This document shows, piece after piece, positions 1 to 64,000 of a DNA stretch of 64,000 nt. The first letter of the stretch is position 1, and each line of letters starts with the position of its first letter. This stretch comes from Nonomuraea longispora. Its GTDB lineage: Bacteria; Actinomycetota; Actinomycetes; Streptosporangiales; Streptosporangiaceae. The notes beneath the pieces were generated by a model that saw nothing but the letters and a program-made list of their open reading frames with translations, was not told where the DNA came from and did no database searches. The DNA is taken from positions 1-64,000 of the forward strand of contig NZ_SMJZ01000007.1 in assembly GCF_004348345.1 (NCBI RefSeq), given 5' to 3'. The position numbers and the translations under genes are program-made.

Positions 1-43
1 GGGTGGGCATGCTCTTCTCCAGCTGACGCTCGCCCAGGCAGGT

Positions 44-78
44 CGAGGGCCGCGCACCGGCGGGGTGCGCGGCCCTCG
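44..78. terminator. Strong GC hairpin, likely bidirectional terminator
   Basis: A perfect 15-bp inverted repeat (44-58 with 64-78) encloses a 5-nt loop. It lies just past the stop of the minus-strand lipoprotein gene that ends at 117. There is no T tract, as is common for actinobacterial terminators. Confidence 0.7.
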
Positions 79-116
79 CGGCGTCTCTTGGGTCGGCTCC
101 CCGGGGGGCCGCGGGT

Positions 117-1106
117 TCAGCCGGGGAAGTCGTCCGGGTCCACCGGGGAGGTGCGGGCGTTGCCTCCGGAGATGGCGTGCAGGGTGACCCGCCAGTCGTG
201 CCAGCGAACCTGCGTGGCGGTGTAGGACGTCCTGAACTTCACCGACTTCTGGAACCTCTCGAAGCTGCACTCGCGGGTGAACGCCTTGCGCTTGCCGTCC
301 CAGTCCACGCCGTGCGTGAAGTAGATCCGGTACGTGCCGTCGCGCACGCCCCGCACCTTGAACCGCGCGTTCTTGCGCACGTAGACGCTGAACGCCTTGC
401 TGCCGCCGCGCACGGCGGTGACCACCGCGTCGCGGTCGCCGCCGTTGTCGATCTCCAGCGAGCTGCGGCCGCTCAGCGTGCTCCTGCGCACGTACGAGCC
501 GTTGCGCAACCTTCTGGTCTGCTTCTTCCCGGCCGTCACGCCGACGACGTCGGCCCTGTAGTCCCCGGCGCTCTCCAGGGCCTCTCCGGCCTCGTCGAGC
601 CGGTCCAGCGTGTCGTCCAGGTCGGTGAGCACGGCCGAGGAGGTGCACAGGTCCCGGCCGCCGACCTTGTCGCCGGTGGCGACCAGCGCGGCGGCGGCGG
701 CGCGCAGGCCGGCGACGTACGCGTCGTGCTGGGCGCGTACGGAATCGGGCGGGGTGAGGCCGGCCAGCTGGTCGGCGCCGTCGCTCAGGGCCGACCGGGC
801 GCGGCCGAGCTTCTGGTCGAGCGACTTGAGCCCGCGCGCGCCCGCCAGGGCGTCGAGCGCGGCGCGCATCGGCTTGCGCTCGCCGCCGAGCTCGTCCTTG
901 TAGGCCTCGGGCGTCAGCGCGGTCGCGCTGGGAGCGGCGGGTGTGCCGCCGCTGACCGAAGGGGCGCTGTCCTGGCCGCCGGCCACGCCGGTGACCTTGC
1001 TCTCGCCCCCGGTGGGCGAGGGCGAGCCGGCCGAGCACGCGCCGAGCGTGAGCGTTGTCAAGGCGAGAACGCAGGGGATCAACCGCGGTGCTGCCACCTG
1101 CCACAC
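117..1106 (-). CDS. Secreted lipoprotein of unknown function
   Basis: I do not recognise the family. The 329-aa product starts with a hydrophobic signal peptide ending in a lipobox (LGAC, Cys about residue 24), so it should be lipid-anchored outside the membrane. A Ser/Gly/Pro/Thr-rich linker follows (residues 25-65). Next comes a mostly helical stretch (about 68-190, Ala/Leu/Asp/Arg-rich, predicted as paired helices). The C-terminal half (about 195-329) looks beta-rich with many aromatic and basic residues. The start used is a GTG at 1106; a second in-frame GTG three codons later is equally possible. It is monocistronic, with a hairpin at 44-78 behind it and the ABC-F gene 28 bp upstream on the same strand. 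Confidence 0.75.
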   Translation of the reverse strand: MWQVAAPRLIPCVLALTTLTLGACSAGSPSPTGGESKVTGVAGGQDSAPSVSGGTPAAPSATALTPEAYKDELGGERKPMRAALDALAGARGLKSLDQKLGRARSALSDGADQLAGLTPPDSVRAQHDAYVAGLRAAAAALVATGDKVGGRDLCTSSAVLTDLDDTLDRLDEAGEALESAGDYRADVVGVTAGKKQTRRLRNGSYVRRSTLSGRSSLEIDNGGDRDAVVTAVRGGSKAFSVYVRKNARFKVRGVRDGTYRIYFTHGVDWDGKRKAFTRECSFERFQKSVKFRTSYTATQVRWHDWRVTLHAISGGNARTSPVDPDDFPG

Positions 1107-1134
1107 TATCGCCCGGTTGATCCCCGAACGTCAA

Positions 1135-2784
1135 TCACGATTCGGCCAGTCCGGCCTCCCTGTCCTGGTGCAGCCAGCGGGTGATCCCGAGCGTCTCCAG
1201 GAACGGCACGTCATGACTGGCCACGATGAGCGCCCCTCGGTAGGCCGACAGCGCCTGCGCGAGCTGGGCGGCACTGGCCATGTCGAGGTTGTTGGTCGGC
1301 TCGTCGAGCAGGAGCAGCTGCGGCGGCGGCTCGGCCGACAGCAGCGCGGCCAGCGTCGCGCGGAACCGTTCGCCGCCCGAGAGCGTGCCCGCCGCCTGGT
1401 TGGCCCGCTCTCCCCTGAACAGGAAGCGCGCAAGGCGGGCGCGTACCTCGTTCACCGAGGCGGAGGGGGCGGCGGCGCGCACGTTGTCCACCACGCTCAG
1501 CGCGTCGTCGAGCAGGTCGAGCCGCTGCGGCAGGTAGTGGACGGGCACGTGGGCGCCGTGCTCCAGGATGCGCCTGAGCAGCGTGGTCTTGCCCGAGCCG
1601 TTGCGCCCGAGCAGCGCGATGCGCTCCGGTCCGCGCACGACCAGGGTCTCCAGCACGGCCCTGCGGATCTCCTCCGCGCCCTCCTCCGCGTCCTCCTGTG
1701 CGTCCTCCTGTGCGTCCTCCTGTGCGGGGCGCGCGGCTCCGGGAGGTGGGTCGAGCGGCAGGGTCAGGACCGTACGTCCGGCCGGCACCTCGGTGCCGGG
1801 CAGCTCGATGCGGATCTCCGCGTCGTCGCGCACCGACTGCTCGGCCTCGGTCAGCCGCTCGCGGGCCTCCTCCAGCTTCTCCAGGTGCAGGGTGCGCTGC
1901 TTGCCCGCGCTCACCTGGGCCTTGCGCTTGAGCCCGTTCGCGACGATCTTCGGCACCTTCTTGTTCTCGAACGCCTTCCTGCCCGCGCGCAGGCCCCTGT
2001 CGATCCTGGTGCGGGCCTCGACGAGCTCGCGCTGCTGCCGTCTCACCTCGCCTTCCGCGGTGCGCACCGTACGTTCGGCCGCCTCCTGTTCGGCGTCGAC
2101 CTGCTCCTCGTAGGCGCTCAGGTTGCCGCCGTACATGCGTACGGCGCCGTCGCGCAGCTCGGCGACCTGGTCGACGAGCTCCAGCAGCGCCCGATCGTGG
2201 CTGACGAGCAGCAGCACGCCCTGCCAGGCGGACACGGCGGCGTAGAGCCGCCGCCTGGCCTCGAGGTCGAGGTTGTTGGTGGGCTCGTCGAGCAGCAGCA
2301 CGTCGGGCCGCTTCAGCAGCTGGGCGGCGAGCGCGACCATGACGGTCTCGCCGCCGGACAGCGTGCCGACGGTGCGGTCCAGGCCGATGTGGCCGAGGCC
2401 GAGCCGGTCAAGCTCAGCCCGCGCGCGTTCCTCCACGTCCCAGTCGTCGCCGACCGCGGCGAAGTGCTCCTCGGCCACGTCGCCGCCCTCGATGGCGTGC
2501 AGCGCCGTCCGGGTCGCGCTGATCTCCAGCAGGTCCGACACGGTACGGCCGGCCGCGAGCGGCACGTTCTGCGGCAGGTATCCCACCTCGCCCGCGACGG
2601 AGACGGACCCGGACTGCGGGGCCAGCTCACCGGCGATGATCTTGATCAGGGTGGACTTGCCCGATCCGTTGAGCCCGATGAGCCCCGTACGCCCCGCCGG
2701 GAACGCGGCGTCGAGCCGGTCGAGCACCTTGCTGCCGTCGGGCCAGGCGAAGGAGACATGATCGATGACAAGCGAGAAAGACAT
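1135..2784 (-). CDS. ABC-F family ATPase (ribosome-associated ABC protein)
   Basis: Soluble tandem ABC ATPase with no membrane segments, which is the ABC-F layout: NBD1 with Walker A GLNGSGKS (about residues 37-44) and LSGGE signature, a basic interdomain linker, then NBD2 with GRNGSGKT and a second LSGGE. Walker B regions read LLLDEPTNN in both halves. ABC-F proteins act on the ribosome as translation factors or antibiotic protection proteins; which role applies here cannot be read from sequence alone. The 549-aa start at 2784 is chosen because GGGAG lies 7 nt upstream; a GTG/ATG pair 15-18 nt further up is less likely. The linker carries an Ala-Gln-Glu-Asp tandem repeat (DNA repeat at 1691-1726). 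A roughly 240-bp upstream leader contains an inverted repeat. Confidence 0.93.
   Translation of the reverse strand: MSFSLVIDHVSFAWPDGSKVLDRLDAAFPAGRTGLIGLNGSGKSTLIKIIAGELAPQSGSVSVAGEVGYLPQNVPLAAGRTVSDLLEISATRTALHAIEGGDVAEEHFAAVGDDWDVEERARAELDRLGLGHIGLDRTVGTLSGGETVMVALAAQLLKRPDVLLLDEPTNNLDLEARRRLYAAVSAWQGVLLLVSHDRALLELVDQVAELRDGAVRMYGGNLSAYEEQVDAEQEAAERTVRTAEGEVRRQQRELVEARTRIDRGLRAGRKAFENKKVPKIVANGLKRKAQVSAGKQRTLHLEKLEEARERLTEAEQSVRDDAEIRIELPGTEVPAGRTVLTLPLDPPPGAARPAQEDAQEDAQEDAEEGAEEIRRAVLETLVVRGPERIALLGRNGSGKTTLLRRILEHGAHVPVHYLPQRLDLLDDALSVVDNVRAAAPSASVNEVRARLARFLFRGERANQAAGTLSGGERFRATLAALLSAEPPPQLLLLDEPTNNLDMASAAQLAQALSAYRGALIVASHDVPFLETLGITRWLHQDREAGLAES
1691..1726 (-). repeat. In-frame 12-bp tandem repeat in ABC-F gene
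   Basis: Three exact copies of a 12-bp unit (1691-1702, 1703-1714, 1715-1726), with a degenerate fourth copy just before at 1679-1690. They encode repeated A-Q-E-D in the acidic part of the interdomain region. Copy number could vary by slippage without breaking the frame. Confidence 0.9.
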
Positions 2785-2898
2785 AAGGCGGCTCCCCATC
2801 ACAAACGTTGAAATGTCGTGACGTGGCGGGAAATCACCGCATAGACGCGCAACCCAGGGGAACTCGTACGGAGTCCGCGATCGAGGCGAGGATGTCGC

Positions 2899-2961
2899 CT
2901 GAGGTCAGGTGTGCGCGCAGGCCCAGGACAGGGCGGAACGGCGCGGTGCCCGCGACCTCAG
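2899..2961 (-). promoter_or_regulatory. Inverted repeat in the ABC-F upstream leader
   Basis: CTGAGGTC (2899-2906) and GACCTCAG (2954-2961) are exact inverted copies about 120-180 bp upstream of the ABC-F start. Drug-inducible ABC-F genes often have attenuating leaders, so a structured leader is possible. I found no convincing leader peptide, so the role is speculative. Confidence 0.3.
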
Positions 2962-3025
2962 ATCCTCACGTCGGCTGCCCTCACGGATCGGCGACAGAAC
3001 GACGAAAGTGTATGCGACGTGCAGA

Positions 3026-3547
3026 TCACCTGGCAAGGCTGCGCGCCCGGTGCGCCGCGACGTTCACCCTGTTGGCGCAGGCCGGCGTGCAGAACCGGCG
3101 GCGCCCGTTGCGCGAGGTGTCGACGTAGACGACACCGCAGCCGTCCCTGCCGCACCGCCCCAGCCGCCGGCCGCCGGCGAACGACATGGCCATGGCCAGC
3201 CCGCCGGCCGTGGTGTCCTTCGCCCTGGCCACGATGTCGGCGTCCACCGCGAAGAAGTGCAGGTGGGGCTCGCGGCCGTCGTGGGCGCTCACGTACGGCT
3301 TGGACGCGGTCACGTCGAGCAGCTCGTTGACCAGCCGGATCTGGGTGTCCTGGTCGAACTCGCCGAACACCGGGTCGAGCCGGCGGGCCCACGCCCGCAG
3401 CTCCTCGGCCTCGCCGGCGGTGACGGCGGTGCGCAGCAGGCGGTGCTCGCCGAGCATCGCCTCGACCGCCGCCGGACTGAAGTCGGTCGCGTTGACCAGC
3501 GCCGCCGCGAGGGCCGCTCCGTTGCCGCCGTAAGCGTTGAAATGCAT
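3026..3547 (-). CDS. CGNR zinc finger (ABATE-type) putative regulator
   Basis: 173 aa. The C-terminal 45 residues are a CGNR zinc finger: C-x4-C at CGRDGC, then FCTPACANR, giving four Cys ligands. The basic stretch SRNGRRR between the pairs fits nucleic-acid binding. The N-terminal roughly 120 residues are a helical ABATE-like stress-associated domain. Members of this family are presumed transcription regulators of uncharacterised targets. The ATG at 3547 has no obvious Shine-Dalgarno and may be a near-leaderless start. It is divergent from the 57-aa gene at 3573, sharing a 25-bp gap. Confidence 0.88.
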   Translation of the reverse strand: MHFNAYGGNGAALAAALVNATDFSPAAVEAMLGEHRLLRTAVTAGEAEELRAWARRLDPVFGEFDQDTQIRLVNELLDVTASKPYVSAHDGREPHLHFFAVDADIVARAKDTTAGGLAMAMSFAGGRRLGRCGRDGCGVVYVDTSRNGRRRFCTPACANRVNVAAHRARSLAR

Positions 3548-3572
3548 AAGGCCATTACATCAGGTTGGAATC

Positions 3573-3746
3573 ATGCACTCAGCAGATCTGCACGACCCTC
3601 TCGCCCTGACCCTCGTCTCCTCTCATCGCACGTCCGAGGGCCTGGTCTCCTATCTGAGGTGCGCCTGCGGCGTCTGGGAGGTGCGGACCTCGCGCATGGT
3701 CGCGACCTCCGCTCCCGGAGGACGGTCGATCAAGACCATCGACTGA
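3573..3746 (+). CDS. Small conserved-type hypothetical protein (57 aa)
   Basis: Short protein beginning MHSADLHDP, with a central YLRCACGVWEV stretch that could be a minimal metal or beta-hairpin motif. The upstream in-frame ATG at 3537 lies inside the divergent CGNR start, so the start at 3573 is preferred. It sits between the divergent CGNR gene and the acyl-CoA ligase, ending 50 bp before the latter. I do not recognise a function. Composition matches neighbouring genes and it does not overlap a better reading frame. Confidence 0.55.
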   Translation: MHSADLHDPLALTLVSSHRTSEGLVSYLRCACGVWEVRTSRMVATSAPGGRSIKTID

Positions 3747-3796
3747 GACGCCGCCGTGGTCCTAGAGTCGGCCACACACCCTCCAGGAGGTCAGGC

Positions 3797-5578
3797 ATGT
3801 CCAGCATTCCGTCCTTGCTGCGCGACAGGATCACGGCTACCCCCGACGCCGAGGCGTACCGGGTGCCCTCCGATGAGGGCTGGAGCTCACTGTCATGGCG
3901 GGAGGTGGGCGAGCGGGTCCGCGGCCTGACTCTGGGGCTCGCCCGGCTCGGCGCCGGGCCCGGCACCCGCGTGTCGATCCTCTGCTCCACCCGGCTCGAA
4001 TGGATCCTGGCCGACCTGGCGGTGTTGTCCACCGGGGCGGCCACGACGACGATCTACCCGTCCAACACGGCCGAGGAGTCCGCGTTCGTCATCGCCGACT
4101 CGGGCAGCACGATCGTCATCGCCGAGAACGACGACCAGGTCTCCAAGATCAGGTCCGTGCGGAAGGAACTGCCCGGCGTCACCCACGTCGTGGTGATCGA
4201 CGGCTCGCCGGCCGACGACGGCTGGGTGATCACGTTCGACTCGCTGACGGAGGCCGTCTCCGAGGGCGACCCCCAGGCCGGCTACGACGAAATGGTCGAC
4301 GCCATCGCCCAGGACGACCTGGCCACGCTCATCTACACCTCCGGCACCACCGGCCGGCCCAAGGGCGTGGAGCTGACGCACGACAACTGGCTCTACGCGG
4401 CCGGCGCGGTACGCGAGATCGATCTGATCTCCGGGGCCGACCTGCACTTCCTGTGGCTGCCGCTGTCGCACTCGTTCGGCAAGCTGCTGGAGGTGGTGAT
4501 GATCGACGCCGGCGTGCCCACGGCGATCGACGGCCGCCTCGACAGGATCGCCGACAACCTGGGGGAGCTGCGGCCGACGGTCATGGCGGCCGCGCCGCGC
4601 ATCTTCGAGAAGATCCACAACACGGTGGCGGCCAACGTACGGCGCGAGGGCGGCGCGAAGGCCCTCATCTTCGCCTGGGCCAAGCGGACGGGCATCAGGG
4701 TCGTACGGGCCCGCCAGCGCGGGGTCTCCGTCCCGTTCACCACAAGGATCGAGTACGCGCTCGCCGACCGCCTGGTCTTCGCCAAGCTCCGCGACCGGTT
4801 CGGCGGGCGGATCCGCTTCTTCATCTCGGGCGCCGCCCCGCTGTCGCAGGACATCGCCGAGTTCTTCGACGCGGCCGGGCTGACGATCCTTGAGGGGTAC
4901 GGCCTGACGGAGTCGTCGGCGGGCAGCTTCCTCAACCGTCCGGGCTCGGTGCGGTTCGGGACGGTCGGGCAGCCGTTCCCCGGCACCCGGGTACGGATCG
5001 CCGACGACGGCGAGATCCTGATCGGCGGGCGCGGCATCATGCGCGGCTACCACGGCCTGCCGGAGGAGACTGAGGCGGCGCTGAAGGACGGCTGGCTGCA
5101 CACCGGCGACATCGGCGAGCTCGACGAGGCCGGGCGGCTGTCCATCACCGACCGCAAGAAGGAGCTGATCAAGACGTCGGGCGGGAAATATGTCGCGCCG
5201 ACCTACCTGGAGGGCCGGATCAAGGCGGCCTGCCCGTACGCGTCGCACGTGTTCGTGCACGGCGACCGGCGCAACTACGTGACGGCGCTGGTCACCCTCG
5301 ACATGGACGTCGTCAGGCCGTGGGCGGAGGCCGAGTCGCTGCCGGCGGACCCGCGCGAGCTGCGCGAGCACCCCCGCATGCGCGCGGAGGTCGAGAAGGC
5401 GATCGAGCAGGTCAACGCCGGCGAGGCGAGCTACACGACGGTCAAGAAGTTCGCGATCCTGGCGGAGGACTTCTCCGTGGAGACGGGCGAGCTGACCCCC
5501 AGCCTCAAGATCAAGCGCAAGGTGGTGGAGGAACGCCACGGCGACGTCCTCGACTCCTTCTACGACTCGCCGGCATGA
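3797..5578 (+). CDS. Long-chain fatty-acid--CoA ligase (AMP-binding)
   Basis: ANL-superfamily adenylate-forming enzyme of 593 aa that activates a fatty acid to acyl-CoA via acyl-AMP. The ATP P-loop signature YTSGTTGRPKG lies near residues 180-190, the GYGLTE motif near 372-377, the LHTGDIGELD motif near 433, and the C-terminal hinge/lysine region DRKKELIKTSGGK near 450. The length and the early ILCSTRLEW region match FadD15-like bacterial long-chain ligases. The ATG at 3797 is fixed by AGGAGG at 3785-3790; the longer upstream open frame is not used. The 3' end overlaps the thioesterase start by ATGA, so the two are translationally coupled. Confidence 0.93.
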   Translation: MSSIPSLLRDRITATPDAEAYRVPSDEGWSSLSWREVGERVRGLTLGLARLGAGPGTRVSILCSTRLEWILADLAVLSTGAATTTIYPSNTAEESAFVIADSGSTIVIAENDDQVSKIRSVRKELPGVTHVVVIDGSPADDGWVITFDSLTEAVSEGDPQAGYDEMVDAIAQDDLATLIYTSGTTGRPKGVELTHDNWLYAAGAVREIDLISGADLHFLWLPLSHSFGKLLEVVMIDAGVPTAIDGRLDRIADNLGELRPTVMAAAPRIFEKIHNTVAANVRREGGAKALIFAWAKRTGIRVVRARQRGVSVPFTTRIEYALADRLVFAKLRDRFGGRIRFFISGAAPLSQDIAEFFDAAGLTILEGYGLTESSAGSFLNRPGSVRFGTVGQPFPGTRVRIADDGEILIGGRGIMRGYHGLPEETEAALKDGWLHTGDIGELDEAGRLSITDRKKELIKTSGGKYVAPTYLEGRIKAACPYASHVFVHGDRRNYVTALVTLDMDVVRPWAEAESLPADPRELREHPRMRAEVEKAIEQVNAGEASYTTVKKFAILAEDFSVETGELTPSLKIKRKVVEERHGDVLDSFYDSPA

Positions 5579-5970
5579 TCTCCCATCTCCCGGTGCGCCC
5601 GCGACACTGCGACGCCCAGGCCATGATGCACGCGACCCGCTACTACGAGTTCTTCGAGGACGCGTTCCTCGACTGGCTGGGCGCCAGGGGCGGCTACGGG
5701 CGGCTCCGGGAGGGCGGGGCCGACCTGGTGGTCAAGGCGAGCGGCTGCGAGCACCACTCCCCCGCCCGACTGGGCGACGTGCTGGCCGTGGAGAGCGCTC
5801 CGGCGCAAGTCGGCACCACGTCGCTCACGATGACGTTCACGATGCGGCGGGAGGGCGGCCCAGTAAGCGGCCGCGCGGGTGACCTGGTGGCCGTCGGCAC
5901 GGTCACGTACGTGTGCGTGGCGGGCGGCCGGGCCGCCCCACTGCCGGAGATGCTCACAACACCCGCTTAG
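5575..5970 (+). CDS. 4HBT-type acyl-CoA thioesterase
   Basis: 131-aa hotdog-fold protein. The N-terminal pattern R-x-CDAQAMMHATRYYEFFEDA is the 4-hydroxybenzoyl-CoA/YbgC thioesterase signature (usually V-x-Y-x-D-x4-G-H/V-V-N-x3-Y-x2-F-E). It would hydrolyse an acyl-CoA to the free acid. The ATG overlaps the stop of the acyl-CoA ligase (ATGA at 5575-5578), so ligase and thioesterase form a coupled pair with opposite chemistry, perhaps for acyl-chain turnover or editing. Its last 17 bp overlap the convergent acyltransferase gene. Confidence 0.85.
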   Translation: MISHLPVRPRHCDAQAMMHATRYYEFFEDAFLDWLGARGGYGRLREGGADLVVKASGCEHHSPARLGDVLAVESAPAQVGTTSLTMTFTMRREGGPVSGRAGDLVAVGTVTYVCVAGGRAAPLPEMLTTPA

Positions 5971-7042
5971 CCCCGGGCAGCGACCGCACGGCGTAGGCCA
6001 GGGCCCAGCACGCGGGCAGCGCGATGACGAGCATGATGGCGAACTTGACGATGGCGATCGCCTCGATGGGCCGCAGCGCGTAGCCGAGGGCGACCAGCAC
6101 GAGCGGGTGGACGATGTAGACGGTGAAGGCGTGGTCGGACAGGAATCTGCCGCGCGGCCCCTGGTCGCCGAAGCGCTCCCTGAAGACCACGGTCAGTCCG
6201 ATGATCATGGCGACCGCGAACGACGACTCCCACAGGGCCGTCAGCGCCGACGCCAGCACGCCGGTCGTCATGTACTGCGCCGGCACCAGCACCGCGCTCG
6301 ACACGCCCGCCGTGACGAGCCCGAGCGGTCCCGCCTTGGCCGGCAGCGTCTCGAACCAGCCGCGCCTGAAGGCGACGCACCCGAGCGTGAACATGGCGGC
6401 GTACTGCGGCAGGCACTGCGGCGAAGGGAGCCCCAGCACCGGCACGTAGCTGCCGGTCGGCACCGGGATGCGCCACAGGAACGTCGCGACGGCCAGCCCC
6501 AGGACGAACAGCGCGATCCAGCTGAACCTGAGGGGGACGGAACGCTGGTCGAGCGGCCTGCGCCGGCTCCGCCAGAGCAGGTGGACCAGCGCGAAGACGA
6601 TCAGCACCTCGGCGAACCACATGGGCCCCGGGTCCCAGGAGCCGATGTAGTAGTGCCAGTAGGGCATGCCCGCGGGCGCGGCCCACTCGGCGTACCCGGG
6701 GAAGTTGACCAGCGGCCGCAGCAGGAAGAGGAAGACGAGCAGCGGGATGCCGAGCCGGATGAGCCGGTCGCGCATGAAGGCGCGCCCGCCCTTGCGATCG
6801 TAGGAACGGGGGGTGAAGAAGCCGGAGATGAGGAAGAAGAACCCCATGAAGAAGGCCTGGTTGAAGGAGACCAGGAGGTCGAGCAGACCGCCTGAGGCGT
6901 CCTTGGCGGGCTCGGTGTAGAACCAGAGGGGGATGTTTCCGTAGGTGACCGCCACGTGGTGGGCGACGACCAGCCCGGTCAGCACGATCCTCAGGTTGTC
7001 GACCGCGTGAAGGCGGGTCGCCGGCCTGAGCTCGGTCTTCAT
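5954..7042 (-). CDS. Membrane acyltransferase, family 3
   Basis: 362-aa integral membrane protein with about ten hydrophobic segments. The N-terminal motif H-A-V-D-N-L-R (residues about 12-18), an early HH in TM1 (LVVAHHV) and the F-F-F-L-I-S-G-F-F stretch are typical of acyltransferase-3/OafA-type enzymes, which O-acylate exported glycans or lipids; the substrate is unknown. The start MKTELR at 7042 is chosen because its ATG overlaps the TetR stop in an ATGA (7039-7042), giving a TetR-acyltransferase operon. The regulator probably controls this gene. The 3' end overlaps the convergent thioesterase. Confidence 0.88.
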   Translation of the reverse strand: MKTELRPATRLHAVDNLRIVLTGLVVAHHVAVTYGNIPLWFYTEPAKDASGGLLDLLVSFNQAFFMGFFFLISGFFTPRSYDRKGGRAFMRDRLIRLGIPLLVFLFLLRPLVNFPGYAEWAAPAGMPYWHYYIGSWDPGPMWFAEVLIVFALVHLLWRSRRRPLDQRSVPLRFSWIALFVLGLAVATFLWRIPVPTGSYVPVLGLPSPQCLPQYAAMFTLGCVAFRRGWFETLPAKAGPLGLVTAGVSSAVLVPAQYMTTGVLASALTALWESSFAVAMIIGLTVVFRERFGDQGPRGRFLSDHAFTVYIVHPLVLVALGYALRPIEAIAIVKFAIMLVIALPACWALAYAVRSLPGAKRVL

Positions 7043-7659
7043 GATCTGCATGCCCTTTCGAAGATGTCGGCCAGTTCTCTGGCGTGTGCGTCGAGATCGT
7101 GCTCGGGATAGGCGACCCAGTAGGCGAACATGTTGTCGACGGCGGAGGCCTGGGTGACGGCCATGACCCGGCGGTCGAAGTGCCAGAACTCTCCGCTCTC
7201 CTGGCCGAGCGCGTAGATTCCCTCCAGCGCCCGGTAGATCTCCTCGTTGGCCTTGATCCCGTAGCGCGGGCGCCCGTCGGCGCCCCTGAGGTGGATGAAG
7301 ATCTCACCCAGAGCGGCCAGCTGGGTGCGGTGGCCGCGCATGTGCTCGGCGACACCCAGAAGGTACGCCCTGAGCAGTTCCGTGGCCGAGCTCAGACCCT
7401 GCATCCTGGCCCCTACGGTCTCGGCGATGAGGCCGTAGGTCCGCTCGACCACCTCCACCATCAGCTCGTCCTTGCCGGCGAAATGGTAGGAGATGACGCC
7501 CTTGCTGATGCCCGCGTGCTGGGCGATGCGCGCCAGTGAGGCCTGGGCGAACCCGATCTCGGCGATCACTTCCACGGCGGAGGCGACGATCTGGGCACGC
7601 CTGGCCTCCTCGATGAAGGAGCGACGTTTCTGGCCATCCGACTCATTTTCTGACCGCAT
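7039..7659 (-). CDS. TetR-family transcriptional regulator
   Basis: 206 aa. N-terminal helix-turn-helix (about residues 15-60) with the usual TetR pattern IVASAVEVIAEIGFAQASL...IAQHAGISKGVISYHFAGKDEL. The C-terminal ligand-binding region is all-helical. The ATG at 7659 is preferred; a TTG two codons upstream (7665) is possible. It is co-transcribed with the membrane acyltransferase through an ATGA overlap and divergent from the YbaB gene. An 8-bp inverted repeat overlapping its start may be its operator. Confidence 0.92.
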   Translation of the reverse strand: MRSENESDGQKRRSFIEEARRAQIVASAVEVIAEIGFAQASLARIAQHAGISKGVISYHFAGKDELMVEVVERTYGLIAETVGARMQGLSSATELLRAYLLGVAEHMRGHRTQLAALGEIFIHLRGADGRPRYGIKANEEIYRALEGIYALGQESGEFWHFDRRVMAVTQASAVDNMFAYWVAYPEHDLDAHARELADIFERACRS

Positions 7660-7691
7660 GGCCAAAATTATAGCGCATCGGCCTGGCCATG
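7657..7691. promoter_or_regulatory. Possible TetR operator (inverted repeat)
   Basis: CATGGCCA (7657-7664) and TGGCCATG (7684-7691) are exact inverted arms with a 19-bp spacer. They flank an AT-rich patch (AAAATTATA) that could be a minus-strand promoter. They overlap the TetR start. The spacing is wide for a TetR operator, so this is tentative. Confidence 0.35.
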
Positions 7692-7772
7692 TGCCGTCCG
7701 GTCAAGTCGCGCGGCAGTGTGGCATGTGCTATTACCGTCGGATTGCAGCTCATACAGAACGGAAGGACTCCG

Positions 7773-8213
7773 ATGGAGAGCCCGCTCGGCAACTTCGCGC
7801 ACATCGATGTCGAGGCGTTCCTACGAGACTCCCGCAAACGCGTGGCCGGCTTCGAGGCTGCCCAGAAAGAGGTCGCGGCGGCGGTCGGCCGGGCCACGGC
7901 GGCCAACGGCCACATCGTGGTCGAATGCACCGCGCAGGGCGGCGTGACCCGGCTCGAGATCGATCCGCGAGCGAAGCGGATGAGCGTCAAAGAGATGTCG
8001 GCAGCGATTCTCGCCGCTCTCCGTGACGCCGACGCCGACCTTCAGCGTCAGGTGTCCGCGATCATGGGCGACTCGTTCGGCGGCATGGATCCTGCCATGG
8101 CCGACCCGGACACGGCGGCGGCGAAGGTCGCCGAGGCGCAACAGGCGTTCGACGGGATGATGAGGGACGCCATGGGAGAGCTCGATCGCCTGCGGAAGAA
8201 ACTCGGTCACTGA
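7773..8213 (+). CDS. YbaB/EbfC family protein
   Basis: 146 aa with the YbaB core: an N-terminal helix (FLRDSRKRVAGFEAAQKEVAAAVGRA), a central beta sheet containing GHIVVECTAQGGVTRLEIDP, and a C-terminal helix. Classical members bind DNA as nucleoid-associated dimers. In actinomycetes, diverged members are common beside ESX/WXG100-like genes, as here. The start at 7773 has GGAAGGA 5 nt upstream. The C-terminal tail (about 100-146) is longer than in E. coli YbaB and forms a predicted amphipathic helix. Confidence 0.85.
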   Translation: MESPLGNFAHIDVEAFLRDSRKRVAGFEAAQKEVAAAVGRATAANGHIVVECTAQGGVTRLEIDPRAKRMSVKEMSAAILAALRDADADLQRQVSAIMGDSFGGMDPAMADPDTAAAKVAEAQQAFDGMMRDAMGELDRLRKKLGH

Positions 8214-8233
8214 GGGGCGTCACCGTGGGGCGG

Positions 8234-8923
8234 TCAGGTGGCCGCAGCGTGCCTTGCCGTCCCGTCGGACGGTTTGAGTCCGTCGGTGAGGGTGATCTCC
8301 GCCGCGATGGCGCCGGCGGTCGCCAGGCCGAGCCCTGCTCCGGCCGTGACGAGAAGATCCTTCAGCCGTTGGGTCCCGTGCTCGATGGACCTCCCCGCCG
8401 AATACGCTTGGAGCTGACCGTACATGTGCCCTCCCGGCCCCATGAGCAGGGACCTCATCGTGATCGCGGACAATATCGCCGCCTGCGCGAAGTGAAGGTA
8501 CTGACCTACCGTCTGAATGTTGGCGACCCACCTCAAGATGGTCGAAAGGTCTCGCGCGGAGTCGGCCGCGGTGTCGGACGCCACAGCGTAGGCCCCGATA
8601 TGCTCCCCGTAGAGATCGCGCTCCGGCGCCTGCCAGTTGTCCTGAGGAACGGTGTCGTGCTGCTGCTGCGCCGTCCGGCCCGCGGTGTAGACGCCCTCGC
8701 CGAGGGCACTCCAGCCGTCCGCTGCCTTGTGCACCCTCTGCGGATCGGTCGGCAGCGTCAGCCCGTATGAGAGCACCGTGTGTCGCAGACCAGGGAAGAC
8801 GGCCGCGCTGAACGCCAGCATGCCGAGGGTGAGGTACTGCAGATCTCTCAGGTCGACGCCCCCGTCGATGGGCGTCCACGTGCTTGGACCACCAGGGGTG
8901 GGGAGCTCAAATCCGTTGGACAT
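8234..8923 (-). CDS. WXG100/ESX-associated-type helical protein
   Basis: 229 aa, not clearly assignable. After a short N-terminus it has helical segments around a conserved-looking NWQAPERDLYGEHI patch (about 95-108). This resembles the Trp-containing turn of WXG100/type VII secretion substrates and their PPE-like relatives. A hydrophobic Gly/Ala-rich stretch near 190-212 (LVTAGAGLGLATAGAIAAEITL) could insert in a membrane. It overlaps the preceding 110-aa gene by 17 bp, so the two form an operon. The convergent YbaB gene supports an ESX-type context. Function is inferred from context only. Confidence 0.6.
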   Translation of the reverse strand: MSNGFELPTPGGPSTWTPIDGGVDLRDLQYLTLGMLAFSAAVFPGLRHTVLSYGLTLPTDPQRVHKAADGWSALGEGVYTAGRTAQQQHDTVPQDNWQAPERDLYGEHIGAYAVASDTAADSARDLSTILRWVANIQTVGQYLHFAQAAILSAITMRSLLMGPGGHMYGQLQAYSAGRSIEHGTQRLKDLLVTAGAGLGLATAGAIAAEITLTDGLKPSDGTARHAAAT

Positions 8924-9239
8924 GCTCTTCGTTCCCCGCTTCCGCGATCTCGTTGTTACGGGTGACCAGGTGCAGCCCTTCCCGGTGCTCGTACAGGCCG
9001 CTGACGGTGCTGCGGACCATTTGCTCGGCGTAGCCGACGATGTTGTCGTGCTGGAACGCGAAGGGGGCGCCGAGCACGCCCATGGCGAACATGCCTATGC
9101 GCATGCCCTCGGGCAGGCGACCTGCCGCGTCCAGGTGTGACACCGGAGAGGTGCCGTCGCGCTCGTCGGTGAGAGCGTCGCCCAGCCCTCTGATCGACGT
9201 CGAGTGATGTATACGTGGCACTTCGTCGCCCGCCAACAC
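8907..9239 (-). CDS. ESX-type (type VII secretion target-like) small protein
   Basis: 110 aa, probably the first gene of a two-gene operon. The GTG start at 9239 has GAGGAG close upstream. The middle is Gly/Ala/Met-rich (MRIGMFAMGVLGAPFAFQHDN) and the second half is amphipathic helix, compatible with EspC/Rv3615c-like type VII secretion-associated proteins paired with a WXG-type partner. It overlaps the 229-aa gene by 17 bp. No catalytic motif is visible. The family assignment rests on size, gene pairing and the neighbouring YbaB gene. Confidence 0.5.
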   Translation of the reverse strand: MLAGDEVPRIHHSTSIRGLGDALTDERDGTSPVSHLDAAGRLPEGMRIGMFAMGVLGAPFAFQHDNIVGYAEQMVRSTVSGLYEHREGLHLVTRNNEIAEAGNEEHVQRI

Positions 9240-9419
9240 TTACTCCTCGTACACGTAAGATGACTGCTTGGGTGGCAATAGTAACGATCTGGTGCGAGAA
9301 GCGCACGGGGTAGTGGTGGCATGCTCGTGGCTGCTCGACGGGGTCGCAAGCCGGCGGCTTCCACGACGCCGTTCGCGCCGTCGGGCCGGGGGTCAGAAAC
9401 GCGGCCAGCCGATGCGGCC

Positions 9420-9584
9420 CTACCAGGTGCCGCCGGAGGCGAGGTGGTCGGCTACGGCCCTCTCCGGGTGTGTGCGGCGCGGCAGCCGGGCCGGGTCCAC
9501 GGAGTCCGCGCCGAAGACGAACGGCACCGTCTCGGCGTTGTCGAACCTGTACAGCCTGGCCGGGCTAATACCGCCGGAGATCAC
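9420..9584 (-). CDS. Small ORF translationally coupled to meaB (54 aa)
   Basis: GTG start at 9584 overlaps the meaB stop (GTGA, 9581-9584) and reads for 54 codons to a TAG at 9420. The peptide contains ARLYRFDNAETVPFVFGAD and a C-terminal HPERAVADHL segment. It is not low-complexity and looks like a real folded or interacting sequence. I recognise no family. The tight overlap suggests it is made with MeaB. It could instead be a remnant of a longer gene that was truncated. Confidence 0.45.
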   Translation of the reverse strand: MISGGISPARLYRFDNAETVPFVFGADSVDPARLPRRTHPERAVADHLASGGTW

Positions 9585-10540
9585 TGACCCTTGAACACCG
9601 ACAGCAGGCGGTCGGCCGCGAGCGCGGGCGTGAGGTCGCCCGCGAGGACGTCGCGCTCCACCTCCTCGGTGATCGCCGCGACTCCGGGATCGTGGCGCAG
9701 CTCCGCCAGCAGCCGGTCCTGCACCAGGGTCCAGGTCCACCGCACCAGTTGCCGGCGGCGCTTGGCGGGCAGGTCGATCGCCTGCTCGTGGGCCAGGATC
9801 TGGTGCCACAGCTTGTCCAGCCCGTCACCGGTGAGGGCGCTGCAGGTGAGCACGGGCGGCGGCGTCGTGTCGGAGCGGAGCATGCGCAGCGCTCCCGCCA
9901 GCTCGCGCGCGGCCTTCCTGGCGGGGAGCTCGTGTTCCCCGTCGGCCTTGTTGACCGCGATCACGTCGGCCAGCTCCAGCACACCCTTCTTGATGCCCTG
10001 GAGCTGGTCGCCGGTCCGCGCCAGCGTGAGCAGCAGGAACGTGTCGACCATGTCGGCGACGGCGGTCTCCGACTGGCCTACCCCGACCGTCTCGACCAGG
10101 ACGACGTCGAACCCCGCCGCCTCCACGACCACCATGGCCTCCCTGGTCGCCTTGGCGACGCCGCCGAGGGTGCCGGACGTGGGCGAGGGGCGGATGAACG
10201 CCGAGGGGTCGGCCGAAAGCCTGGCCATGCGGGTCTTGTCGCCGAGAATGCTGCCGCCCGTCCTCGTGGAGGAGGGGTCCACCGCCAGCACCGCCACCTT
10301 GTGGCCCTCGCCGGTGAGCATGGTGCCGAAGGCATCGATGAAGGTCGACTTGCCCACCCCCGGCACGCCGGAGACGCCCACCCGGCGCGCGTGCCCGGAA
10401 TGTGGGGTCAGCTCGACGAGCAGTTGCTGGGACAGGGCCATGTGGTCGGCTCTTGTCGACTCGACGAGCGTGATCGCCCGGCCGATCCACGTACGCGAGC
10501 CGGCGCGTACGCCGCGGGCGTAGTCCTCCAGCGAATGCAC
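9581..10540 (-). CDS. meaB: Methylmalonyl-CoA mutase-associated GTPase MeaB
   Basis: 319-aa G3E P-loop GTPase that chaperones methylmalonyl-CoA mutase: it gates cobalamin loading and protects the mutase from inactivation. It shows Walker A GVPGVGKST, the AVDPSSTRTGGSILGDKTRM switch region typical of MeaB/ArgK, FDVVLVETVGVGQSE (Walker B/switch II) and the NKAD base-specificity motif. Length is normal for the family. The mutase subunits lie 2.5 kb away on the same strand, separated by an oppositely oriented kinase gene. A 54-aa ORF is coupled to its 3' end. Confidence 0.95.
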   Translation of the reverse strand: MHSLEDYARGVRAGSRTWIGRAITLVESTRADHMALSQQLLVELTPHSGHARRVGVSGVPGVGKSTFIDAFGTMLTGEGHKVAVLAVDPSSTRTGGSILGDKTRMARLSADPSAFIRPSPTSGTLGGVAKATREAMVVVEAAGFDVVLVETVGVGQSETAVADMVDTFLLLTLARTGDQLQGIKKGVLELADVIAVNKADGEHELPARKAARELAGALRMLRSDTTPPPVLTCSALTGDGLDKLWHQILAHEQAIDLPAKRRRQLVRWTWTLVQDRLLAELRHDPGVAAITEEVERDVLAGDLTPALAADRLLSVFKGQ

Positions 10541-10651
10541 CCGACTTACCCCTTTCTTCCCAGTTGATCAGCTTAATGTCTTACAAGGCTTGACATTTGC
10601 CAGTAGGGTGCTGGAGTTCTGATCTCAGCCGTCACAGGAGTCACTCCCCTC

Positions 10652-12979
10652 ATGCCCAACGTCGAACCCCTTCACGAGGGCGACCCGGCAGCGGTGGGGC
10701 CGTACCGGCTGGTCGGGCGGCTCGGCGCGGGCGGGCACGGCGTCGTCTACCTCGGCCAGGCACGCAACGGAACCCCCGTCGCCGTCAAGGCGCTGCGCGA
10801 GGGCATCGTCATGGGCGGCCGGCTGGTCAAGGACGTCGCCACCGCGCGCACGGTCGAGCCCTTCTGCATCGCGCGTGTGCTCGACGCGTCGACCAGCGGC
10901 AGGGCGTACATCGTGTCGGAGTACGTGGACGGGCCCTCGCTCGAGCAGGTAGGCCGGCACACCGGCGTGGACCTGCAGCGCCTCGCCGTGGCGACCGCGA
11001 CCGCGCTGGACGCGATCCACCAGGCGGGCCTGCTCCACGGGGACTTCAAACCGGCGAACGTGCTGCTCGGGCCCGAGGGCCCGAAGGTGGTGGACTTCGG
11101 CATCGCGGCGGCGCTCGGGTCGGGCATGAAGGCGACCAGCACCATTGTCGGGACGCCTGCGTACATGGCTCCCGAGCAACTCGCGGGCAAGCCGGTGGGC
11201 ACTCCCTCGGACGTGTTCGCGTGGGCGTCGGTGATCGTGTTCGCGGCCACGGGGATGCCGCCGTTCGGGGACGACTCGCTGCCCGTGGTGATCAACCGCA
11301 TCGTGAACGAGGAGCCGGAGATCGGCGAGCTGCCACGGCCGCTGCGGGAGGTCGTACCGGCCTGCCTGGCCAAGGACCCGTCGGCCCGCCCCCCGATCCG
11401 CGACGTCCTGCTCCACCTGACCGCGCCCCAGCGCAAGGGCAGGCCCTCCACCCAGAGCATCGCGGAGGGCGGGCGGCAGGCTCCGGCGTACGACACGCCG
11501 TACCAGACGCCGGCGCCTCAGCCCGCGAGCCGGCCGGCCACGAACGACACCCCGGACTGGCTCTGGGAGCAGACACCTGAGCCGGCCTCCGCCGAACCCG
11601 CACCGGGCACCGGCGCCGAACAGTCCACGGCCGCGCGGCAGGGCCCCGGCCAGGCGGCCGCGTTCGACACGCCGGGGGAGGCCGCCCGGTCCGAGTCGCA
11701 CGGCCAGGCCTGGGGCGAGCCGCCCGGGCAGGCGCGGCCCGAGGCGGCCGGCTCCCCGGCAAGGCAGCGAACCGACGATTCCGCGGCCTGGCAGCAGACC
11801 GCCGACCAGACCCTCGACCAGGACGCGTCCGCGCCCCTCGGCAAGGACGTCGGCGATCCCCCGCCCCTCGGCAGGGTGGTCGGTGAGCCCCTGCCCAGGC
11901 GCAGGACCAGGGCGCCACAGCAGGGTGCGGCGTCCGGGGACTCCGGTTACGGACCCGGGCAGGCCGCGTACCCGCCGCACGAAGCCCAGCCGGGCGACGC
12001 GCGGAGCGGCCCCGGCGAAGCGGGTCACGGGCAGGCGGGCCACGAGGAGGACGGCTCGCCGCTTCAGGCGTTGTTCGATCTGTCGCAGCCGGTCGAGTCC
12101 CCGTCCGCGTACGGTACGCCGCCGGCGTACGGGCAGGACAGCCCGTCCGAGGCGCCGGTCGGGTACGGGGCGCCGCTCGGGACGCAGGACGAGGGGCACG
12201 GCGGGCAGGGGCACGGCGGGCAGGCGCCCGAGGTGCCGGCCTGGTCGGAGCCGCCCGCTCCGTTCGCCGCCAAGCAGGGCCTCGACTCGGCGCCGTTCGA
12301 GTCCCAGCCTCATGCCACCGCGCCTCCTCACGCGCCCGAGTCCACGCACTCGGTGCCGACCGCGCACTCCTCGGCGCTCGTCGACGCCCTGGTCGCCGGC
12401 GGGGGAACATCCGCGGCCGCGCCGCCGCCGCGCAAACGGCGCAGGGCGAAGAAGGTGCTCATCGCCTCCGTCTCCGGCCTGTGCGTGCTCGCTCTCGGCG
12501 GCGCCATCGTCTGGCTCACCCCCACCACGCCCACCCAGAAGACCACGAGACTCGCCGTCGTCAGCGAGGCGCCGACGGCCTCTCCGTCCGCCACCACGAC
12601 CGAGCGGCAGCGGCGCAGCCGTACGGCCGACCCCCAGCCCGACGAGTCGACGGGCACCGGCCGCGCCACGAAGGGCCGGCTGAGGCTGGTCTACGTGCGG
12701 GCCGGGGGTACGAGGAACGGCGACTGCTGGGCCGGCGGCGAGGCGACGCTCCAGGCGCTGGTCGAGCGGACCGGGGGCGCGGTGAACTTCGCCTACACCT
12801 GGTATGTCGACGGCTCCGCCGTGGGCCGCGCGACGGCGGGCATCTCGCGCAACGGCCGGCGCTATCTGGCCGCGCCGCACACCCTCACGAGCTCGGGCGG
12901 CGTCCACAAGGTCACGTTGCGGATCACCTCTCCCCTCACCACCCAGCGGACCGTCTCCGTCACCATGTGCCCGCGTTGA
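10652..12979 (+). CDS. Transmembrane Ser/Thr protein kinase, non-RD type
   Basis: 775 aa. The kinase domain spans about residues 10-265: glycine loop GRLGAGGHGVVYLG, VAVKAL lysine, catalytic loop LLHGDFKPANVLL, DFG in VVDFGIA, and the APE motif. The HRD arginine is Gly, making it a non-RD kinase. A roughly 330-residue Pro/Gly/Gln/Ala-rich disordered linker follows. A single TM helix lies near residues 600-620, with a small extracytoplasmic domain behind it containing two Cys and a beta-sandwich-like pattern ending SVTMCPR. So a cytoplasmic kinase is tied to an external sensor. AGGAG lies 11 nt before the ATG. It is divergent from meaB. A homologous kinase is encoded at 22011. Confidence 0.9.
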   Translation: MPNVEPLHEGDPAAVGPYRLVGRLGAGGHGVVYLGQARNGTPVAVKALREGIVMGGRLVKDVATARTVEPFCIARVLDASTSGRAYIVSEYVDGPSLEQVGRHTGVDLQRLAVATATALDAIHQAGLLHGDFKPANVLLGPEGPKVVDFGIAAALGSGMKATSTIVGTPAYMAPEQLAGKPVGTPSDVFAWASVIVFAATGMPPFGDDSLPVVINRIVNEEPEIGELPRPLREVVPACLAKDPSARPPIRDVLLHLTAPQRKGRPSTQSIAEGGRQAPAYDTPYQTPAPQPASRPATNDTPDWLWEQTPEPASAEPAPGTGAEQSTAARQGPGQAAAFDTPGEAARSESHGQAWGEPPGQARPEAAGSPARQRTDDSAAWQQTADQTLDQDASAPLGKDVGDPPPLGRVVGEPLPRRRTRAPQQGAASGDSGYGPGQAAYPPHEAQPGDARSGPGEAGHGQAGHEEDGSPLQALFDLSQPVESPSAYGTPPAYGQDSPSEAPVGYGAPLGTQDEGHGGQGHGGQAPEVPAWSEPPAPFAAKQGLDSAPFESQPHATAPPHAPESTHSVPTAHSSALVDALVAGGGTSAAAPPPRKRRRAKKVLIASVSGLCVLALGGAIVWLTPTTPTQKTTRLAVVSEAPTASPSATTTERQRRSRTADPQPDESTGTGRATKGRLRLVYVRAGGTRNGDCWAGGEATLQALVERTGGAVNFAYTWYVDGSAVGRATAGISRNGRRYLAAPHTLTSSGGVHKVTLRITSPLTTQRTVSVTMCPR

Positions 12980-13008
12980 AGCGCTCCCCGGCCTCTGAAG
13001 GGCGCCCC

Positions 13009-13030
13009 CTCCCGGCGGATGCGCCGGGAG
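13009..13030. terminator. Hairpin terminator between convergent genes
   Basis: A 9-bp perfect stem (13009-13017 with 13022-13030) with loop GATG lies in the 84-bp gap between the convergent kinase and mutB. It probably serves both. Confidence 0.7.
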
Positions 13031-13063
13031 TCTCCCGAACCGGCCGGCCACGACCCGGCAGCC

Positions 13064-15207
<2,144 letters not shown>

Positions 15208-15211
<4 letters not shown>

Positions 15212-16956
15212 CGGGTCACCTCCAGGTCGTCGAAGGTCGTGCGGAGCACGGCCAGCGCGTCACAGCCCGCGTGCAGGGTGGCGTCCACGCCCTCGTAGTC
15301 TCCCTTCCCCGCCAGCCACACCTTCTTCGCCCCGGCCTTGCGCAGGGCGGCGGCGACGGCCGCGGCGTGCTGGTCGTACAGCTTGTCGCTCGAGCACAGG
15401 CAGGCGACCGTCGTGCCGCTGACGGCGAAGGCGGTGGCGATCTGCTCGGGGTCGGCGCCCGGGCCCGCGGTCTCGGTCTGCAGGCCGCCCGCCTGGAACA
15501 GGTTCGCCGCGAACGCCGCCCTGGCGGTGTGGACGGCCACAGGGCCGATCGTGGCGAGGAACACCTTGGGACGCTCGGCCTGTGCGTCGGCCAGATCGCG
15601 CAGTTCCTCGAAGGGCTCGGCGTAGCGCACCCGGGGCAGCCCCACGCTCCCGCCGTCGTCCGGTGCGGTTGTGCCGGAGGCCGACGCGGGGCGCAGGGGT
15701 TTCTCGTGGAGGTCGGGGTATTCGCTCACGCCCGTGATGGGCAGGCGCCGGTGGGCGATGTCGTCGGCGCGGCGGTCACGGGTGGCGGCGATCCGCTCGG
15801 ACACCGACCCGGCCGCCGCCGTGAGCCCTCCGGCCGCCTCGATCTCCTGGAACCAGTCCCACGCCCGCTCGGCCAGGTCGGCGGTGCGGCGTTCGACGTA
15901 CCAGGAGCCGCCCGCGGGGTCGATCACCCGCCCCGCACCCGCCTCCTCGATCAGCAGCGCCTGCGTGTTGCGGGCGATGCGGCGGGAGAAGGCGTCCGGT
16001 GACCGCAGGCGGGCGTCGAACGGCCGGACGGTGACCGCCTCGGCTCCGCCCACGCCGGCGGCGAAGCAGGCGAGCGTGGTGCGCAGCATGTTGACCCACG
16101 GGTCGCGGGCCGTCATCATGGCCGCGCTCGTCACGGCGTGCTGCGCCTGACCTCCGTGCTCGGCCGCGCCGCAGACCTCGGCGACCCTGGCCCAGAGCCG
16201 GCGTGCCGCGCGCAGCTTGGCGATGGTGGCGAACTGGTCGGCGGTGGCGGCGTACCGGAACTCGATCTGCCCCAGCGCCTGCTCGACGGAGAGCCCGCCT
16301 CCGGTGAGCGCCCGCAACTCGGCGACGCCCTGTGCCATCGAGCAGCCCAGCTCCTCGGCGTCGCTCCCGCCGGCGTCATGGTAGGGCGTCGCGTCGGCGA
16401 CGACGGCCCGCAGCCCGGGGAAGTCGGCGACGCAGCGCCGCGCCAGCCGGGCCCCGAGCTCGCCGGAGGCTCCCAGATTGCCGCTCAGCGGGGTGCCGCG
16501 GGCGGCGGCGAGCCCGAACAGCGCCTGCGCGGCCTCCTCCGCCCGCCCGCCGGCCTCCAGCACGACGGGCGCCAGGTCGAGATAGACGTCCTTCAGCACC
16601 GTGCCCAGCTCGCCCACCGGGATGGCGTCCGGCCCGACGACCAGCCACAGCGAGGTACCGCCGTTCTCCAGGTCGGCCAGCACGGCCTCGGGGTCGGCCA
16701 CGGTGTGCCGTTGCCGCACGTCCCATCCGGGCACGGCCCTGGCCCCGCGCACGTAAGGGGCCGCCCCTGGCAGGCCCGGATCTCCAGGAAGGTCGCCGGC
16801 GTCGTAGAGCGGGGCGACCGCCACCCCGTCGTAGGTCGGGGTGGACAGCGCCTCCTCGGGAGAGTCCGCCTCGATCCCGGATCTACGCAGGACCGCCACC
16901 GCCAGCGCCCGCCAGTCGTCGCGCGACACAGGCGCGAACCCCGCTGCCAGTTCCAT
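15208..16956 (-). CDS. mutA: Methylmalonyl-CoA mutase, small subunit
   Basis: 582 aa, homologous to MutB but without the cobalamin His motif (no D-x-H-x2-G in the C-terminal domain), as expected for the non-catalytic subunit of the heterodimer. The barrel signature [30 protein letters not shown] is present. The start MELAAGF at 16956 is preferred: the longer frame to 17004 would read into duplicated DNA belonging to the neighbouring gene. mutA and mutB overlap by 4 bp, so they are translated together. The promoter must lie in the 185-bp interval containing the 125-bp duplication. Confidence 0.94.
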
Positions 16957-16968
16957 GTTCGGATAGTA

Positions 16969-17219
16969 GGCGGAAGGCCGCGAACCGAGTAACCCAGGGT
17001 CCACCCCTACACGAGATCAGCTGGTCGGGGCCTCCCACGCCAGCCGCCACGTGATCGGGCCCACGATCCCGTCGTCGTCGATCCCCTGCACGCGGCGGAA
17101 GGCCGCGAACCGAGTAACCCAGGGTCCACCCCTACACGAGATCAGCTGGTCGGGGCCTCCCACGCCAGCCGCCACGTGATCGGGCCCACGATCCCGTCGT
17201 CGTCGATCCCCTGCACGCG
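16969..17219. repeat. 125-bp exact tandem duplication
   Basis: 16969-17094 is repeated exactly at 17094-17219 (126 matching bases at an offset of 125). The right copy holds the last 25 codons and stop of the amidase gene plus 48 bp of downstream DNA. The left copy (17017-17094) is a detached remnant of that 3' end, lying in the mutA upstream region. The absence of differences suggests a recent event. Confidence 0.95.
17017..17094 (-). pseudogene. Duplicated 3' fragment of the amidase gene
   Basis: The second, orphan copy of the C-terminal end (GIVGPITWRLAWEAPTS plus stop) created by the tandem duplication. It has no start of its own. It could only be read by a frame change upstream. Confidence 0.8.
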
Positions 17220-18971
17220 CTGGAAACTGCGGCACACGTCGCGCGACTCGGGACCGTACGCGCCGTCCACGTCGATGTCCCAGCCGCGTTTCCTCATCTG
17301 CGCCTGCCACGTGCGTACGTCCTCGCCGCGTGTCACCGGCGGATACCTCAGCAGCCGCCCGGGGAACGGCGGCGCCGAGGGCGGCGGCGGTGGCTCGGCG
17401 GTGCCGCCGGGGCGCGGGGCGCCACGCCTGACCCAGGCGTAGAGAGGGTCGCCGGGGCAGGCGGTGGCGTAGCCGTCGCGGTGCCCCTTGATCTCCTTGC
17501 CGGCGCGGCCACTGGCGCGCAGGTGCTCGATCGCGTCGAGGACGGCGTGCAGGACGCCGTCGGGCGGCTGGACGAGCCCGGTGCTGCCCACCAGCCCCAG
17601 CACGGCGTAGTGGCCGGAGTTGAGCCCCGGGCCGTTGGCGGCGGGCAGATGGTGCGGCCCGCGCCCCTGGAACACCTTCCGGTGCGGGCAGGCGATCATG
17701 GTGTTGCCGGTGAAGTAGACGGTCCCGTCCCTGCGCGCCAGCCAGCTCTGGTTCTCGATCCTCGGGCACCAGATCCGGCCGTCGTAGGTCTCCTTCCGGA
17801 TCGTCATGCCCGCCGCGCCGCGCCGCGCGGCCGGTCGCGGCACGACGTGCCGCCGCCTGCCGACGGAGACCTTCCACCCGCCAGGTCCGTTGCCGTCCGC
17901 AGGCGGCACACGGTGCAGCGACGCCTCCGACCCCGACAGCAGCACGGCCAACATGAACGCCTCCGCCGCCGTACGGTCCTCGCGCGCGAACCCGTCCGGC
18001 CCGTCCCCGCCCGCCAGGCAGGTCGCCACGTACAGGTCGAGCTGGGACCTGGTCAGGCAGAGGAGGAAGCCGAGTGCGGGCACCCCGCCGGGCGCCGCCT
18101 CCAGCAGCTCCCGGCCCGCCCGGGCCGGGAGGCGGAACGCGGCGCGATCGTCCGAGAGCGTCTCCCGCCATGCCCCACCCCGGTGGAGCCGGTCGGCGGG
18201 AGGGCCGAGGACCGCGTGGAGCGCTGCACGGATGCGCATGAGGTGCGCCTCGTCGTCCGGCGGCCGGTGGATCGCGACGCCGCCCCCGGCGCGGTCGACG
18301 GCCCCGGCCGTGCAGAACCACGCGAGCAGCTCGACGAAGGCGTCCGACCACTTCGGCTCGGCCGGCAGGTCGGCGCAGGGAGCGGCGATCGTGATGCGGT
18401 CGTCGCCGGCGATGGTCTCGGTGGTGACCCACCGGCGCTCACGCACGGTGACCGTACGGCCCGCCCTCGCAGCGGGCAGCCACGTCGCGCCCGGCCCCCT
18501 CCACCGCAGGGAGCCGGGGACGCGGCGGCGGCGCTCCACCGGCCAGCGGTGATGGGGCGTCGTCAAGGAGGAGTGACCGGCGCCGCGCATGCGGATCATC
18601 TCCCGCTCGCGCGGGGGGAACACGCACACCTCCAGCACGGGCTGCCACACCGACATGCCCGTGCCGTGGTCGAGGGTGAGAACGAGGTCGCCGGGACGCA
18701 GCTCGCACCAGGACCTCCAGCCCTGCCGGGTGAGGATCTCGGTCTCCTCGTCCACGCAGTAGCCGATGTCGATCCAGCCGTTGCCGTCCATGTGGTGGCT
18801 CTGGATGGAACGTACCAAGGCCGTGCAGGCCTCGTGGTCGGAGACGATGCCGGGATCGACCCTGCCACCGGTGTAGTGGACCTTCACGCCTTTGGCGGAG
18901 TCGAGCTGCGTGTAGTCGCCGCGTGGGGTGCGAGCGTTCCAGTCGCGCCTTGATACCAGGTCGATGGCCAC
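17142..18971 (-). CDS. Intein-containing N-acetylmuramoyl-L-alanine amidase (PGRP-like)
   Basis: 609-aa precursor. Residues 1-71 begin a type-2 amidase/PGRP domain (KVHYTGG with a probable Zn ligand His32; then GWIDIGY). Residues 72-423 are an intein. Residues 424-515 complete the amidase (VFQGRGPHH, SGHYAVLGLVG, and the GHRDGYATACPGDPLYAW end motif with Cys505). A Pro-rich linker follows (525-535), then a peptidoglycan-binding domain (about 545-605, TWQAQMRKRGWDIDVDGAYGPES). Splicing would give a 257-aa cell-wall hydrolase cleaving the amide between MurNAc and L-Ala. No signal peptide is visible, as in phage-type lysins. The GTG start has GGAG about 8 nt upstream. Its 3' end is tandemly duplicated. 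Confidence 0.9.
   Translation of the reverse strand: MAIDLVSRRDWNARTPRGDYTQLDSAKGVKVHYTGGRVDPGIVSDHEACTALVRSIQSHHMDGNGWIDIGYCVDEETEILTRQGWRSWCELRPGDLVLTLDHGTGMSVWQPVLEVCVFPPREREMIRMRGAGHSSLTTPHHRWPVERRRRVPGSLRWRGPGATWLPAARAGRTVTVRERRWVTTETIAGDDRITIAAPCADLPAEPKWSDAFVELLAWFCTAGAVDRAGGGVAIHRPPDDEAHLMRIRAALHAVLGPPADRLHRGGAWRETLSDDRAAFRLPARAGRELLEAAPGGVPALGFLLCLTRSQLDLYVATCLAGGDGPDGFAREDRTAAEAFMLAVLLSGSEASLHRVPPADGNGPGGWKVSVGRRRHVVPRPAARRGAAGMTIRKETYDGRIWCPRIENQSWLARRDGTVYFTGNTMIACPHRKVFQGRGPHHLPAANGPGLNSGHYAVLGLVGSTGLVQPPDGVLHAVLDAIEHLRASGRAGKEIKGHRDGYATACPGDPLYAWVRRGAPRPGGTAEPPPPPSAPPFPGRLLRYPPVTRGEDVRTWQAQMRKRGWDIDVDGAYGPESRDVCRSFQRVQGIDDDGIVGPITWRLAWEAPTS
17703..18758 (-). mobile_element. Intein (352 aa) with decayed LAGLIDADG-type insert
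   Basis: The N-terminal splice block is CVDEETEILTRQGW (Cys nucleophile, residue 72). Block B is LTTPHHRW (residues 136-143). The C-terminal block is YDGRIWCPRI...RDGTVYFTGN, ending at Asn423 and followed by Thr424. The usual penultimate His is Gly. Between the splicing halves (about 200-375) are two segments placed like a DOD homing endonuclease, LLAWFCTAGAV and AVLLSGSEAS. The acidic residue normally present in each LAGLIDADG motif appears lost. The insertion point is the conserved DIGY motif of the amidase, a typical intein site. So splicing looks intact, while homing is probably dead. Confidence 0.88.
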
Positions 18972-19053
18972 AGGTGAGCTCCGGGGGTCGCTGTCGGTGA
19001 CGACCGAGCGTAACGCGGGCGGCGCGGGCAGGTCCTGGAGATGGGGGATTTGG

Positions 19054-20001
19054 TCAGGGGCGGATGATCCGCTGGTCCGTCACGATCGCGGTGATGAGGT
19101 CGTGCGGCGTCACGTCGAACGCCGGGTTCGCCGCGCGCGTGCCCTCCGGGGCCACGCGCACCCCTCTGAAGGCCACGATCTCGTCCTCGTCGCGGTCCTC
19201 GATCGCGATGTGCTCGCCCGACGGGGTGTTCTGGTCGATCGTGGACTCGGGCGCGACCACCACGAACGGCACCCCGGCGCGTTCGGCGCCGAGCGCGAGC
19301 GCGTACGAGCCGATCTTGTTGGCGGTGTCGCCGTTGGCGGCGATGCGGTCGGCCCCGACGAGCACGGCGTCAACCTCGCCCTTGGCCAGCAGGTAGGGGC
19401 CCGCGGAGTCGGCGATGAGCCGGTGCGGCGCTCCCATCCTGGCCAGCTCCCACGTGGTGAGCCGGGCGCCCTGCAGGAGGGGGCGGGTCTCCAGCGCCAG
19501 CACCTCGGCCAGCCGCCCGCGTTCGTGCAGCGTCTGGACGACGCCCAGCGCGGTGCCGCGTTCGACGGCGGCGAGCCCGCCGGTGTTGCACACGGTCATG
19601 ATCCGCAGCCGGTCACCGGCGAGGAGGTCGGCGCCGCGCTCTCCCATGGCCCTGCAGGCGGCGATGTCGGCGTCGCGGACGCGCAGCGCGGCGGCGAGCA
19701 CCGCGCCGGGGCCCTCGGGCAGGTGCTCGGCGACCTGGTCCACGCCCCACGCGAGGTTGACGGCGGTGGGCCTGGCGGCGCGGAGCCGGGCGATCAGTTC
19801 GGGGTCGCCGCCCGCCAGCACCACGCCCAGCGCGCCGGCCACGCCGAGCGCGGGGGCGCCGCGCACGGCCAGCCGCCTGATGGCGTCGACGAGCTGGTCA
19901 ACGGTGTGGATGCGCAGCATCACGCACTTGTCGGGCAGGAGGGTCTGGTCCACCAGCTCGACCGCGCCGTCAACCCAGTCAATGGTCCTCACGGGGCACA
20001 C
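19054..20001 (-). CDS. mtnA: S-methyl-5-thioribose-1-phosphate isomerase
   Basis: About 315 aa, MtnA/eIF2B-like fold. It converts methylthioribose-1-phosphate to methylthioribulose-1-phosphate in methionine salvage. Diagnostic segments are VRGAPALGVAG, the catalytic Cys context VCNTGGLA, and the Asp context VLVGADRIAANGDTANKIG. Start choice is unclear: GTG at 20001 or GTG at 19992, neither with a strong ribosome site. No other salvage genes are adjacent. It lies 22 bp downstream of the channel gene on the same strand, with a hairpin in between. Confidence 0.93.
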   Translation of the reverse strand: MCPVRTIDWVDGAVELVDQTLLPDKCVMLRIHTVDQLVDAIRRLAVRGAPALGVAGALGVVLAGGDPELIARLRAARPTAVNLAWGVDQVAEHLPEGPGAVLAAALRVRDADIAACRAMGERGADLLAGDRLRIMTVCNTGGLAAVERGTALGVVQTLHERGRLAEVLALETRPLLQGARLTTWELARMGAPHRLIADSAGPYLLAKGEVDAVLVGADRIAANGDTANKIGSYALALGAERAGVPFVVVAPESTIDQNTPSGEHIAIEDRDEDEIVAFRGVRVAPEGTRAANPAFDVTPHDLITAIVTDQRIIRP

Positions 20002-20004
20002 GGT

Positions 20005-20024
20005 AACCCACGGCGGCGTGGGTT
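20005..20024 (-). terminator. Hairpin between channel gene and mtnA
   Basis: AACCCACG/CGTGGGTT arms (20005-20012, 20017-20024) form an 8-bp stem with a GCGG loop right at the stop codon of the upstream gene. It may end most transcripts before mtnA or stabilise a processed end. Confidence 0.5.
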
Positions 20025-21889
20025 CACCGTTCGGCGAGCACGATCACCGAGTCCGCCTCCTCCAGGACGATGGGCTCCGTCTTGTCCGGGTTGAGGACGA
20101 TCCCGTAGTGCGGGGGGTTGTTCCTCGCCGTGTTCTTGCGGTAGCCGATGGCCGTCTCGCCCCTGCGCCTGGCGGACTCCACGACCGTGGAGAAGGAGAC
20201 CTTCGCCCCCGTCTTGACGTACGAGGCGGCGGGGCGCGGGTAGATCTCCGATCCCCGCGAGTCGAACAGGTAGCCGAAAACGTCCGCCAGGTGACGGTTC
20301 TCGGCGAGCTGGGCGAGGAGCAGGCCGATGACGGTGTCGCTGATGACGATGTCGTCGGCCTGGGTGACCTCGGCCAGCGAGCGGTTGTTCTCGTCGTGCA
20401 TCTCGCTGACGATCGAGTAGTGCTCGCCGAGCGCCTTCTGCATGTCGCGGAGCTGCAGCAGCGTCATGAGCGTGCGCGTGTCGGAGTGGCGCGGGTCGAA
20501 ACGGTCGTCGCTGAGCACGATGACGTGCTGGAAGAGGCCGACACCGAGCGACTCCAACGCGAATCGGTCCGTGGTGTCGCAGTCCTTGACGTTGACGGTG
20601 AGGTTGCGCAGGCCGGCCAGGCCGGTGCCGGCCTTGGGGTGGTCCGCGGCGATCTCCAGGACGGCGCCGGGGGCGACGTACCCGTCGAGGTAGCGGACGA
20701 TCTGCTCGGCCCTGCCGTTCCAGTTGAGCAGCAGCGTGCGCTCCGGCTCGGTGCGCGGGCGCCCGGCCTCGACGATGGCGCCGTCCTCGATGTACGGCAT
20801 GCCGGCGGCGAGCCGTACGTGGGAGTCGTCGTGCGCGATGACGATGACCTGGTCGTCGGCGTTGATGACGGTGTCGTCCTGCGGGTTCAGCACGACGCCG
20901 GACGGCCGGCGCAGCCCGATCAGGGAGGCGGTCTGGTACGCGTGCAGCGCCTCGCCGTACGTGACGCCGACGAGCTTCTTCGGGGTGCGCAGGTAGATCT
21001 CGCCGCCGTCGAAGTTGAGCAGGTCCATGCACACCACGGACATGCCGGACTGGCGCGAGGACTGCACGATGAGCCGGGAGGCGGTGTCGTCGGAGTCGAC
21101 CAGGTGCACCTCGTCCCCGCCGGCCAGGCGGGCGGCGGCCATGTTGCGGCTGGAGGTCAGCGCCGCGACGGCCGGCGGGTGCACGCCCTCGCGCTTGGCC
21201 AGCGCGAGCAGGATCTTGATGACGTGGGCGTCGGGGTCCTCCCGCTCGGGTGAGAGCACGACGACGGAGCGGGCCGCCGCCAGGTTCATCAGGTCGAGGT
21301 CGTGCGGCTCGGTGGGGCGCCCGGTGCGGCAGACGATGCGCGTCTTGCCCAGGTCGCCCGCCTGCTCGCGAACCTGCTCTTCCATTTCCAGTTTGTCACG
21401 TTCCGCCAGGATGGCGATCACCGAGCTGCGCTGGCTCGCCTGCGCCTTGGCCAGCTCGGCCACGATCGTGAAGATCTGGTCGGACCAGCCGAGCACCACC
21501 GTGTGGCCGGACTCGACGATCCGCGAGCGGCCCCTGCGCAGGCGGTCGACCTTCTGCTTGAGCCCGTTGGAGAGCAGACCGACGAGCATGCTGACGATGA
21601 AGATGCCGCCGAGGGAGCCGGCGAACATCACCGACATGTACGCCGTCGAGCCTTCGTCGCTGGAGATCTTGCCCGGGCTGAGCGCGTGCATGAGCGCGAG
21701 CCAGAGCACGTGTCCAGGACCGGTCACGCCCTCCGGCTCGTTGGGCGCGAACCAGAGCGTCAGCACCGTGACCACGACGATGAGGGCGAGCGACACCATG
21801 GCCAGCCAGCCGATCAGTGAAGCCGTCCCCCTGGACATGGTGTTGTCGAACCAGTACCGCGCCCGCTCGCGGAACGTGATCTTCGACAC
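20024..21889 (-). CDS. CASTOR/POLLUX-type ion channel with RCK domains
   Basis: 621 aa. The N-terminus carries two TM helices (about 24-49 and 87-112) around an extracytoplasmic loop with HALSPGKISSDEGS, followed by a basic stretch (LKQKVDRLRRGRSRIVESGHTVVLGWSD) opening the first RCK/TrkA-N Rossmann domain. A second RCK-like half starts near residue 375. The filterless loop and domain order match CASTOR/POLLUX/DMI1, plant nuclear-envelope channels with bacterial homologues of unknown physiology. It would be a ligand-gated cation channel in the cytoplasmic membrane. The gene diverges from the kinase at 22011. Confidence 0.88.
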   Translation of the reverse strand: MSKITFRERARYWFDNTMSRGTASLIGWLAMVSLALIVVVTVLTLWFAPNEPEGVTGPGHVLWLALMHALSPGKISSDEGSTAYMSVMFAGSLGGIFIVSMLVGLLSNGLKQKVDRLRRGRSRIVESGHTVVLGWSDQIFTIVAELAKAQASQRSSVIAILAERDKLEMEEQVREQAGDLGKTRIVCRTGRPTEPHDLDLMNLAAARSVVVLSPEREDPDAHVIKILLALAKREGVHPPAVAALTSSRNMAAARLAGGDEVHLVDSDDTASRLIVQSSRQSGMSVVCMDLLNFDGGEIYLRTPKKLVGVTYGEALHAYQTASLIGLRRPSGVVLNPQDDTVINADDQVIVIAHDDSHVRLAAGMPYIEDGAIVEAGRPRTEPERTLLLNWNGRAEQIVRYLDGYVAPGAVLEIAADHPKAGTGLAGLRNLTVNVKDCDTTDRFALESLGVGLFQHVIVLSDDRFDPRHSDTRTLMTLLQLRDMQKALGEHYSIVSEMHDENNRSLAEVTQADDIVISDTVIGLLLAQLAENRHLADVFGYLFDSRGSEIYPRPAASYVKTGAKVSFSTVVESARRRGETAIGYRKNTARNNPPHYGIVLNPDKTEPIVLEEADSVIVLAER

Positions 21890-22010
21890 TTCCCCTCATA
21901 CCTCCGCCTAAGGAGTGATTTAACCCAGCGGTCTAAGGTACCGGTGGATCGCGGCTTCCGCATGGCGAAGGGATCTTTGCCGCGTGCGGGACGACGGTAA
22001 CGTATCGCCC

Positions 22011-23429
22011 ATGGTGACCCCCCTGACACCAGACGACCCGGCGTCGCTGGGCGGCTACGCCCTGGCCGGCCGGCTCGGCGAGGGCGGCCAGGGCGTGGTC
22101 TACCTCGCCCACTCCCCCTCCGGGGAGCAGGTCGCCGTCAAGCTGCTCGGCACCGGCGACGCCGAGACCAGGGCCAGGCTCGCGCGGGAACTCGATGCCC
22201 TCGCGGGCATCGCCTCCTTCTGCACGGCGCGGGTGCTCGACGTCTCCACCAGCGGCCCGCGGCCCTACGTGGTCAGCGAGTACGTCGACGGCCCCTCGCT
22301 CTCCGAACGGCTACGCGAGCGCGGCCCGCTGCGCGGCGGCGACCTGGAACGCCTGGCGGTGGGCACGGCCACGGCGCTGGCGGCCATCCACGCCGCCGGG
22401 ATCGTGCACCGCGACTTCAAGCCGTCCAACGTGCTGCTCGGCCCCGACGGGCCCCGGGTGGTCGACTTCGGCATCGCCAGGGCGGAGGGGGCGGCGACCA
22501 TGACCTCCGGCCTGATCGGCACGCCCGCCTACCTGGCGCCCGAACAGATCAACGGCTCGCCCGCGGCTCCGGCCTCCGACGTCTTCGCGTGGGCCGCCTC
22601 CATGGTGTTCGCCGCCACGGGCACGACCCCGTTCGGGGCCGACACCGTCCCCGCCGTGCTGCACCGGGTGCTGTACGCGGAGCCGGACCTGTCGCCGCTG
22701 CCGCCGCGCCTGCGCGAGCCGATCGCGTCCTGCCTGTCGAAGGACCCCGCGCGCCGGCCCTCGGCGCAGCAGCTCATGGTGTCCCTCGTCAACCCCGCCC
22801 AGCCGCCCGCCGGGGCCGCAACCCGCGAGACGCGAGGCACCCGTAAACGCGGGTGGCTGATCGGCGCGACGGCGGTCGTGGTCGCCCTGGCCGCGGGCGC
22901 GGCGACGGCCCTGTTCATCGACGGCGCCCCCTTCGTGACGGGTGACCGCTCGGCCACGGCCGTCCCTCCCACGCGGTCGCAGGCCGCCGGCACACCGTCG
23001 CCGACCGGGCAGCCGGACTCGGCGTCGCCGTCCGTTTCCGGCACCGCGTCCGCCGACGCCTCCCCCACCGGGTCCGAGCCGTCCGCCCGGGAAATGCGGA
23101 TCCCGGCCCGCTTCGAGGGTGACTGGAGGGGCCGTACCACCAGCACCAGCCCGATGGACCCCGACGACAACGAGAACAGGGTGGAGCTGAAGGAGGGCGA
23201 GTCCACCGCCAAGTGGTCGGAACGCGACGGCGACGACGACTGCAGGGGCACCATCACGCTGACCGAGGTGGCGCAGACCCGGCTGACGTTCGCCCTCGGC
23301 CAGCACGAGGGCGGTTGCGTCCCCGGCACCATCGTGCTGGAGCTGCAGGGCGACTCGCTCACCTATACCTGGCGCGACGTGCCCGGCCTCGGTCTCATGA
23401 CGCAGACGGGTACCCTCGACAAGGAATGA
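22011..23429 (+). CDS. Transmembrane Ser/Thr protein kinase
   Basis: 472 aa. Kinase domain (about 13-265): GRLGEGGQGVVYLA glycine loop, VAVKLL lysine, IVHRDFKPSNVLL catalytic loop (RD type, unlike the paralogue at 10652), VVDFGIA, and GTPAYLAPE. One TM helix lies near 281-303, then a Ser/Thr/Pro linker. An external domain of about 95 residues follows with two Cys and an EGDWRG...TGTLDKE beta-barrel-like pattern. The ATG at 22011 is used; a GTG one codon later is possible. Its stop overlaps the start of the AAA ATPase (ATGA), suggesting that the ATPase is its partner or substrate. Confidence 0.92.
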   Translation: MVTPLTPDDPASLGGYALAGRLGEGGQGVVYLAHSPSGEQVAVKLLGTGDAETRARLARELDALAGIASFCTARVLDVSTSGPRPYVVSEYVDGPSLSERLRERGPLRGGDLERLAVGTATALAAIHAAGIVHRDFKPSNVLLGPDGPRVVDFGIARAEGAATMTSGLIGTPAYLAPEQINGSPAAPASDVFAWAASMVFAATGTTPFGADTVPAVLHRVLYAEPDLSPLPPRLREPIASCLSKDPARRPSAQQLMVSLVNPAQPPAGAATRETRGTRKRGWLIGATAVVVALAAGAATALFIDGAPFVTGDRSATAVPPTRSQAAGTPSPTGQPDSASPSVSGTASADASPTGSEPSAREMRIPARFEGDWRGRTTSTSPMDPDDNENRVELKEGESTAKWSERDGDDDCRGTITLTEVAQTRLTFALGQHEGGCVPGTIVLELQGDSLTYTWRDVPGLGLMTQTGTLDKE

Positions 23430-24598
23430 GCACTGTACCTCCAGGAAACCCTTCGACATCCGACGACCCCGCGGAGATCATTACCGATATGTCTGTGATC
23501 AGGGAGGTGCCGTTCCCCAGCCCGGACGCCTCGGCGCTGCCGATGAACATCTGCATCGACGACGCCGACTCCGCCATCGACCTCATCGACGCCCTGGCGC
23601 TGTCGCCGTTCGCGACCGGCGCGCAGCCCTGGTCCCGGCTGGCCAACCTGGAGCGCGTACGCCCCGAGGCCACGCTCAGCCCCGCCGAAGGCCGGGTGGT
23701 GCGCACGGCGCGGGTCGAGGACGGCCCGGAGTCGCGGCTCATCAGCGGTGACGGCTGGACCCTGCGCGTCGTGCGCCACCGCGACCGCACGGCCACGGTC
23801 AGCGTGACGGCGGTGAGCGAGGAACTGGCCAAGTCGGTGCTCCACGAGGCCATCGAGGGCGCGGAAGAGGCCGTGCCGGACGTCGACCACGTCGAGATGG
23901 GCTTCTGGTGGCGCGGCACGCACGGCGGCACCCGTTCGGAGCGGCCGATCACGGCCCAGTCGTGGGACGAGATCAGTGGCAACTACTCCGGCCAGGTGCG
24001 CGCGTCCCTCGGCAAGCTGATGTCCGTCACGCCCTCCGACGTGAACGGCCGGCTCATCCTCCTGCACGGCCGGCCGGGCACCGGCAAGACCACGCTGCTG
24101 CGCACCCTGGCCAAGCAGTGGCGCGACTGGTGCCAGGTCGACTGCGTGCTCGACCCCGAGCGGCTGTTCAACGAGCCCGGCTATCTCATGGAGGTGGCGG
24201 TGGGCTACGACACCGACGAGGACGCCCAGCGCTGGCGGCTGCTCGTCCTGGAGGACTGCGACGAGCTGATCAGCGCCGGAGCCAAGGCCCAGGCGGGCCA
24301 GGGGCTGTCGCGCCTGCTCAACCTGACGGACGGCCTGCTCGGCCAGGGCCGCGACGTGCTCGTGGCGATCACCACGAACGAGGACCTCGCCCGCCTCCAC
24401 CCCGCCGTCGTGCGCCCGGGCCGCTGTCTGGCGCAGCTCGAGGTGGGGCCGCTGAGCAGGGACGAGGCGATCGCGTGGCTCGGCACCTCGCGGGGCGTTG
24501 GCCCGTCGGGCGCGACGCTCGCGGAGCTGTACGCGCTCCGCTCGGGCCGCGAGATCCCCCACTCCTTCGGCAACGACTCGACCGGCCTGTATCTCTGA
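23426..24598 (+). CDS. DUF5925 and AAA ATPase domain protein
   Basis: 390 aa. The N-terminal roughly 190 residues are a DUF5925-like domain of unknown role (DDADSAIDLIDALALSPF, VEMGFWWRGTHGG). The C-terminal AAA module has Walker A GRPGTGKTT, Walker B LLVLEDCDEL, sensor-1-like ITTNEDL and an arginine-rich VVRPGRC segment. AAA proteins of this type remodel other proteins. Translation is coupled to the preceding kinase through an ATGA overlap. The target is unknown. A hairpin (24602-24645) immediately follows, so the kinase-ATPase pair is a closed operon. Confidence 0.88.
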   Translation: MSTVPPGNPSTSDDPAEIITDMSVIREVPFPSPDASALPMNICIDDADSAIDLIDALALSPFATGAQPWSRLANLERVRPEATLSPAEGRVVRTARVEDGPESRLISGDGWTLRVVRHRDRTATVSVTAVSEELAKSVLHEAIEGAEEAVPDVDHVEMGFWWRGTHGGTRSERPITAQSWDEISGNYSGQVRASLGKLMSVTPSDVNGRLILLHGRPGTGKTTLLRTLAKQWRDWCQVDCVLDPERLFNEPGYLMEVAVGYDTDEDAQRWRLLVLEDCDELISAGAKAQAGQGLSRLLNLTDGLLGQGRDVLVAITTNEDLARLHPAVVRPGRCLAQLEVGPLSRDEAIAWLGTSRGVGPSGATLAELYALRSGREIPHSFGNDSTGLYL

Positions 24599-24601
24599 CC
24601 A

Positions 24602-24645
24602 CCGGGGACGCGCGCTCGGCACGGGCGGGCGGCGGGCGTCCCCGG
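24602..24645 (+). terminator. Hairpin after kinase-AAA operon
   Basis: A 10-bp perfect stem (24602-24611 with 24636-24645) starts 3 nt after the stop codon. The loop is 24 nt and GC-rich. Confidence 0.6.
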
Positions 24646-24694
24646 CGCGGACGCCGCCCGTCGTGACGACCCGGGCAGGTACGTAAACCATCCG

Positions 24695-25780
24695 ATGTGC
24701 GACACGGGGTGCGAAAGCACAATATGGGTGGTGCTCACCGTCGACCTGTCCCCCGTGGCCTTCGCCCGCTTCGCGGTGCCCGGCGACGGCCCGGGCACCT
24801 GGACCGGCGAGGAGCACCCGATCGGCTTCGCCGCCACGCAACTCGTCCCCTCGTGGACGGCCCGCACCCCGCCCGGCGCCTGGATCGAGATCGCGCTGCG
24901 CGCCAGGACGGCGTCCGGCACCCGCACCAAGTGGTACGTCATGGGCCGTTGGTCCGAGCACGGCGATCCGCGAACATCCGTCCCCGGCCAGGGCGACGGG
25001 GACGGCGACGTGGCGGTGGACACGTTCGTCGCCCGGTGTCCCGTCGTGACCTGCCAGCTCCGGATCACCCGCCACGGCGAGGGCGCCCGCGTCACCGGCC
25101 TGGGCGTGATGGCCTCGGCCCTCCCCCGTCACCCGGCCGCGCCGAGCGCCGCGCGTGCCACCGCGCACGTGGTTGCCGCCGAGCTGGCGGTGCCCCGGTA
25201 CTCGCAGTACGCGCACACCGGCCATCACCCCCGCTGGGACGGTGGCGGGGCGAACTGGTGCGGCCCCGCTTCGGTGGCCATGGTGCTCGGCTTCTGGGGC
25301 CGCGGCCCTGGCCCGGACGAGCTGGCCTGGGTCGGGGCGGACGATCCCGCTCCGATGGTGGATCACGCGGCCATGGGCGTGTACGACGAGAGCTACCAGG
25401 GCACCGGCAACTGGCCGTTCAACGTCGCCTACGCGGGCCGGTACGGCCTGGCCGGCTTCGTCACGCGGCTGCGGTCGGCGGCGGAGTTGGAGCGGTTCGT
25501 ACGGGCCGGCATCCCCGTGATCACGTCGCAGTCGTTCAAGGCGGGCGAGCTGGCCGGCGCCGGCTACTCGACGAACGGGCACATCCTGGTCGTGACGGGT
25601 TTCACCGCCGGGGGCGACGTCGTCGTGAACGATCCGGCCGCGCCGGTCGGGGCGGAGGTCCGCCGGGTCTATCCGCGGGCGGCGTTCGAGCGCGTGTGGC
25701 TCGGGAGCAGCGGCGGGATCGTGTACATCCTTCACCCACCCGAACATCCCCTTCCTCCCTGTACGAATGGCAATTGGTGA
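24695..25780 (+). CDS. C39-like (papain-fold) peptidase
   Basis: About 361 aa. The N-terminal roughly 165 residues form a beta-rich domain common in actinobacterial C39-like proteins. The C-terminal half is a peptidase C39-like fold: catalytic Cys in NWCGPAS (about residue 189), His in NGHILVVTG (about 296) and Asp/Asn in NDPA (about 312). No signal peptide is evident at this start. The ATG at 24695 has only a weak ribosome site, and GTG codons at 24728/24731 could be used. The S9 peptidase gene follows after 4 bp, then M20, so three hydrolases lie in one run. Confidence 0.82.
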   Translation: MCDTGCESTIWVVLTVDLSPVAFARFAVPGDGPGTWTGEEHPIGFAATQLVPSWTARTPPGAWIEIALRARTASGTRTKWYVMGRWSEHGDPRTSVPGQGDGDGDVAVDTFVARCPVVTCQLRITRHGEGARVTGLGVMASALPRHPAAPSAARATAHVVAAELAVPRYSQYAHTGHHPRWDGGGANWCGPASVAMVLGFWGRGPGPDELAWVGADDPAPMVDHAAMGVYDESYQGTGNWPFNVAYAGRYGLAGFVTRLRSAAELERFVRAGIPVITSQSFKAGELAGAGYSTNGHILVVTGFTAGGDVVVNDPAAPVGAEVRRVYPRAAFERVWLGSSGGIVYILHPPEHPLPPCTNGNW

Positions 25781-25784
25781 ATTG

Positions 25785-27641
25785 ATGAGTATTCGACCGA
25801 TCGACGTAGCCCGTACCGACGGCGGCCCTCAGTGGGTGGAGGCAGTGGCAACGCCCTCAGGCACCGAGGTCTGGTGGGACGAGCCGCGCCCGCACGAGGG
25901 CGGCCGGCGCTGCGTGGTGCGCCGCCTGCCCGGCGGCTCCCGCGTGGACGTCCTGCCGCCCGGCTGGAACGCGCGCAACCGGGTGGTCGAGTACGGCGGC
26001 CGCTCCTGGCGCCCCCTGCCCGGCGGCGGTCTCGTCTTCACCAACTGGGCCGACCAGCGCCTCTACCGCCTCGACGCGGGAGGTGACCCGGTGGCGATCA
26101 CTCCTGTGGGTACGTACCGATACGCGGACCTGTACCTGCCCCCGGGACGTGAGGAGGTGTGGGCGGTCAGGGAGACGGACGACGTGCGGGACCTGGTGGC
26201 GGTGCCCCTGGACGGCGGCCGGGTCAGGGTCATCGTCAAGGCGCACCATTTCCTGATGAACCCGCGGATCTCACCCGACGGCCGCTCCGTCGCGTGGATC
26301 GGCTGGGACCACCCCAACATGCCCTGGGACGGCACCGAGCTGTGCGTGGCCGAGCTGCGGCCGGACGGCACGGCCGGCCCCCACCGGGTGGTGGCGGGCG
26401 GCCCGCGCGAGTCGGTCGCCCAGGCCGAGTGGCGCGACGACACCGCGCTGTACGCGGTCACCGACCCCACCGGCTGGTGGAACGTGCACCTCGTGCCCGC
26501 CGGCGGCGGGCCGGGCCGCAACCTCACCCCGATGGAGCTGGAGTTCGGCAGCGCGGCGTGGAAACCCGGCATGACGTACATGGCGCTCGCGGACGACGAT
26601 GACCTGGTCGTCGTGTACGGCACCGCCGACCGCCGCCGCCTCGGCGTGCTGGACCCCGAGACCGGCGACCTGCGCGAGATCGGCGGCACGGCCACCCACT
26701 GGTCCTCGACCGTGTCGGTGGCGGACGGCCGGGTGGCGGCGGTGCGCGCGACGCCGTACACACCGCTGGAGGTCGCGCTGGTGGGGCTCGACGGCGCATA
26801 CGAGATCGTGTCGGCGCCCAAGCCGCTGCCGGACCGGGCCCTGCTGCCCACGCCGGAGGCGATGACCATCGAGGACGTGCACGCGCACCTCTACCCGCCG
26901 TCGGGGGCCACCGGCCCGAGCCCATACGTGATCTTCGTGCACGGCGGGCCGACCGGGCACATGCCGATCGTGCTCGACCTGGAGATCGCCTACTTCACCA
27001 GCAGGGGCATCGGCGTGGCCGTGGTGAACTACGGCGGCTCGACCGGCTACGGCCGGGCCTACCGGGAACGGCTGCGCCACCAGTGGGGCGTGGTCGACGT
27101 GCAGGACTGCGCAAAGGTCGCCCGCGGCCTGGTGGAGCTGGGCCGGGCCGACGCGTCGAGGATCGCCGTGCGCGGCGGCAGCGCCGGGGGCTGGACGACG
27201 GTGGCGGCGCTCGTCCACAGCGACGTGTTCGCGGGCGGGGTCGCGCACTACGCGATCACCGATCCGGAGAGCTGGGCCGCGGAGACGCACGACTTCGAGT
27301 CCCGCTACCTCGACGGCCTGGTGGGGCCGCTGCCCGAGACGCGGCAGCGCTACACCGAGCGTTCGCCGCTGCTGAACGCCGCCCGCGCGTCGGGCCCGTG
27401 CCTGATGCTGCACGGCCTGGAGGACGCGATCGTGGACGTCGGGCAGGCCGAGCGGTTCACCGCCGAGCTGGACCGGCACGGCAGACCGTGGGCCCTGCTG
27501 ACGTTCCCTGGCGAGCAGCACGGCTGGCGCAGGGAAGAGACCATCGTCGCGGTGCTGGAGGCCGAGCTGGCCTTCTACGGGCTGATCTTCGACATGGAGA
27601 CGCCCGAGGTGCCGCCGTTGACGCTTAAGGGGAGAGCATGA
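25785..27641 (+). CDS. S9 family serine peptidase (prolyl oligopeptidase-type)
   Basis: 618 aa. An N-terminal beta-propeller (about 1-360) covers a C-terminal alpha/beta-hydrolase domain. The nucleophile sits in RGGSAGGW (Ser about 465), the acid in GLEDAIVD (about 547), and the His in EQHGW (about 579). Such enzymes cleave short peptides, often after Pro or as dipeptidyl/acylaminoacyl peptidases; specificity is not readable here. The start MSIRPID at 25785 follows GGTGA and lies 4 bp after the C39 gene stop. The stop overlaps the M20 gene start (ATGA). No signal peptide is present, so it is likely cytoplasmic. Confidence 0.92.
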   Translation: MSIRPIDVARTDGGPQWVEAVATPSGTEVWWDEPRPHEGGRRCVVRRLPGGSRVDVLPPGWNARNRVVEYGGRSWRPLPGGGLVFTNWADQRLYRLDAGGDPVAITPVGTYRYADLYLPPGREEVWAVRETDDVRDLVAVPLDGGRVRVIVKAHHFLMNPRISPDGRSVAWIGWDHPNMPWDGTELCVAELRPDGTAGPHRVVAGGPRESVAQAEWRDDTALYAVTDPTGWWNVHLVPAGGGPGRNLTPMELEFGSAAWKPGMTYMALADDDDLVVVYGTADRRRLGVLDPETGDLREIGGTATHWSSTVSVADGRVAAVRATPYTPLEVALVGLDGAYEIVSAPKPLPDRALLPTPEAMTIEDVHAHLYPPSGATGPSPYVIFVHGGPTGHMPIVLDLEIAYFTSRGIGVAVVNYGGSTGYGRAYRERLRHQWGVVDVQDCAKVARGLVELGRADASRIAVRGGSAGGWTTVAALVHSDVFAGGVAHYAITDPESWAAETHDFESRYLDGLVGPLPETRQRYTERSPLLNAARASGPCLMLHGLEDAIVDVGQAERFTAELDRHGRPWALLTFPGEQHGWRREETIVAVLEAELAFYGLIFDMETPEVPPLTLKGRA

Positions 27642-28900
27642 AGAGCGTTGCCGAGATCTGCTCGGATCTGATCAGGTTCGACACCACCAACCCGGGCTCG
27701 GGTGAGCGGCCAGCCGCCGAGTACGTCGCCACCCTGCTGGCCGACGCCGGGCTGGAGCCCGTGGTGTTCGAGTCGGCGCCGAAGCGGACCACCGTCGTCG
27801 CCAGGATCGCCGGCGACTCCCCCGACGCGCTGCTCATCCACGGCCACCTCGACGTCGTGCCCGCCGACCCGGCCGAGTGGCGGATGCATCCGTTCTCCGG
27901 GGAGATCGTGGACGGATGCGTGTACGGACGGGGCGCGGTCGACATGAAGGGCTCGTGCGCGATGACCCTCGCGACCGTGCTCGACCTGGCGGCCCGGGGG
28001 GTGCGTCCGAAGCGGGACCTCGTGCTGGCGTTCCTCGCGGACGAGGAGGCCACGGGCGACTTCGGCTCGCGGCACGCCGTGACCGAGCACCGTGAGCTGT
28101 TCGACGGCGTCACGGAGGCGATCAGCGAGTCGGGCGGCTTCAGCGTGGCCTCCGGCGAGCACCGCGTCTACCCGATCGCGGTGGGCGAGCGCGGCACCGC
28201 CTGGATGACGCTGACCGCGCACGGCGTGGCCGGCCACGGCTCCCGCCCCGCCGTGGACAACCCCGTCGCGACGCTCGCGCACGCCCTGTCGCGGGTGGCC
28301 TCGCACCAGTGGCCGGTGCGCCTGACGCCGCCGGTCGCGGCGCTCATCGAGCACCTGTCGGAGATCACCGGGCAGCGTATCGACCTCGACCGCCTGGACG
28401 AGGAGGCCGCCCGCCTGGGACCGCTCGGCAGCCTGTTCAAGGGCCAGATCCGCAACTCCGCGAACCCGACGATGCTGGACGCCGGCTACAAGGTCAACGT
28501 GGTGCCCTCGACCGCCGGGGCGCACGTGGACGGGCGGTACCTTCCGGGGCTGCGCGAGGAGTTCCTGGAGACCATCGACGCGCTGCTCGGGCCCAAGATC
28601 ACCCGCGAGTTCGTCAACCTGGAGGACGCGCCCGCCGCGCCGTACCCGTCGGTGTTCTTCGACGAGCTGGCGGGCTCGCTCATGGCCGAGGACCCGCTCG
28701 CACGGCCGGTGCCGTACGTGATGGCGGGGGGCACGGACGCGAAGTCGTTCGCGCGGATCGGCATCAAGGGGTACGGCTTCGCACCGCTCATGCTCCGGCC
28801 GGACCTCGACTACTTCGGGATGTTCCACGGCAAGGACGAGCGGGTGCCGGTGGAGGGGCTGGAGTTCGGCACCCGGGTGCTCGCCCGCCTGATCGCCTGA
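27638..28900 (+). CDS. M20 family metallopeptidase (ArgE/DapE-type)
   Basis: 420 aa. Metal-site signatures are present: HGHLDVVP (His and Asp about residues 67-72), GRGAVDMKG (bridging Asp) and DEEATGD (catalytic and ligand Glu). A dimerisation/lid domain occupies the middle (VAGHGSRPAVDNP). M20 enzymes hydrolyse N-acyl amino acids or di- and tripeptides. With the overlapping S9 gene and the C39 gene upstream, it likely finishes peptide breakdown in the cytoplasm. The ATG overlaps the S9 stop by ATGA. Confidence 0.92.
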   Translation: MKSVAEICSDLIRFDTTNPGSGERPAAEYVATLLADAGLEPVVFESAPKRTTVVARIAGDSPDALLIHGHLDVVPADPAEWRMHPFSGEIVDGCVYGRGAVDMKGSCAMTLATVLDLAARGVRPKRDLVLAFLADEEATGDFGSRHAVTEHRELFDGVTEAISESGGFSVASGEHRVYPIAVGERGTAWMTLTAHGVAGHGSRPAVDNPVATLAHALSRVASHQWPVRLTPPVAALIEHLSEITGQRIDLDRLDEEAARLGPLGSLFKGQIRNSANPTMLDAGYKVNVVPSTAGAHVDGRYLPGLREEFLETIDALLGPKITREFVNLEDAPAAPYPSVFFDELAGSLMAEDPLARPVPYVMAGGTDAKSFARIGIKGYGFAPLMLRPDLDYFGMFHGKDERVPVEGLEFGTRVLARLIA

Positions 28901-28920
28901 GCCGCCCGGCGCGCCCCTCC

Positions 28921-28958
28921 CCTGAGCCCAGGCGGCGTGACGGAGCCGCCGGCTCAGG
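28921..28958. terminator. Two-part hairpin between convergent genes
   Basis: CCTGAGCC (28921-28928) pairs with GGCTCAGG (28951-28958), and an inner GGCGGC/GCCGCC stem extends it. It lies between the convergent M20 and DUF427 genes and reaches into the DUF427 stop. Confidence 0.65.
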
Positions 28959-29697
28959 CGAACTTGGTCTTGGGACGCTCCTGCAGTTCACCGTCGAGGT
29001 AGATGTCGAGCTTCTCGTCGTAGAAGGCGACCAGCCCGGCGATCCGCTCGCTCTCGGGCAGCGGTGTCCGGTAGGACCAGGCGAGGTCCTCCTTGCCGTT
29101 GACCGACCAGTATTCGGCCGACCCCTTGTACGGGCAGTGCGTGACCGTGCCGGTGGGCTCCAGCAGGTCGAGCCGCACGTCCGGCTTCGGCAGGTAGTAA
29201 CGGGCCGGCAGCCCCGTCTCGAAGAGGATGTGCGGGCTGCGGGAGTCGGCCACGGTCACCCCGTCGACCTCGACGCGCACGTGCCGCGAGCTCGGCAGGA
29301 TGTCCACCCGCGTGTACGGGTCGCGCGGGTGGAAGAAGACCTCCTCGTCCTCCTCGAACCAGGCGTCCATGGCGTCCCACTCGAAGCGCACGTGGCCGCG
29401 GATCTCCTCCAGCGGAGAGTCGCGGTAGACCAGCGCCGCGCCGGGAGCCTCCTTGGCGCCCGCGGTGACCGTGTGCACAAGGCCGTCGCCCCTGCTCGGC
29501 GAGTGCCCGACCGTGCCGGCCGGCTTGAGTGCCGACTCGTCGACGTCCGCCAGCGGGAAGTAGTAGGCCGGATAGTAGGGGACCTCCCACACCAGCAGGG
29601 CGGAGGTGGTGTCGGCCACCGCCCGGCCTCCGAGGTAGGTCCGCACCCGTTTGGCCGTGCGCTCGACGCGTACCCGGCCGCGTTTCGTGGCATCCAT
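28954..29697 (-). CDS. Tandem DUF427 domain protein
   Basis: 247 aa made of two similar DUF427 units (about 5-110 and 120-240). Both carry the pattern of a basic RVRVE strand, a VADT/VADS-x-A/P turn, LL/ILFET-L-ARYY and a YKG/CPYKG-type segment. DUF427 proteins are small cytoplasmic beta-barrel proteins of unknown function, widespread in actinobacteria. The start at 29697 (MDATKRG) is favoured over one 24 bp upstream because conservation of the repeated unit begins there. It is not obviously in an operon: the PAP2-like gene ends 51 bp upstream on the same strand. Confidence 0.85.
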   Translation of the reverse strand: MDATKRGRVRVERTAKRVRTYLGGRAVADTTSALLVWEVPYYPAYYFPLADVDESALKPAGTVGHSPSRGDGLVHTVTAGAKEAPGAALVYRDSPLEEIRGHVRFEWDAMDAWFEEDEEVFFHPRDPYTRVDILPSSRHVRVEVDGVTVADSRSPHILFETGLPARYYLPKPDVRLDLLEPTGTVTHCPYKGSAEYWSVNGKEDLAWSYRTPLPESERIAGLVAFYDEKLDIYLDGELQERPKTKFA

Positions 29698-29748
29698 GCT
29701 GGCGGCAACCGCCGCGCGCACGCCCCTATTCCGTGCTCATGCCGTTGG

Positions 29749-30348
29749 TCACCCCAGTGGGAATCCCAGCCCGAACGCGGCCAGCGTGGCCCACGTCACC
29801 AGCACCCCCACCGCCGTGCCCGCCACCACCTGCGCCCAGGTGTGGTGCGTCAGGCGCACCCTGGCCCAGCACACCAGCGCCACGACGGCGGCCCCGGCGA
29901 CGGCGGCCGGCCAAAAGGGCAGCACGTGCGCGACCACCACCACCGTGCCCGCGCAGACGGCGGCGTGGAAGGAGATCTTCCAGCGCAGCGTGATCGGCAC
30001 GGTCACCGCCAGCGCGGCCAGCATCGCGGTCACGGTGGCGACGAGCAGCCTCGGCGCGCCCACGACGACCAGCAGCGCCAGTGCCACCAGCACCGCCGCC
30101 ACCGCGGCCAGCAACGGGCGGGTACGGCGGGCGCGGTCGACGATGTGGTGCGAGTCGAGCCGCCCCGAGCGCACGCCGATCGCGATCACCGCCGCCGGCA
30201 CGCCACCGCAGAACGCCGAGGCGACCAGGCCCCACGCCGCGCCGCTCCAACCCTGCGCGAGCAGGCCCACGACCGGCGGCATGACGATGACCAGCACCTG
30301 CGGTGCCAGCAGGTTGGTCACCTGTCTCGCCACGAGGTCACCCGTCAT
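29749..30348 (-). CDS. PAP2-like membrane phosphatase-fold protein
   Basis: 199 aa with about six hydrophobic helices. The segment KISFHAAVCAG followed by RVRLTHHTWAQVVAG corresponds to PAP2 motifs 2-3, usually SGH and S-R-x5-H-x3-D. The final Asp is replaced by Gln and the motifs are loose, so catalysis is uncertain. PAP2 enzymes dephosphorylate prenyl or lipid phosphates in the membrane. The start MTGDLVARQ at 30348 is chosen over a longer frame reading into GC-rich intergenic DNA. The 193 bp upstream, to the cytidylyltransferase-like gene, hold only GC-rich sequence. Confidence 0.7.
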   Translation of the reverse strand: MTGDLVARQVTNLLAPQVLVIVMPPVVGLLAQGWSGAAWGLVASAFCGGVPAAVIAIGVRSGRLDSHHIVDRARRTRPLLAAVAAVLVALALLVVVGAPRLLVATVTAMLAALAVTVPITLRWKISFHAAVCAGTVVVVAHVLPFWPAAVAGAAVVALVCWARVRLTHHTWAQVVAGTAVGVLVTWATLAAFGLGFPLG

Positions 30349-30541
30349 GACAGCCAAGGTTACGCGATCATGGCCCACGGCCCCCGCGACATGCCTGGAC
30401 CAGCGCCCGGCCCGAGCGCCCCGCCGGACCCCAACGGGTGTCCGGCCGGGCGGTGTCCGGCCCCTGGCGCCGCCCCCAAACCTGTCCGGCACCGCCTCGT
30501 ACGGCGTGCACGGCAGGGTCCGGCGGCCCCGCGACCGGTGG

Positions 30542-31009
30542 TCAGCCCTTGCCCGCCGCGTTGACGATGCGGGTGGTCGAGCGGCCGGGGACGGCGTCCA
30601 TCTCCCAGCACTCCGTCCCCAGGATCGCCGCCGCGGCCGCCCGCGCGCCCGCGTGCGGGTCGCCCTTCGTGTGCGCCAGCGCGCCCGGCCGCATCGGGGC
30701 GAGCAGGTCGATGTAGTCCTCAGGACCGTGGGCCTCGGGCGGCCCCGTCACGATGAACACCCCGGTCACGAAGCGCAGCGCCGCCAGCACCTCGGCGCGT
30801 TCGGCCGCCGGGTTGAGCGGACGGCTCGGGCCTTTCCACGCCCGCACCCGCGGATCGTCCTCGACGCCGACGACCAGCGGCAGGCCGCGTTCGGCCACCG
30901 CCCCCAGATAGCGCACATGACCCACGTGCAGGATGTCGAAGACGCCGGTCACGACCGCCGCGCCCGGCCGGTCGAACGGCCGCACCCAGACGGCCTCCAG
31001 GCTGCTCAC
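30542..31009 (-). CDS. Cytidylyltransferase-fold nucleotidyltransferase
   Basis: 155 aa. It contains the nucleotidyltransferase HxGH signature in GVFDILHVGHVRYL and the downstream AERAEVLAALRFV block. This resembles the HldE/RfaE C-terminal domain and glycerol-3-phosphate cytidylyltransferases, which join a nucleotide to a sugar- or polyol-phosphate. The final ISSTEKI-type motif is replaced by PGRSTTRIV, which fits the RfaE-like group. The GTG start at 31009 is set by GAGGAGG 5 nt upstream. The exact substrate is unknown, and no sugar-phosphate genes are adjacent. Confidence 0.82.
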   Translation of the reverse strand: MSSLEAVWVRPFDRPGAAVVTGVFDILHVGHVRYLGAVAERGLPLVVGVEDDPRVRAWKGPSRPLNPAAERAEVLAALRFVTGVFIVTGPPEAHGPEDYIDLLAPMRPGALAHTKGDPHAGARAAAAAILGTECWEMDAVPGRSTTRIVNAAGKG

Positions 31010-31192
31010 GCCACCTCCTCGCACGCTCCCGCTCCCCCCGGGGTCTGGACGACTCGTCGATCGCAGCGTACTCGGTCGCCGCGGGACACAGCGCAGGCGA
31101 CCTTGGGAAAGCCCATTCCTACCTTTTCGCGATAATCTCCAGCACCCCTCTGGCGCGTCTCATAAGGTCACCGGATTTTGGGGGAGGTCGCC

Positions 31193-31654
31193 GTGGCACC
31201 GCCGGACTTGCACCGCGTCGATGGGACCGAGGATCGCGATCCGCCCGCCGGGCACGATCTCGTGGCCAGGCTGCCGGGAAGCCCCTCCCAGGTGTCCAGG
31301 GCCAGAAGCCTCGTGACGGACGCGCTCGGCCGCGACCACCCGCTCCACGACGACGTCGTGCTGCTCACCAGCGAACTGGCCACGAACGCGGTGCTGCACA
31401 GCCGGTCCGGCGCCGGAGGGTCGTTCACGGTGACCGTGACGCGCTCGGACACGCTGGTGCGGGTGTTCGTGGCGGACGCGGGGTCGGAGGGGCCTCCGTG
31501 CGTGTGCCGTACGAGTGCGCAGGCGACCAGCGGCCGGGGGCTGCCGCTGATCGAGGCGCTCAGCCACCGCTGGGGCTTCACCCGCGAGGACGGATCGACG
31601 ACCGTCTGGTTCGAGCTGCTCCAGGGCCGCGTGGCCGCGGGGCTCGCCGTCTAG
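31193..31654 (+). CDS. RsbW-like ATP-binding (anti-sigma factor-type) protein
   Basis: 153 aa GHKL/HATPase domain protein. The N-box is ELATNAVLHS, the G1-type motif is VADAGSE, and a GRGLPLIEALS segment forms the G2/lid region. Stand-alone proteins like this are usually anti-sigma or anti-anti-sigma kinases (SpoIIAB/RsbW class), abundant in actinomycetes. GGGGGAGG at 31180-31187 sets the GTG start at 31193; the TTG upstream overlaps this ribosome site. No partner sigma or antagonist gene is adjacent. Confidence 0.87.
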   Translation: MAPPDLHRVDGTEDRDPPAGHDLVARLPGSPSQVSRARSLVTDALGRDHPLHDDVVLLTSELATNAVLHSRSGAGGSFTVTVTRSDTLVRVFVADAGSEGPPCVCRTSAQATSGRGLPLIEALSHRWGFTREDGSTTVWFELLQGRVAAGLAV

Positions 31655-31676
31655 GCCCGCTTTTGGAACGATCCCC

Positions 31677-32483
31677 TCAGTCTCCGGGGAGGCCGGGGTG
31701 GAGCTGCCAGACGAATTCGAGCCAGGGCGGCGCCACCGTCATGAAGTGCTGCCAGCTCCCCGGTTCCGCGTCGCGGTCGTCACCGCGGACCTCGGAGAGG
31801 AGCCTCAGCACGAAGCCCTCCCCGGTCAGGCCGCCGACGATCCGGCCCAACGTCTGTGTGTACTCCCTCGGCGCGGGGACGGCACGGCCCGGCGGTGTGC
31901 GGTCGTAGACCCACTCCTGGTCGGGATAGCTGGTCATGACCTCGTCGGCGTAGGGCTGCCTCAGCGTGTAGCCCTCGCCGTTCCACGACTCGTGGGTGAG
32001 CCCGGCGAAGAACGGGTTGGCGCACATCAGGTAGTAGTGGCCGCCCGCGGCGACGACGCGCGCGACCTCGCGGAAGACGATCCGGGAGTCGGGGACGAAC
32101 GTCAGCGAGTACGGGTGCCAGACCAGGTCGAACGACGCGTCACCGAGGACCGACAGGTCCCGCATGTCCCCCTGGACGGTGCTGATGTCGACGCCGTGGT
32201 GCTCGGCGGCCGAGCGATCACGCGCCAGTTGCCCCGAGGAGATGTCGAGCACCGTCACGTCGGCTCCGAGCAGGGCGAAGGCCGCGGACTGCTGCCCGCC
32301 TCCCCCCGCCAGGCAGAGCACCTTCCTGCCCGCGAGGTCGCCGGGAAGGCCCAGCCGCTCCAGGCCCAGATAGGCGCGGGCCTTCTCCGCGTCCAGGCCG
32401 AGCATGGGCCGGGTGAACAAGGCATCCGCCTCCACCAGGGCTTCCCAGCGTTCCCGGTTGTAGCGGTGGACGTCGTCCTGCAT
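31677..32483 (-). CDS. SAM-dependent class I methyltransferase
   Basis: 268 aa. It shows the Rossmann motif I VLCLAGGGGQQSAAFALLGADVTVLDIS and a post-II region FDLVWHPYSLTFVPD. The N-terminal YNRERWEALVEADALF pattern matches actinobacterial class I methyltransferases acting on small molecules or of unknown substrate. The Gly-rich motif reads GGGGQQS. The start MQDDVHRY at 32483 is preferred; a GTG three codons upstream is possible. It follows the LuxR-type gene on the same strand with 41 bp between them. Confidence 0.88.
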   Translation of the reverse strand: MQDDVHRYNRERWEALVEADALFTRPMLGLDAEKARAYLGLERLGLPGDLAGRKVLCLAGGGGQQSAAFALLGADVTVLDISSGQLARDRSAAEHHGVDISTVQGDMRDLSVLGDASFDLVWHPYSLTFVPDSRIVFREVARVVAAGGHYYLMCANPFFAGLTHESWNGEGYTLRQPYADEVMTSYPDQEWVYDRTPPGRAVPAPREYTQTLGRIVGGLTGEGFVLRLLSEVRGDDRDAEPGSWQHFMTVAPPWLEFVWQLHPGLPGD

Positions 32484-32524
32484 GGCGATCACTCTTCCAC
32501 GGCGCCTCGGCGATCGCCACGTTT

Positions 32525-33514
32525 TCACCGCCCGTCCGCGCCCCGCACGTCGAGGCGGCACAACCCCTCGGCGAGTGCCTTGGTGGTGAGCCGGGTGCGG
32601 CTGTCACAACCCAGCTTGGCGAAGATGTGCTCCAGGTGGGTGGTGACCGTGCGGACGCTGAGCACGAGCGCGGCGGCGATCTGCGGATTGGAGTCGCCCG
32701 CGGCCACCCTGGTGAGCACGTCCACCTCCCGGCCCGTGAGGTCGTAGGGCAGCGGGCACGGGCGCTCGGCGGCGACGGCGCCCTGGAGCGCTCCCTGGAA
32801 CCCGACGCCCGCCCTGAGCAGGCGCAGCTCGTGCCACCCACCGGCGCCGTCGAGCCAGAGCCCGTGCCGGCTCAGCTCGCGCGAGTCGATGAACGCGCGG
32901 GCGAATGCGGCCATCGCCGGGTCGCCCCACAGCGCGGGCGAGGTCTCGCGCCCCGGCACCTCGCGGCGGGTGCCGAGCCGGTCGAAGGCGACCGCGCGGA
33001 AGCCGGAAGGCAGTCCCACCGGGTCGATGACGCAGCGGGTCAGGTCGGTGACGTGGGCCAGCATGGGGCTCGCGGCGGCGACGAGCGCCTTCGCACGGCG
33101 CGGGAAGTCGCCGCGGGAGACCAGGTGCAGCAGCCCGGTGTAGCGGCCACCGCCGAGGAACAGCGGCGTGGTCAGCCCGGCCCGCCATCCGTAGGGGGCC
33201 AGATGGCGCCGGAAATAGCGCTCGGTGCCCGGCTCCGGCATGCCGACCGGCGCTCTGGTGGCCAGCGCCCTGCGGTAGGCCTCCAGCCCGGCGTACTCCT
33301 CCGCCGCGTCGCGGTCGATGCGCGCGTGCCCGTCGGACACGACGCTCCGGTGCCGCCCGGTGGCGGGGTCGTAGGCGACGAACTCGTAGGCGTCGAGCGG
33401 GACCACGCGGCGCAGCGCCGCCATCGCGGCGTACGCGCCGCCACCTCCGGCGACCTGGTAGCCGACCTCCGCGAACGACTGCAGCTGGCGGACGTCCAGG
33501 GTGATCTCGGCCAC
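32525..33514 (-). CDS. LuxR-type HTH transcriptional regulator
   Basis: 329 aa. The C-terminal 65 residues are a GerE/LuxR helix-turn-helix (LTGREVDVLTRVAAGDSNPQIAAALVLSVRTVTTHLEHIFAKLGCDSR). The N-terminal roughly 200 residues look like a GAF-type sensing domain (YEFVAYDPATGRHRSVVSDGH). It is likely a small-molecule-responsive regulator of itself or the methyltransferase downstream. The GTG start at 33514 is in an AT-rich patch (TATAAA on the minus strand), probably its promoter. It is divergent from the Thr attenuator region. Confidence 0.87.
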   Translation of the reverse strand: MAEITLDVRQLQSFAEVGYQVAGGGGAYAAMAALRRVVPLDAYEFVAYDPATGRHRSVVSDGHARIDRDAAEEYAGLEAYRRALATRAPVGMPEPGTERYFRRHLAPYGWRAGLTTPLFLGGGRYTGLLHLVSRGDFPRRAKALVAAASPMLAHVTDLTRCVIDPVGLPSGFRAVAFDRLGTRREVPGRETSPALWGDPAMAAFARAFIDSRELSRHGLWLDGAGGWHELRLLRAGVGFQGALQGAVAAERPCPLPYDLTGREVDVLTRVAAGDSNPQIAAALVLSVRTVTTHLEHIFAKLGCDSRTRLTTKALAEGLCRLDVRGADGR

Positions 33515-33595
33515 CGGCTCTTTATATCATTTGCCATTCCTTGAGGTCGGCTTGAAGGATTTCTTCGCGCCGCCCCCGGATGTTACGGTGATCGC

Positions 33596-33646
33596 ATGCA
33601 GCGCGCACTCGTCACGACGACGCCGGACCTCGTCCAGGCGCGCTGA
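33596..33646 (+). CDS. Threonine-rich leader peptide (16 aa)
   Basis: A short ORF reading MQRALVTTTPDLVQAR. It has GGTGA four nt upstream of its ATG and three consecutive Thr codons (ACG x3, 33614-33622) followed by Pro. It lies 64 bp before a threonyl-tRNA synthetase gene. This is the layout of an amino-acid attenuation leader: ribosome stalling at the Thr codons would report low charged tRNA-Thr. Confidence 0.8.
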   Translation: MQRALVTTTPDLVQAR

Positions 33647-33658
33647 TTCCATGCTCCC

Positions 33659-33690
33659 GGGCGAACGCCCGGGAACACGGTCGTTCGCCC
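33659..33690 (+). terminator. Attenuator terminator hairpin of the ThrRS gene
   Basis: A 9-bp perfect stem with a 14-nt loop followed by TTTCC, 20 bp before the synthetase ATG. It is the conditional terminator of the attenuator. Confidence 0.7.
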
Positions 33691-33710
33691 TTTCCACGCA
33701 AAGGACGATC

Positions 33711-34886
33711 ATGAACGACCACCGCAGGCTCGGCCGCGAGCTGGGCATCTTCGACACCGACCCGCTGATCGGCTCCGGCCTGCCCTGCTGGCTGCCGGCG
33801 GGCGCGGCCGTGCGCAAGGCCATCGAGGACTACGTGTACGAGCTCGAACGCCGCAACGGCTACCAGCACGTCAACTCCCCCGTGCTCGGCAAGCGGGAGC
33901 TGTACGAACGATCAGGGCACTGGGCCCACTACGCCGACGACATGTTCCCGCCCATGAACGTCGGCGGCGAGGAGTTCGTGCTGCGGCCCAGCCTGTGCCC
34001 GCATCACGCGCTCATCTACCGTTCGCGCGGGCGCAGCCGCCGGGAGCTGCCGCTGCGCCTGGCGGAGCTGGGCGGGATGTACCGCTCGGAGTTGTCCGGC
34101 GTGCTCGGCGGGCTGACCAGGGTGCGCGCCATCCAGCTCAATGACGGCCACATCTTCTGCGCTCCCGAGCAGGCTGCCGCCGAGGTGTCGGCCTCGCTCG
34201 ACCTGATCGAGGCCGCGCACGCGCAGCTCGGCATCCGGGCCGCCCGCTACCGGCTGTCGCTGCGCGGCGACGGCGGCAAGTTCGTGGACGACCCCGCCAT
34301 GTGGGCCCGGTCGGAGGCGGTGCTGCGCGAGGTGCTGAAGGAGCGCGGGCGCGACTACGACGAGGAGCGGGGCGAGGGCGCCTTCTACGGGCCGAAGATC
34401 GACATACAGATCACCGACCCGGCGGGCCGCGAGTCCACCCTGTCCACCGTCCAGGTCGACTACTTCCAACCCGGGCGCTTCGACCTGAGCTACGCCGGCG
34501 GCGAGCGGCCCGTCATGGTGCACCGCAGCGTCGTGGGCGGCATCGAGCGCCTGGTCGCGCACCTCATCGAGGCGCACGGCGGCGCGTTCCCCGCCTGGCT
34601 GGCGCCCGTGCAGGCGGTGGTGCTGCCGCTGTCCGACACCGAGCTGCCCGCCGCCGAGTCGGTGCTGCGGCGCTGCCTGGCCGCCGGGCTGCGGGCGGAG
34701 CTGGCGCCGGCCGGCCGGGGCAGTCTCGGGGCGCGGATCCGGGCGCACCGGCTGGTGCCGTACCAGCTCGTCGTGGGGCCGCGGGAGGCGGCCGGCGGCG
34801 GGGTCGCGGTGCGGCGGCGGGACGGCAGCCAGGCCGGTGACGTGCCCGTCGAGCAGCTCGCGGCAGGTTCGCGCCCCTTGTACTGA
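33711..34886 (+). CDS. Threonyl-tRNA synthetase lacking TGS and editing domains
   Basis: 391 aa, against about 640-690 for full ThrRS. It begins at the catalytic core (DHRRLGRELGIFD) and holds class II motifs 1-3. The zinc ligands are Cys in RPSLCPHH, His in NDGHIFC and His in VMVHRSVVGG. A C-terminal anticodon-binding domain follows (about 300-385). The N-terminal TGS and the post-transfer editing domain are missing, so mischarged Ser-tRNA-Thr could not be cleared in cis. Such short paralogues can back up the housekeeping ThrRS or resist ThrRS inhibitors. AAAGGA precedes the ATG. Expression is predicted to be controlled by the Thr attenuator directly upstream. Confidence 0.9.
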   Translation: MNDHRRLGRELGIFDTDPLIGSGLPCWLPAGAAVRKAIEDYVYELERRNGYQHVNSPVLGKRELYERSGHWAHYADDMFPPMNVGGEEFVLRPSLCPHHALIYRSRGRSRRELPLRLAELGGMYRSELSGVLGGLTRVRAIQLNDGHIFCAPEQAAAEVSASLDLIEAAHAQLGIRAARYRLSLRGDGGKFVDDPAMWARSEAVLREVLKERGRDYDEERGEGAFYGPKIDIQITDPAGRESTLSTVQVDYFQPGRFDLSYAGGERPVMVHRSVVGGIERLVAHLIEAHGGAFPAWLAPVQAVVLPLSDTELPAAESVLRRCLAAGLRAELAPAGRGSLGARIRAHRLVPYQLVVGPREAAGGGVAVRRRDGSQAGDVPVEQLAAGSRPLY

Positions 34887-34974
34887 TAACGGAAACCAAA
34901 TAGGTAACGGCCTCTTCCCAGATCAACTAAGGGGCTCGTAAAGTCCCTGCAACGCGCCGTGTCGGGAGGACGAC

Positions 34975-37095
34975 TTGACCGAGCTGAGCGATCGCGAGGC
35001 CGACCTGGTCTCCGCGCACGAACAGGAACGCCCGGCGCGTCAGCTCGGCGGCGTCCTGCGGCTCGGCGTGTGGATCCTCGGCGGGCTGTTGTCGGCCTAT
35101 GCGCTGATGGTGGTGTTCCGGCCGGTCGAGGCGCTGCAGCACCGGATGACGTTCCTGGCCGTGGCGCTGCCGTTGGTGTTCGTCTGCTACCGCTCGGGCT
35201 GGACGGAGTTCCTGCGGCGGAAGATGTGGCTGCCGCGGCTGGAGTGGCGGACGCGCCGCCGCCGGGCCGACGACCGCCCGGCCGCGGTCGGCGGCACCTC
35301 CACCGAAGAGGCGCCCGCCGGCGACACGCCGCGCGAGCCTGGCACCGGCGCGCACCCGCCCGAAGCCGCCGAAGTGCCGCCGTCCGAGGCCAAGGCGGGC
35401 GCGCTGCGGACGGAGCGGCCGAGCATCATGGACTGGCTGCTGGCCGCGGCCTCGCTCGCCGTGCTGGTCTATCCGCTGGCCGCCATCGACGACTTCCGCG
35501 ACCGGGGCTCGGGCGCGGCGCTGACCGAGCTCGACATCACGGCCGGGCTGGCGCTGACGGTGCTGCTGCTGGAGGCGGTACGCCGGACCGTCGGCATGAC
35601 GTTGAGCGTCATCTGCGTCATCTTCCTGTTCTACGCCTATTACGGGTCATGGCTGCCGATCGACTGGACCATCGGTCACCGGGGCTTCGATCTCGGCCAG
35701 ATCGTCTCGCAGCTCTACACCGGCACGGAAGGTTTCTTCGGCGTCCCGATGCAGGTGGCCGCGAGTTACATCATCCTGTTCACCATCTACGGCGCGGTGC
35801 TGGACTATTCGGGCGCGAGCCGGTTCTTCATCGACCTGAGCTTCGCCGCCTTCCGCAGGTCACGCTCCGCCCCCGGCCGCACCGTCGCCACCGCGGGCTT
35901 CCTGCTCGGCACCGTGTCCGGCTCGGGCGTGGCCACCACTGTCAGCCTCGGCAGCGTCGCCTGGCCGGTGCTCAGGCGGGCCGGCTACCCGCAGGAGCCG
36001 GCCGGCGGCATCCTGGCCGCCAGCGGCATCGGCGCCATTCTGTCGCCGCCCACGCTCGGCGCGGCGGCGTTCATCATCGCCGAATACCTCCGGGTCAGCT
36101 ACCTCGAGGTGCTGCTGTACGCGACGATCCCGACCCTGCTCTACTACCTGGGCATCTTCCTGGCCATCGAGATCGACTCGCGCCGCTTCGGCACCCACGC
36201 CGTGCAGATCGACGCGCCCCGGGCGGGACGGCTGCTGCTGCGTTTCGGCTACCACTTCAGCTCGCTGATCCTCATCGTCGTGCTGATGGCGCTCGACCGG
36301 TCGGCGTACCAGGCGGTGGTGATCGCCACGGCGGTCGCGTTCGGGCTGTCGTTCCTCGACCCCCGGCACCGGATGGGCCCGAAGCGCCTCGGTCAGGCGC
36401 TGGCCAACGGCGCGCTGGGGGTGCTGCCCGTGACCGCCGTGTGCGCGGCGGCGGGCATCATCGTCGGCGTCATCACCCAGACCGGCCTCGGCCTCAACCT
36501 CAGCGCGATCATCGTCGACTTCGCGGCGGGCAACCTGATCCTGACCACGCTCATGTCCGCCGTCGCGGTCATGCTGCTGGGCCTGGCCGTGCCGGTGACC
36601 GCGAGCTTCATCATCGCGGCGGTCATCATCGGCCCGGCGCTCACCGCGCTCGGGGTGACGCAGGCCGAGGCGTACATGTTCGTCTTCTACTACGCGGTGT
36701 TGTCGGAGGTGAGCCCGCCCACCGCGCTGTCGGCGGTCGCGGCGGCGGCGATCACCGGCGGCAACACGTACCGCACGATGATGATGGCCTGGCGCTACAC
36801 GCTGCCGGCCTTCCTGGTGCCGTTCGCCTTCGTGCTGACGCCCAACGGGCAGGCGCTGCTCGGGCAGGGGCCGTTCGGCACCGTGCTGCTGATGGCCGCC
36901 GTCTCGGCCGTCGCCGTGGCCGCCCTGGCCATGGCGACCGGCGGCCCGGCCGGCTGGTTCGAGCGGGTGCTGGCGTGCGTGGCCGCGGTGCTGCTGCTGT
37001 TCCTCGAGCCCGCCCCCATCGTCGCCGGTCTGGCCGTGCTGGCCGTGGCCGCCGCCGTGCATCTGGTCAGAAGAAGGAGAAGGGACCCAGCGTGA
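34975..37095 (+). CDS. TRAP transporter fused permease (DctQM-type), TAXI system
   Basis: 706-aa integral membrane protein. The N-terminal part (about 20-190) holds the small DctQ-like helices, interrupted by an Ala/Pro/Glu-rich cytoplasmic insert (about 85-140). The C-terminal part is the 12-helix DctM-like permease (AGFLLGTVSGSGVATTVSLGS and SEVSPPTALSAV). Fused 4TM/12TM permeases go with TAXI-type binding proteins and drive Na+- or H+-coupled uptake of organic acids. The start is a TTG at 34975 with GGGAGGA 4 nt upstream. Its stop overlaps the TAXI gene start (GTGA). Substrate unknown. Confidence 0.92.
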   Translation: MTELSDREADLVSAHEQERPARQLGGVLRLGVWILGGLLSAYALMVVFRPVEALQHRMTFLAVALPLVFVCYRSGWTEFLRRKMWLPRLEWRTRRRRADDRPAAVGGTSTEEAPAGDTPREPGTGAHPPEAAEVPPSEAKAGALRTERPSIMDWLLAAASLAVLVYPLAAIDDFRDRGSGAALTELDITAGLALTVLLLEAVRRTVGMTLSVICVIFLFYAYYGSWLPIDWTIGHRGFDLGQIVSQLYTGTEGFFGVPMQVAASYIILFTIYGAVLDYSGASRFFIDLSFAAFRRSRSAPGRTVATAGFLLGTVSGSGVATTVSLGSVAWPVLRRAGYPQEPAGGILAASGIGAILSPPTLGAAAFIIAEYLRVSYLEVLLYATIPTLLYYLGIFLAIEIDSRRFGTHAVQIDAPRAGRLLLRFGYHFSSLILIVVLMALDRSAYQAVVIATAVAFGLSFLDPRHRMGPKRLGQALANGALGVLPVTAVCAAAGIIVGVITQTGLGLNLSAIIVDFAAGNLILTTLMSAVAVMLLGLAVPVTASFIIAAVIIGPALTALGVTQAEAYMFVFYYAVLSEVSPPTALSAVAAAAITGGNTYRTMMMAWRYTLPAFLVPFAFVLTPNGQALLGQGPFGTVLLMAAVSAVAVAALAMATGGPAGWFERVLACVAAVLLLFLEPAPIVAGLAVLAVAAAVHLVRRRRRDPA

Positions 37096-38039
37096 AGCGG
37101 ATTCTTGCGATAGTCGCAGCGACCGTCCTGACCGTGGCGGGCTGCGGCGGGGGCGCGGGCGGCGGCTCGGGCAACCGGCTGTCGATCGCCACAGGCGGCA
37201 CGACGGGCGTCTACTACGTCTACGGCGGCGGCCTGGCCAAGCAGTTGTCGTCCAACATCGCCAACACCCAAGCCACCGCGTCCGTCACCTCGGCGTCGGT
37301 CGAGAACATCAAGCTCCTCGCCGGCGGCAAGGCCGACATCGGCTTCTCCCAGGCCGACACCGCGGCCGACGCGGTCAACGCCAAGGACGCCTTCACCGCG
37401 AAGCAGCCCATCAAGGCGATCGCCCGCATCTACGACAACTACGCCCACGTCGTGACGGCCCCCGGCACCGAGGCTGACAAGGTCGCCGACCTGAAGGGCA
37501 AGCGCGTCTCGCTCGGGCCCGCCAACTCCGGCACCCAGGTCGTGGCCAGGCGCATCCTGGAGGCGGCCGGCATCGACCCCGACTCCGACATCACCAAGCA
37601 GCAGCTGTCCATCAACGAGTCGGTGCAGGCCGCCAAGGACGGCACCATCGACGCCTTCTTCTGGGTCGGCGGCCTGCCCACGGCCGGCATCACCGACCTG
37701 GCGACGAGCAAGCCCGACATGAAGCTGCTCGACACCGGCGACGTCCTGGAGAAGATGCGCGCCACCTACGGCGAGCAGTACGTCCCGCTCGACGTGGACC
37801 TGTCCGTCTACAAGCTGTCCGGCGCCATCAAGACCGTCGGCATCGCCAACCTGCTGCTGGTGCCCGACTCGATGGACGAGCAGCTCGCGTACGACATCAC
37901 CAAGACCCTGTTCGCCAAGAAGGCCGAGCTGACGGCCGTGCACCCCGAGGCGGACAAGCTCGACGTCACGCTGGGCCGGCAGGTGGCGCCGGTCGAGCTG
38001 CACCCGGGCGCCGCCCGCTACTACCAGGAACAGGCCTGA
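37092..38039 (+). CDS. TAXI family TRAP solute-binding lipoprotein
   Basis: 315 aa. The signal peptide ends in a lipobox (TVAGC, about residue 18), so it is membrane-anchored outside the cell. Family blocks include SIATGGTTGVYYVYGGGLA, SVENIKLLAGGKADIGFSQADTA, DLKGKRVSLGPANSGT and AFFWVGGLPT. It binds the TRAP substrate, in known cases mainly carboxylates such as glutamate or other organic acids. The GTG start overlaps the permease stop by GTGA and has GGAGAAGGG upstream. The DUF1850 gene follows directly. Confidence 0.93.
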   Translation: MKRILAIVAATVLTVAGCGGGAGGGSGNRLSIATGGTTGVYYVYGGGLAKQLSSNIANTQATASVTSASVENIKLLAGGKADIGFSQADTAADAVNAKDAFTAKQPIKAIARIYDNYAHVVTAPGTEADKVADLKGKRVSLGPANSGTQVVARRILEAAGIDPDSDITKQQLSINESVQAAKDGTIDAFFWVGGLPTAGITDLATSKPDMKLLDTGDVLEKMRATYGEQYVPLDVDLSVYKLSGAIKTVGIANLLLVPDSMDEQLAYDITKTLFAKKAELTAVHPEADKLDVTLGRQVAPVELHPGAARYYQEQA

Positions 38040-38536
38040 CCCGGCTGCTCCTGGCGCTCGCCCTGGTGGCGGCCCTCGGCTGCGGCGGCGGCGCCGAGCG
38101 CCTCACCGTGAACGGCCTGCCCGTCCCCGGCGGCTTCGCGATCGCCTACGTGCACTCGGTCTACCAGGCGCCCGCCGCGGAGATGTTCACCGTCGAGGGG
38201 CGGCGGTTCACCATGCGGGCGGTCGTCTCGTCGAGCGACAGCGTGCTCGACTACTACGCCCTCGACGGCACACGGTCCCGCGCCTCCGGCGGTCTGTGGG
38301 TGCTGCGCCTGGCGGCGCCCGCGACGTACGACGGGCTGTCGCTGCTCACCACCTCGATCGGCCGCAGGACCCTGATCGCGGGCGGCCGCTGCCTGCCGCT
38401 CTATCCGGCCTCCGGCGCCGCCGAGGCGCGGGTCGCGGTGCGGCTCACGCCGGGCGTGCGCGGGCGGTCCTGCCCGGCGCCGTACGACAGGCTGGCCGCG
38501 GCCGGGGCGGCGCTCACAACCAGTCGTTCTTCTTGA
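38036..38536 (+). CDS. DUF1850 lipoprotein of the TAXI-TRAP operon, CTG start
   Basis: 166 aa. DUF1850 proteins are found almost only in TAXI-TRAP operons and are thought to assist the transporter. The frame is open up to a CTG that overlaps the TAXI stop (CTGA, 38036-38039). Reading from it gives TRLLLALALVAALGC, a good signal peptide with a Cys that could be lipidated. The next conventional start (GTG 38066) would delete the signal peptide. YVHSVYQAP and the SSDSVLDYYAL segment are typical DUF1850. The 3' end overlaps the convergent corA by 23 bp. Confidence 0.8.
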   Translation: MTRLLLALALVAALGCGGGAERLTVNGLPVPGGFAIAYVHSVYQAPAAEMFTVEGRRFTMRAVVSSSDSVLDYYALDGTRSRASGGLWVLRLAAPATYDGLSLLTTSIGRRTLIAGGRCLPLYPASGAAEARVAVRLTPGVRGRSCPAPYDRLAAAGAALTTSRSS

Positions 38537-39482
38537 ACACCGAGTACAACGCCACCGAGGTGAGCGCGACGAGGATCGTGGACGCCCACAACCCCCAGCT
38601 CTGCCCGGTGCCGGGAACGGGCACGTTCTGCCCGTAGAAGCCGGTTATCAGGGTGGGCACCGCGATGATGGCGGCCCAGCTGGTGATCCGTTTCATGATC
38701 TCGTCCAGCCTGAATCCCTGCTGCGCGAGGCGGGTCTCGCGGACGTTCGCCAGCATCTCGCGGATGCCCTCGACCCACTCCGTCGCCCGCAGCACGTGGT
38801 CATAGACGTCCGCGTAGTAGGGGGCCATCACGGGATCGGCCACGATGTCCTGGTCACGATGGAGCAGGGTGCCGATCACCTCCCGCATCGGCATCGTGAT
38901 CTTGCGTACCCTGGTGGTGTCCTGGCGCAGCTCGAACATCGTGCGCTGCAGCCGCCTGCCGTCGCCCGGATCGCCGTCGTACAGGGACTCCTCCAGGGTC
39001 TCCGCCCTCGCGTCGAGCTCTTCCACCAGATCGAGCTGGCCGTCCACCACGTAGTCGAGCAGGCCGTGCAGCAGGAACGTCACCCCGTGCCCGGCCAGAC
39101 GCGACAGGGTGTCCCAGCGTCTGACGACCTCCTCCATGTCGAAGGCGTCGCTGTCGCGCACGGTGACCAGGGCGTTGGCGGTGACGAAGACGTTGACCTC
39201 GACGGGACGCAGCCGCCCCTCCTCCATGTGCACCCCGTAGACCGTGATGAACAGGTGGTTGTCGTAGACGTCGACCTTCGGCCGCTGCCGGTCGGAGAGG
39301 GCGTCCTCCATCGCCAGCTCGTGCAGCCCCAGCTCGGAACCGACCGCGGTGAGCTCGGCGGCCGAAGGGCCGCACAGGTCGAGCCAGACGACGTTGCCCC
39401 GATCCGACACGTGCCCGGGCAGCTCCTCAAGAGGGAAATCCTGCCTCTCGAGGACGCCGTTCCGGTAGAGACGCGTACGCAC
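38514..39482 (-). CDS. CorA-family divalent cation transporter, GQN variant
   Basis: 322 aa. A large N-terminal cytoplasmic alpha/beta domain is followed by two C-terminal TM helices (about 262-282 and 294-313). The signature after TM1 reads YGQNVP, where classical CorA has YGMN. GxN variants occur in ZntB and other CorA-like transporters, so the ion may be Mg2+, Co2+ or Zn2+. The GTG start shares one base with the stop of the DUF72 gene upstream (TAGTG), so the two genes are coupled. Confidence 0.92.
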   Translation of the reverse strand: MRTRLYRNGVLERQDFPLEELPGHVSDRGNVVWLDLCGPSAAELTAVGSELGLHELAMEDALSDRQRPKVDVYDNHLFITVYGVHMEEGRLRPVEVNVFVTANALVTVRDSDAFDMEEVVRRWDTLSRLAGHGVTFLLHGLLDYVVDGQLDLVEELDARAETLEESLYDGDPGDGRRLQRTMFELRQDTTRVRKITMPMREVIGTLLHRDQDIVADPVMAPYYADVYDHVLRATEWVEGIREMLANVRETRLAQQGFRLDEIMKRITSWAAIIAVPTLITGFYGQNVPVPGTGQSWGLWASTILVALTSVALYSVFKKNDWL

Positions 39483-40189
39483 TAGCGGAATCCGGCGAAC
39501 CGTCTCGCGTTGCGCACCGCGGCTCCGCCCGGGTCGTTGTTGAAGTAGACGTAGGCGTCCCGCCAGCCCGCCTCACGCACCCGCCGGGCCCACGTCCGCA
39601 GCGCGGCGTCGCCGTAGGCGATTCCGGCCCGTCCCTGGTGCAGGCGCACGTACCCCCACCCCGCGGTACGCCAGAACGGGCCCTGTGGCCGGCCGCGGCG
39701 GTCCGACCAGCACAGCGCGGCGCCCCTCGCGCGCAGGATGTCGCGCACCTCGCCGGTCCACCACGAGTCGTGACGCGGTTCCACGGCCACCCTGACGTGC
39801 GCGGGGAAGCATGCCAGGCACCGGTCGAGGCGGCCGGGATCGGCCTGGAGGGTGGGCGGGAGCTGCAGCAGGATCGGCCCCAGCTTGTCCTTCAGCTCCG
39901 ACACGGCGCCCATCAGCCGCCGCACCGGCTCCTCCGGCTCGGCCAGCCGCCTGATGTGGGTCAGGAACCTGCTGGCCTTGACGGCCATCACGAAGTACGG
40001 GGGCGTCCTGTCGCGCCAGGCGGCGAACAACTCGGGGCTCGGCAGCCGGTAGAAGGCGTTGTTGCTCTCGACCGTGGGGAACTCCGCCGCGTACGTCTCC
40101 AGCCAGAGCCGCTGCGGCACACCCGGCGGGTACAGCACGCCCCGCCAGTCCTTGTACTGCCACCCCGAGGTGCCCACCAGGCAAGTCAT
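39482..40189 (-). CDS. DUF72 family protein
   Basis: 235 aa, TIM-barrel DUF72 (YecE-like). Signature stretches are GTSGWQYKDWRGVLYPPGVPQRLWLETYA, the FPTVESNNAFYRLPS block, the LGPILLQLPP strand and the AVEPRHDSW strand, plus the terminal YVYFNNDPGGAAVRNA. The biochemical role is unknown. It is coupled to corA downstream by a one-base stop/start overlap. A second, more diverged DUF72 protein is encoded at 52546. Confidence 0.92.
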   Translation of the reverse strand: MTCLVGTSGWQYKDWRGVLYPPGVPQRLWLETYAAEFPTVESNNAFYRLPSPELFAAWRDRTPPYFVMAVKASRFLTHIRRLAEPEEPVRRLMGAVSELKDKLGPILLQLPPTLQADPGRLDRCLACFPAHVRVAVEPRHDSWWTGEVRDILRARGAALCWSDRRGRPQGPFWRTAGWGYVRLHQGRAGIAYGDAALRTWARRVREAGWRDAYVYFNNDPGGAAVRNARRFAGFR

Positions 40190-40276
40190 GCCGTTGCAAC
40201 TACCCCGGCCCGTCGTGTGCAGTACTGTCCTTGTTCGTCAGCCGAGGAGGACCATTCACCCGATGGGCGTTACCTG

Positions 40277-41680
40277 ATGGGCGCCGGGCACGCGCACGGC
40301 GCGTCCGCACCACGCTCGCGACGCACGATGATGGCGAGCCTGGCCGTCCTGGTGCCGGTGGCCGTCGTCACGCTGGGGGCCCTGCTGTGGCTCTGGCCCG
40401 ACGGCCGGCCCGGGACGGGCGCGCAGCCGTCCGCCGTCGAACGGCTCACGGGCACGATCACGGCCGTCACGCTCAAGCGTTGCCCCGCCGCGCCAGAGGG
40501 CGCGCCCCGGCCCGACCCCGCCACGTGCGGCACGGCCACGGTCAAGCTCGGTGAGGGGCGCGACGCCGGCCGCGACGTCACGCTCCGCCTGCCCGCAGGC
40601 CCGGGGGCGCAGCACTTCGCCCCGGGCGACGGCGTGATCCTGCTGCGCGACGCCGACGGCGCCTACCAGATCTCCGACCATGACCGGGCGACGCCGCTGT
40701 GGCTGTTCGGCCTGGCCTTCGCCGCCGCGGTGATCGCGTTCGGCCGCTGGCGCGGGGTGACGGCGCTGATCGGCCTGGCGGTGACGTTCGTGCTGCTGCT
40801 GACGTTCGTCATTCCCGGCATCCTGGAGGGCAGGTCCCCGATGCTGGTGGCGATCGTCGGCGCGGCGGCGATCATGCTGACGGTGCTCTACCTCACGCAC
40901 GGCTTCTCCCTGCCGACGTCCATGGCGGTGCTCGGCACGCTGGCCAGCCTGGCGCTGACGGGCGCGCTGTCGTACGCGGCGCTCGGGTTCGCCCGGCTCA
41001 ACGGGGTCACCGACGACAGCGCGCTGACGCTGGGCATGAGCCTGTCGATCGACACACAGGGGCTGCTGCTGGCCGGGATCATCATCGGCGCGCTCGGAGT
41101 GCTGGACGACGTGACCGTCACGCAGGCGGTGACGGTGGCCGAGCTGGCCCACGCCAACCCGTCGTACGGCTTCGCCCGCCTCTACCAGGCGGCCGGTCGC
41201 ATCGGGCGGGCCCACATCGCCTCGGTGATCAACACGATCATCCTGGCGTACGCGGGGGCGTCGCTGCCGCTGCTGCTGCTGTTCAGCATCGGGGAGCAGC
41301 CCTTGGGGCAGGTGCTGACGACGCCGGTCATCGCCCAGGAGATCGTGCGCAGCGTGGCGGGCACGCTCGGCCTCATCGCCGCCGTACCCATCACCACGGC
41401 CCTGGCCGCCCTGGCGGCCACCCGTCACCGGCCGGCCGCCGGGGAGCCCGGATCGCGCCGCCGCGGGGACGCCGGGGCCGCCGCGCGCCGGCGTGCCGGT
41501 TCCGAGGAGCACCGCGCGGAGCCCGAGCCGCCCGCTTCACGTCGTCGGGTGAGCCGCGCGGGGGAGGACTTCTTCGCCCCGCACCCGTCCCAGGACCGCG
41601 ACGTGTCCCCCGGCGAGGAGCCGGGGCCCCGCCGGGCGCCTGATCGCCCGGCCCGCCACCGCCGCCGCGCGAGCACCTGA
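40277..41680 (+). CDS. YibE/F-like membrane protein
   Basis: 467 aa. A short cytoplasmic start, one TM helix (about 17-39) and an external domain (about 40-140) are followed by about seven TM helices (about 140-390). A charged, disordered Arg/Pro/Glu-rich tail of about 70 residues ends the protein. Blocks such as ALGVLDDVTVTQAVTVAELA, the AHIASVINTIILAYAGASLPLLLLF helix and the VRSVAGTLGLIAAVPITT helix mark the YibE/F family, of unknown function. A four-codon ORF (ATG at 40263, TGA at 40275) with GAGGAGG upstream ends in a TGATG overlap with this start, so initiation is probably by reinitiation. Confidence 0.88.
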   Translation: MGAGHAHGASAPRSRRTMMASLAVLVPVAVVTLGALLWLWPDGRPGTGAQPSAVERLTGTITAVTLKRCPAAPEGAPRPDPATCGTATVKLGEGRDAGRDVTLRLPAGPGAQHFAPGDGVILLRDADGAYQISDHDRATPLWLFGLAFAAAVIAFGRWRGVTALIGLAVTFVLLLTFVIPGILEGRSPMLVAIVGAAAIMLTVLYLTHGFSLPTSMAVLGTLASLALTGALSYAALGFARLNGVTDDSALTLGMSLSIDTQGLLLAGIIIGALGVLDDVTVTQAVTVAELAHANPSYGFARLYQAAGRIGRAHIASVINTIILAYAGASLPLLLLFSIGEQPLGQVLTTPVIAQEIVRSVAGTLGLIAAVPITTALAALAATRHRPAAGEPGSRRRGDAGAAARRRAGSEEHRAEPEPPASRRRVSRAGEDFFAPHPSQDRDVSPGEEPGPRRAPDRPARHRRRAST

Positions 41681-41750
41681 CGCCGCTCCCCGGCCGGTAC
41701 GCGGGGGCATGCGGTCTCTCGCCGACGACGGCCGTCAGGCCGCGCGGCGG

Positions 41751-42608
41751 TCAGTAGGCCTCGGCGCTGCCGTCCACGCGCAGCTTGCGCCGGGCCCGGT
41801 CGTAGAAGGTGGTGCCGAGCCGCACCACCTGAGCCGCCCCCGGCCAGGCGGTGACCGTGATGCTGTCACCGGGGCACAGGTGGCCGAGCACGGCCCCGTC
41901 GACCTCGACCGCGAGCCGCCCGCTGGTGGGCAGCACCTGGAGCGTCACCTCCTCGTCGGCGGGCAGCACCAGGGCCCGGTTGAAGGCCGAGTGGGCGGCG
42001 GCGGGCACGACCAGCACGGCCTCGACCCGGGGCGACACGATGGGCCCGCCGGCGGAGAAGCTGTAGGCCGTGGATCCGGTGGAGGTCGACACGATCACGG
42101 CGTCGGCGGCGAAGCGGACGAAGTCGCTGCCCGCCGCGCTCACCGCGACGCCCGCCAGCCCCTCTCCGGGGATCCGTACGAGGGCGATGTCGTTGAACGC
42201 GGTCACGTCCGCGCCCTGGACCTCGGCCTGGATCGCCATCCGCGGCTCGATCGTGTAGCGGTGCTCGTCGATCGCGGAGAGCGTGCCGGCCAGGTCGTCC
42301 ACGTCGATCTCCGCGAGGAACCCGAGCCGCCCCAGGTTGACGCCGAGGATGGGCGTGCGCCGCCCGGCGAGCAGCCGCATCGTGCGCAGCATCGTCCCGT
42401 CGCCGCCGAGCCCGACCAGCAGGTCGGACCGTTCGACGAGCGTGTCGGTGTCTACGGGCACGGCGCTGCAGTCGATGCGGCCCACCTCCTCGGGCAGGCC
42501 GAGCACGGTGACGTCGTTGCAGGCCGCCCAGCGCAGGATGGTGTCGATCGCCTTCCTGGAGTCGCGCTGGGGGTGCAGCACCAGCCCGACCGTCCCGACC
42601 ATGCCCAT
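41751..42608 (-). CDS. NAD(+)/NADH kinase
   Basis: 285 aa. It phosphorylates NAD to NADP. Family motifs are the GLGGDGTMLRTMRL loop, LGVNLGRLGFLAEI, the AFNDIALVR turn (NE-type motif) and STSTGSTAYSFSAGGPIV. The length is normal for bacterial PpnK. The start used is the ATG at 42608; a second Met is two codons later. Located 14 bp after the glucarate dehydratase gene start region on the same strand, it may be the last gene of that transcript. Actinomycetes often have more than one NAD kinase, so this may not be the housekeeping copy. Confidence 0.95.
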   Translation of the reverse strand: MGMVGTVGLVLHPQRDSRKAIDTILRWAACNDVTVLGLPEEVGRIDCSAVPVDTDTLVERSDLLVGLGGDGTMLRTMRLLAGRRTPILGVNLGRLGFLAEIDVDDLAGTLSAIDEHRYTIEPRMAIQAEVQGADVTAFNDIALVRIPGEGLAGVAVSAAGSDFVRFAADAVIVSTSTGSTAYSFSAGGPIVSPRVEAVLVVPAAAHSAFNRALVLPADEEVTLQVLPTSGRLAVEVDGAVLGHLCPGDSITVTAWPGAAQVVRLGTTFYDRARRKLRVDGSAEAY

Positions 42609-42622
42609 GCGCCAACCTTAGG

Positions 42623-43957
42623 TCAGCGGTCGAGGCAGGGGCGTTTCGGGTCGAACACCCAGTCCTTCACGAGATAGCGCATGGCCACGGCGTCGTCGCG
42701 GGCGCCGAGCCCCTGGCGGAGGTAGAGCTCGTGGGCCTCGTCCAGGGCCGCGCGGTCGAGCTCGACGCCGAGCCCGGGTGCGGTGGGCACGTCGACGGCG
42801 CCGTCCGTGATCCGCGGCGGCCTGGTGGTGAGGGCCTGGCCGTCCTGCCAGATCCAGTGCGTGTCCAGGGCGGTGATCTCACCAGGGGCGGCGGCCCCGA
42901 CGTGCGTGAACATCGCCAGCGAGATGTCGAAGTGGTTGTTGGAGTGGGAACCCCAGGTCAGGCCGAAGTCGTGGCAGAGCTGGGCGACCCTGACGGAGCC
43001 GGACATGGTCCAGAAGTGCGGGTCGGCGAGCGGGATGTCGACGGCGTTCGCGCGTACGGCGTGCGCCATCTCCCGCCAGTCGGTAGCGATCATGTTGGTG
43101 GCGGTGCGCAGGCCGGTCGCGCGCCGGAACTCCGCCATCGTCTCCCGGCCGGAGAAGCGGCCCTCGGCCCCGCACGGGTCCTCGGCGTAGGCGAGCACGT
43201 CGCCGAGCCCCGCGCACAGCCGGACGGCGTCGGCCAGCAGCCAGCCGCCGTTGGGGTCGACGGTGATGCGCGCGCCGGGGAACCTGCCGGCCAGCGCCCT
43301 GACCGTCTCGATCTCCTGCTCGCCGGGCAGCACCCCGCCCTTGAGCTTGAAGTCGGCGAACCCGTACCGCTCCTGGGCGGCCTCGGCCAGCGCGACCACC
43401 GCGTCCGGGGTCAGGGCCTCGCGGCGGCGCAGCCGCGACCAGCGGTCGCCGCCGCCTTCCTCGCCGCCGTCGTCGACCCGGTAGGGCAGGTCCGTCTTGC
43501 CCGGGTCGCCGATGTAGAACAGGTAGCCCAGCATCGGCACCCGGTCGCGCTGCTGCCCGTCGCCGAGCAGCTCCGCCACTGGGACGCCGAGGTACCGGCC
43601 GTGCAGGTCGAGCAGGCTGGACTCCAGCCCGGTGACCGCGTGCACCGTGGTGCGCAGGTCGAAGGTCTGCGCGCCCCGCCCGGCGGCGTCCCGGTCGGCG
43701 AACCGGGCCGCCACCGAGCGCAGCAGGCTGCGGTGGCGTGCCACGGGCTCGCCGGTCAGCAGCGTCGCGGCCTCCTCGACGGTACGCCGGATCGCCTCGC
43801 CACCCGGCACCTCGCCGAGGCCCGTACGCCCGTCGGAGTCGGTGGTGACGACGACGTTGCGGGTGAAGAACGGCCCGTGGGCGCCGCTGAGGTTGAGCAG
43901 CATGCTGTCGTACCCGGCCACGGGGACGACCTCGACGCGCTGGATGGTGGGAGACAC
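42623..43957 (-). CDS. gudD: Glucarate dehydratase
   Basis: 444 aa, enolase superfamily, glucarate dehydratase group. It removes water from D-glucarate (or L-idarate) to give 5-dehydro-4-deoxyglucarate. The KLKGG motif (Lys dyad), metal ligands in VDPNGGW, AEDPCG and TATNMI, and the catalytic His in [11 protein letters not shown] are visible. The N-terminal capping domain has [21 protein letters not shown], typical for GudD. A GTG start has GAGAGGG upstream. It lies 14 bp after kdgD on the same strand, so kdgD-gudD form an operon giving consecutive pathway steps. Confidence 0.93.
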
Positions 43958-43971
43958 GGGCGGGGACCCTC

Positions 43972-44886
43972 TCAGCTGATCTTGTTGACGAGGGCGGTCA
44001 GCTCGGCGAGCTCGTCCTCGGTGAGATTCTGCAGCGGCGGGCGCACGGGCCCGCCGTGACGTCCGGCAGCGGTCAGCCCGGCCTTGATGACGGACACGGC
44101 GTACCCCTTCTCGCGGTCGCGGATGTCCAGGTAGGGGACCACGAACTCCCTGATGCGACGGTAGACCGCCTCCCGGTCCTGGGCGCGGACGTCGGCGTAG
44201 AAGTCGAGCGCGAACTGCGGGACGAAGTTGAAGATGGCCGACGAGTACGTGCTCATGCCGAGCTGGAGCAGCGGCAGCGCGAAGGTCTCCGCAGTGGGGA
44301 GGCCGCCGATGTAGGCCAGGCGGTCGCCGACGCCGGCGTAGATGCGGGCGAGGTTCTCGATGTTGCCGACGCCGTCCTTGAAGCCGACGAGGTTCGCGTT
44401 CCTGTCGGCCAGGATCTCGACGGAGCGGTCGGTGAGGACGGCGTTGGCGCGGCTGTAGACGACCACGCCGAGCCCCGTGCCGCGGCAGACCGCGCTGACG
44501 TGCTCGATCAGACCCGCCTGACCGGCCTCGGTGAGGTAGGGCGGCATGAGGAGCAGCCCGTCGGCGCCCGCGGCCTCGGCGGCCTGGGCCTGCGCGACGG
44601 CGTTGGCGGTGCCACCGGTGGCGGGCGCCACGACCGGCAGCCTGCCGCCGACCTGGTCGACCGCCGCGCGGACCACCTGGTCGATCTCGGCGGAGGTCAG
44701 TGAGAAGCCCTCGCCCGTGCCCCCGGCGGTGAACAGGCCTGCCACGGGAAAGCTGCTCAGCCAGGCGAGGTGCTCGCGGTAGCGCGCCTCGTCGAAGCGG
44801 AGGTCCTCGGTGAAGTGGGTGACGGGGAAGGACAGCAGGCCGCTCTTGAGCTGGGTCGCGAGCTCGTGCGGGGAGAAGCTGGGCAT
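43972..44886 (-). CDS. kdgD: 5-dehydro-4-deoxyglucarate dehydratase
   Basis: 304 aa, DHDPS/NAL family aldolase-type TIM barrel. It dehydrates and decarboxylates 5-dehydro-4-deoxyglucarate to 2,5-dioxopentanoate (2-oxoglutarate semialdehyde). The Schiff-base lysine lies in [10 protein letters not shown], the Tyr in VVVYSRANA, and [12 protein letters not shown] is the phosphate/carboxylate loop; this G-T-G-E variant marks KdgD rather than DapA. It is first in the operon with gudD. Upstream (44887-45009) is a 123-bp gap to the LysR gene on the same strand, holding the likely promoter. Confidence 0.93.
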
Positions 44887-45009
44887 GGCGGTCCTTTGCT
44901 TACATGCGGCAGTGGGGTCCCCCGTGCGCCGCAGGTCAGGTCTGATGCCGCCAGGCTAGGGAGCTGGGGCGATTCCTGTCCAAGTGCATTTTCGTATCCG
45001 GCGATGCTG

Positions 45010-45951
45010 TCAGGGCATCATCAGCGACGGCGGGGGTGCCTCGAGGTCGGGAAGCAGGTCGAGCACCCGCCGGAGCGCGGGGTTGGTGGAGCCGCGGTCC
45101 CAGATCACGTGCAGCTCGACCGGCTCTCCGGTGGCGTTCTCCTCGCTCTCCAGCGGATCGCCGCCGCCGCGGGCCAGCTCACAGAAGGTGACGCCGTCGA
45201 TGCCGAGCGAGCGGGCGCTGGCGGGCGCCAGCGCGACGCCCCGCCCGGCCGCCACGAGCAGCACCGCGGTGAGGATCTGGTGCACCTGCTGCTCGATCCG
45301 GGGGTGGGCGTTGGTGAGGAAGTGCACGGTCAGTTCGTGGAAGTACCGCGACTGCACGGGGTTGTAGCTGATCACCGGCAGTCCGTCGAAGTCGTCGGGC
45401 ACGAGCGGCCGGCCGAGACCGGCGAGCGGATGCCCGAGGGGCACGACCGCGCACAGCGGCTCGCGGAAGACGACCCGCGAGTCGAGCGTGGCGATGTCGA
45501 ACGGCGGGCGCGCGAGCCCCACGTCGAGCTCGCCGCGGAGCAGGCCGTCGACCTGCCCGGCGGTGACCCGTTCGTGCAGGATGACGTCGATCTCCGGCAG
45601 TTGTTCCGACAACCTGCGCAGCAGCGCGCCCAGCATGCTGATGGCGGAGACGGCCGTGAAGCCGAGCCGTACGGTCCCGGCGGCGCCGCTGGCGATCCTG
45701 CGCGCACGGTCGCCCGCGGTGTCGACGAGCGTGAGCATGCGCCGGGCGTCGTCCAGGAAGGCGCGGCCGGCGTCGGTGAGGACCACGCGCCGGTTGTCGC
45801 GTTCCAGCAGGGTCACGCCGACCACCCGCTCCAGCTTCTGGATGTGCCGGCTGAGCGGGGGCTGGGTCATGCGCAGCCGATCAGCGGCCCGGCCGAAGTG
45901 GAGTTCCTCGGCAACTGCGACGAATGCCCGGATCTGATCAAGTGTTAGCAT
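45010..45951 (-). CDS. LysR-family transcriptional regulator
   Basis: 313 aa. The N-terminal winged HTH is in the first 65 residues (LDQIRAFVAVAEELHFGRAADRLRMTQPPLSRHIQKLE), and the rest is a periplasmic-binding-protein-like inducer domain. The pattern resembles regulators of carboxylate catabolism. It is divergent from the TctC gene, with an inverted repeat in the gap, and lies upstream of kdgD-gudD on the same strand. It likely senses the diacid and controls import and breakdown. Confidence 0.93.
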   Translation of the reverse strand: MLTLDQIRAFVAVAEELHFGRAADRLRMTQPPLSRHIQKLERVVGVTLLERDNRRVVLTDAGRAFLDDARRMLTLVDTAGDRARRIASGAAGTVRLGFTAVSAISMLGALLRRLSEQLPEIDVILHERVTAGQVDGLLRGELDVGLARPPFDIATLDSRVVFREPLCAVVPLGHPLAGLGRPLVPDDFDGLPVISYNPVQSRYFHELTVHFLTNAHPRIEQQVHQILTAVLLVAAGRGVALAPASARSLGIDGVTFCELARGGGDPLESEENATGEPVELHVIWDRGSTNPALRRVLDLLPDLEAPPPSLMMP

Positions 45952-45963
45952 GATGCGGAAATA

Positions 45964-45977
45964 GTATCACTTGATAC
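45964..45977. promoter_or_regulatory. Probable LysR binding site
   Basis: GTATCA (45964-45969) and TGATAC (45972-45977) form an inverted repeat with a 2-bp spacer, 13 bp upstream of the LysR start and about 155 bp from TctC. It fits the T-N11-A style of LysR operators. Confidence 0.55.
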
Positions 45978-46131
45978 CGAAATGAGCCTGGACAGGCATC
46001 GCAGCAGGTCCCTACTCTCCGGAGACTACAGAAAACGGATGAAAACCGCCCTTGACGTCCGTCCGAAACTCCGCAGCACGCACACCACGCGCACCCCACC
46101 GAGGGGCACCGCCCGCACGAAGGAGAAGTCC

Positions 46132-47139
46132 ATGCCGGCATCCCGGACAGCCCCCCGCCGCGTTCTCGCGGGAGTCCTCGGCACCGTCGCCGCCATCGCG
46201 CTGACCGCATGCGGCGGGGTCAAGACGACGTCCACCGGCGGCGACGGCGGCGAATATCCGTCGGGCAACATCGAGTTCAGCGTCGGCGCCTCGCCCGGCG
46301 GCTCGACCGACCTCATCACCCGGGCGCTGGCCCAGGGCATGGCCAAGGAGCTCGGCGTCTCCGCGCCGGTGCTCAACAAACCGGGTGCCAACGGCGCGCT
46401 CAACGCCAAGGAGCTGCAGTCGGCGGCCCCCGACGGCTACAAGCTCGCCGTCCAGAACGCCTCCCTGTTCACCATCACGCCGCTCACGGTGTCGCCCGCC
46501 GAGGCCACGAAGATCGACTCCTTCGACGTCATCACCGGCGTCTCGCGCGACGACTACGTCATGGCGACCAACCCCAAATCCGGCTACAAGTCGATCAAGG
46601 ACATGAAGGAGGCCGGCAAGCCGATCCGGTACGGCACGACCGGCGTCGGCACGGGCGCGCAGCTGGCCTCAGCGCTGACCTTCAAGACGGCCGGCATCGA
46701 GGCCACGGCCGTGCCCTTCGACGGCGGCTCCCCCGCGCTGACCGCGCTGCTCGGTAACCAGGTCGACGTCTCCACCATGCAGATCGGCGAGGCCATCGAG
46801 AACGTCAAGGCCGGCAGGCTCGTGCCGCTCGCGGTCTTCTCCAAGGAGCGCATCCCCTACCTGCCGGACGTGCCGACGGCCACGGAGCAGGGCTTCGACG
46901 TGCAGGTGACGCAGTACCGCTTCCTCACCGCGCCCAAGGGCACGCCGCAGGACGTCAAGACCAGGCTGCTGGAAGCGGCCAAGAAGACGTTCGCCACGCC
47001 GGAGTACAAGAAGTTCAACGAGCAGAACTCGCTCACCCCGATGGAGGTCACGCCCGACGAGGTCCTCAGCTCCCTGCAGAGCGACACCGCCACCTACAAG
47101 AAGCAGCTCGACGAGTTCGGGATCAGCCTGGCCGGCTGA
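46132..47139 (+). CDS. tctC: TctC-type solute-binding lipoprotein (tripartite tricarboxylate transporter)
   Basis: 335 aa. A signal peptide with lipobox LTAC (about residue 25) is followed by a Ser/Thr/Gly-rich linker and the Bug/TctC fold (FSVGASPGGSTDLITRALAQ, the NKPGANG loop and the YGTTGVGTGAQLAS segment). TTT binding proteins bind carboxylates such as citrate, aromatic acids or sugar acids. Context with aldarate dehydratases suggests a sugar diacid. AAGGAGAAG precedes the ATG at 46132. It is first in the tctCBA operon and divergent from LysR. Confidence 0.94.
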   Translation: MPASRTAPRRVLAGVLGTVAAIALTACGGVKTTSTGGDGGEYPSGNIEFSVGASPGGSTDLITRALAQGMAKELGVSAPVLNKPGANGALNAKELQSAAPDGYKLAVQNASLFTITPLTVSPAEATKIDSFDVITGVSRDDYVMATNPKSGYKSIKDMKEAGKPIRYGTTGVGTGAQLASALTFKTAGIEATAVPFDGGSPALTALLGNQVDVSTMQIGEAIENVKAGRLVPLAVFSKERIPYLPDVPTATEQGFDVQVTQYRFLTAPKGTPQDVKTRLLEAAKKTFATPEYKKFNEQNSLTPMEVTPDEVLSSLQSDTATYKKQLDEFGISLAG

Positions 47140-47196
47140 CCGAGGATCCGGCAGGCCACCCCCTCCCGCTCGTCCGCCCGCCACCAAGGAGTGAGC

Positions 47197-47733
47197 ATGT
47201 CCATGTCCGACCCCGCAAGGTCGCCAGAACCGCTCGACGACGTCGCCGCCGAGGCCGAGCGGCTCCAGGCCGAGCTGGACGAGTCACGGCCGCCGCACGC
47301 GGGCCCCCTCTCGCAGGTCGCGGCGGCCCTGGCCGGGCTCGCCGCCGGGATCTTCGGGGCGGTCGGATCGTACGCGCTCGGACTCGGCAGCCTCACCCAG
47401 CCGGGCCCCGGCCTGTGGCCGTTCGCCATCAGCGTCGTCATCGTCGCGCTGTCGGCTGCGCTCGTCGTCACGGGCCGCCTGCTGGAGGACGCCGAACGTT
47501 TCTCCAAGGCCAGCCTGCTCACCCTGGTCGCGCTGGTGACGCTCGTGCTGCTCGCCGTGCTCCTCCCCCTGATCGGCTTCGAGATCCCGTCGCTGCTGCT
47601 GGTGTTCGTCTGGCTGCGCTGGCTGGGCAAGGAGTCGTGGCGATCGTCCATCGTGATCAGCGTCTGCACCGTGGCCGCGTTCTACGTGATCTTCGTCCTG
47701 CTGCTGCAGGTCCCGCTCCCGCGCCTCATCTGA
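47197..47733 (+). CDS. tctB: TctB-type small membrane subunit
   Basis: 178 aa. An N-terminal cytoplasmic stretch (about 45 residues) precedes four TM helices, with the PGPGLWPF motif seen in TctB proteins. It is a structural partner of TctA in the tripartite tricarboxylate transporter. AAGGA directly precedes a GTG at 47191, so the ATG at 47197 (spacing 6) is the better start. It lies 9 bp before tctA. Confidence 0.92.
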   Translation: MSMSDPARSPEPLDDVAAEAERLQAELDESRPPHAGPLSQVAAALAGLAAGIFGAVGSYALGLGSLTQPGPGLWPFAISVVIVALSAALVVTGRLLEDAERFSKASLLTLVALVTLVLLAVLLPLIGFEIPSLLLVFVWLRWLGKESWRSSIVISVCTVAAFYVIFVLLLQVPLPRLI

Positions 47734-47742
47734 GAAAGTCAC

Positions 47743-49278
47743 ATGGACATCTCCCCGATCATCAACGGCTTCGGCGTCGTCCTGGAGCCGGACAACCTGC
47801 TCTACTGCCTCGTCGGCGTCATCATCGGCATGCTCATCGGTGTGCTCCCCGGGCTCGGCCCCGGCGCGACGATCGCCATCCTGCTGCCCCTCACGTACGG
47901 CGTCGGGCCCGTTCCGGCGATCATCATGCTGGCGGGGATCTTCTACGGCGCCCAGTACGGCGGGACCATCACCTCCGTGCTGCTGCGCCTGCCGGGCGAG
48001 GCGTCCTCGGTGGTGACCGTCTTCGACGGCTTCGCGCTGGCCAAGCAGGGCAGGGCGGGCACCGCGCTCGGCATCGCGGCCATCGGCTCCTTCATCGGGG
48101 GCACCGTCTCGATCCTCGGCCTGACGCTGCTGGCCCCGATCGTCGCCGGCTTCGCGCTCGACTTCGGGCCTCCCGAGTACGCGGCGCTGGGCGTGCTCGG
48201 CGTGCTGCTGATCTCGTCGGTGGGCAACGGCCACAAGCTCAAGGCCATCATCGCCGCCTGCGTCGGCCTGCTGCTCGCGACCGTGGGCCGCGACACCTTC
48301 ACGGGCGCGGAGCGCTTCACCTTCGACAGCCTCAACCTGGCCGAGGGCATCGACTTCGTGCCGCTCGCCATGGGCCTGTTCGGGCTCAGCGAGATCCTCT
48401 ACAACATCGAGGAACGCCACAACCAGGTCCACTCCCCCGCCAAGGTCGGCAACGTGTGGCCGTCCCGCAAGGACCTCGGCCGGTCGAAAGGCGCGATCGG
48501 GCGGGGCTCGCTCATCGGGTTCTTCCTCGGCGTGCTGCCGGGCGGCGGGGCCACGTTGTCCTCCCTGGCCGCGTACGCGTTCGAGAAGCGGCGCGCGAAG
48601 CAGCCGGAACGGTTCGGCCGGGGCGCCGTCGAGGGCGTGGCCGCGCCGGAGACCGCCAACAACGCGGCCGCCACCTCGTCGTTCATCCCGCTGCTGACGC
48701 TCGGCATCCCGGCCAACGCCACGATGGCCCTCATCTTCGGCGCGCTGCTCATCCAGGGCATCCAGCCGGGCCCGCAGCTCGTCGCCCAGCACCCCGACGT
48801 CTTCTGGGGCGTCATCAACTCGATGTACATCGGCAATATCCTGCTGCTCATCATGAGCATCCCGATGGTCGGCGTCTTCGTGCGGATCCTGCGCGTGCGG
48901 CCGGCCATCCTGGCGCCGATCACGGTGCTCATCACGCTGCTCGGCGCGTACACGGTGAACAACCAGGTTTACGACATCTTCCTGGTGATCGCCTTCGGCC
49001 TGCTCGGCTACCTGATGAAGAAGCTCGGCTTCGAGCCGGGGCCGCTCGTGCTGGCGTTCGTGCTCGGCTCGATGATCGAGAACTCCTCGCGGCAGTCGCT
49101 GCTCATCTTCGGCGGCGACCCGACCGGCTTCTTCACCCGCCCGATCTCCGGCACGGTGCTCGCGCTGGTCCTGCTGGTCGCCGTCCTGCCCCTCATCCGC
49201 AAGGCCCTGCGCCGCCGCAGGCCCGCCGAGGAACCGGCCGGGCGCGCGGACGAACCCGTCGAGGAGAACACGCCATGA
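47743..49278 (+). CDS. tctA: TctA-type large permease
   Basis: 511 aa with about 11-12 TM helices. The signature GVLPGLGPGATIAILLPLTYG near the N-terminus and the second inverted-repeat copy, FFLGVLPGGGATLSSLAAY with the GVAAPETANNAAA segment, mark TctA. It is the proton- or sodium-coupled translocator of the TTT system. The C-terminal tail is Pro/Glu/Arg-rich. The stop overlaps the next gene by ATGA, linking the transporter to a dehydratase. Confidence 0.96.
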   Translation: MDISPIINGFGVVLEPDNLLYCLVGVIIGMLIGVLPGLGPGATIAILLPLTYGVGPVPAIIMLAGIFYGAQYGGTITSVLLRLPGEASSVVTVFDGFALAKQGRAGTALGIAAIGSFIGGTVSILGLTLLAPIVAGFALDFGPPEYAALGVLGVLLISSVGNGHKLKAIIAACVGLLLATVGRDTFTGAERFTFDSLNLAEGIDFVPLAMGLFGLSEILYNIEERHNQVHSPAKVGNVWPSRKDLGRSKGAIGRGSLIGFFLGVLPGGGATLSSLAAYAFEKRRAKQPERFGRGAVEGVAAPETANNAAATSSFIPLLTLGIPANATMALIFGALLIQGIQPGPQLVAQHPDVFWGVINSMYIGNILLLIMSIPMVGVFVRILRVRPAILAPITVLITLLGAYTVNNQVYDIFLVIAFGLLGYLMKKLGFEPGPLVLAFVLGSMIENSSRQSLLIFGGDPTGFFTRPISGTVLALVLLVAVLPLIRKALRRRRPAEEPAGRADEPVEENTP

Positions 49279-50579
49279 CCATGCGCGCCGGACACCGGCC
49301 CACGCCTGAATCGCAGGCGGGCGGCCGGGTCAGCCGGGTGTCCGTCACCCCCGTCGCCTTCCGCGACCCGCCCCTGCTCAACGTCGTCGGCGTGCACCAG
49401 CCGTACGTGCTGCGCGCCATCGTCCAGGTGCACACGGACGCCGGGCTGGTCGGGCTCGGGGAGACGTACGCCGACCAGGCCCACCTCCAGCGCCTCGAAG
49501 CCGTCGCCGCCGCCCTGCCCGGCCTCGACGCGTTCGACCTGAACGGGCTGCGCCGCGTGGTCGTGACGGCGCTGGGCGCGTCCACCGGCGGCGCGGGAGC
49601 CAGCTTCGGCGGCATGCTCGACCTGTCGAGCGCGGTCGACACCGTGGCGGCGCCGTTCGAGGTGGCGCTGCTCGACCTGCAGGGCAGGGCGCTCGGCCGG
49701 CCGGTCAGCGACCTGCTCGGCGGCGCCGTACGCGAGCGTGTGCCGTACTCGGCGTACCTGTTCTACAAGTGGGCCGCTCGCCCGGGCCAGGACGACGACA
49801 CGTGGGGCGAGGGCCGCACGCCCGAGCAGATGGTCGCCCAGGCGCGGCGCATGGTCGACGAGTACGGCTTCGGCGCGATCAAGCTCAAGGGCGGCGTGTA
49901 CGAGCCCCGCCACGAGGTCGAGACCGTCGAGGCGCTGGCCGCGGCCTTTCCCGGGCACGCGCTGCGCATCGACCCCAACGGCGCCTGGACCGTCGAGACG
50001 TCGGTCGAGGTTGCGGACCGGCTCTCCGGCGTGCTCGAATATCTTGAGGACCCCACACCCGGCATCGACGGCATGGCCGCCGTCGCCGGGCGGAGCGTCC
50101 TGCCACTGGCGACCAACATGTGCGTCATCGCCTTCGAGCATCTCAAGCCCGCCGTCGCCGCCGACGCCGTGCAGGTCGTGTTGTCGGACCACCACCTGTG
50201 GGGCGGCCTGCGGCGCTCGGCCCTGCTCGGCGGCATCTGCGAGACGTTCGGCATGGGGCTGTCGATGCACTCCAACTCACATCTCGGCGTGAGCCTGGCG
50301 GCGATGACGCACCTGGCGGCGGCGACCCCCAACCTCACCTACGCCTGCGACACGCACTATCCGTGGAAGTCGGAGGACGTCGTCAGGCCGGGGGTGCTGG
50401 AGTTCCGCGACGGGAGCGTGGCCGTGCCGGCCGGGCCCGGCCTCGGCGTGGAGCTGGACGAGGACGCGCTCGCGGCCCTGCACGAGCAGTACGTCACGTG
50501 CGGGCAGCGCGGTCGCGAGGACACCGCGTACATGCGCACGGTCGTGCCGGGCTTCACGCCCAACACGGCCCGCTGGTAG
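49275..50579 (+). CDS. Enolase-superfamily dehydratase, glucarate dehydratase-like
   Basis: 434 aa. Same superfamily as gudD at 42623 but clearly diverged. KLKGG, RIDPNGAW, EDPTPG, ATNMCV and the catalytic His in SMHSNSHLGVS are present, which matches the glucarate dehydratase group including uncharacterised subgroups. Probably acts on the diacid imported by TctCBA, as its ATG overlaps the tctA stop (ATGA). It may have different stereospecificity (galactarate or idarate) from GudD. It ends one base from the convergent FadR-type regulator. Confidence 0.9.
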   Translation: MTMRAGHRPTPESQAGGRVSRVSVTPVAFRDPPLLNVVGVHQPYVLRAIVQVHTDAGLVGLGETYADQAHLQRLEAVAAALPGLDAFDLNGLRRVVVTALGASTGGAGASFGGMLDLSSAVDTVAAPFEVALLDLQGRALGRPVSDLLGGAVRERVPYSAYLFYKWAARPGQDDDTWGEGRTPEQMVAQARRMVDEYGFGAIKLKGGVYEPRHEVETVEALAAAFPGHALRIDPNGAWTVETSVEVADRLSGVLEYLEDPTPGIDGMAAVAGRSVLPLATNMCVIAFEHLKPAVAADAVQVVLSDHHLWGGLRRSALLGGICETFGMGLSMHSNSHLGVSLAAMTHLAAATPNLTYACDTHYPWKSEDVVRPGVLEFRDGSVAVPAGPGLGVELDEDALAALHEQYVTCGQRGREDTAYMRTVVPGFTPNTARW

Positions 50580-51305
50580 TCAGGGCGCCTGCAGCCGGGC
50601 GCGCGAGTTGGACAGGTGCAGCCGCATCGCGGCCCGCGCCGCCGCCGCGTCCTGGTCGGCGACGGCGCGGTAGACGTTCTCGTGTTCGAGCGTCACCCGG
50701 GTGAGGTGGGTGGCGTCGGAGACCGTGTAGCCGTGCGCCAGCCGCGTGCGCGGCAACATGATCATCATGGGGCCGATCGAGGCGAGCAGGTCGGAGTAGA
50801 AGCGGTTGCCGGAGGCCAGCGCGACCTTGAGGTGGAAGCGGAAGTCGGCCTCGACGGCGTGGCCGGGATGCTCAGCGGAGCTCCCGAGGTCGACGAGGGC
50901 ACGTTCGATGGCCTTGAGCTGCAGGTCGGTACGGCGCTGCGCGGCCAGCCCCGCCGACTCCGACTCGACCCCGATGCGGAAGTCGATCATGTCGAGGACG
51001 TCGCGGTGCGTGCGGACCCGCGAGGCCTCCACGGAGAACGGCGCGGGAGCGGGCACGTCGAGCACGAACGAGCCACGGCCCTGGAAGGTCTCGACGAGCC
51101 CCGCCGCCTGCAGCCGCGAGATGGCCTCGCGGACCACCGTGCGGCTCACGCCGAACTCCTCGGCCAGCGAGGACTCGGTCGGCAGCTTCTGGCCGGGGGC
51201 GATCTCGCCGGCCAGGATGCGGGATTTGAGCCGCTCGACCAGCTCGTGGGCGAGGCCACGCCCGGTGTCGCGATCGAGTTTCCTGTCCGGCGGCACGGGT
51301 GACAA
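50580..51305 (-). CDS. FadR-subfamily GntR regulator
   Basis: 241 aa. The N-terminal winged HTH (SRILAGEIAPGQKLPTESSLAEEFGVSRTVVREAISRLQAAGLVET) is typical. The C-terminal all-helical FCD domain has metal-binding His/Asp positions (DFRFHLKVALASGN, LTRVTLEHENVYRAV). The start is uncertain: TTG 51305 or GTG 51296. It lies directly downstream of the 51307 dehydratase gene on the same strand, so they form a short operon. It probably binds the imperfect palindrome upstream of that operon and responds to a sugar acid. Confidence 0.93.
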   Translation of the reverse strand: MSPVPPDRKLDRDTGRGLAHELVERLKSRILAGEIAPGQKLPTESSLAEEFGVSRTVVREAISRLQAAGLVETFQGRGSFVLDVPAPAPFSVEASRVRTHRDVLDMIDFRIGVESESAGLAAQRRTDLQLKAIERALVDLGSSAEHPGHAVEADFRFHLKVALASGNRFYSDLLASIGPMMIMLPRTRLAHGYTVSDATHLTRVTLEHENVYRAVADQDAAAARAAMRLHLSNSRARLQAP

Positions 51306-51306
51306 T

Positions 51307-52440
51307 CTACCCGCCCGGCGCGCGGAACTCGACGGCGTCGAGGCACCAGGCGGCGGCCTCGTCCGCGACGCTGAGCCCGAGGCCGGGCCGCTCGGGCACC
51401 CGCATGCGGCCGTCCTCGATCGTGAGGCGCTCGTCGAACAGCGGTGACAGCCACTCGATGTGCTCGACCCAGGACTCGCGCGGGTGCGCGGCGGCCAGGT
51501 GCACGTGGATCTCCATCACGAAGTGCGGCGCGACCTGGAGGCCGGCGTGGTCGGCCAGCGCGGCGACCTTGAGGTAGGGGGTGATGCCGCCGGCTCGGGG
51601 CACGTCGGGCTGCAGGACGTCGCAGGCGCGCAGGTCGATCAGGCGTATCAGGTCGCGAACGCTGGAGAGCATCTCGCCGGTGGCGATCGGGGTGTCCAGA
51701 GCGTCGGCCAGACGGGCGTGGCCCTCGGCGTCGTACGCGTCGAGCGGCTCCTCGATCCACACCAACCCCACCTCCTCCACCGCCCGCCCGAACCTCAACG
51801 CCGAATGCCGGTCCCACTGCTGATTGGCATCCACCATGAGCGGCACATCCTCCCCCAGATGCTCACGCACCGCCGCCAGCCTGCGCAGATCCTCCCTCAT
51901 GTCCGGCTGACCCACCTTGATCTTGATCCCCCCGATCCCGCTCGCGAGCGACTCCGCAGCCCGCGCCTTCACCTCCTCGACCGGAGCGTGCAGAAAACCG
52001 CCGGAGGTGTTGTACGTCCGCACCGCGTCACGATACGAACCCAGCAACTTCGCCAGCGGCAACCCCGCCCGCCTCGCCTTCAGATCCCACAGCGCGACAT
52101 CCACCGCGGCAAGCGCCTGCGTCGCCACACCGGAACGCCCGACCGACGCCCCCGCCCACAACAACATGTCGTAGACCCTGCCGATGTCGGACGGATCCTG
52201 ACCGAGCAGGTTCTGCGCGACCTCCTTGGCGTGGGCGTACTGCGCGGGGCCGCCCGCCCGCTTGGAGTAGCTGAAACCGGTGCCGTGGCGGCCCTCGTCC
52301 GTCGTGATCTCGGCGAACAGGAACACGATCTCGGTCATCGGCTTCTGCCGGCCGGTGAGGACCTTGGCGTCGCTGACAGGCACGTCGAGCGGGAGCGTGA
52401 CGGAGGAGAGCGTGACGTGGCGGATGCGGTCGGCGGCCAT
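51307..52440 (-). CDS. Mandelate racemase/muconate lactonizing-type sugar-acid dehydratase
   Basis: 377 aa, enolase superfamily, MR subgroup. It has the KIKVGQ lysine motif, metal ligands in MVDANQQW, WIEEPLDAYD and ATGEML, and the His in VAPHFVMEIHVHL. The closest functional groups are talarate/galactarate and related dehydratases; the exact substrate is unclear. The start MAADRIRH at 52440 is used; an ATG pair at 52479-52482 lacks a ribosome site and overlaps the operator-like palindrome. Between about 51750 and 52200 codon choice shifts to G- and T-ending codons, unlike both flanks, suggesting a mosaic gene. It is co-transcribed with the FadR-type regulator. Confidence 0.9.
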   Translation of the reverse strand: MAADRIRHVTLSSVTLPLDVPVSDAKVLTGRQKPMTEIVFLFAEITTDEGRHGTGFSYSKRAGGPAQYAHAKEVAQNLLGQDPSDIGRVYDMLLWAGASVGRSGVATQALAAVDVALWDLKARRAGLPLAKLLGSYRDAVRTYNTSGGFLHAPVEEVKARAAESLASGIGGIKIKVGQPDMREDLRRLAAVREHLGEDVPLMVDANQQWDRHSALRFGRAVEEVGLVWIEEPLDAYDAEGHARLADALDTPIATGEMLSSVRDLIRLIDLRACDVLQPDVPRAGGITPYLKVAALADHAGLQVAPHFVMEIHVHLAAAHPRESWVEHIEWLSPLFDERLTIEDGRMRVPERPGLGLSVADEAAAWCLDAVEFRAPGG

Positions 52441-52478
52441 GGCGGTCCCAAGGGTCGGCGTGCTGGAGGTCGCCGTCA

Positions 52479-52503
52479 TCATATGAGTACTTAAGTCGTA
52501 TGA
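52479..52503. promoter_or_regulatory. Imperfect palindrome, possible FadR-type operator
   Basis: A 25-bp AT-rich element with outer arms TCATA/TATGA and 8 of 12 symmetric pairs matching. It lies between the dehydratase-FadR operon and the divergent DUF72 gene. It fits a FadR-subfamily site. Confidence 0.45.
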
Positions 52504-52545
52504 CAACTTCTCCGGTTCCCGCCGGTCTTCGGTAGCGTCGCGTTC

Positions 52546-53397
52546 ATGCGGCTTCATGTGGGATGCGCGATGTGGACCCACGCGCGCTGGCAGGGACGCC
52601 TCCTGCCCGCCGGGCTCCCTCCCGGCGAGCGGCTGCGCGCGTACGCGACCTGGTGCGAGGCGGTGGAGGGCAACACGACCTTCTACGCCACGCCGTCGAG
52701 GAGCACCGTCGAGTCGTGGGCCAGGCAGACCGGCCCCGGCTTCCGCTTCGTTGTCAAGCTGCCCAAGACGATCACCCACGAGCGCCGCCTCACCGGCGCC
52801 GGCGACGACCTGCGCACGTTCCTGGAGGCGATGGAGCCGCTGGAGTCGCGGATCCACGCCCTCTGGCTGCAGTTGCCCGGCTCGTTCTCGCCTGCCGACC
52901 TCGGCGCCCTCGCGGCCTTCCTGCACCGGCTGCCCCGCTCGCACAGGTACGCCGTCGAGGTGCGGCACCGCGCGTTCTTCGAGGACGAGCGGTCACGAGG
53001 CGTCCTCGAACGGCTCCTCACAGGCTTCGACGCCGAGTGGGTGCCCTTCGACACCACCGTGCTCTTCGAGAGCCCGCCGACAAGTGACGCCGAACGGGAC
53101 GCGTGGACGAAGAAGCCGCGCCTGCCGCGCCGCACGCACGCCCTCACCGACCGCCCGATCGTGCGCTACCTCGGCAGGGACGACGAGGCGCGCACGATCG
53201 GCGGCTGGCGTCCGTGGGCCGACACCGTGGCGGACTGGCTGCGCGAGGGCCGCTCGCCGACCGTGTTCGTCCACACGCCGGACAACGCGGACGCGCCGGT
53301 GCTCGCCCGCCGCTTTCATGACGACGTACGCGCCCGCGTGCCCGAGCTGGAGCCCCTGCCCGAGCCGATGCCCAGCGAACCGCTGACCCTCTTCTGA
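52546..53397 (+). CDS. DUF72 family protein
   Basis: 283 aa TIM-barrel DUF72. MRLHVGCAMWTHARWQG, the EGNTTFYATPS block, VVKLPKTITHERRL, the LWLQLPGSF strand and the EVRHRAFF strand are the family blocks. It is longer than and diverged from the copy at 39482. The last residues (MPSEPLTLF) resemble an exposed tail. Function unknown. It stands alone, divergent from the dehydratase operon. Confidence 0.9.
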   Translation: MRLHVGCAMWTHARWQGRLLPAGLPPGERLRAYATWCEAVEGNTTFYATPSRSTVESWARQTGPGFRFVVKLPKTITHERRLTGAGDDLRTFLEAMEPLESRIHALWLQLPGSFSPADLGALAAFLHRLPRSHRYAVEVRHRAFFEDERSRGVLERLLTGFDAEWVPFDTTVLFESPPTSDAERDAWTKKPRLPRRTHALTDRPIVRYLGRDDEARTIGGWRPWADTVADWLREGRSPTVFVHTPDNADAPVLARRFHDDVRARVPELEPLPEPMPSEPLTLF

Positions 53398-53435
53398 CCC
53401 GGATGGCCGAATGGACGCGGGCGGACGCGGGCGCG

Positions 53436-53690
53436 CTACGTCCCGCCCGGCAGCACGACGCGGTCCAGCGTGTACGGCGTCGGCTCCAGCGCGTCGGACA
53501 TGATCGCCTCCATCACCGGCAGCGGGACGAGACAGTCGGCGCAGGCGTCCGCGCCCGCCACGATCTCGACCACCACCCGGTTCCCGCCGGTCAGCGTCCA
53601 GCTCAGCGCGTAGCCGTCGGACGCCATCAGCTCGCGGAACTTCTCGAACGCGCGGTCCAGGACCGCGCCCTCCTCCGCCGGGCTAGACAT
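53436..53690 (-). CDS. Small CxxC protein, NifU C-terminal-like
   Basis: 84 aa. Two cysteines in ACADCLVP (residues 50 and 53) sit after a beta strand (VVVEIVAGAD) and before a helix, like the CxxC of NifU/Nfu iron-sulfur scaffold domains, but similarity is limited. The start overlaps the stop of the 369-aa gene by 8 bp, so it is the last gene of the UGSC operon. A thiol-redox or metal role with UGSC protein is inferred from context only. Confidence 0.6.
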   Translation of the reverse strand: MSSPAEEGAVLDRAFEKFRELMASDGYALSWTLTGGNRVVVEIVAGADACADCLVPLPVMEAIMSDALEPTPYTLDRVVLPGGT

Positions 53691-54792
53691 CGAGGTCCTT
53701 GACCTGGGCGATCGACGGGGTGTCCCCGCGCATGCCGAACGTCTCGATGACGGTGGAGACGCCCGCGTTGCCGGCCCCGGCGACCATCACCACGATCGAG
53801 GACGGCGTCTTCAGCGCGGGCACCCTGTCCGGGGTGTCCGAGGCGCTCGCCTGGTCGGGAACGGCGTCCGGGTGACCGGCCGGTAGCCTCCAGCGGGTGT
53901 GCCGCGACAGCGCGTCCTTGCCGACCGCGGCGAGCTCGGCCCGGGAGTTGACGGCGTTGTCGAAGATGTGCCGGCGCACGTCGTCCTTGCTCCAGCCCGC
54001 CCCGCCGAACAGGGCCGCGTGCTCGGGGCCGAGAACGACGAGGGCGCTGCTGGTCTCGTGGATCAGGGAGCCGGTCCTGCGGATCGAGTTCGCCAGGTCC
54101 AGGCCGAGCTGCTCGGGCCGGCCGGTATGGCGGGCCTCGATGTGCATGCACGACCTGAAGACCATCGCGGTCACGGCACTGGAGGACGGGTCGAAGCCGT
54201 GCTCGGCGTGCAGGGGCTCCCACGGGCTCTCCTCCTCGTTCTCCCCGATGCAGGCGGAGTACTTGCCGAGTGTGGCCTGCGTGGCCTGGTCGAGCTGGTG
54301 CGGGCGCAGGCCGAAGGCGTTGATGGCGGTCAGCCGGACGGCGCGGCCGATGGTCGCGTTGGCGCGGAAACCCGAGCCGAAGACGTTGCCCCTGCTGTTG
54401 AGAGCGATCCGCTCGCGCACGGGCCCGTTGACGATCAGCAAGGGGGCTGTGCCCGTGGTGCTCTGCCAGATCCCCCTCTTCGGGTACGGCTCCTTGGCGA
54501 CGGCCTCCCACGCGGCCAGCACCACGGGGAAGTATTCCGGCAGGCAGCCGGCCATGGCCGCGTTGATGGCGGCGAGCCGGACGGTGAGCCGGCGGTTCAG
54601 GTGCGGCATGGTGAGGAGCACCTCGTCGGGGTCGGCGGCGGTGCTCGCCAGGAACTCGGCGAGGTAGGACTCGGTCACCGGGACCACCGGCAGGCCGTCC
54701 GTCCACTCCTGCCGGGCGTAGTACTCCATGGCCGAGCGGATCTCCGCGGCGTCGGCCCGCGGAGCGCCGGCCGTCGTGCTCTGTGTGCTCAT
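53683..54792 (-). CDS. UGSC-operon protein of unknown function (369 aa)
   Basis: I recognise this as the regular neighbour type of UGSC-family proteins, but not a defined enzyme. It is soluble with no signal peptide. Notable blocks are EWTDGLPVVPVTESYL, TMPHLNRRLTVRLAAINAAMAGCLPEYFPVVLAA, TTGTAPLLIVNGPV and RGNVFGSGFRANATIGRAVRLTAINAFG, all strongly suggestive of a conserved active-site region. Cys residues occur at AGCLPEY, SACIGENEE and SCMHIEARH. It starts 9 bp after the UGSC gene stop and overlaps the small CxxC gene, giving a tight three-gene operon. Confidence 0.75.
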   Translation of the reverse strand: MSTQSTTAGAPRADAAEIRSAMEYYARQEWTDGLPVVPVTESYLAEFLASTAADPDEVLLTMPHLNRRLTVRLAAINAAMAGCLPEYFPVVLAAWEAVAKEPYPKRGIWQSTTGTAPLLIVNGPVRERIALNSRGNVFGSGFRANATIGRAVRLTAINAFGLRPHQLDQATQATLGKYSACIGENEEESPWEPLHAEHGFDPSSSAVTAMVFRSCMHIEARHTGRPEQLGLDLANSIRRTGSLIHETSSALVVLGPEHAALFGGAGWSKDDVRRHIFDNAVNSRAELAAVGKDALSRHTRWRLPAGHPDAVPDQASASDTPDRVPALKTPSSIVVMVAGAGNAGVSTVIETFGMRGDTPSIAQVKDLDV

Positions 54793-54801
54793 CGCCGCCT
54801 C

Positions 54802-55341
54802 TCAGGAGTCCACGCCGAGGATGCGCAGCACCTCGGGCATCACGGCCCGCGCGCGCTCACGGATCTGCTTCTCGTCAAGGCTGGCCACGGGGTGCCGGGC
54901 GGCGGCGAACGCGTACCCGGGGAAGCCCTGGACCTTGGCCATGGCGCCGCCGGACACCAGGAACGAGTCCGAGACGACGCTCACGGCGGGCGTCCCCAGC
55001 CGTTCCAGCAGGATCCCGTCCGCGACGGTCGCCGCGCTGCACGATCCGCAGTCACCGACGGCCGTCACCACCACGTCGCATTCGCCGGCGATCCGCTTGA
55101 GCAGGTCGTCCGCGGCCGGCATGCCGAAGTAGTCCTTGGTGTACAGGATGGACGTGCCCGCGCCCGCGCGGCCGCGCAGCTCGGCGTGGATCTCCCGCAG
55201 CAGCGGCACGGCGTTCGGCTTGGTGTTGTCCAGCAGGCCGACGGTCAGCCCGCGCAGGCCCGGCGGCCGTGGCGCCAGCGTGTCGTCGGCGGCCCTGTCG
55301 TCAAGGCCCGTGGGGTCGAGCAGCTTCTCCGGTCCTGTCAT
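54802..55341 (-). CDS. UGSC family protein (cysteine form)
   Basis: 179 aa. The hallmark is C98-G-S-C101 in VTAVGDCGSCSAAT, the position where selenocysteine (U-G-S-C) occurs in some homologues. Here both codons are TGC. The N-terminal VGLLDNTKPNAVPLLREIHAELR block and the TVADGILLERLGTPAVSVVSDSF segment are typical. The family is likely redox-active or thiol-dependent; the substrate is unknown. The start MTGPEK at 55341 has GGAGG upstream. First gene of the operon, divergent from an IclR-family regulator with a palindrome between. Confidence 0.85.
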   Translation of the reverse strand: MTGPEKLLDPTGLDDRAADDTLAPRPPGLRGLTVGLLDNTKPNAVPLLREIHAELRGRAGAGTSILYTKDYFGMPAADDLLKRIAGECDVVVTAVGDCGSCSAATVADGILLERLGTPAVSVVSDSFLVSGGAMAKVQGFPGYAFAAARHPVASLDEKQIRERARAVMPEVLRILGVDS

Positions 55342-55450
55342 GTCCCCGACGCCTCCAGGTCGTACGGTCGGTGCGCGTCGCCGTGTCCCCGTGAACACGA
55401 CTCCCGTCGCATGAAACCTCGCTCGACCCGCCGCCGGAGGCCAGCTACCT

Positions 55451-55465
55451 TTCCGCATACCGGAA
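55451..55465. promoter_or_regulatory. Probable IclR operator TTCCG-N5-CGGAA
   Basis: A 15-bp inverted repeat between the divergent UGSC operon and the IclR gene, 25 bp before the regulator ATG. Short palindromes of this TTCCG/CGGAA type are common IclR-family targets. Confidence 0.55.
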
Positions 55466-55489
55466 GCCCGGATCGGGAGGAGCGGCGAC

Positions 55490-56263
55490 ATGGCGGACGA
55501 GCGGCGTTCGGTCCTCCGGCGCGCGCTGCGCGTCCTCGAGACGGTGAGGGACGCGGGAGGCGGTCTCAGCCTGTCCGGCATCAGCCGCCGTTCCGGCGTG
55601 CCGCTCACCACCACGCACCGGATCGTCGCCGAGCTGCACGAGTGGGGCGCGCTCGAACGCGACGACGCCGGCGGCTACCGGATCGGGCTGCGGCTGTGGG
55701 AGGTGGCGGCGGGCACCCCCCGGTCGGTGGGGCTGCAGCGAGTCGCCCTGCCGTTCATGCTGGACCTGTTCGAGACGACCCACCGCGGCGTGCACCTGGC
55801 GGTCAGGGAGAAGGACCAGGTCGTGTTCGTCGAGCGGTTCCTGAGCTCCGAGACGGCCACCGACCGCACCTGGGTGGGCGGGCGCTACGAGCTGCACTCC
55901 ACCGCGATCGGGCTGGTCCTGCTCGCCCACGCGCCGCGGGAGTTGCAGGAGGAGATCGTGACCGGGCCGCTGACGATGCCGGGCTGGAGCTCCCCGATCA
56001 CCGAGCACGAGCTTCGCCGGACCCTGGCCGGCATCCGCCGTACGGGTTACGCGACCACCCCGATCCGCCAGGAGCACCGGTCCGTGGCCGCGCCCATCCA
56101 CGGCTCCGGCGGCACGGTGGTGGCCGCGTTGTCGCTGATCCTCCCGCTGACGGAGTCGTACGGACCGCGACTCGCCCACCTACAGGGCACGGCCAGGGGC
56201 GTCTCGCGGGCACTGGGCGCCCCGCAGGCCCGCTCCTGTTCCTCCGCCGGCGTGCGGAAATAG
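55490..56263 (+). CDS. IclR-family transcriptional regulator
   Basis: 257 aa. The N-terminal winged HTH (RALRVLETVRDAGGGLSLSGISRRSGVPLTTTHRIVAELHEWGALERD) is followed by the IclR effector domain (about 80-245). GGGAGGAG at 55475-55482 sets the ATG. It is divergent from the UGSC operon, which it likely controls through the palindrome at 55451. The aromatic catabolic genes follow convergently, and a role there is possible too, since many IclR regulators respond to aromatic acids. Confidence 0.93.
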   Translation: MADERRSVLRRALRVLETVRDAGGGLSLSGISRRSGVPLTTTHRIVAELHEWGALERDDAGGYRIGLRLWEVAAGTPRSVGLQRVALPFMLDLFETTHRGVHLAVREKDQVVFVERFLSSETATDRTWVGGRYELHSTAIGLVLLAHAPRELQEEIVTGPLTMPGWSSPITEHELRRTLAGIRRTGYATTPIRQEHRSVAAPIHGSGGTVVAALSLILPLTESYGPRLAHLQGTARGVSRALGAPQARSCSSAGVRK

Positions 56264-56274
56264 GCCCGCCCGCG

Positions 56275-56982
56275 TCACGCGGCGGCGACCCGCAGCAGCA
56301 GCTCCGCCAGCTCACCCGGCGCGGTCACCATCGCCTCGTGGCCGGTGGCGATCTCGTGGACCGGCCAGCCGCGGGCGGCGGCCCGCTCGGCCTGCGGCGT
56401 GAACACCCGCATCCAGTCGGTGCACTCGACGAACGCCGCCGGGACCTGCTCCCCCTTGCCGCTCAACCGCAGCGGCTCGGTGTAGGTGAGCCACGGGTGC
56501 GGGGTGAGCCGCGGGGTGAGCCAGTCGAGATCGGCCTGCTCGGTGACGCCCAGGACGCTCAGCGAGCGCACGGGGATCAGCCAGCCGAACCCCGGCCCGG
56601 CCACCGACTCCCGGTAGTGCCCGGCAACGGTGGCGGGCAGCAGGTCGATCGCTGCCTCGCCGTCCTCGCCCACGAAGGCGTCGAGGTGCACGCGCCTGGC
56701 CAGGCGCTCACCGACGCGGTCGGCCACGCCCGAGACGACCTGCCCGGCGTAGCTGTGGCCGACGAGCACCACGTCGCGGGCGTCGTACGCCTCGATGAGC
56801 GCCACGACGTCCTGGACGTGGGTGGCGAGCCCGACCTGCGGGTGCAGCACGTGCGCGCGGTCGCTGAGGCCGGTCAGGGTGGGGGTGTGGACGTCGTGGC
56901 CGGCGGCGCGCAGCAGCGGGGCCACCCGCTGCCACGCCCAGCCGCCGTGCCAGGCCCCGTGGACCAGCACGAAGGTGCTCAC
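56275..56982 (-). CDS. Alpha/beta hydrolase
   Basis: 235 aa. Start HGAWHGGW is the oxyanion/N-terminal motif of the esterase/methylesterase-like group; the nucleophile is Ser in GHSYAG (about residue 75) and the His in ATGHEAM near the C-terminus (about 215). The substrate is unknown. It lies 125 bp downstream of ligB on the same strand and could hydrolyse an aromatic ester or a ring-cleavage product, though the gap leaves co-transcription open. The GTG start is used with GAGAGGA upstream. Confidence 0.9.
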   Translation of the reverse strand: MSTFVLVHGAWHGGWAWQRVAPLLRAAGHDVHTPTLTGLSDRAHVLHPQVGLATHVQDVVALIEAYDARDVVLVGHSYAGQVVSGVADRVGERLARRVHLDAFVGEDGEAAIDLLPATVAGHYRESVAGPGFGWLIPVRSLSVLGVTEQADLDWLTPRLTPHPWLTYTEPLRLSGKGEQVPAAFVECTDWMRVFTPQAERAAARGWPVHEIATGHEAMVTAPGELAELLLRVAAA

Positions 56983-57107
56983 TGGTGCACCATCCTCTCA
57001 CCGGGCTAGCAGCGAGGAGGCTGTTGTGCAGTATGCCCCCATCACGTGCCTGCCCGCGGGCGCGCCGAACGGTGTGACTGCGGGTGTCGACTGTGCGGCC
57101 GGCCTGG

Positions 57108-57950
57108 TCATGCGTTCTCCAAGACGATCATCCCGGCTCCGGTCATCGAGGCGGGTACGAAGTAGTGCCGGTGCCTGACGACGACCTCCGGGTCGAGCGC
57201 GCCCCGCATGACCAGCCACATGATCAGCTCGGCCCCCTCCCCGCCGAAGGTCTCGACGTACTGCTCCCTGCTCCAGCCGGCGAGCTTGCCGGGGTCGTGG
57301 GCGATGTCCTGGAGGAAACGCCGGTCGGCATCCGGGTTGACGAACCCGGCACGGGCGCCCTGCAGCTGGTGGGACAGGCCGCCGGTGCCGAGCACCACGA
57401 ATCTCTCGTCGCTGTCGTAGTCCGCGATCGCCCGGCCCAGCACCTCGCCGAGCGCGTAGAGGCGGTCCGGCCGCGGGATCGGGTACTGCAGCACGTTGAC
57501 GAAGATCGGCACGACCTTCACCGGCCACGCCTCCGGCGGCCTCCCCCAGAAGAGCTCCATGGGCACCTGCAGGCCGTGGTCGACCTTGATCTCCTGAATG
57601 ATCTCCGGGTCGAAGTGGTTGTCCACCAGGGTGTCGACCAGGTGCCAGGCGAAGTCGGCCGCCCCCTCGAACGGAGGGATGGCCCGCGGCCCCCAACCCT
57701 CGTCCACCGGGTGGTACTCGGCGGCGCAGCCGACCGCGAACGTGGGCACCCGATCCAGGAACAGGGCGTTGAAGTGGTCGTTGAAGACGACGACCGCGAC
57801 GTCCGGCCGCTGCTCGCGCACCCACTCCTGGGCGGGCACGTAACCGTCGAAGAACGGTTTCCACTCGGGCGTGTCGCGCAGGCCCTTGTCCAGCGCCGCC
57901 CCGATCGAGGGAACGTGCGAGGTTCCCAGCCCCCCGACGATTCTTGCCAC
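57108..57950 (-). CDS. ligB: Protocatechuate 4,5-dioxygenase beta subunit-like (class III extradiol)
   Basis: 280 aa, LigB superfamily catalytic subunit. The Fe(II) ligands are expected in GLGTSHVPSIG (His about residue 12) and VVFNDHFNALF (His about 59) with a later Glu. TGGLSHQLQG holds the second-shell His. It opens protocatechuate, gallate or a related catechol between C4 and C5. GTG start. Three bp downstream of ligA, so both subunits are made together. It matches LigB in length. Specificity for protocatechuate versus methylgallate cannot be told here. Confidence 0.93.
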   Translation of the reverse strand: MARIVGGLGTSHVPSIGAALDKGLRDTPEWKPFFDGYVPAQEWVREQRPDVAVVVFNDHFNALFLDRVPTFAVGCAAEYHPVDEGWGPRAIPPFEGAADFAWHLVDTLVDNHFDPEIIQEIKVDHGLQVPMELFWGRPPEAWPVKVVPIFVNVLQYPIPRPDRLYALGEVLGRAIADYDSDERFVVLGTGGLSHQLQGARAGFVNPDADRRFLQDIAHDPGKLAGWSREQYVETFGGEGAELIMWLVMRGALDPEVVVRHRHYFVPASMTGAGMIVLENA

Positions 57951-57953
57951 GAC

Positions 57954-58301
57954 TCACACCTTCTTCCCGAGCCTGTCCCGCAGGAACGACTCGTGGTCCA
58001 TGCCGGCCTGGTGGGCGCCGATCTCGGTGATCCGCACGGGATCGACCGCAGAGATCTTCAGGATGAAGAACAGATTGCCGCCGAGGCGCACCATCTCCTT
58101 CCAGTCGCGCGACAAGACCGCGGCCTTCTCCTCCTCGTTCAGGCCGAACCGGTCCAGGTAGGCCGGCTCGTCGGCCTTGAACGCCGCGCGGTTGGCCGGG
58201 TCGCCCAGTCCCATGGCCATCTTGTTCATCCGGTAACCGCGAAGCTGCCGTTCGCGGTCGAGGAGGGGCGTGTCAGGTATCCGGTCCGGTTCCCCGCCCA
58301 T
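57954..58301 (-). CDS. ligA: Protocatechuate 4,5-dioxygenase alpha subunit-like
   Basis: 115 aa, all-helical LigA-type small subunit that caps the active site of LigB. The pattern RQLRGYRMNKMAMGLGDPANRAAFKADE and the YLDRFGLNEEEKAAV helix is characteristic, as is LGGNLFFILK. GGGAGAAG precedes the ATG, right after the 14-bp tandem repeats. It is in a minus-strand unit with ligB downstream and ligM upstream. Confidence 0.93.
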   Translation of the reverse strand: MGGEPDRIPDTPLLDRERQLRGYRMNKMAMGLGDPANRAAFKADEPAYLDRFGLNEEEKAAVLSRDWKEMVRLGGNLFFILKISAVDPVRITEIGAHQAGMDHESFLRDRLGKKV

Positions 58302-58316
58302 GGGCTTCTCCCTTGT

Positions 58317-58372
58317 CTTGACAGCGCCGTCTTCACAGCGCCGTCTTCACAGCGCCGACTTGACAGTGCCGG
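58317..58372. repeat. 14-bp tandem repeat array, four copies
   Basis: Four consecutive 14-bp units (58317-58330, 58331-58344, 58345-58358, 58359-58372) of type CTT(G/C)ACAGCGCCGT, decaying towards ligM. They fill most of the 95-bp gap between ligM and ligA, just upstream of the ligA ribosome site. Confidence 0.9.
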
Positions 58373-58396
58373 CTCGGCACGTCGGCTCAGCACGGC

Positions 58397-59797
58397 TCAG
58401 GCCGAGGCCGCCCGCCAGCCGCCGTCCGCGTAGATCTTCCGGGCGACCTCCGCGTACGGGACGGGGCTCACGGTGGCGCTGATCTCGACCTGGCCGTGAC
58501 CCTCGACGGTGAGCTTGTTCGAGCCGCCGTCGGGCTCGCCCCACACCAGCGACACCTGGGCGCCGGGCTCGGCGTGCTCCTCGTCGAGCATCGCCAGGGT
58601 CAGCATCTTGCGCTCGTTGGCGCTGTAGCCGATCCACGTCGAGATCCCTCCCGGCTCGCCGTGCGCCTTCACCAGGTCGTACGGGTGCATCGAGTACACC
58701 GCGGAGGGGAACTCGAACCACTTCGCCGGCAGCCCGCGTTCGAGCTGGGTGTTGACGGCCTTGAGGAAGTCGGCGTTGTCCAGCGCCAGGGTGACCTTCT
58801 TGCGGTGCGGGCCGGCCGCCTTGGCCTCCAGCGCCCCACGCCCGACGAAGTCGTGGTCGTACTTCACGAACGAGCCGTAACCGAGGTCCCACGGCGTCAG
58901 GTAGTAGTCCTCGATGTCGTCCGAGACGAAGCTGCCGCCGATGGAGGCCGCGGCCTCGTAGGAGGTGCCCGGCAGCCACTGGCGGTACGCCTTGAGCGCC
59001 TCACCGGTGTAGATCGCCGGCAGGGGCGACGGGATCCAGCCGGACTCCAGCGTGTTGGTGGAGTAGGCGCGCCCGCCGACCAGCCGCATGCCGTACTCCT
59101 CGCCGGCCTCGACCAGCGCCTGGTGCACCTCCTCGCCCTCCGCCCACGGCCCGAACAGTTCGTACCCGGGCTGCCCCGCCATGCCGTGACGCAGCGCGCG
59201 GACCTGCCGGCCCGCGATGGTCATCGTCGTCATGTGGAAGAACTTCAGCTCGGGCGCGGGCCCGCCGGTCGCCTTCTCGATCACCTTGACCGCGTTCGGC
59301 CCCTGGATCTGGTACCGGTAGTGGGTGCGGTTGAACGGGTCGGGGCGGGCCGCCGAGCGCTCGTCGAGCGTGACCGTGACGTCATGGCCGCCGGTCTCGG
59401 CGTGGTAGCGCACCCAGTTGAGTGCGGGGATGCGTCCGACCAGGTTGAAGGTGTTCTCCGCCAGGTGGAAGAGGATGCCGTCGCCGATGACGTAGCCGTC
59501 GGGGGTGCACGGCACGAACTGCTTGGCGGTGTCGACGGGGAACCTCGCGAAGCTGTTGACCCCCAGGTAGGACAGCAGCTTCAGCGCGTCGGGCCCCTCG
59601 ACCAGCAGCTCGGCCATGTGGAACGACTGGTTGAACAGCACGCACGTCTGCTGCCAGGCCAGTTGCTCGTCACGCCAGTTCGTGTACTCCGGCGGAACCC
59701 CGGGATAGACGTTCGGCCCGGCCGGGAGGTTGCGCAGATGATCCGCCACGTTGGTCGAAACGCCGTTGAGGATGTCTTGGAGGCTCTTGCCGGACAT
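58397..59797 (-). CDS. ligM: Tetrahydrofolate-dependent aryl O-demethylase (LigM-like)
   Basis: 466 aa, GcvT-like fold (folate-binding aminomethyltransferase family). LigM and DesA of Sphingobium transfer the methoxy methyl of vanillate, 3-O-methylgallate or syringate to THF. Typical blocks are NQSFHMAELLVEGPDALKLLSYL, VGDGILFHL-type, RYQIQGPNAVKVIEKATGG, GMAGQPGYELFGPW and the YSANERKMLTLAML end. The product, protocatechuate, feeds LigAB downstream, and 5-methyl-THF feeds MetF. AAGGAGAC precedes the ATG at 59797. The upstream 275-bp gap contains the shared motif at 60006-60023. Confidence 0.9.
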   Translation of the reverse strand: MSGKSLQDILNGVSTNVADHLRNLPAGPNVYPGVPPEYTNWRDEQLAWQQTCVLFNQSFHMAELLVEGPDALKLLSYLGVNSFARFPVDTAKQFVPCTPDGYVIGDGILFHLAENTFNLVGRIPALNWVRYHAETGGHDVTVTLDERSAARPDPFNRTHYRYQIQGPNAVKVIEKATGGPAPELKFFHMTTMTIAGRQVRALRHGMAGQPGYELFGPWAEGEEVHQALVEAGEEYGMRLVGGRAYSTNTLESGWIPSPLPAIYTGEALKAYRQWLPGTSYEAAASIGGSFVSDDIEDYYLTPWDLGYGSFVKYDHDFVGRGALEAKAAGPHRKKVTLALDNADFLKAVNTQLERGLPAKWFEFPSAVYSMHPYDLVKAHGEPGGISTWIGYSANERKMLTLAMLDEEHAEPGAQVSLVWGEPDGGSNKLTVEGHGQVEISATVSPVPYAEVARKIYADGGWRAASA

Positions 59798-60005
59798 GGG
59801 GTGTCTCCTTAACTGGGGGCTGCTCGCGAGGCGTCTCCGCGCCCGGGAAGAGGCGCGCGGGGCGACGCGCGTGCGCTGAGCTCCGTGCACGTGGGCGTTC
59901 GCTGGGGGCCTGGTCATGGCGGCCTGACCTGGATGTTACGCAGCGCCTGCCGGGGCACGGATTGCGCAATTGACGGCTCTTGAGGGGGTGCCGGTCCTAG
60001 GCCTC

Positions 60006-60023
60006 CTACGACAAGTGACGTAG
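60006..60023. promoter_or_regulatory. Palindromic site upstream of ligM (shared 15-mer)
   Basis: CTACG-N8-CGTAG palindrome. Its 15 bp at 60009-60023 recur exactly, inverted, at 62758-62772. It lies 209 bp upstream of the ligM start, between ligM and the response regulator stop. It is a likely binding site of the NarL-type regulator. Confidence 0.65.
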
Positions 60024-60072
60024 TCCGCGGCCAGGCGTGACCCGCCCGTCCCCGACGGGAGGGACACGACGC

Positions 60073-60750
60073 TCAGCGCGGGGGGTCGACCAGCCCTTCA
60101 CGCATGGCGACGAGCACCGCCTGCGTCCGCGAGTGCAGCCCCAGCTTGCCCAGCAGGTTGCTCACATGGGTACGCGCCGTCCGTTCGCTGATCACCAGCT
60201 TGGCGGCGATCTCACGGTTGGAGCGGCCCTCCGCGATGAGGACGAGCACGTCGCGCTCCCGGCTGGTCAGTCCCGCGACGCCGCTGTGCGGGGCGCGCAT
60301 CTTCTGGGCCAGCCGCCGCGCCACGGCGGCGTCCAGATAGACGTCGCCGTTGGCCGCGGCGTGGATCGCGGCGGCGACCTCGGACGGACCCGCGTCCTTG
60401 AGCAGGTAGCCGGCGGCGCCGTTGGCCAGCGCGGCGTGGATGCGCTCGACCTCCCCGAAGCTGGTCAGGATGACCACGCGGACGGCGGGGAACCGCTTGA
60501 CGATCTCGGCGGTCGCCTCGACGCCGTCCATCTTCGGCATCATGAGGTCCATCAGCGCCACCCGGGGCAGCGGCTGCTGCCTCACCTTGAGCGACTCCAG
60601 CAGGTCGACCGCCTCGCGGCCGTTGGCCGCCTCACCGGCGACCTCGACGTTCTCCAGAGCGTCGAGATAGGCGACGACGCCGCGCCGGACCACGGCGTGG
60701 TCGTCCACCACCAGGACTCCGATGGTGCTGTTCTCCGAGGGGGATGTCAT
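60073..60750 (-). CDS. NarL/FixJ-type response regulator
   Basis: 225 aa. Receiver domain (about 10-130) with phospho-acceptor Asp68 in ALMDLMMPKMDG, acidic pair VVDDHAV, Thr in VVILTSF and Lys in YLLKDAG. The C-terminal LuxR/NarL HTH (about 155-215) contains LTSRERDVLVLIAEGRSNREIAAKLVISERTARTHVSNLLGKLGL. Its ATG overlaps the histidine kinase stop (ATGA, 60747-60750), so the pair is translated together. It probably binds the shared 15-bp motif in front of ligM and of the kinase/metF region. Confidence 0.96.
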   Translation of the reverse strand: MTSPSENSTIGVLVVDDHAVVRRGVVAYLDALENVEVAGEAANGREAVDLLESLKVRQQPLPRVALMDLMMPKMDGVEATAEIVKRFPAVRVVILTSFGEVERIHAALANGAAGYLLKDAGPSEVAAAIHAAANGDVYLDAAVARRLAQKMRAPHSGVAGLTSRERDVLVLIAEGRSNREIAAKLVISERTARTHVSNLLGKLGLHSRTQAVLVAMREGLVDPPR

Positions 60751-62546
60751 GGCTCCTCAGCGGTTCTCATGAGCGGCATCGTGAACGGGCGCAGCTCGAC
60801 CCCGGGGTCGTCGGCGGGCACGTCGGCGGCGTCCTGGGAGACGTCCCCGGCTGTGTTCTCGGCTGCGTTCTCGGCTGCGGCCTTGGCTGGGACGAACACG
60901 TCCCGGTGCAGCCCCGTCGGCAGCGAGGGCGGCAGCGGGAGCACGAAGCGCACAGTGGTCCCCTCGTCCCGGCTGGACAGGATGGACAGGTGCCCGGCCC
61001 ACCGGCCGGCGCGCTCCTTCATCGCCGTCATGCCGAAGCCGCCCTCCTCCCCCGGCAGGTCCGCGTTCTGCGCCGGCAGACCGCACCCGTCGTCGGCGAT
61101 CTCGCCCTTCAGCCACCGCTGGGAGCGGCGCCCGGTCACCCCCAGGCTGATCGTGACGAGGGAGCCCTGCGCGTGCTTGACACTGTTGTGCAGCGCCTCG
61201 GCGATCATGCGGTAGACGTCCTCGCGGAGCTCGGCCTCCAGGTCGTCGAGCTCATGCTGCAGGTCGGCGATGGTGACCCGCACGTCGAGGCCGGTCCTGC
61301 CCATCGTCGACTCGGCGAGCGCGTCGAGGGCCGCCGACAGCCCCTGATCGGCGAGCGGCATGGGGTGCAGGTCGGTCACCATGGCCCGCAGATCGCTCAG
61401 CACCGCCTTGGAGACGTGCCTGAGCTCCCCCGCCACGCGCATCACGTACGCCGAGTCGACGACCGTGTCACGCCCGGAGAGCATGCTGAGCGACTCCGCC
61501 TGCATGCCCATCGAGAAGACCTGCTGCACCACGGAGTCGTGCAGGTCGCGGGCCAGGCGGTGGCGTTCCTCGCGCCGCGCGACCTCCCGCTCGCGCTCCA
61601 GCAGGGCGGCGTAGTCGACGGCCTGCGCCGCCTGCTCGGCCATGGCCAGCAGGAAGTCGAGGGCGGTCCTGCCGATCTCCTGGTCAGGGGCGAAGAAAGC
61701 GTTGAGGATGCCGACGGGCTCGCCGCGTACCATAAGCGGCACGCTGGCGAACCAGTCCCACTCCGGCGAGCGCATGTAGTCCTTCAGCGCCCGCCACGCG
61801 GGGTCCGACATGATCGTGGCGTACCGGTTGGGCACGACGACCGGCTGCCGCGAGGTGAACGCGTCGATCATGCGCAGGTCCGCGCCGGACTCCCGGCATT
61901 CGAGCAGCATGTCGAAGAAGTTGTCCGCCTGGCTGAACCCGGCGGTGCCCATGACCTGGAAACGTTCCCTGGTGGCGTTGACCGTCAGGATCTGCACCCC
62001 TGCCAGGGCGTCGGCCTCCAGCACCTCCTTCGCCAGGGCCTCCAGCGTGCTGCCGAGCGAGCGTTTGGCGGCCACCCGGCTGGCCGCGCTGGCGATCGCG
62101 GCGAGCCTGCGCTGGTGCCGCCGGCTCTCCGTCACGTCGCGGAACGCGACGATGCGCTCGTCGCGGCCGGGCAGCCGGCTCATCCGGTACGCGAACTCGC
62201 GGCGGGGCCCCGGTTCCGTCTCCCACACGGTGACCGTCTCGGCCCCGGGGTCCTCGCCGTCCTCGTCCGCGTGCCGCGGCGGGAACGGGGACGCGGCGCC
62301 GGCGACGTCCGCCGCGTCGAGCCCGCAGAGCGACAGCGCCGCCGGGTTGGCCTGCACGAACCGCCCGTCCGCGTCGATCACCGCGAGACCGTCGGGCATC
62401 TGTTCCAGCAGCGCCTCCGGGCAGAGCGGCCGGCGCCCGCGCGGCGCCGGCCCGGCGGGCCGCCCGGACCTGACGTCGTCCACCATCGCGGGCGCCCTCC
62501 TCGCTGGCTCCGGCCGGTCCTGGTACGCCACGTCACCGATCCCCAT
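60747..62546 (-). CDS. PAS/GAF sensor histidine kinase
   Basis: About 599 aa, cytoplasmic (no TM helix). A PAS domain (LLEQMPDGLAVIDADGRFVQANPAALSLCG), a PAC-like stretch (IVAFRDVTESRR), then GAF (about 140-310) sense a signal. A HisKA_3 dimerisation domain follows with phospho-His in RDLHDSVVQQ (about residue 335) and a HATPase domain (N box LHNSVKHAQ, DDGCGLP, GGFGMTAMKERA). NarL-type partner downstream. The start is uncertain; GTG 62627, ATG 62546 and ATG 62486 are in frame, and 62546 is preferred for its GGGG upstream. It likely senses an aromatic compound or redox state. Confidence 0.93.
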   Translation of the reverse strand: MGIGDVAYQDRPEPARRAPAMVDDVRSGRPAGPAPRGRRPLCPEALLEQMPDGLAVIDADGRFVQANPAALSLCGLDAADVAGAASPFPPRHADEDGEDPGAETVTVWETEPGPRREFAYRMSRLPGRDERIVAFRDVTESRRHQRRLAAIASAASRVAAKRSLGSTLEALAKEVLEADALAGVQILTVNATRERFQVMGTAGFSQADNFFDMLLECRESGADLRMIDAFTSRQPVVVPNRYATIMSDPAWRALKDYMRSPEWDWFASVPLMVRGEPVGILNAFFAPDQEIGRTALDFLLAMAEQAAQAVDYAALLEREREVARREERHRLARDLHDSVVQQVFSMGMQAESLSMLSGRDTVVDSAYVMRVAGELRHVSKAVLSDLRAMVTDLHPMPLADQGLSAALDALAESTMGRTGLDVRVTIADLQHELDDLEAELREDVYRMIAEALHNSVKHAQGSLVTISLGVTGRRSQRWLKGEIADDGCGLPAQNADLPGEEGGFGMTAMKERAGRWAGHLSILSSRDEGTTVRFVLPLPPSLPTGLHRDVFVPAKAAAENAAENTAGDVSQDAADVPADDPGVELRPFTMPLMRTAEEP

Positions 62547-62629
62547 GATGCCCCCGTTCCAGGGCAACGGCACTATTTCCACCGGTACGGCCTGCGGGGA
62601 TACACCATTTGACGTAGACGCCGGCACCG

Positions 62630-62690
62630 CAGTCAGACACAGCAGTCGACACAGCAGTCGACACAGCGGCCGACACAGCGGCCGACACAG
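62630..62690. repeat. 12-bp tandem repeat, five copies
   Basis: A 13-bp first unit (62630-62642) is followed by four 12-bp units (62643-62690) of type C(A/G)G(T/C)CGACACAG. Each unit contains the GTCGAC or CGGCCG palindrome. They lie just upstream of the longest possible kinase start, in the divergent kinase/metF gap. Confidence 0.9.
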
Positions 62691-62757
62691 CGCGAAGCAC
62701 CCTCGCCCCGCTCCGGGGACGCCGCGTGCCGCACGCGCCTTCCGCCGGTCATCCGCC

Positions 62758-62772
62758 CTACGTCACTTGTCG
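62758..62772. promoter_or_regulatory. Second copy of the shared 15-bp motif
   Basis: CTACGTCACTTGTCG is the exact reverse complement of 60009-60023. It lies in the 416-bp gap between the kinase start (62546) and the metF-side small ORF (62963), 130 bp beyond the end of the tandem repeats. Facing metF it has the same orientation as it has facing ligM. A weaker 8-bp half-site TGACGTAG is at 62610-62617. Apart from these and the repeats I see no gene in the gap. Confidence 0.65.
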
Positions 62773-62962
62773 CGTTCCGGCTAGGACGACCGCAGGCGCA
62801 AGTGCCGTCATCCGCGTCATTCCCTGGGCCGCGCCGGAATCTACTGTCGGTTGCGGATGCCGGTGTCCGGTGTCCCTCCCGGCGTCCGCGTACGGCGGCC
62901 GGGCACGCGCACGATCGCGCTTCCCGTTCGGCCGGCCTGCCCTGACGAAAGGTCCCCTCACC

Positions 62963-63040
62963 ATGCCTCCTGCACCTCCGGCCCCCGCTGCCGGCTCCTC
63001 CACGGCGCGGGCCGCGCGTGAGAAGAGCCGGGCACGATGA
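62963..63040 (+). CDS. Small ORF coupled to metF (25 aa)
   Basis: ATG with a GAAAGG-type ribosome site nearby, reading 25 codons rich in Pro and Ala then Arg/Lys. Its TGA overlaps the metF ATG (ATGA, 63037-63040). It could be a leader translated to deliver ribosomes to metF, which has no strong site of its own. Functional evidence is absent. Confidence 0.35.
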   Translation: MPPAPPAPAAGSSTARAAREKSRAR

Positions 63041-63918
63041 GCAGCCTGCGGGTCGGCGGCCCCGGCCCGGCGCCCGCGCACCGGCAGGCGCTCGCCCAGG
63101 CGCTGAACACCGTCAGCTACGAGGTCATGCCGTTCCGCGGCACCGAGGACGCGGTGCTCGCGTACGTGCCGCGTACCATCCCGGTGACCGTCACCACGAC
63201 CGAGGCCAAGGGCCTGGCGGCCACCGTCGACCTGGCCAGGCGGCTGGCCGGGCACGGCTACTCGGTCGCCCCCCACCTGGCCGCCCGCCAGGTGAGGGAC
63301 GGGCGGCAGCTGACCGACCTCGTCACCGAGCTGCGTGAGGCGGGGATCGACGGCATCTTCGTGATCGCGGGTGACGTCGCCCGGCCCGCGGGCGGCTTCC
63401 CCGACGCTCTCTCCCTCCTGGAGGCGCTCGACGCGAACGGCCATCACTTCCGGCGGATCGGGATCGGCGGCTACCCCGAGGGCCACGGCAGCATCCGCCA
63501 GGAACTCATCGACCGCGCCATCGAGCTGAAGGCCAGGTACGCCACCCACGTCATCACCCAGCTGTGCTTCGACGCGGCGACCATCTCCGCCTGGGCCCGG
63601 CGGCTCAAGGAACGCGGCGTCGGACTGCCGATCCACGTCGGCCTGCCCGGGGCCGTCAGCCGGCAGAAGCTCATCCGCATCTCCGCCGGCCTCGGGCTCG
63701 GGCAGTCGGCCCGTTTCCTGAACAAGCAGCAGAGCCTGTTGTGGCGCTTCTTCCTGCCCGGCGGGTACAGCCCGGACCGGCTGGTCGAGCGGCTCGCCCC
63801 CCGCGTCTGCGACCCGGAGGGCAACCTCGCGGGCTTCCACCTCTTCACGTTCAACGAGCTCGAGAAGACCGAGTCGTGGCGGCGCGGCATGCTGCTCAGG
63901 GCCGGGTACCTCACATGA
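63037..63918 (+). CDS. metF: Methylenetetrahydrofolate reductase-type protein
   Basis: 293 aa TIM-barrel MTHFR family. Blocks are YEVMPFRGTED, IPVTVTTTEAKGLAATVDLARRLAG, VAPHLAARQVRD and THVITQLCFDAATISAWARRL; the latter corresponds to the substrate-binding Gln region. It interconverts 5,10-methylene-THF and 5-methyl-THF with FAD. In aryl-demethylating bacteria a metF copy next to ligM reoxidises the 5-methyl-THF made by LigM. That is the proposed role here, supported by the shared promoter motif. Both its start and its stop overlap small ORFs by ATGA. Confidence 0.9.
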   Translation: MSSLRVGGPGPAPAHRQALAQALNTVSYEVMPFRGTEDAVLAYVPRTIPVTVTTTEAKGLAATVDLARRLAGHGYSVAPHLAARQVRDGRQLTDLVTELREAGIDGIFVIAGDVARPAGGFPDALSLLEALDANGHHFRRIGIGGYPEGHGSIRQELIDRAIELKARYATHVITQLCFDAATISAWARRLKERGVGLPIHVGLPGAVSRQKLIRISAGLGLGQSARFLNKQQSLLWRFFLPGGYSPDRLVERLAPRVCDPEGNLAGFHLFTFNELEKTESWRRGMLLRAGYLT

Positions 63919-63980
63919 CCACCCGCTGGCACCGCGCCGACGACACCGACCCACCAGTGAGGAGCCGAGCCCGACCATGA
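63915..63980 (+). CDS. Small ORF coupled to metF (21 aa)
   Basis: ATG overlaps the metF stop (ATGA at 63915-63918) and runs 21 codons, Arg- and Asp-rich. It ends in another ATGA (63977-63980) that starts the next frame. GAGGAG lies inside it, 12 nt before that next ATG. It looks like a translational bridge. It may also be a simple spacer with a fortuitous ORF. Confidence 0.35.
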   Translation: MTTRWHRADDTDPPVRSRARP

Positions 63981-64000
63981 CCGCCGCAGCCGCAGCCCGC
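63977..64000 (+). CDS. Start of next gene, cut by window end
   Basis: ATG at 63977 with GAGGAG upstream opens a frame (MTAAAAAR) that leaves the window. By context a folate C1 enzyme is plausible, but the eight visible codons do not allow identification. Confidence 0.5.

Follow-up and report, generated by a model that had tools for sequence, protein, structure and literature searches.

The window, a 64,000-nt stretch of the Nonomuraea longispora genome, carries an amidase gene whose 352-residue insert is quite probably a genuine intein, excised post-translationally so that residue 71 is joined to residue 424 in a 257-aa zinc amidase of the PGRP/endolysin type with a peptidoglycan-binding domain. 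On the same reading, splicing would follow the class 3 route, and the nuclease that once made the element mobile would now be dead. The intein is of a known kind, to which the window copy is an added member. The precursor ORF (positions 17142..18971, stop included; this and all features below lie on the minus strand unless stated) starts with GTG and encodes 609 aa, and its length, strand and residues are as the first-pass annotation had described them. The N-extein (aa 1-71; 18759..18971) holds His32, a predicted zinc ligand, and Tyr71, the active-site Tyr of the DIGY motif, both placed by aligning an intein-free orthologue with PGRPs of known structure. The intein itself (aa 72-423; 17703..18758) has the ends originally proposed for it: it begins at Cys72 with CVDEETEILT and ends with VYFTGN before Thr424, and it combines Cys1 and a W-C-T signature with a terminal GN before Thr+1. 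The C-extein (aa 424-609; 17145..17702) contains Thr+1, the predicted zinc ligands His497 and Cys505, and the peptidoglycan-binding domain (PG_binding_1, aa 548-601; 17169..17330; E 1.1e-10). Without the intein, the exteins amount to 257 aa and the junction reads GWIDIGY followed directly by TMIACPHRKVFQGRG. A perfect 125-nt tandem duplication (16969..17218, no strand) extends from the end of the amidase gene through its stop codon into the start of mutA.

One common insertion site is filled in 17 of the 54 genus genomes and empty in the other 37, in which the amidase halves abut (the empty junction was inspected residue by residue in 13 of these 37); the element is thus an in-frame insert at a conserved site with uninterrupted homologues, and the intein-free orthologues on which the first-pass annotation had made its proposal depend are present. 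The HINT profile search suggested there gave a Pfam Hint_2 match (E 0.0046), but one below the Pfam cut-off; NCBIfam recognized only the peptidoglycan-binding part of the precursor, a phmmer search of the PDB gave PI-MtuI at E 0.2, and a profile built from 44 inteins reached E 0.023 at best. Such generic HMMs are of little help; the confident evidence for an intein comes from the family alignment and a structure model. The AlphaFold2 model of the intein (pLDDT 92.9) has a HINT fold and matches nuclease-bearing inteins (TliVMA intein, Z 23.6, rmsd 4.6 over 295); a prediction for the whole precursor (609 aa, 16 sequences; pLDDT 69, pTM 0.45) was set aside. The N-terminal part of the splicing domain (18519..18758) comprises blocks A and B with Cys1, Thr67, His70 and Trp72 (intein numbering), and the C-terminal part (17703..17780) comprises blocks F and G with Cys331, Thr350, Gly351 and Asn352, so that a block B TxxH, a terminal Asn and a Cys/Ser/Thr residue at +1 are all present.

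The host enzyme belongs to the PGRP type, as had been proposed: an intein-free orthologue (L023) matches PGRPs (best E 5.6e-12), and His32, His497, Cys505 and Tyr71, to which we assign the zinc-ligand and active-site roles presumed from T7 lysozyme and PGRP-LB, are invariant in 16 aligned precursors. The Amidase_2 profile recommended for this purpose proved unhelpful, with no match at E 0.01 for either the joined exteins or the intein-free orthologue; the relative on the IMG/VR contig L112 does reach the Pfam cut-off. A phage ancestry of the amidase, also suggested at the outset, is borne out by matches to the 'endolysin' family PHROG 1493, which the intein-free orthologue hits with E 9.5e-53 and the precursor with E 1.5e-45. 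ORF041 of Thermobifida phage P1312 is of the same amidase family (PHROG 1493) and is uninterrupted at the intein site; it is part of a phage lysis cassette, in contrast to the window gene, which sits on the chromosome between mtnA and mutA. Both genes were present in the examined flanks in 51 of the 54 genus genomes, the exceptions being L005, which stops at a contig end, L010, without mtnA in the examined flank, and L199, with 492 bases only. This synteny rules out a prophage at the window locus and counters the idea that the copy there is itself phage-borne; the gene does not lie in a lysis cassette. In L187 and L195 the distance to mtnA is about 1.5 kb. No plasmid record covered 80% of the precursor; the N. 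gerenzanensis 'plasmid' record measures 11.9 Mb. The insertion point is directly behind Tyr71 and parts His32 from His497 and Cys505, and because the intein thus adjoins the active-site Tyr and splits the predicted zinc ligands, the precursor is expected to have no activity before splicing.

Cys1, Thr67, His70, Trp72, Cys331, Thr350, Gly351 and Asn352 are kept in all 59 distinct amidase inteins, a count to be read with the facts that part of the collection was recruited by a pattern including Cys1 and that the parser accepted only inteins beginning with Cys and terminating in Asn or Gln. Among 41 intein-bearing ORFs from genome scans, L050 alone, a relic without an amidase, failed this parser, and 6/6 phage records fetched from tblastn start with Cys. 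The penultimate Gly, which the first-pass annotation had treated as a peculiarity, is a family-wide feature (59/59 amidase relatives). W-C-T at B:12, F:4 and G:5 is given as the class 3 signature in a passage of PMC3196547, and Trp72, Cys331 and Thr350 occupy these positions in 59/59 amidase inteins. The spacing also equals that of Msm DnaB-1, for which a passage of PMC5222942 names His65, Trp67, Cys118 and Asn139: His and Trp are two apart, and 21 residues lead from Cys F:4 to Asn G:7. The W-C-T triad, the block F Cys and the spacing to the terminal Asn are common to the window intein and the class 3 inteins MP-Be DnaB, Msm DnaB-1 and MchDnaB1. Since the signature is complete, Cys402 of the precursor (block F), not Cys72, is the probable first nucleophile, and the earlier expectation that a C72A mutant would not splice is doubtful. 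In the proposed route, Cys402 (block F position 4), aided by His141 and Thr421, would attack the bond preceding Cys72, the N-extein would then be transferred to Thr424, and cyclisation of Asn423 would be followed by extein joining.

Class assignment depends on the definition used. A wider one admits inteins with Cys1 and W-C-T into class 3. The strict one, applied in a survey that covered 1701 class 3 inteins (PMC7891396), requires that Cys be absent from position 1, so that Cys1 inteins fell outside that survey by definition. Class 3 inteins as usually defined lack a position-1 nucleophile whereas the window intein has Cys1, and we therefore term it class-3-like rather than a strict member. 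Msm DnaBi1 carries Ala at position 1, Asp at B:7 and His as the penultimate residue, where the window intein has Cys, Thr and Gly, and the block B Thr is 'generally' absent from class 3 inteins according to PMC6195587. The fold ranking does not part the classes: the nearest HEN-less match is the class 3 AceL NrdHF intein (Z 18.5), and the class 3 Msm and Mch DnaB inteins (Z 14.8 and 14.6) score under several class 1 inteins.

The intein of Thermobifida fusca bears on the choice of route. Its amidase (L084/L052) is probably Tfu_2914, because it is adjacent to an ORF that shares 45/73 residues with phage P1312 ORF042, the same match that a passage of PMC4569894 reports for Tfu_2915; the genome behind this assignment is that of strain NBRC 14071 rather than YX, and the direction of locus numbering is assumed. 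The Tfu_2914 intein, the sole one of this kind found in the T. fusca genome, occupies the same amidase site, carries Cys1, W-C-T and the penultimate Gly, and is 50% identical to the window intein; it differs in length (341 versus 352 aa) and lies in a gene of the second amidase type, with neither mtnA nor mutA in the examined flanks. It has reportedly been studied before, and Tori and Perler are said to have found by mutagenesis in 2011 that its Cys1 is dispensable. Given these reported experiments on an intein that gene adjacency places in this amidase family, and the complete W-C-T triad with class 3 spacing, we consider it rather unlikely that the same intein is instead started by Cys72 through the class 1 route, as the first-pass annotation had it, with Cys402 merely assisting like the F:4 Cys of some class 1 inteins. 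That alternative draws on Cys1 and Thr at B:7, both class 1 hallmarks and both present in 59/59 amidase inteins, and on 7 of 52 distinct non-amidase relatives in which Trp B:12 is missing and both cysteines are kept. The invariance of Cys1 is odd if the residue is dispensable.

Between the splicing blocks lies a middle domain of the LAGLIDADG endonuclease type (17811..18425, limits approximate), the helices of which were placed by the model. In the first helix and motif (LLAWFCTAGAV; 18297..18344), Ala151 (intein numbering) replaces the catalytic Glu of relatives (WTEG), and in the second (LDLYVATCLAGG, aa 311-322, helix aa 308-321; 18006..18050), Gly251 replaces their catalytic Asp (SIDADG / LAADN). 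The second motif had previously been read as AVLLSGSEAS, which is wrong by alignment and model; that choice would make all family members dead and is overturned by the phage relatives and the model. The view that the homing domain is probably dead was nevertheless sound: neither helix ends in an acid (E to A and D to G), and because both catalytic acids are lost, the nuclease half, which would formerly have copied the intein into empty alleles, is probably dead in the window lineage. Across the 59 amidase inteins, both acids are present at the two aligned columns in 22, one in 13 and none in 24; several of the 22 'acid-intact' copies appear degenerate near the acid (e.g. L051). The acids are mostly retained in non-amidase, largely phage, relatives (both in 46 of 52 distinct sequences), unlike in the window intein, which has none; the 52 include L104 and L106 (other exteins, outside the 59) as well as L152, L153 and L174, which were dropped from one tree and scored acid-less. 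Six viral loci in which the ends of the intein were uncertain (L145, L146, L150, L159, L161 and L164) had been dropped beforehand. Well-supported branches demand a minimum of 8 switches in acid state, and the best tree, for which bootstraps had not settled, has 12; we read these changes as losses because regain is unlikely.

Selection on the middle domain is relaxed where acids have been lost. Its dN/dS ranges from 0.03 to 0.22 in four acid-intact sister pairs versus 0.37 to 0.85 in the 11 pairs that have lost acids (p 0.0015; of the 19 pairs, the 4 mixed ones are omitted), and HINT dN/dS is likewise higher in the acid-losing pairs (p 0.04); the relaxation is chiefly in the middle domain. For the window intein and that of N. 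deserti, dN/dS is 0.75 (middle), 0.28 (HINT) and 0.19 (extein) with pooled dS, and 0.62, 0.27 and 0.28 with each part's own dS. A dead nuclease half, a HINT dN/dS of 0.28 in the window pair versus 0.03-0.19 in acid-intact pairs, and the existence of L050, a relic of this sort with neither Cys1 nor the terminal Asn, would all suit a decayed, non-splicing intein that has left the amidase a dead pseudogene; this is very improbable, as the reading frame is open, the eight splicing residues, three predicted zinc ligands and Tyr71 are all intact, and extein dN/dS is 0.19 to 0.28. Scarcely better placed is a regulated switch in which a Cys72-Cys402 redox lock would keep the amidase unspliced, by analogy with the class 3 Msm DnaBi1, where, according to a passage of PMC6195587, oxidants yield a disulfide of Cys48 with catalytic Cys118. 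Both cysteines occur in 59/59 amidase inteins, and the splicing residues are kept even where the nuclease acids are gone; since 37 of the 54 genus genomes are without the intein, however, any such switch is dispensable. A genuine, splicing intein with a dead nuclease thus remains our preferred reading.

The initial remark that inteins are unusual in wall hydrolases agrees with the literature searched, yet this clade is a large one, in which 49 of 51 relatives in a genome-contig scan lie in such amidases. Among the titles, abstract starts and passages searched in the open-licence literature, no account of an amidase or endolysin interrupted by an intein stood out, and a survey of 224 mycobacteriophages (PMC3314691) reports no intein-bearing endolysin. 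At the family level, 41 genomes had a match (6 of them weak, E 1e-6 to 9e-4), and at most 30 loci were taken. Full-length homologues with 31-36% identity to the window intein occur in Gordonia phages Woes, GordDuk1, GMA3 and Belphegor and in Mycobacterium phage Pinkcreek; these actinophage inteins have Cys1 and a terminal GN (6/6 fetched records, GX15bay included) and lie in portal, terminase and other exteins, unlike the window's amidase. On the amidase tree, intein presence requires 13 changes (53 of 54 genomes, L199 omitted; bootstraps had not settled), versus a mean of 14.5 with shuffled labels (108/500 as low as 13), and the starred branches force 3. Within the mtnA-mutA type, intein and extein trees do not clearly disagree by the AU test, which gives p 0.86 and 0.67 on the intein data and 0.0595 for one grouping of the exteins. 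Of 828 pairs spanning the two amidase types, 808 have inteins of higher identity than their exteins; within types, this holds for 14/253 (mtnA-mutA type) and 156/630 (second type), the pairs being non-independent. Intein transfer between the two amidase types is likely on these comparisons. In two Nonomuraea sister pairs, one member with and one without the intein, the first 30 nt downstream differ at 9/30 and 7/30 positions, while five like pairs show 0-2/30 differences; this divergence could also stem from selection on the first C-extein residues.

A phage pair carries signs of homing. The IMG/VR contig L112 is P1312-like, with a lysin 94.5% identical and neighbours 97-98% identical; its lysin bears an intein with both nuclease acids, and that of P1312 is without one. 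Mismatches cluster near the site (35/150 versus 52/1840 farther; near/far limits set after the bins were seen, and unrelated stretches beyond ~750 nt upstream and ~1250 nt downstream not counted), and the upstream patch of L112 resembles T. fusca (4 versus 16 mismatches per 100). L112 thus differs from P1312 by a site-centred patch as homing would leave; the reverse event, in which P1312 lost the intein and had the patch replaced, is a possible alternative. We tentatively suggest, at somewhat less than even confidence, that inteins of chromosomal amidases and phage endolysins form one exchange pool, in which an intact nuclease would cut the empty lysin of a co-resident phage and insert the intein, making the phage lysis enzyme splicing-dependent, and chromosomal copies such as that of the window would shed the nuclease and survive, capable of splicing only, as gates on an endolysin that the host has domesticated.

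The persistence of inteins after nuclease death is an old question. Because nuclease acids vary, splicing residues are fixed and the genus holds empty sister alleles, one enzyme here allows measurement of what a splicing-only intein costs, how it is lost and what use it may have. The invariance of Cys1, which W-C-T should render unnecessary, is a conflict open to experiment, and L112 and P1312 provide a phage pair in which a lysin seems to have been recently invaded. This branch of the clade would record intein movement between phage and host genes, followed by the loss of mobility.

The amidase precursor is a 609-aa ORF on the minus strand (17142-18971), in which a 352-aa insert (precursor residues 72-423) begins CVDEETEILT, ends VYFTGN and is followed by Thr424; the residues outside it read as an amidase of 257 aa that includes a peptidoglycan-binding domain. 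A match was present in all 54 genomes of the genus set, whose named relatives are mostly Nonomuraea. The insert lies at exactly the same site in 17 of them, and the amidase halves abut without it in the other 37, 13 of which were read residue by residue at the empty site. These filled and empty alleles uphold the intein and the ends proposed in the first-pass annotation, and the 37 uninterrupted genomes provide the intein-free orthologues. In two pairs of intein-plus and intein-minus sister genomes (L009/L178 and L013/L198), the 30 nt that directly follow the site differ strongly (9/30 and 7/30), and five like-with-like pairs show 0-2/30 differences.

L023, an orthologue within the genus that lacks the intein, matches structures of peptidoglycan-recognition proteins (best E 5.6e-12), which agrees with the proposed PGRP-type amidase, but neither this protein nor the joined exteins reached Pfam Amidase_2, the HMM suggested for the check. 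It also matches phage endolysin family PHROG 1493 along its entire length (E 9.5e-53). The suspected phage source is therefore borne out for the protein family but not for the locus: both mtnA and mutA lie within the fetched flanks in 51 of the 54 genomes, so the amidase is a stable chromosomal gene despite its phage-lysin family. A perfect 125-nt tandem duplication (16969-17218; copies 16969-17093 and 17094-17218) spans the amidase end, the stop and the mutA start; the gap between amidase and mutA matches is 140 nt in the window versus 15 nt in the N. deserti homologue (L003), and the duplication is either real or an assembly artefact.

All 59 distinct amidase inteins keep Thr67 (B:7), His70 (B:10), Trp72 (B:12), Cys331 (F:4), Thr350 (G:5), Gly351 and Asn352 (intein numbering), as well as Cys1, a count biased by genome-contig and IMG/VR scans recruited with a Cys1 pattern and by a parser that demanded a starting Cys. 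Cys1 was present in all six phage records fetched from plain tblastn and absent from just one of 41 intein-bearing ORFs in the genus and family searches, the amidase-less relic L050. This free-standing 418-aa relic of genome G170 (locus L200, 3044-4297, plus strand) ends TGA rather than TGN (residues), has no amidase around the intein within its ORF and retains the nuclease motifs WTEG and MGDG; it is possibly a nuclease that outlived splicing. Class 3 is defined by Trp B:12, Cys F:4 and Thr G:5 (PMC3196547), and Msm DnaB-1 shares the spacing of the amidase inteins, with His and Trp two apart and Cys F:4 21 from Asn (PMC5222942). Since this triad is present though the usual definition, as given in PMC7891396, excludes Cys1, the amidase inteins read as hybrids that add Cys1 and the block B Thr of class 1 to the class 3 triad. 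The penultimate Gly that had been singled out is indeed present but is no peculiarity, being invariant here; in the Bethlehem gp51 intein a natural penultimate Gly, when changed to His, leads to precursor accumulation (PMC5050341).

The structure model of the intein (pLDDT 92.9) comprises a HINT domain and a LAGLIDADG nuclease. In structural comparison it comes closest to TliVMA and inteins like it (Z 23.6). Among matches that lack a HEN, the class 3 AceL NrdHF intein stands first (Z 18.5, rmsd 1.8 over 144), but other inteins of class 3 score lower than those of class 1, so the fold leaves the class unsettled. The LAGLIDADG helices are modeled at intein residues 139-151 and 237-250. Where aligned relatives have WTEG and SIDADG or LAADN at the motif ends, the window has CTAG and LAGG, so both acids have been lost to Ala or Gly. 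The homing domain is thus probably dead, as first proposed, although the second motif had been misplaced beyond the true helix. Scored at two aligned columns, both acids are retained in 22, one in 13 and none in 24 of the 59 amidase inteins, and both in 46 of 52 distinct non-amidase relatives. The acid state changed at least eight times on well-supported branches of the amidase-intein tree (12 on the best tree). Among 19 sister pairs, excluding four mixed ones, middle-domain dN/dS was 0.03-0.22 in the four pairs with acids in both partners and 0.37-0.85 in 11 pairs in which each partner lacks one or both (p 0.0015); HINT followed the same direction with a smaller difference (p 0.04). Between the window and N. 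deserti, both acid-less, dN/dS for middle domain, HINT and extein was 0.75, 0.28 and 0.19 with pooled dS or 0.62, 0.27 and 0.28 with separate dS.

Matches to the intein occurred in 41 of 200 genomes of the family, six of them weak, and a class-wide draw of 394 genomes, with five candidates scored per genome, gave 18 at E 1e-10, every one from the window's own family. The genome-contig scan yielded 51 intein loci, mostly from Nonomuraea, Herbidospora, Nocardiopsis and Thermobifida, of which 49 interrupt PGRP-type amidases at this site. There were 64 relatives in IMG/VR and 49 matching records in the phage collection (13 with ≥80% coverage); host proteins in the records and viral contigs examined were portal, terminase, helicase, glycosyltransferase and unknown proteins, and an endolysin in L112, an IMG/VR contig resembling phage P1312. 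A quick tree built on 115 rows places 58 of 59 amidase inteins together in one clade (SH-aLRT 96) that is surrounded by phage inteins, and the Kitasatospora one (L096) beside it without resolution. Nocardiopsis metallicus (L105, L107) has two amidase inteins in two places (371 and 280 aa), neither with either nuclease acid. The same intein family occurs in a DNA methylase of Streptomyces sp. CNH099 (L104) and a Pfam-hit-less protein of Gordonia asplenii (L106); IMG/VR contig L123 carries an identical copy of the latter intein, which may therefore lie in a prophage.

When the Streptosporangiaceae (mtnA-mutA) amidases are compared with those of the other type, median identity is 53% for inteins and 32% for hosts, and intein identity exceeds host identity in 808 of 828 cross-type pairs. 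As this excess is reversed within the first type (14/253) and mostly within the second (156/630), transfer of the intein between diverged amidases is probable. Movement shows most clearly in L112, whose lysin is 94.5% identical to that of P1312 (neighbours 97-98%) and holds an intein with both nuclease acids, the P1312 lysin having none at the site. Intein loss in P1312 is a possible alternative account of this difference. Set against the P1312 locus (L225, 1198-2073), L112 (2015-3994) shows a patch of divergence centred on the site; mismatches to P1312 number 35/150 near it and 52/1840 further away, under limits chosen after inspecting the data, and the upstream 100 nt of L112 has four mismatches to T. 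fusca versus 16 to P1312. This patch matches the outcome expected from cut-site repair with co-copied flanks.

The Tfu2914 intein of T. fusca reportedly has W-C-T and, according to Tori and Perler (2011), retains splicing when its position-1 nucleophile is mutated. At the locus of strain NBRC 14071 (L084), whose genome yielded no other such intein, the ORF directly after the intein-bearing amidase matches P1312 ORF042 at 45/73 residues. The same 45/73 match is given for ORF042 and Tfu_2915 (PMC4569894), so by gene adjacency the L084 amidase is probably Tfu_2914. Together with the reported mutagenesis, this makes a Cys402-first route the better bet and the earlier prediction that C72A blocks splicing doubtful; attack on the first splice junction by Cys72 instead appears less likely. 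In the favoured Cys402 route, the ribosome would deliver a precursor whose intein keeps Tyr71 and His32 apart from His497 and Cys505; once the HINT domain had folded, Cys402 would attack the first junction, the chain would pass to Thr424 and Asn423 would then cyclise, freeing an active amidase. A redox lock between the invariant Cys72 and Cys402 that would regulate splicing is a testable idea, although the partner cysteine in its source, Msm DnaBi1, differs (PMC6195587). The literature listings searched contained no evident report of an amidase or endolysin with an intein. This kind of intein is already known, and the window copy is an additional member: the gene reads as a domesticated endolysin-type amidase whose intein is class-3-like, has Cys1, belongs to the Tfu2914 type and carries a probably dead homing domain.
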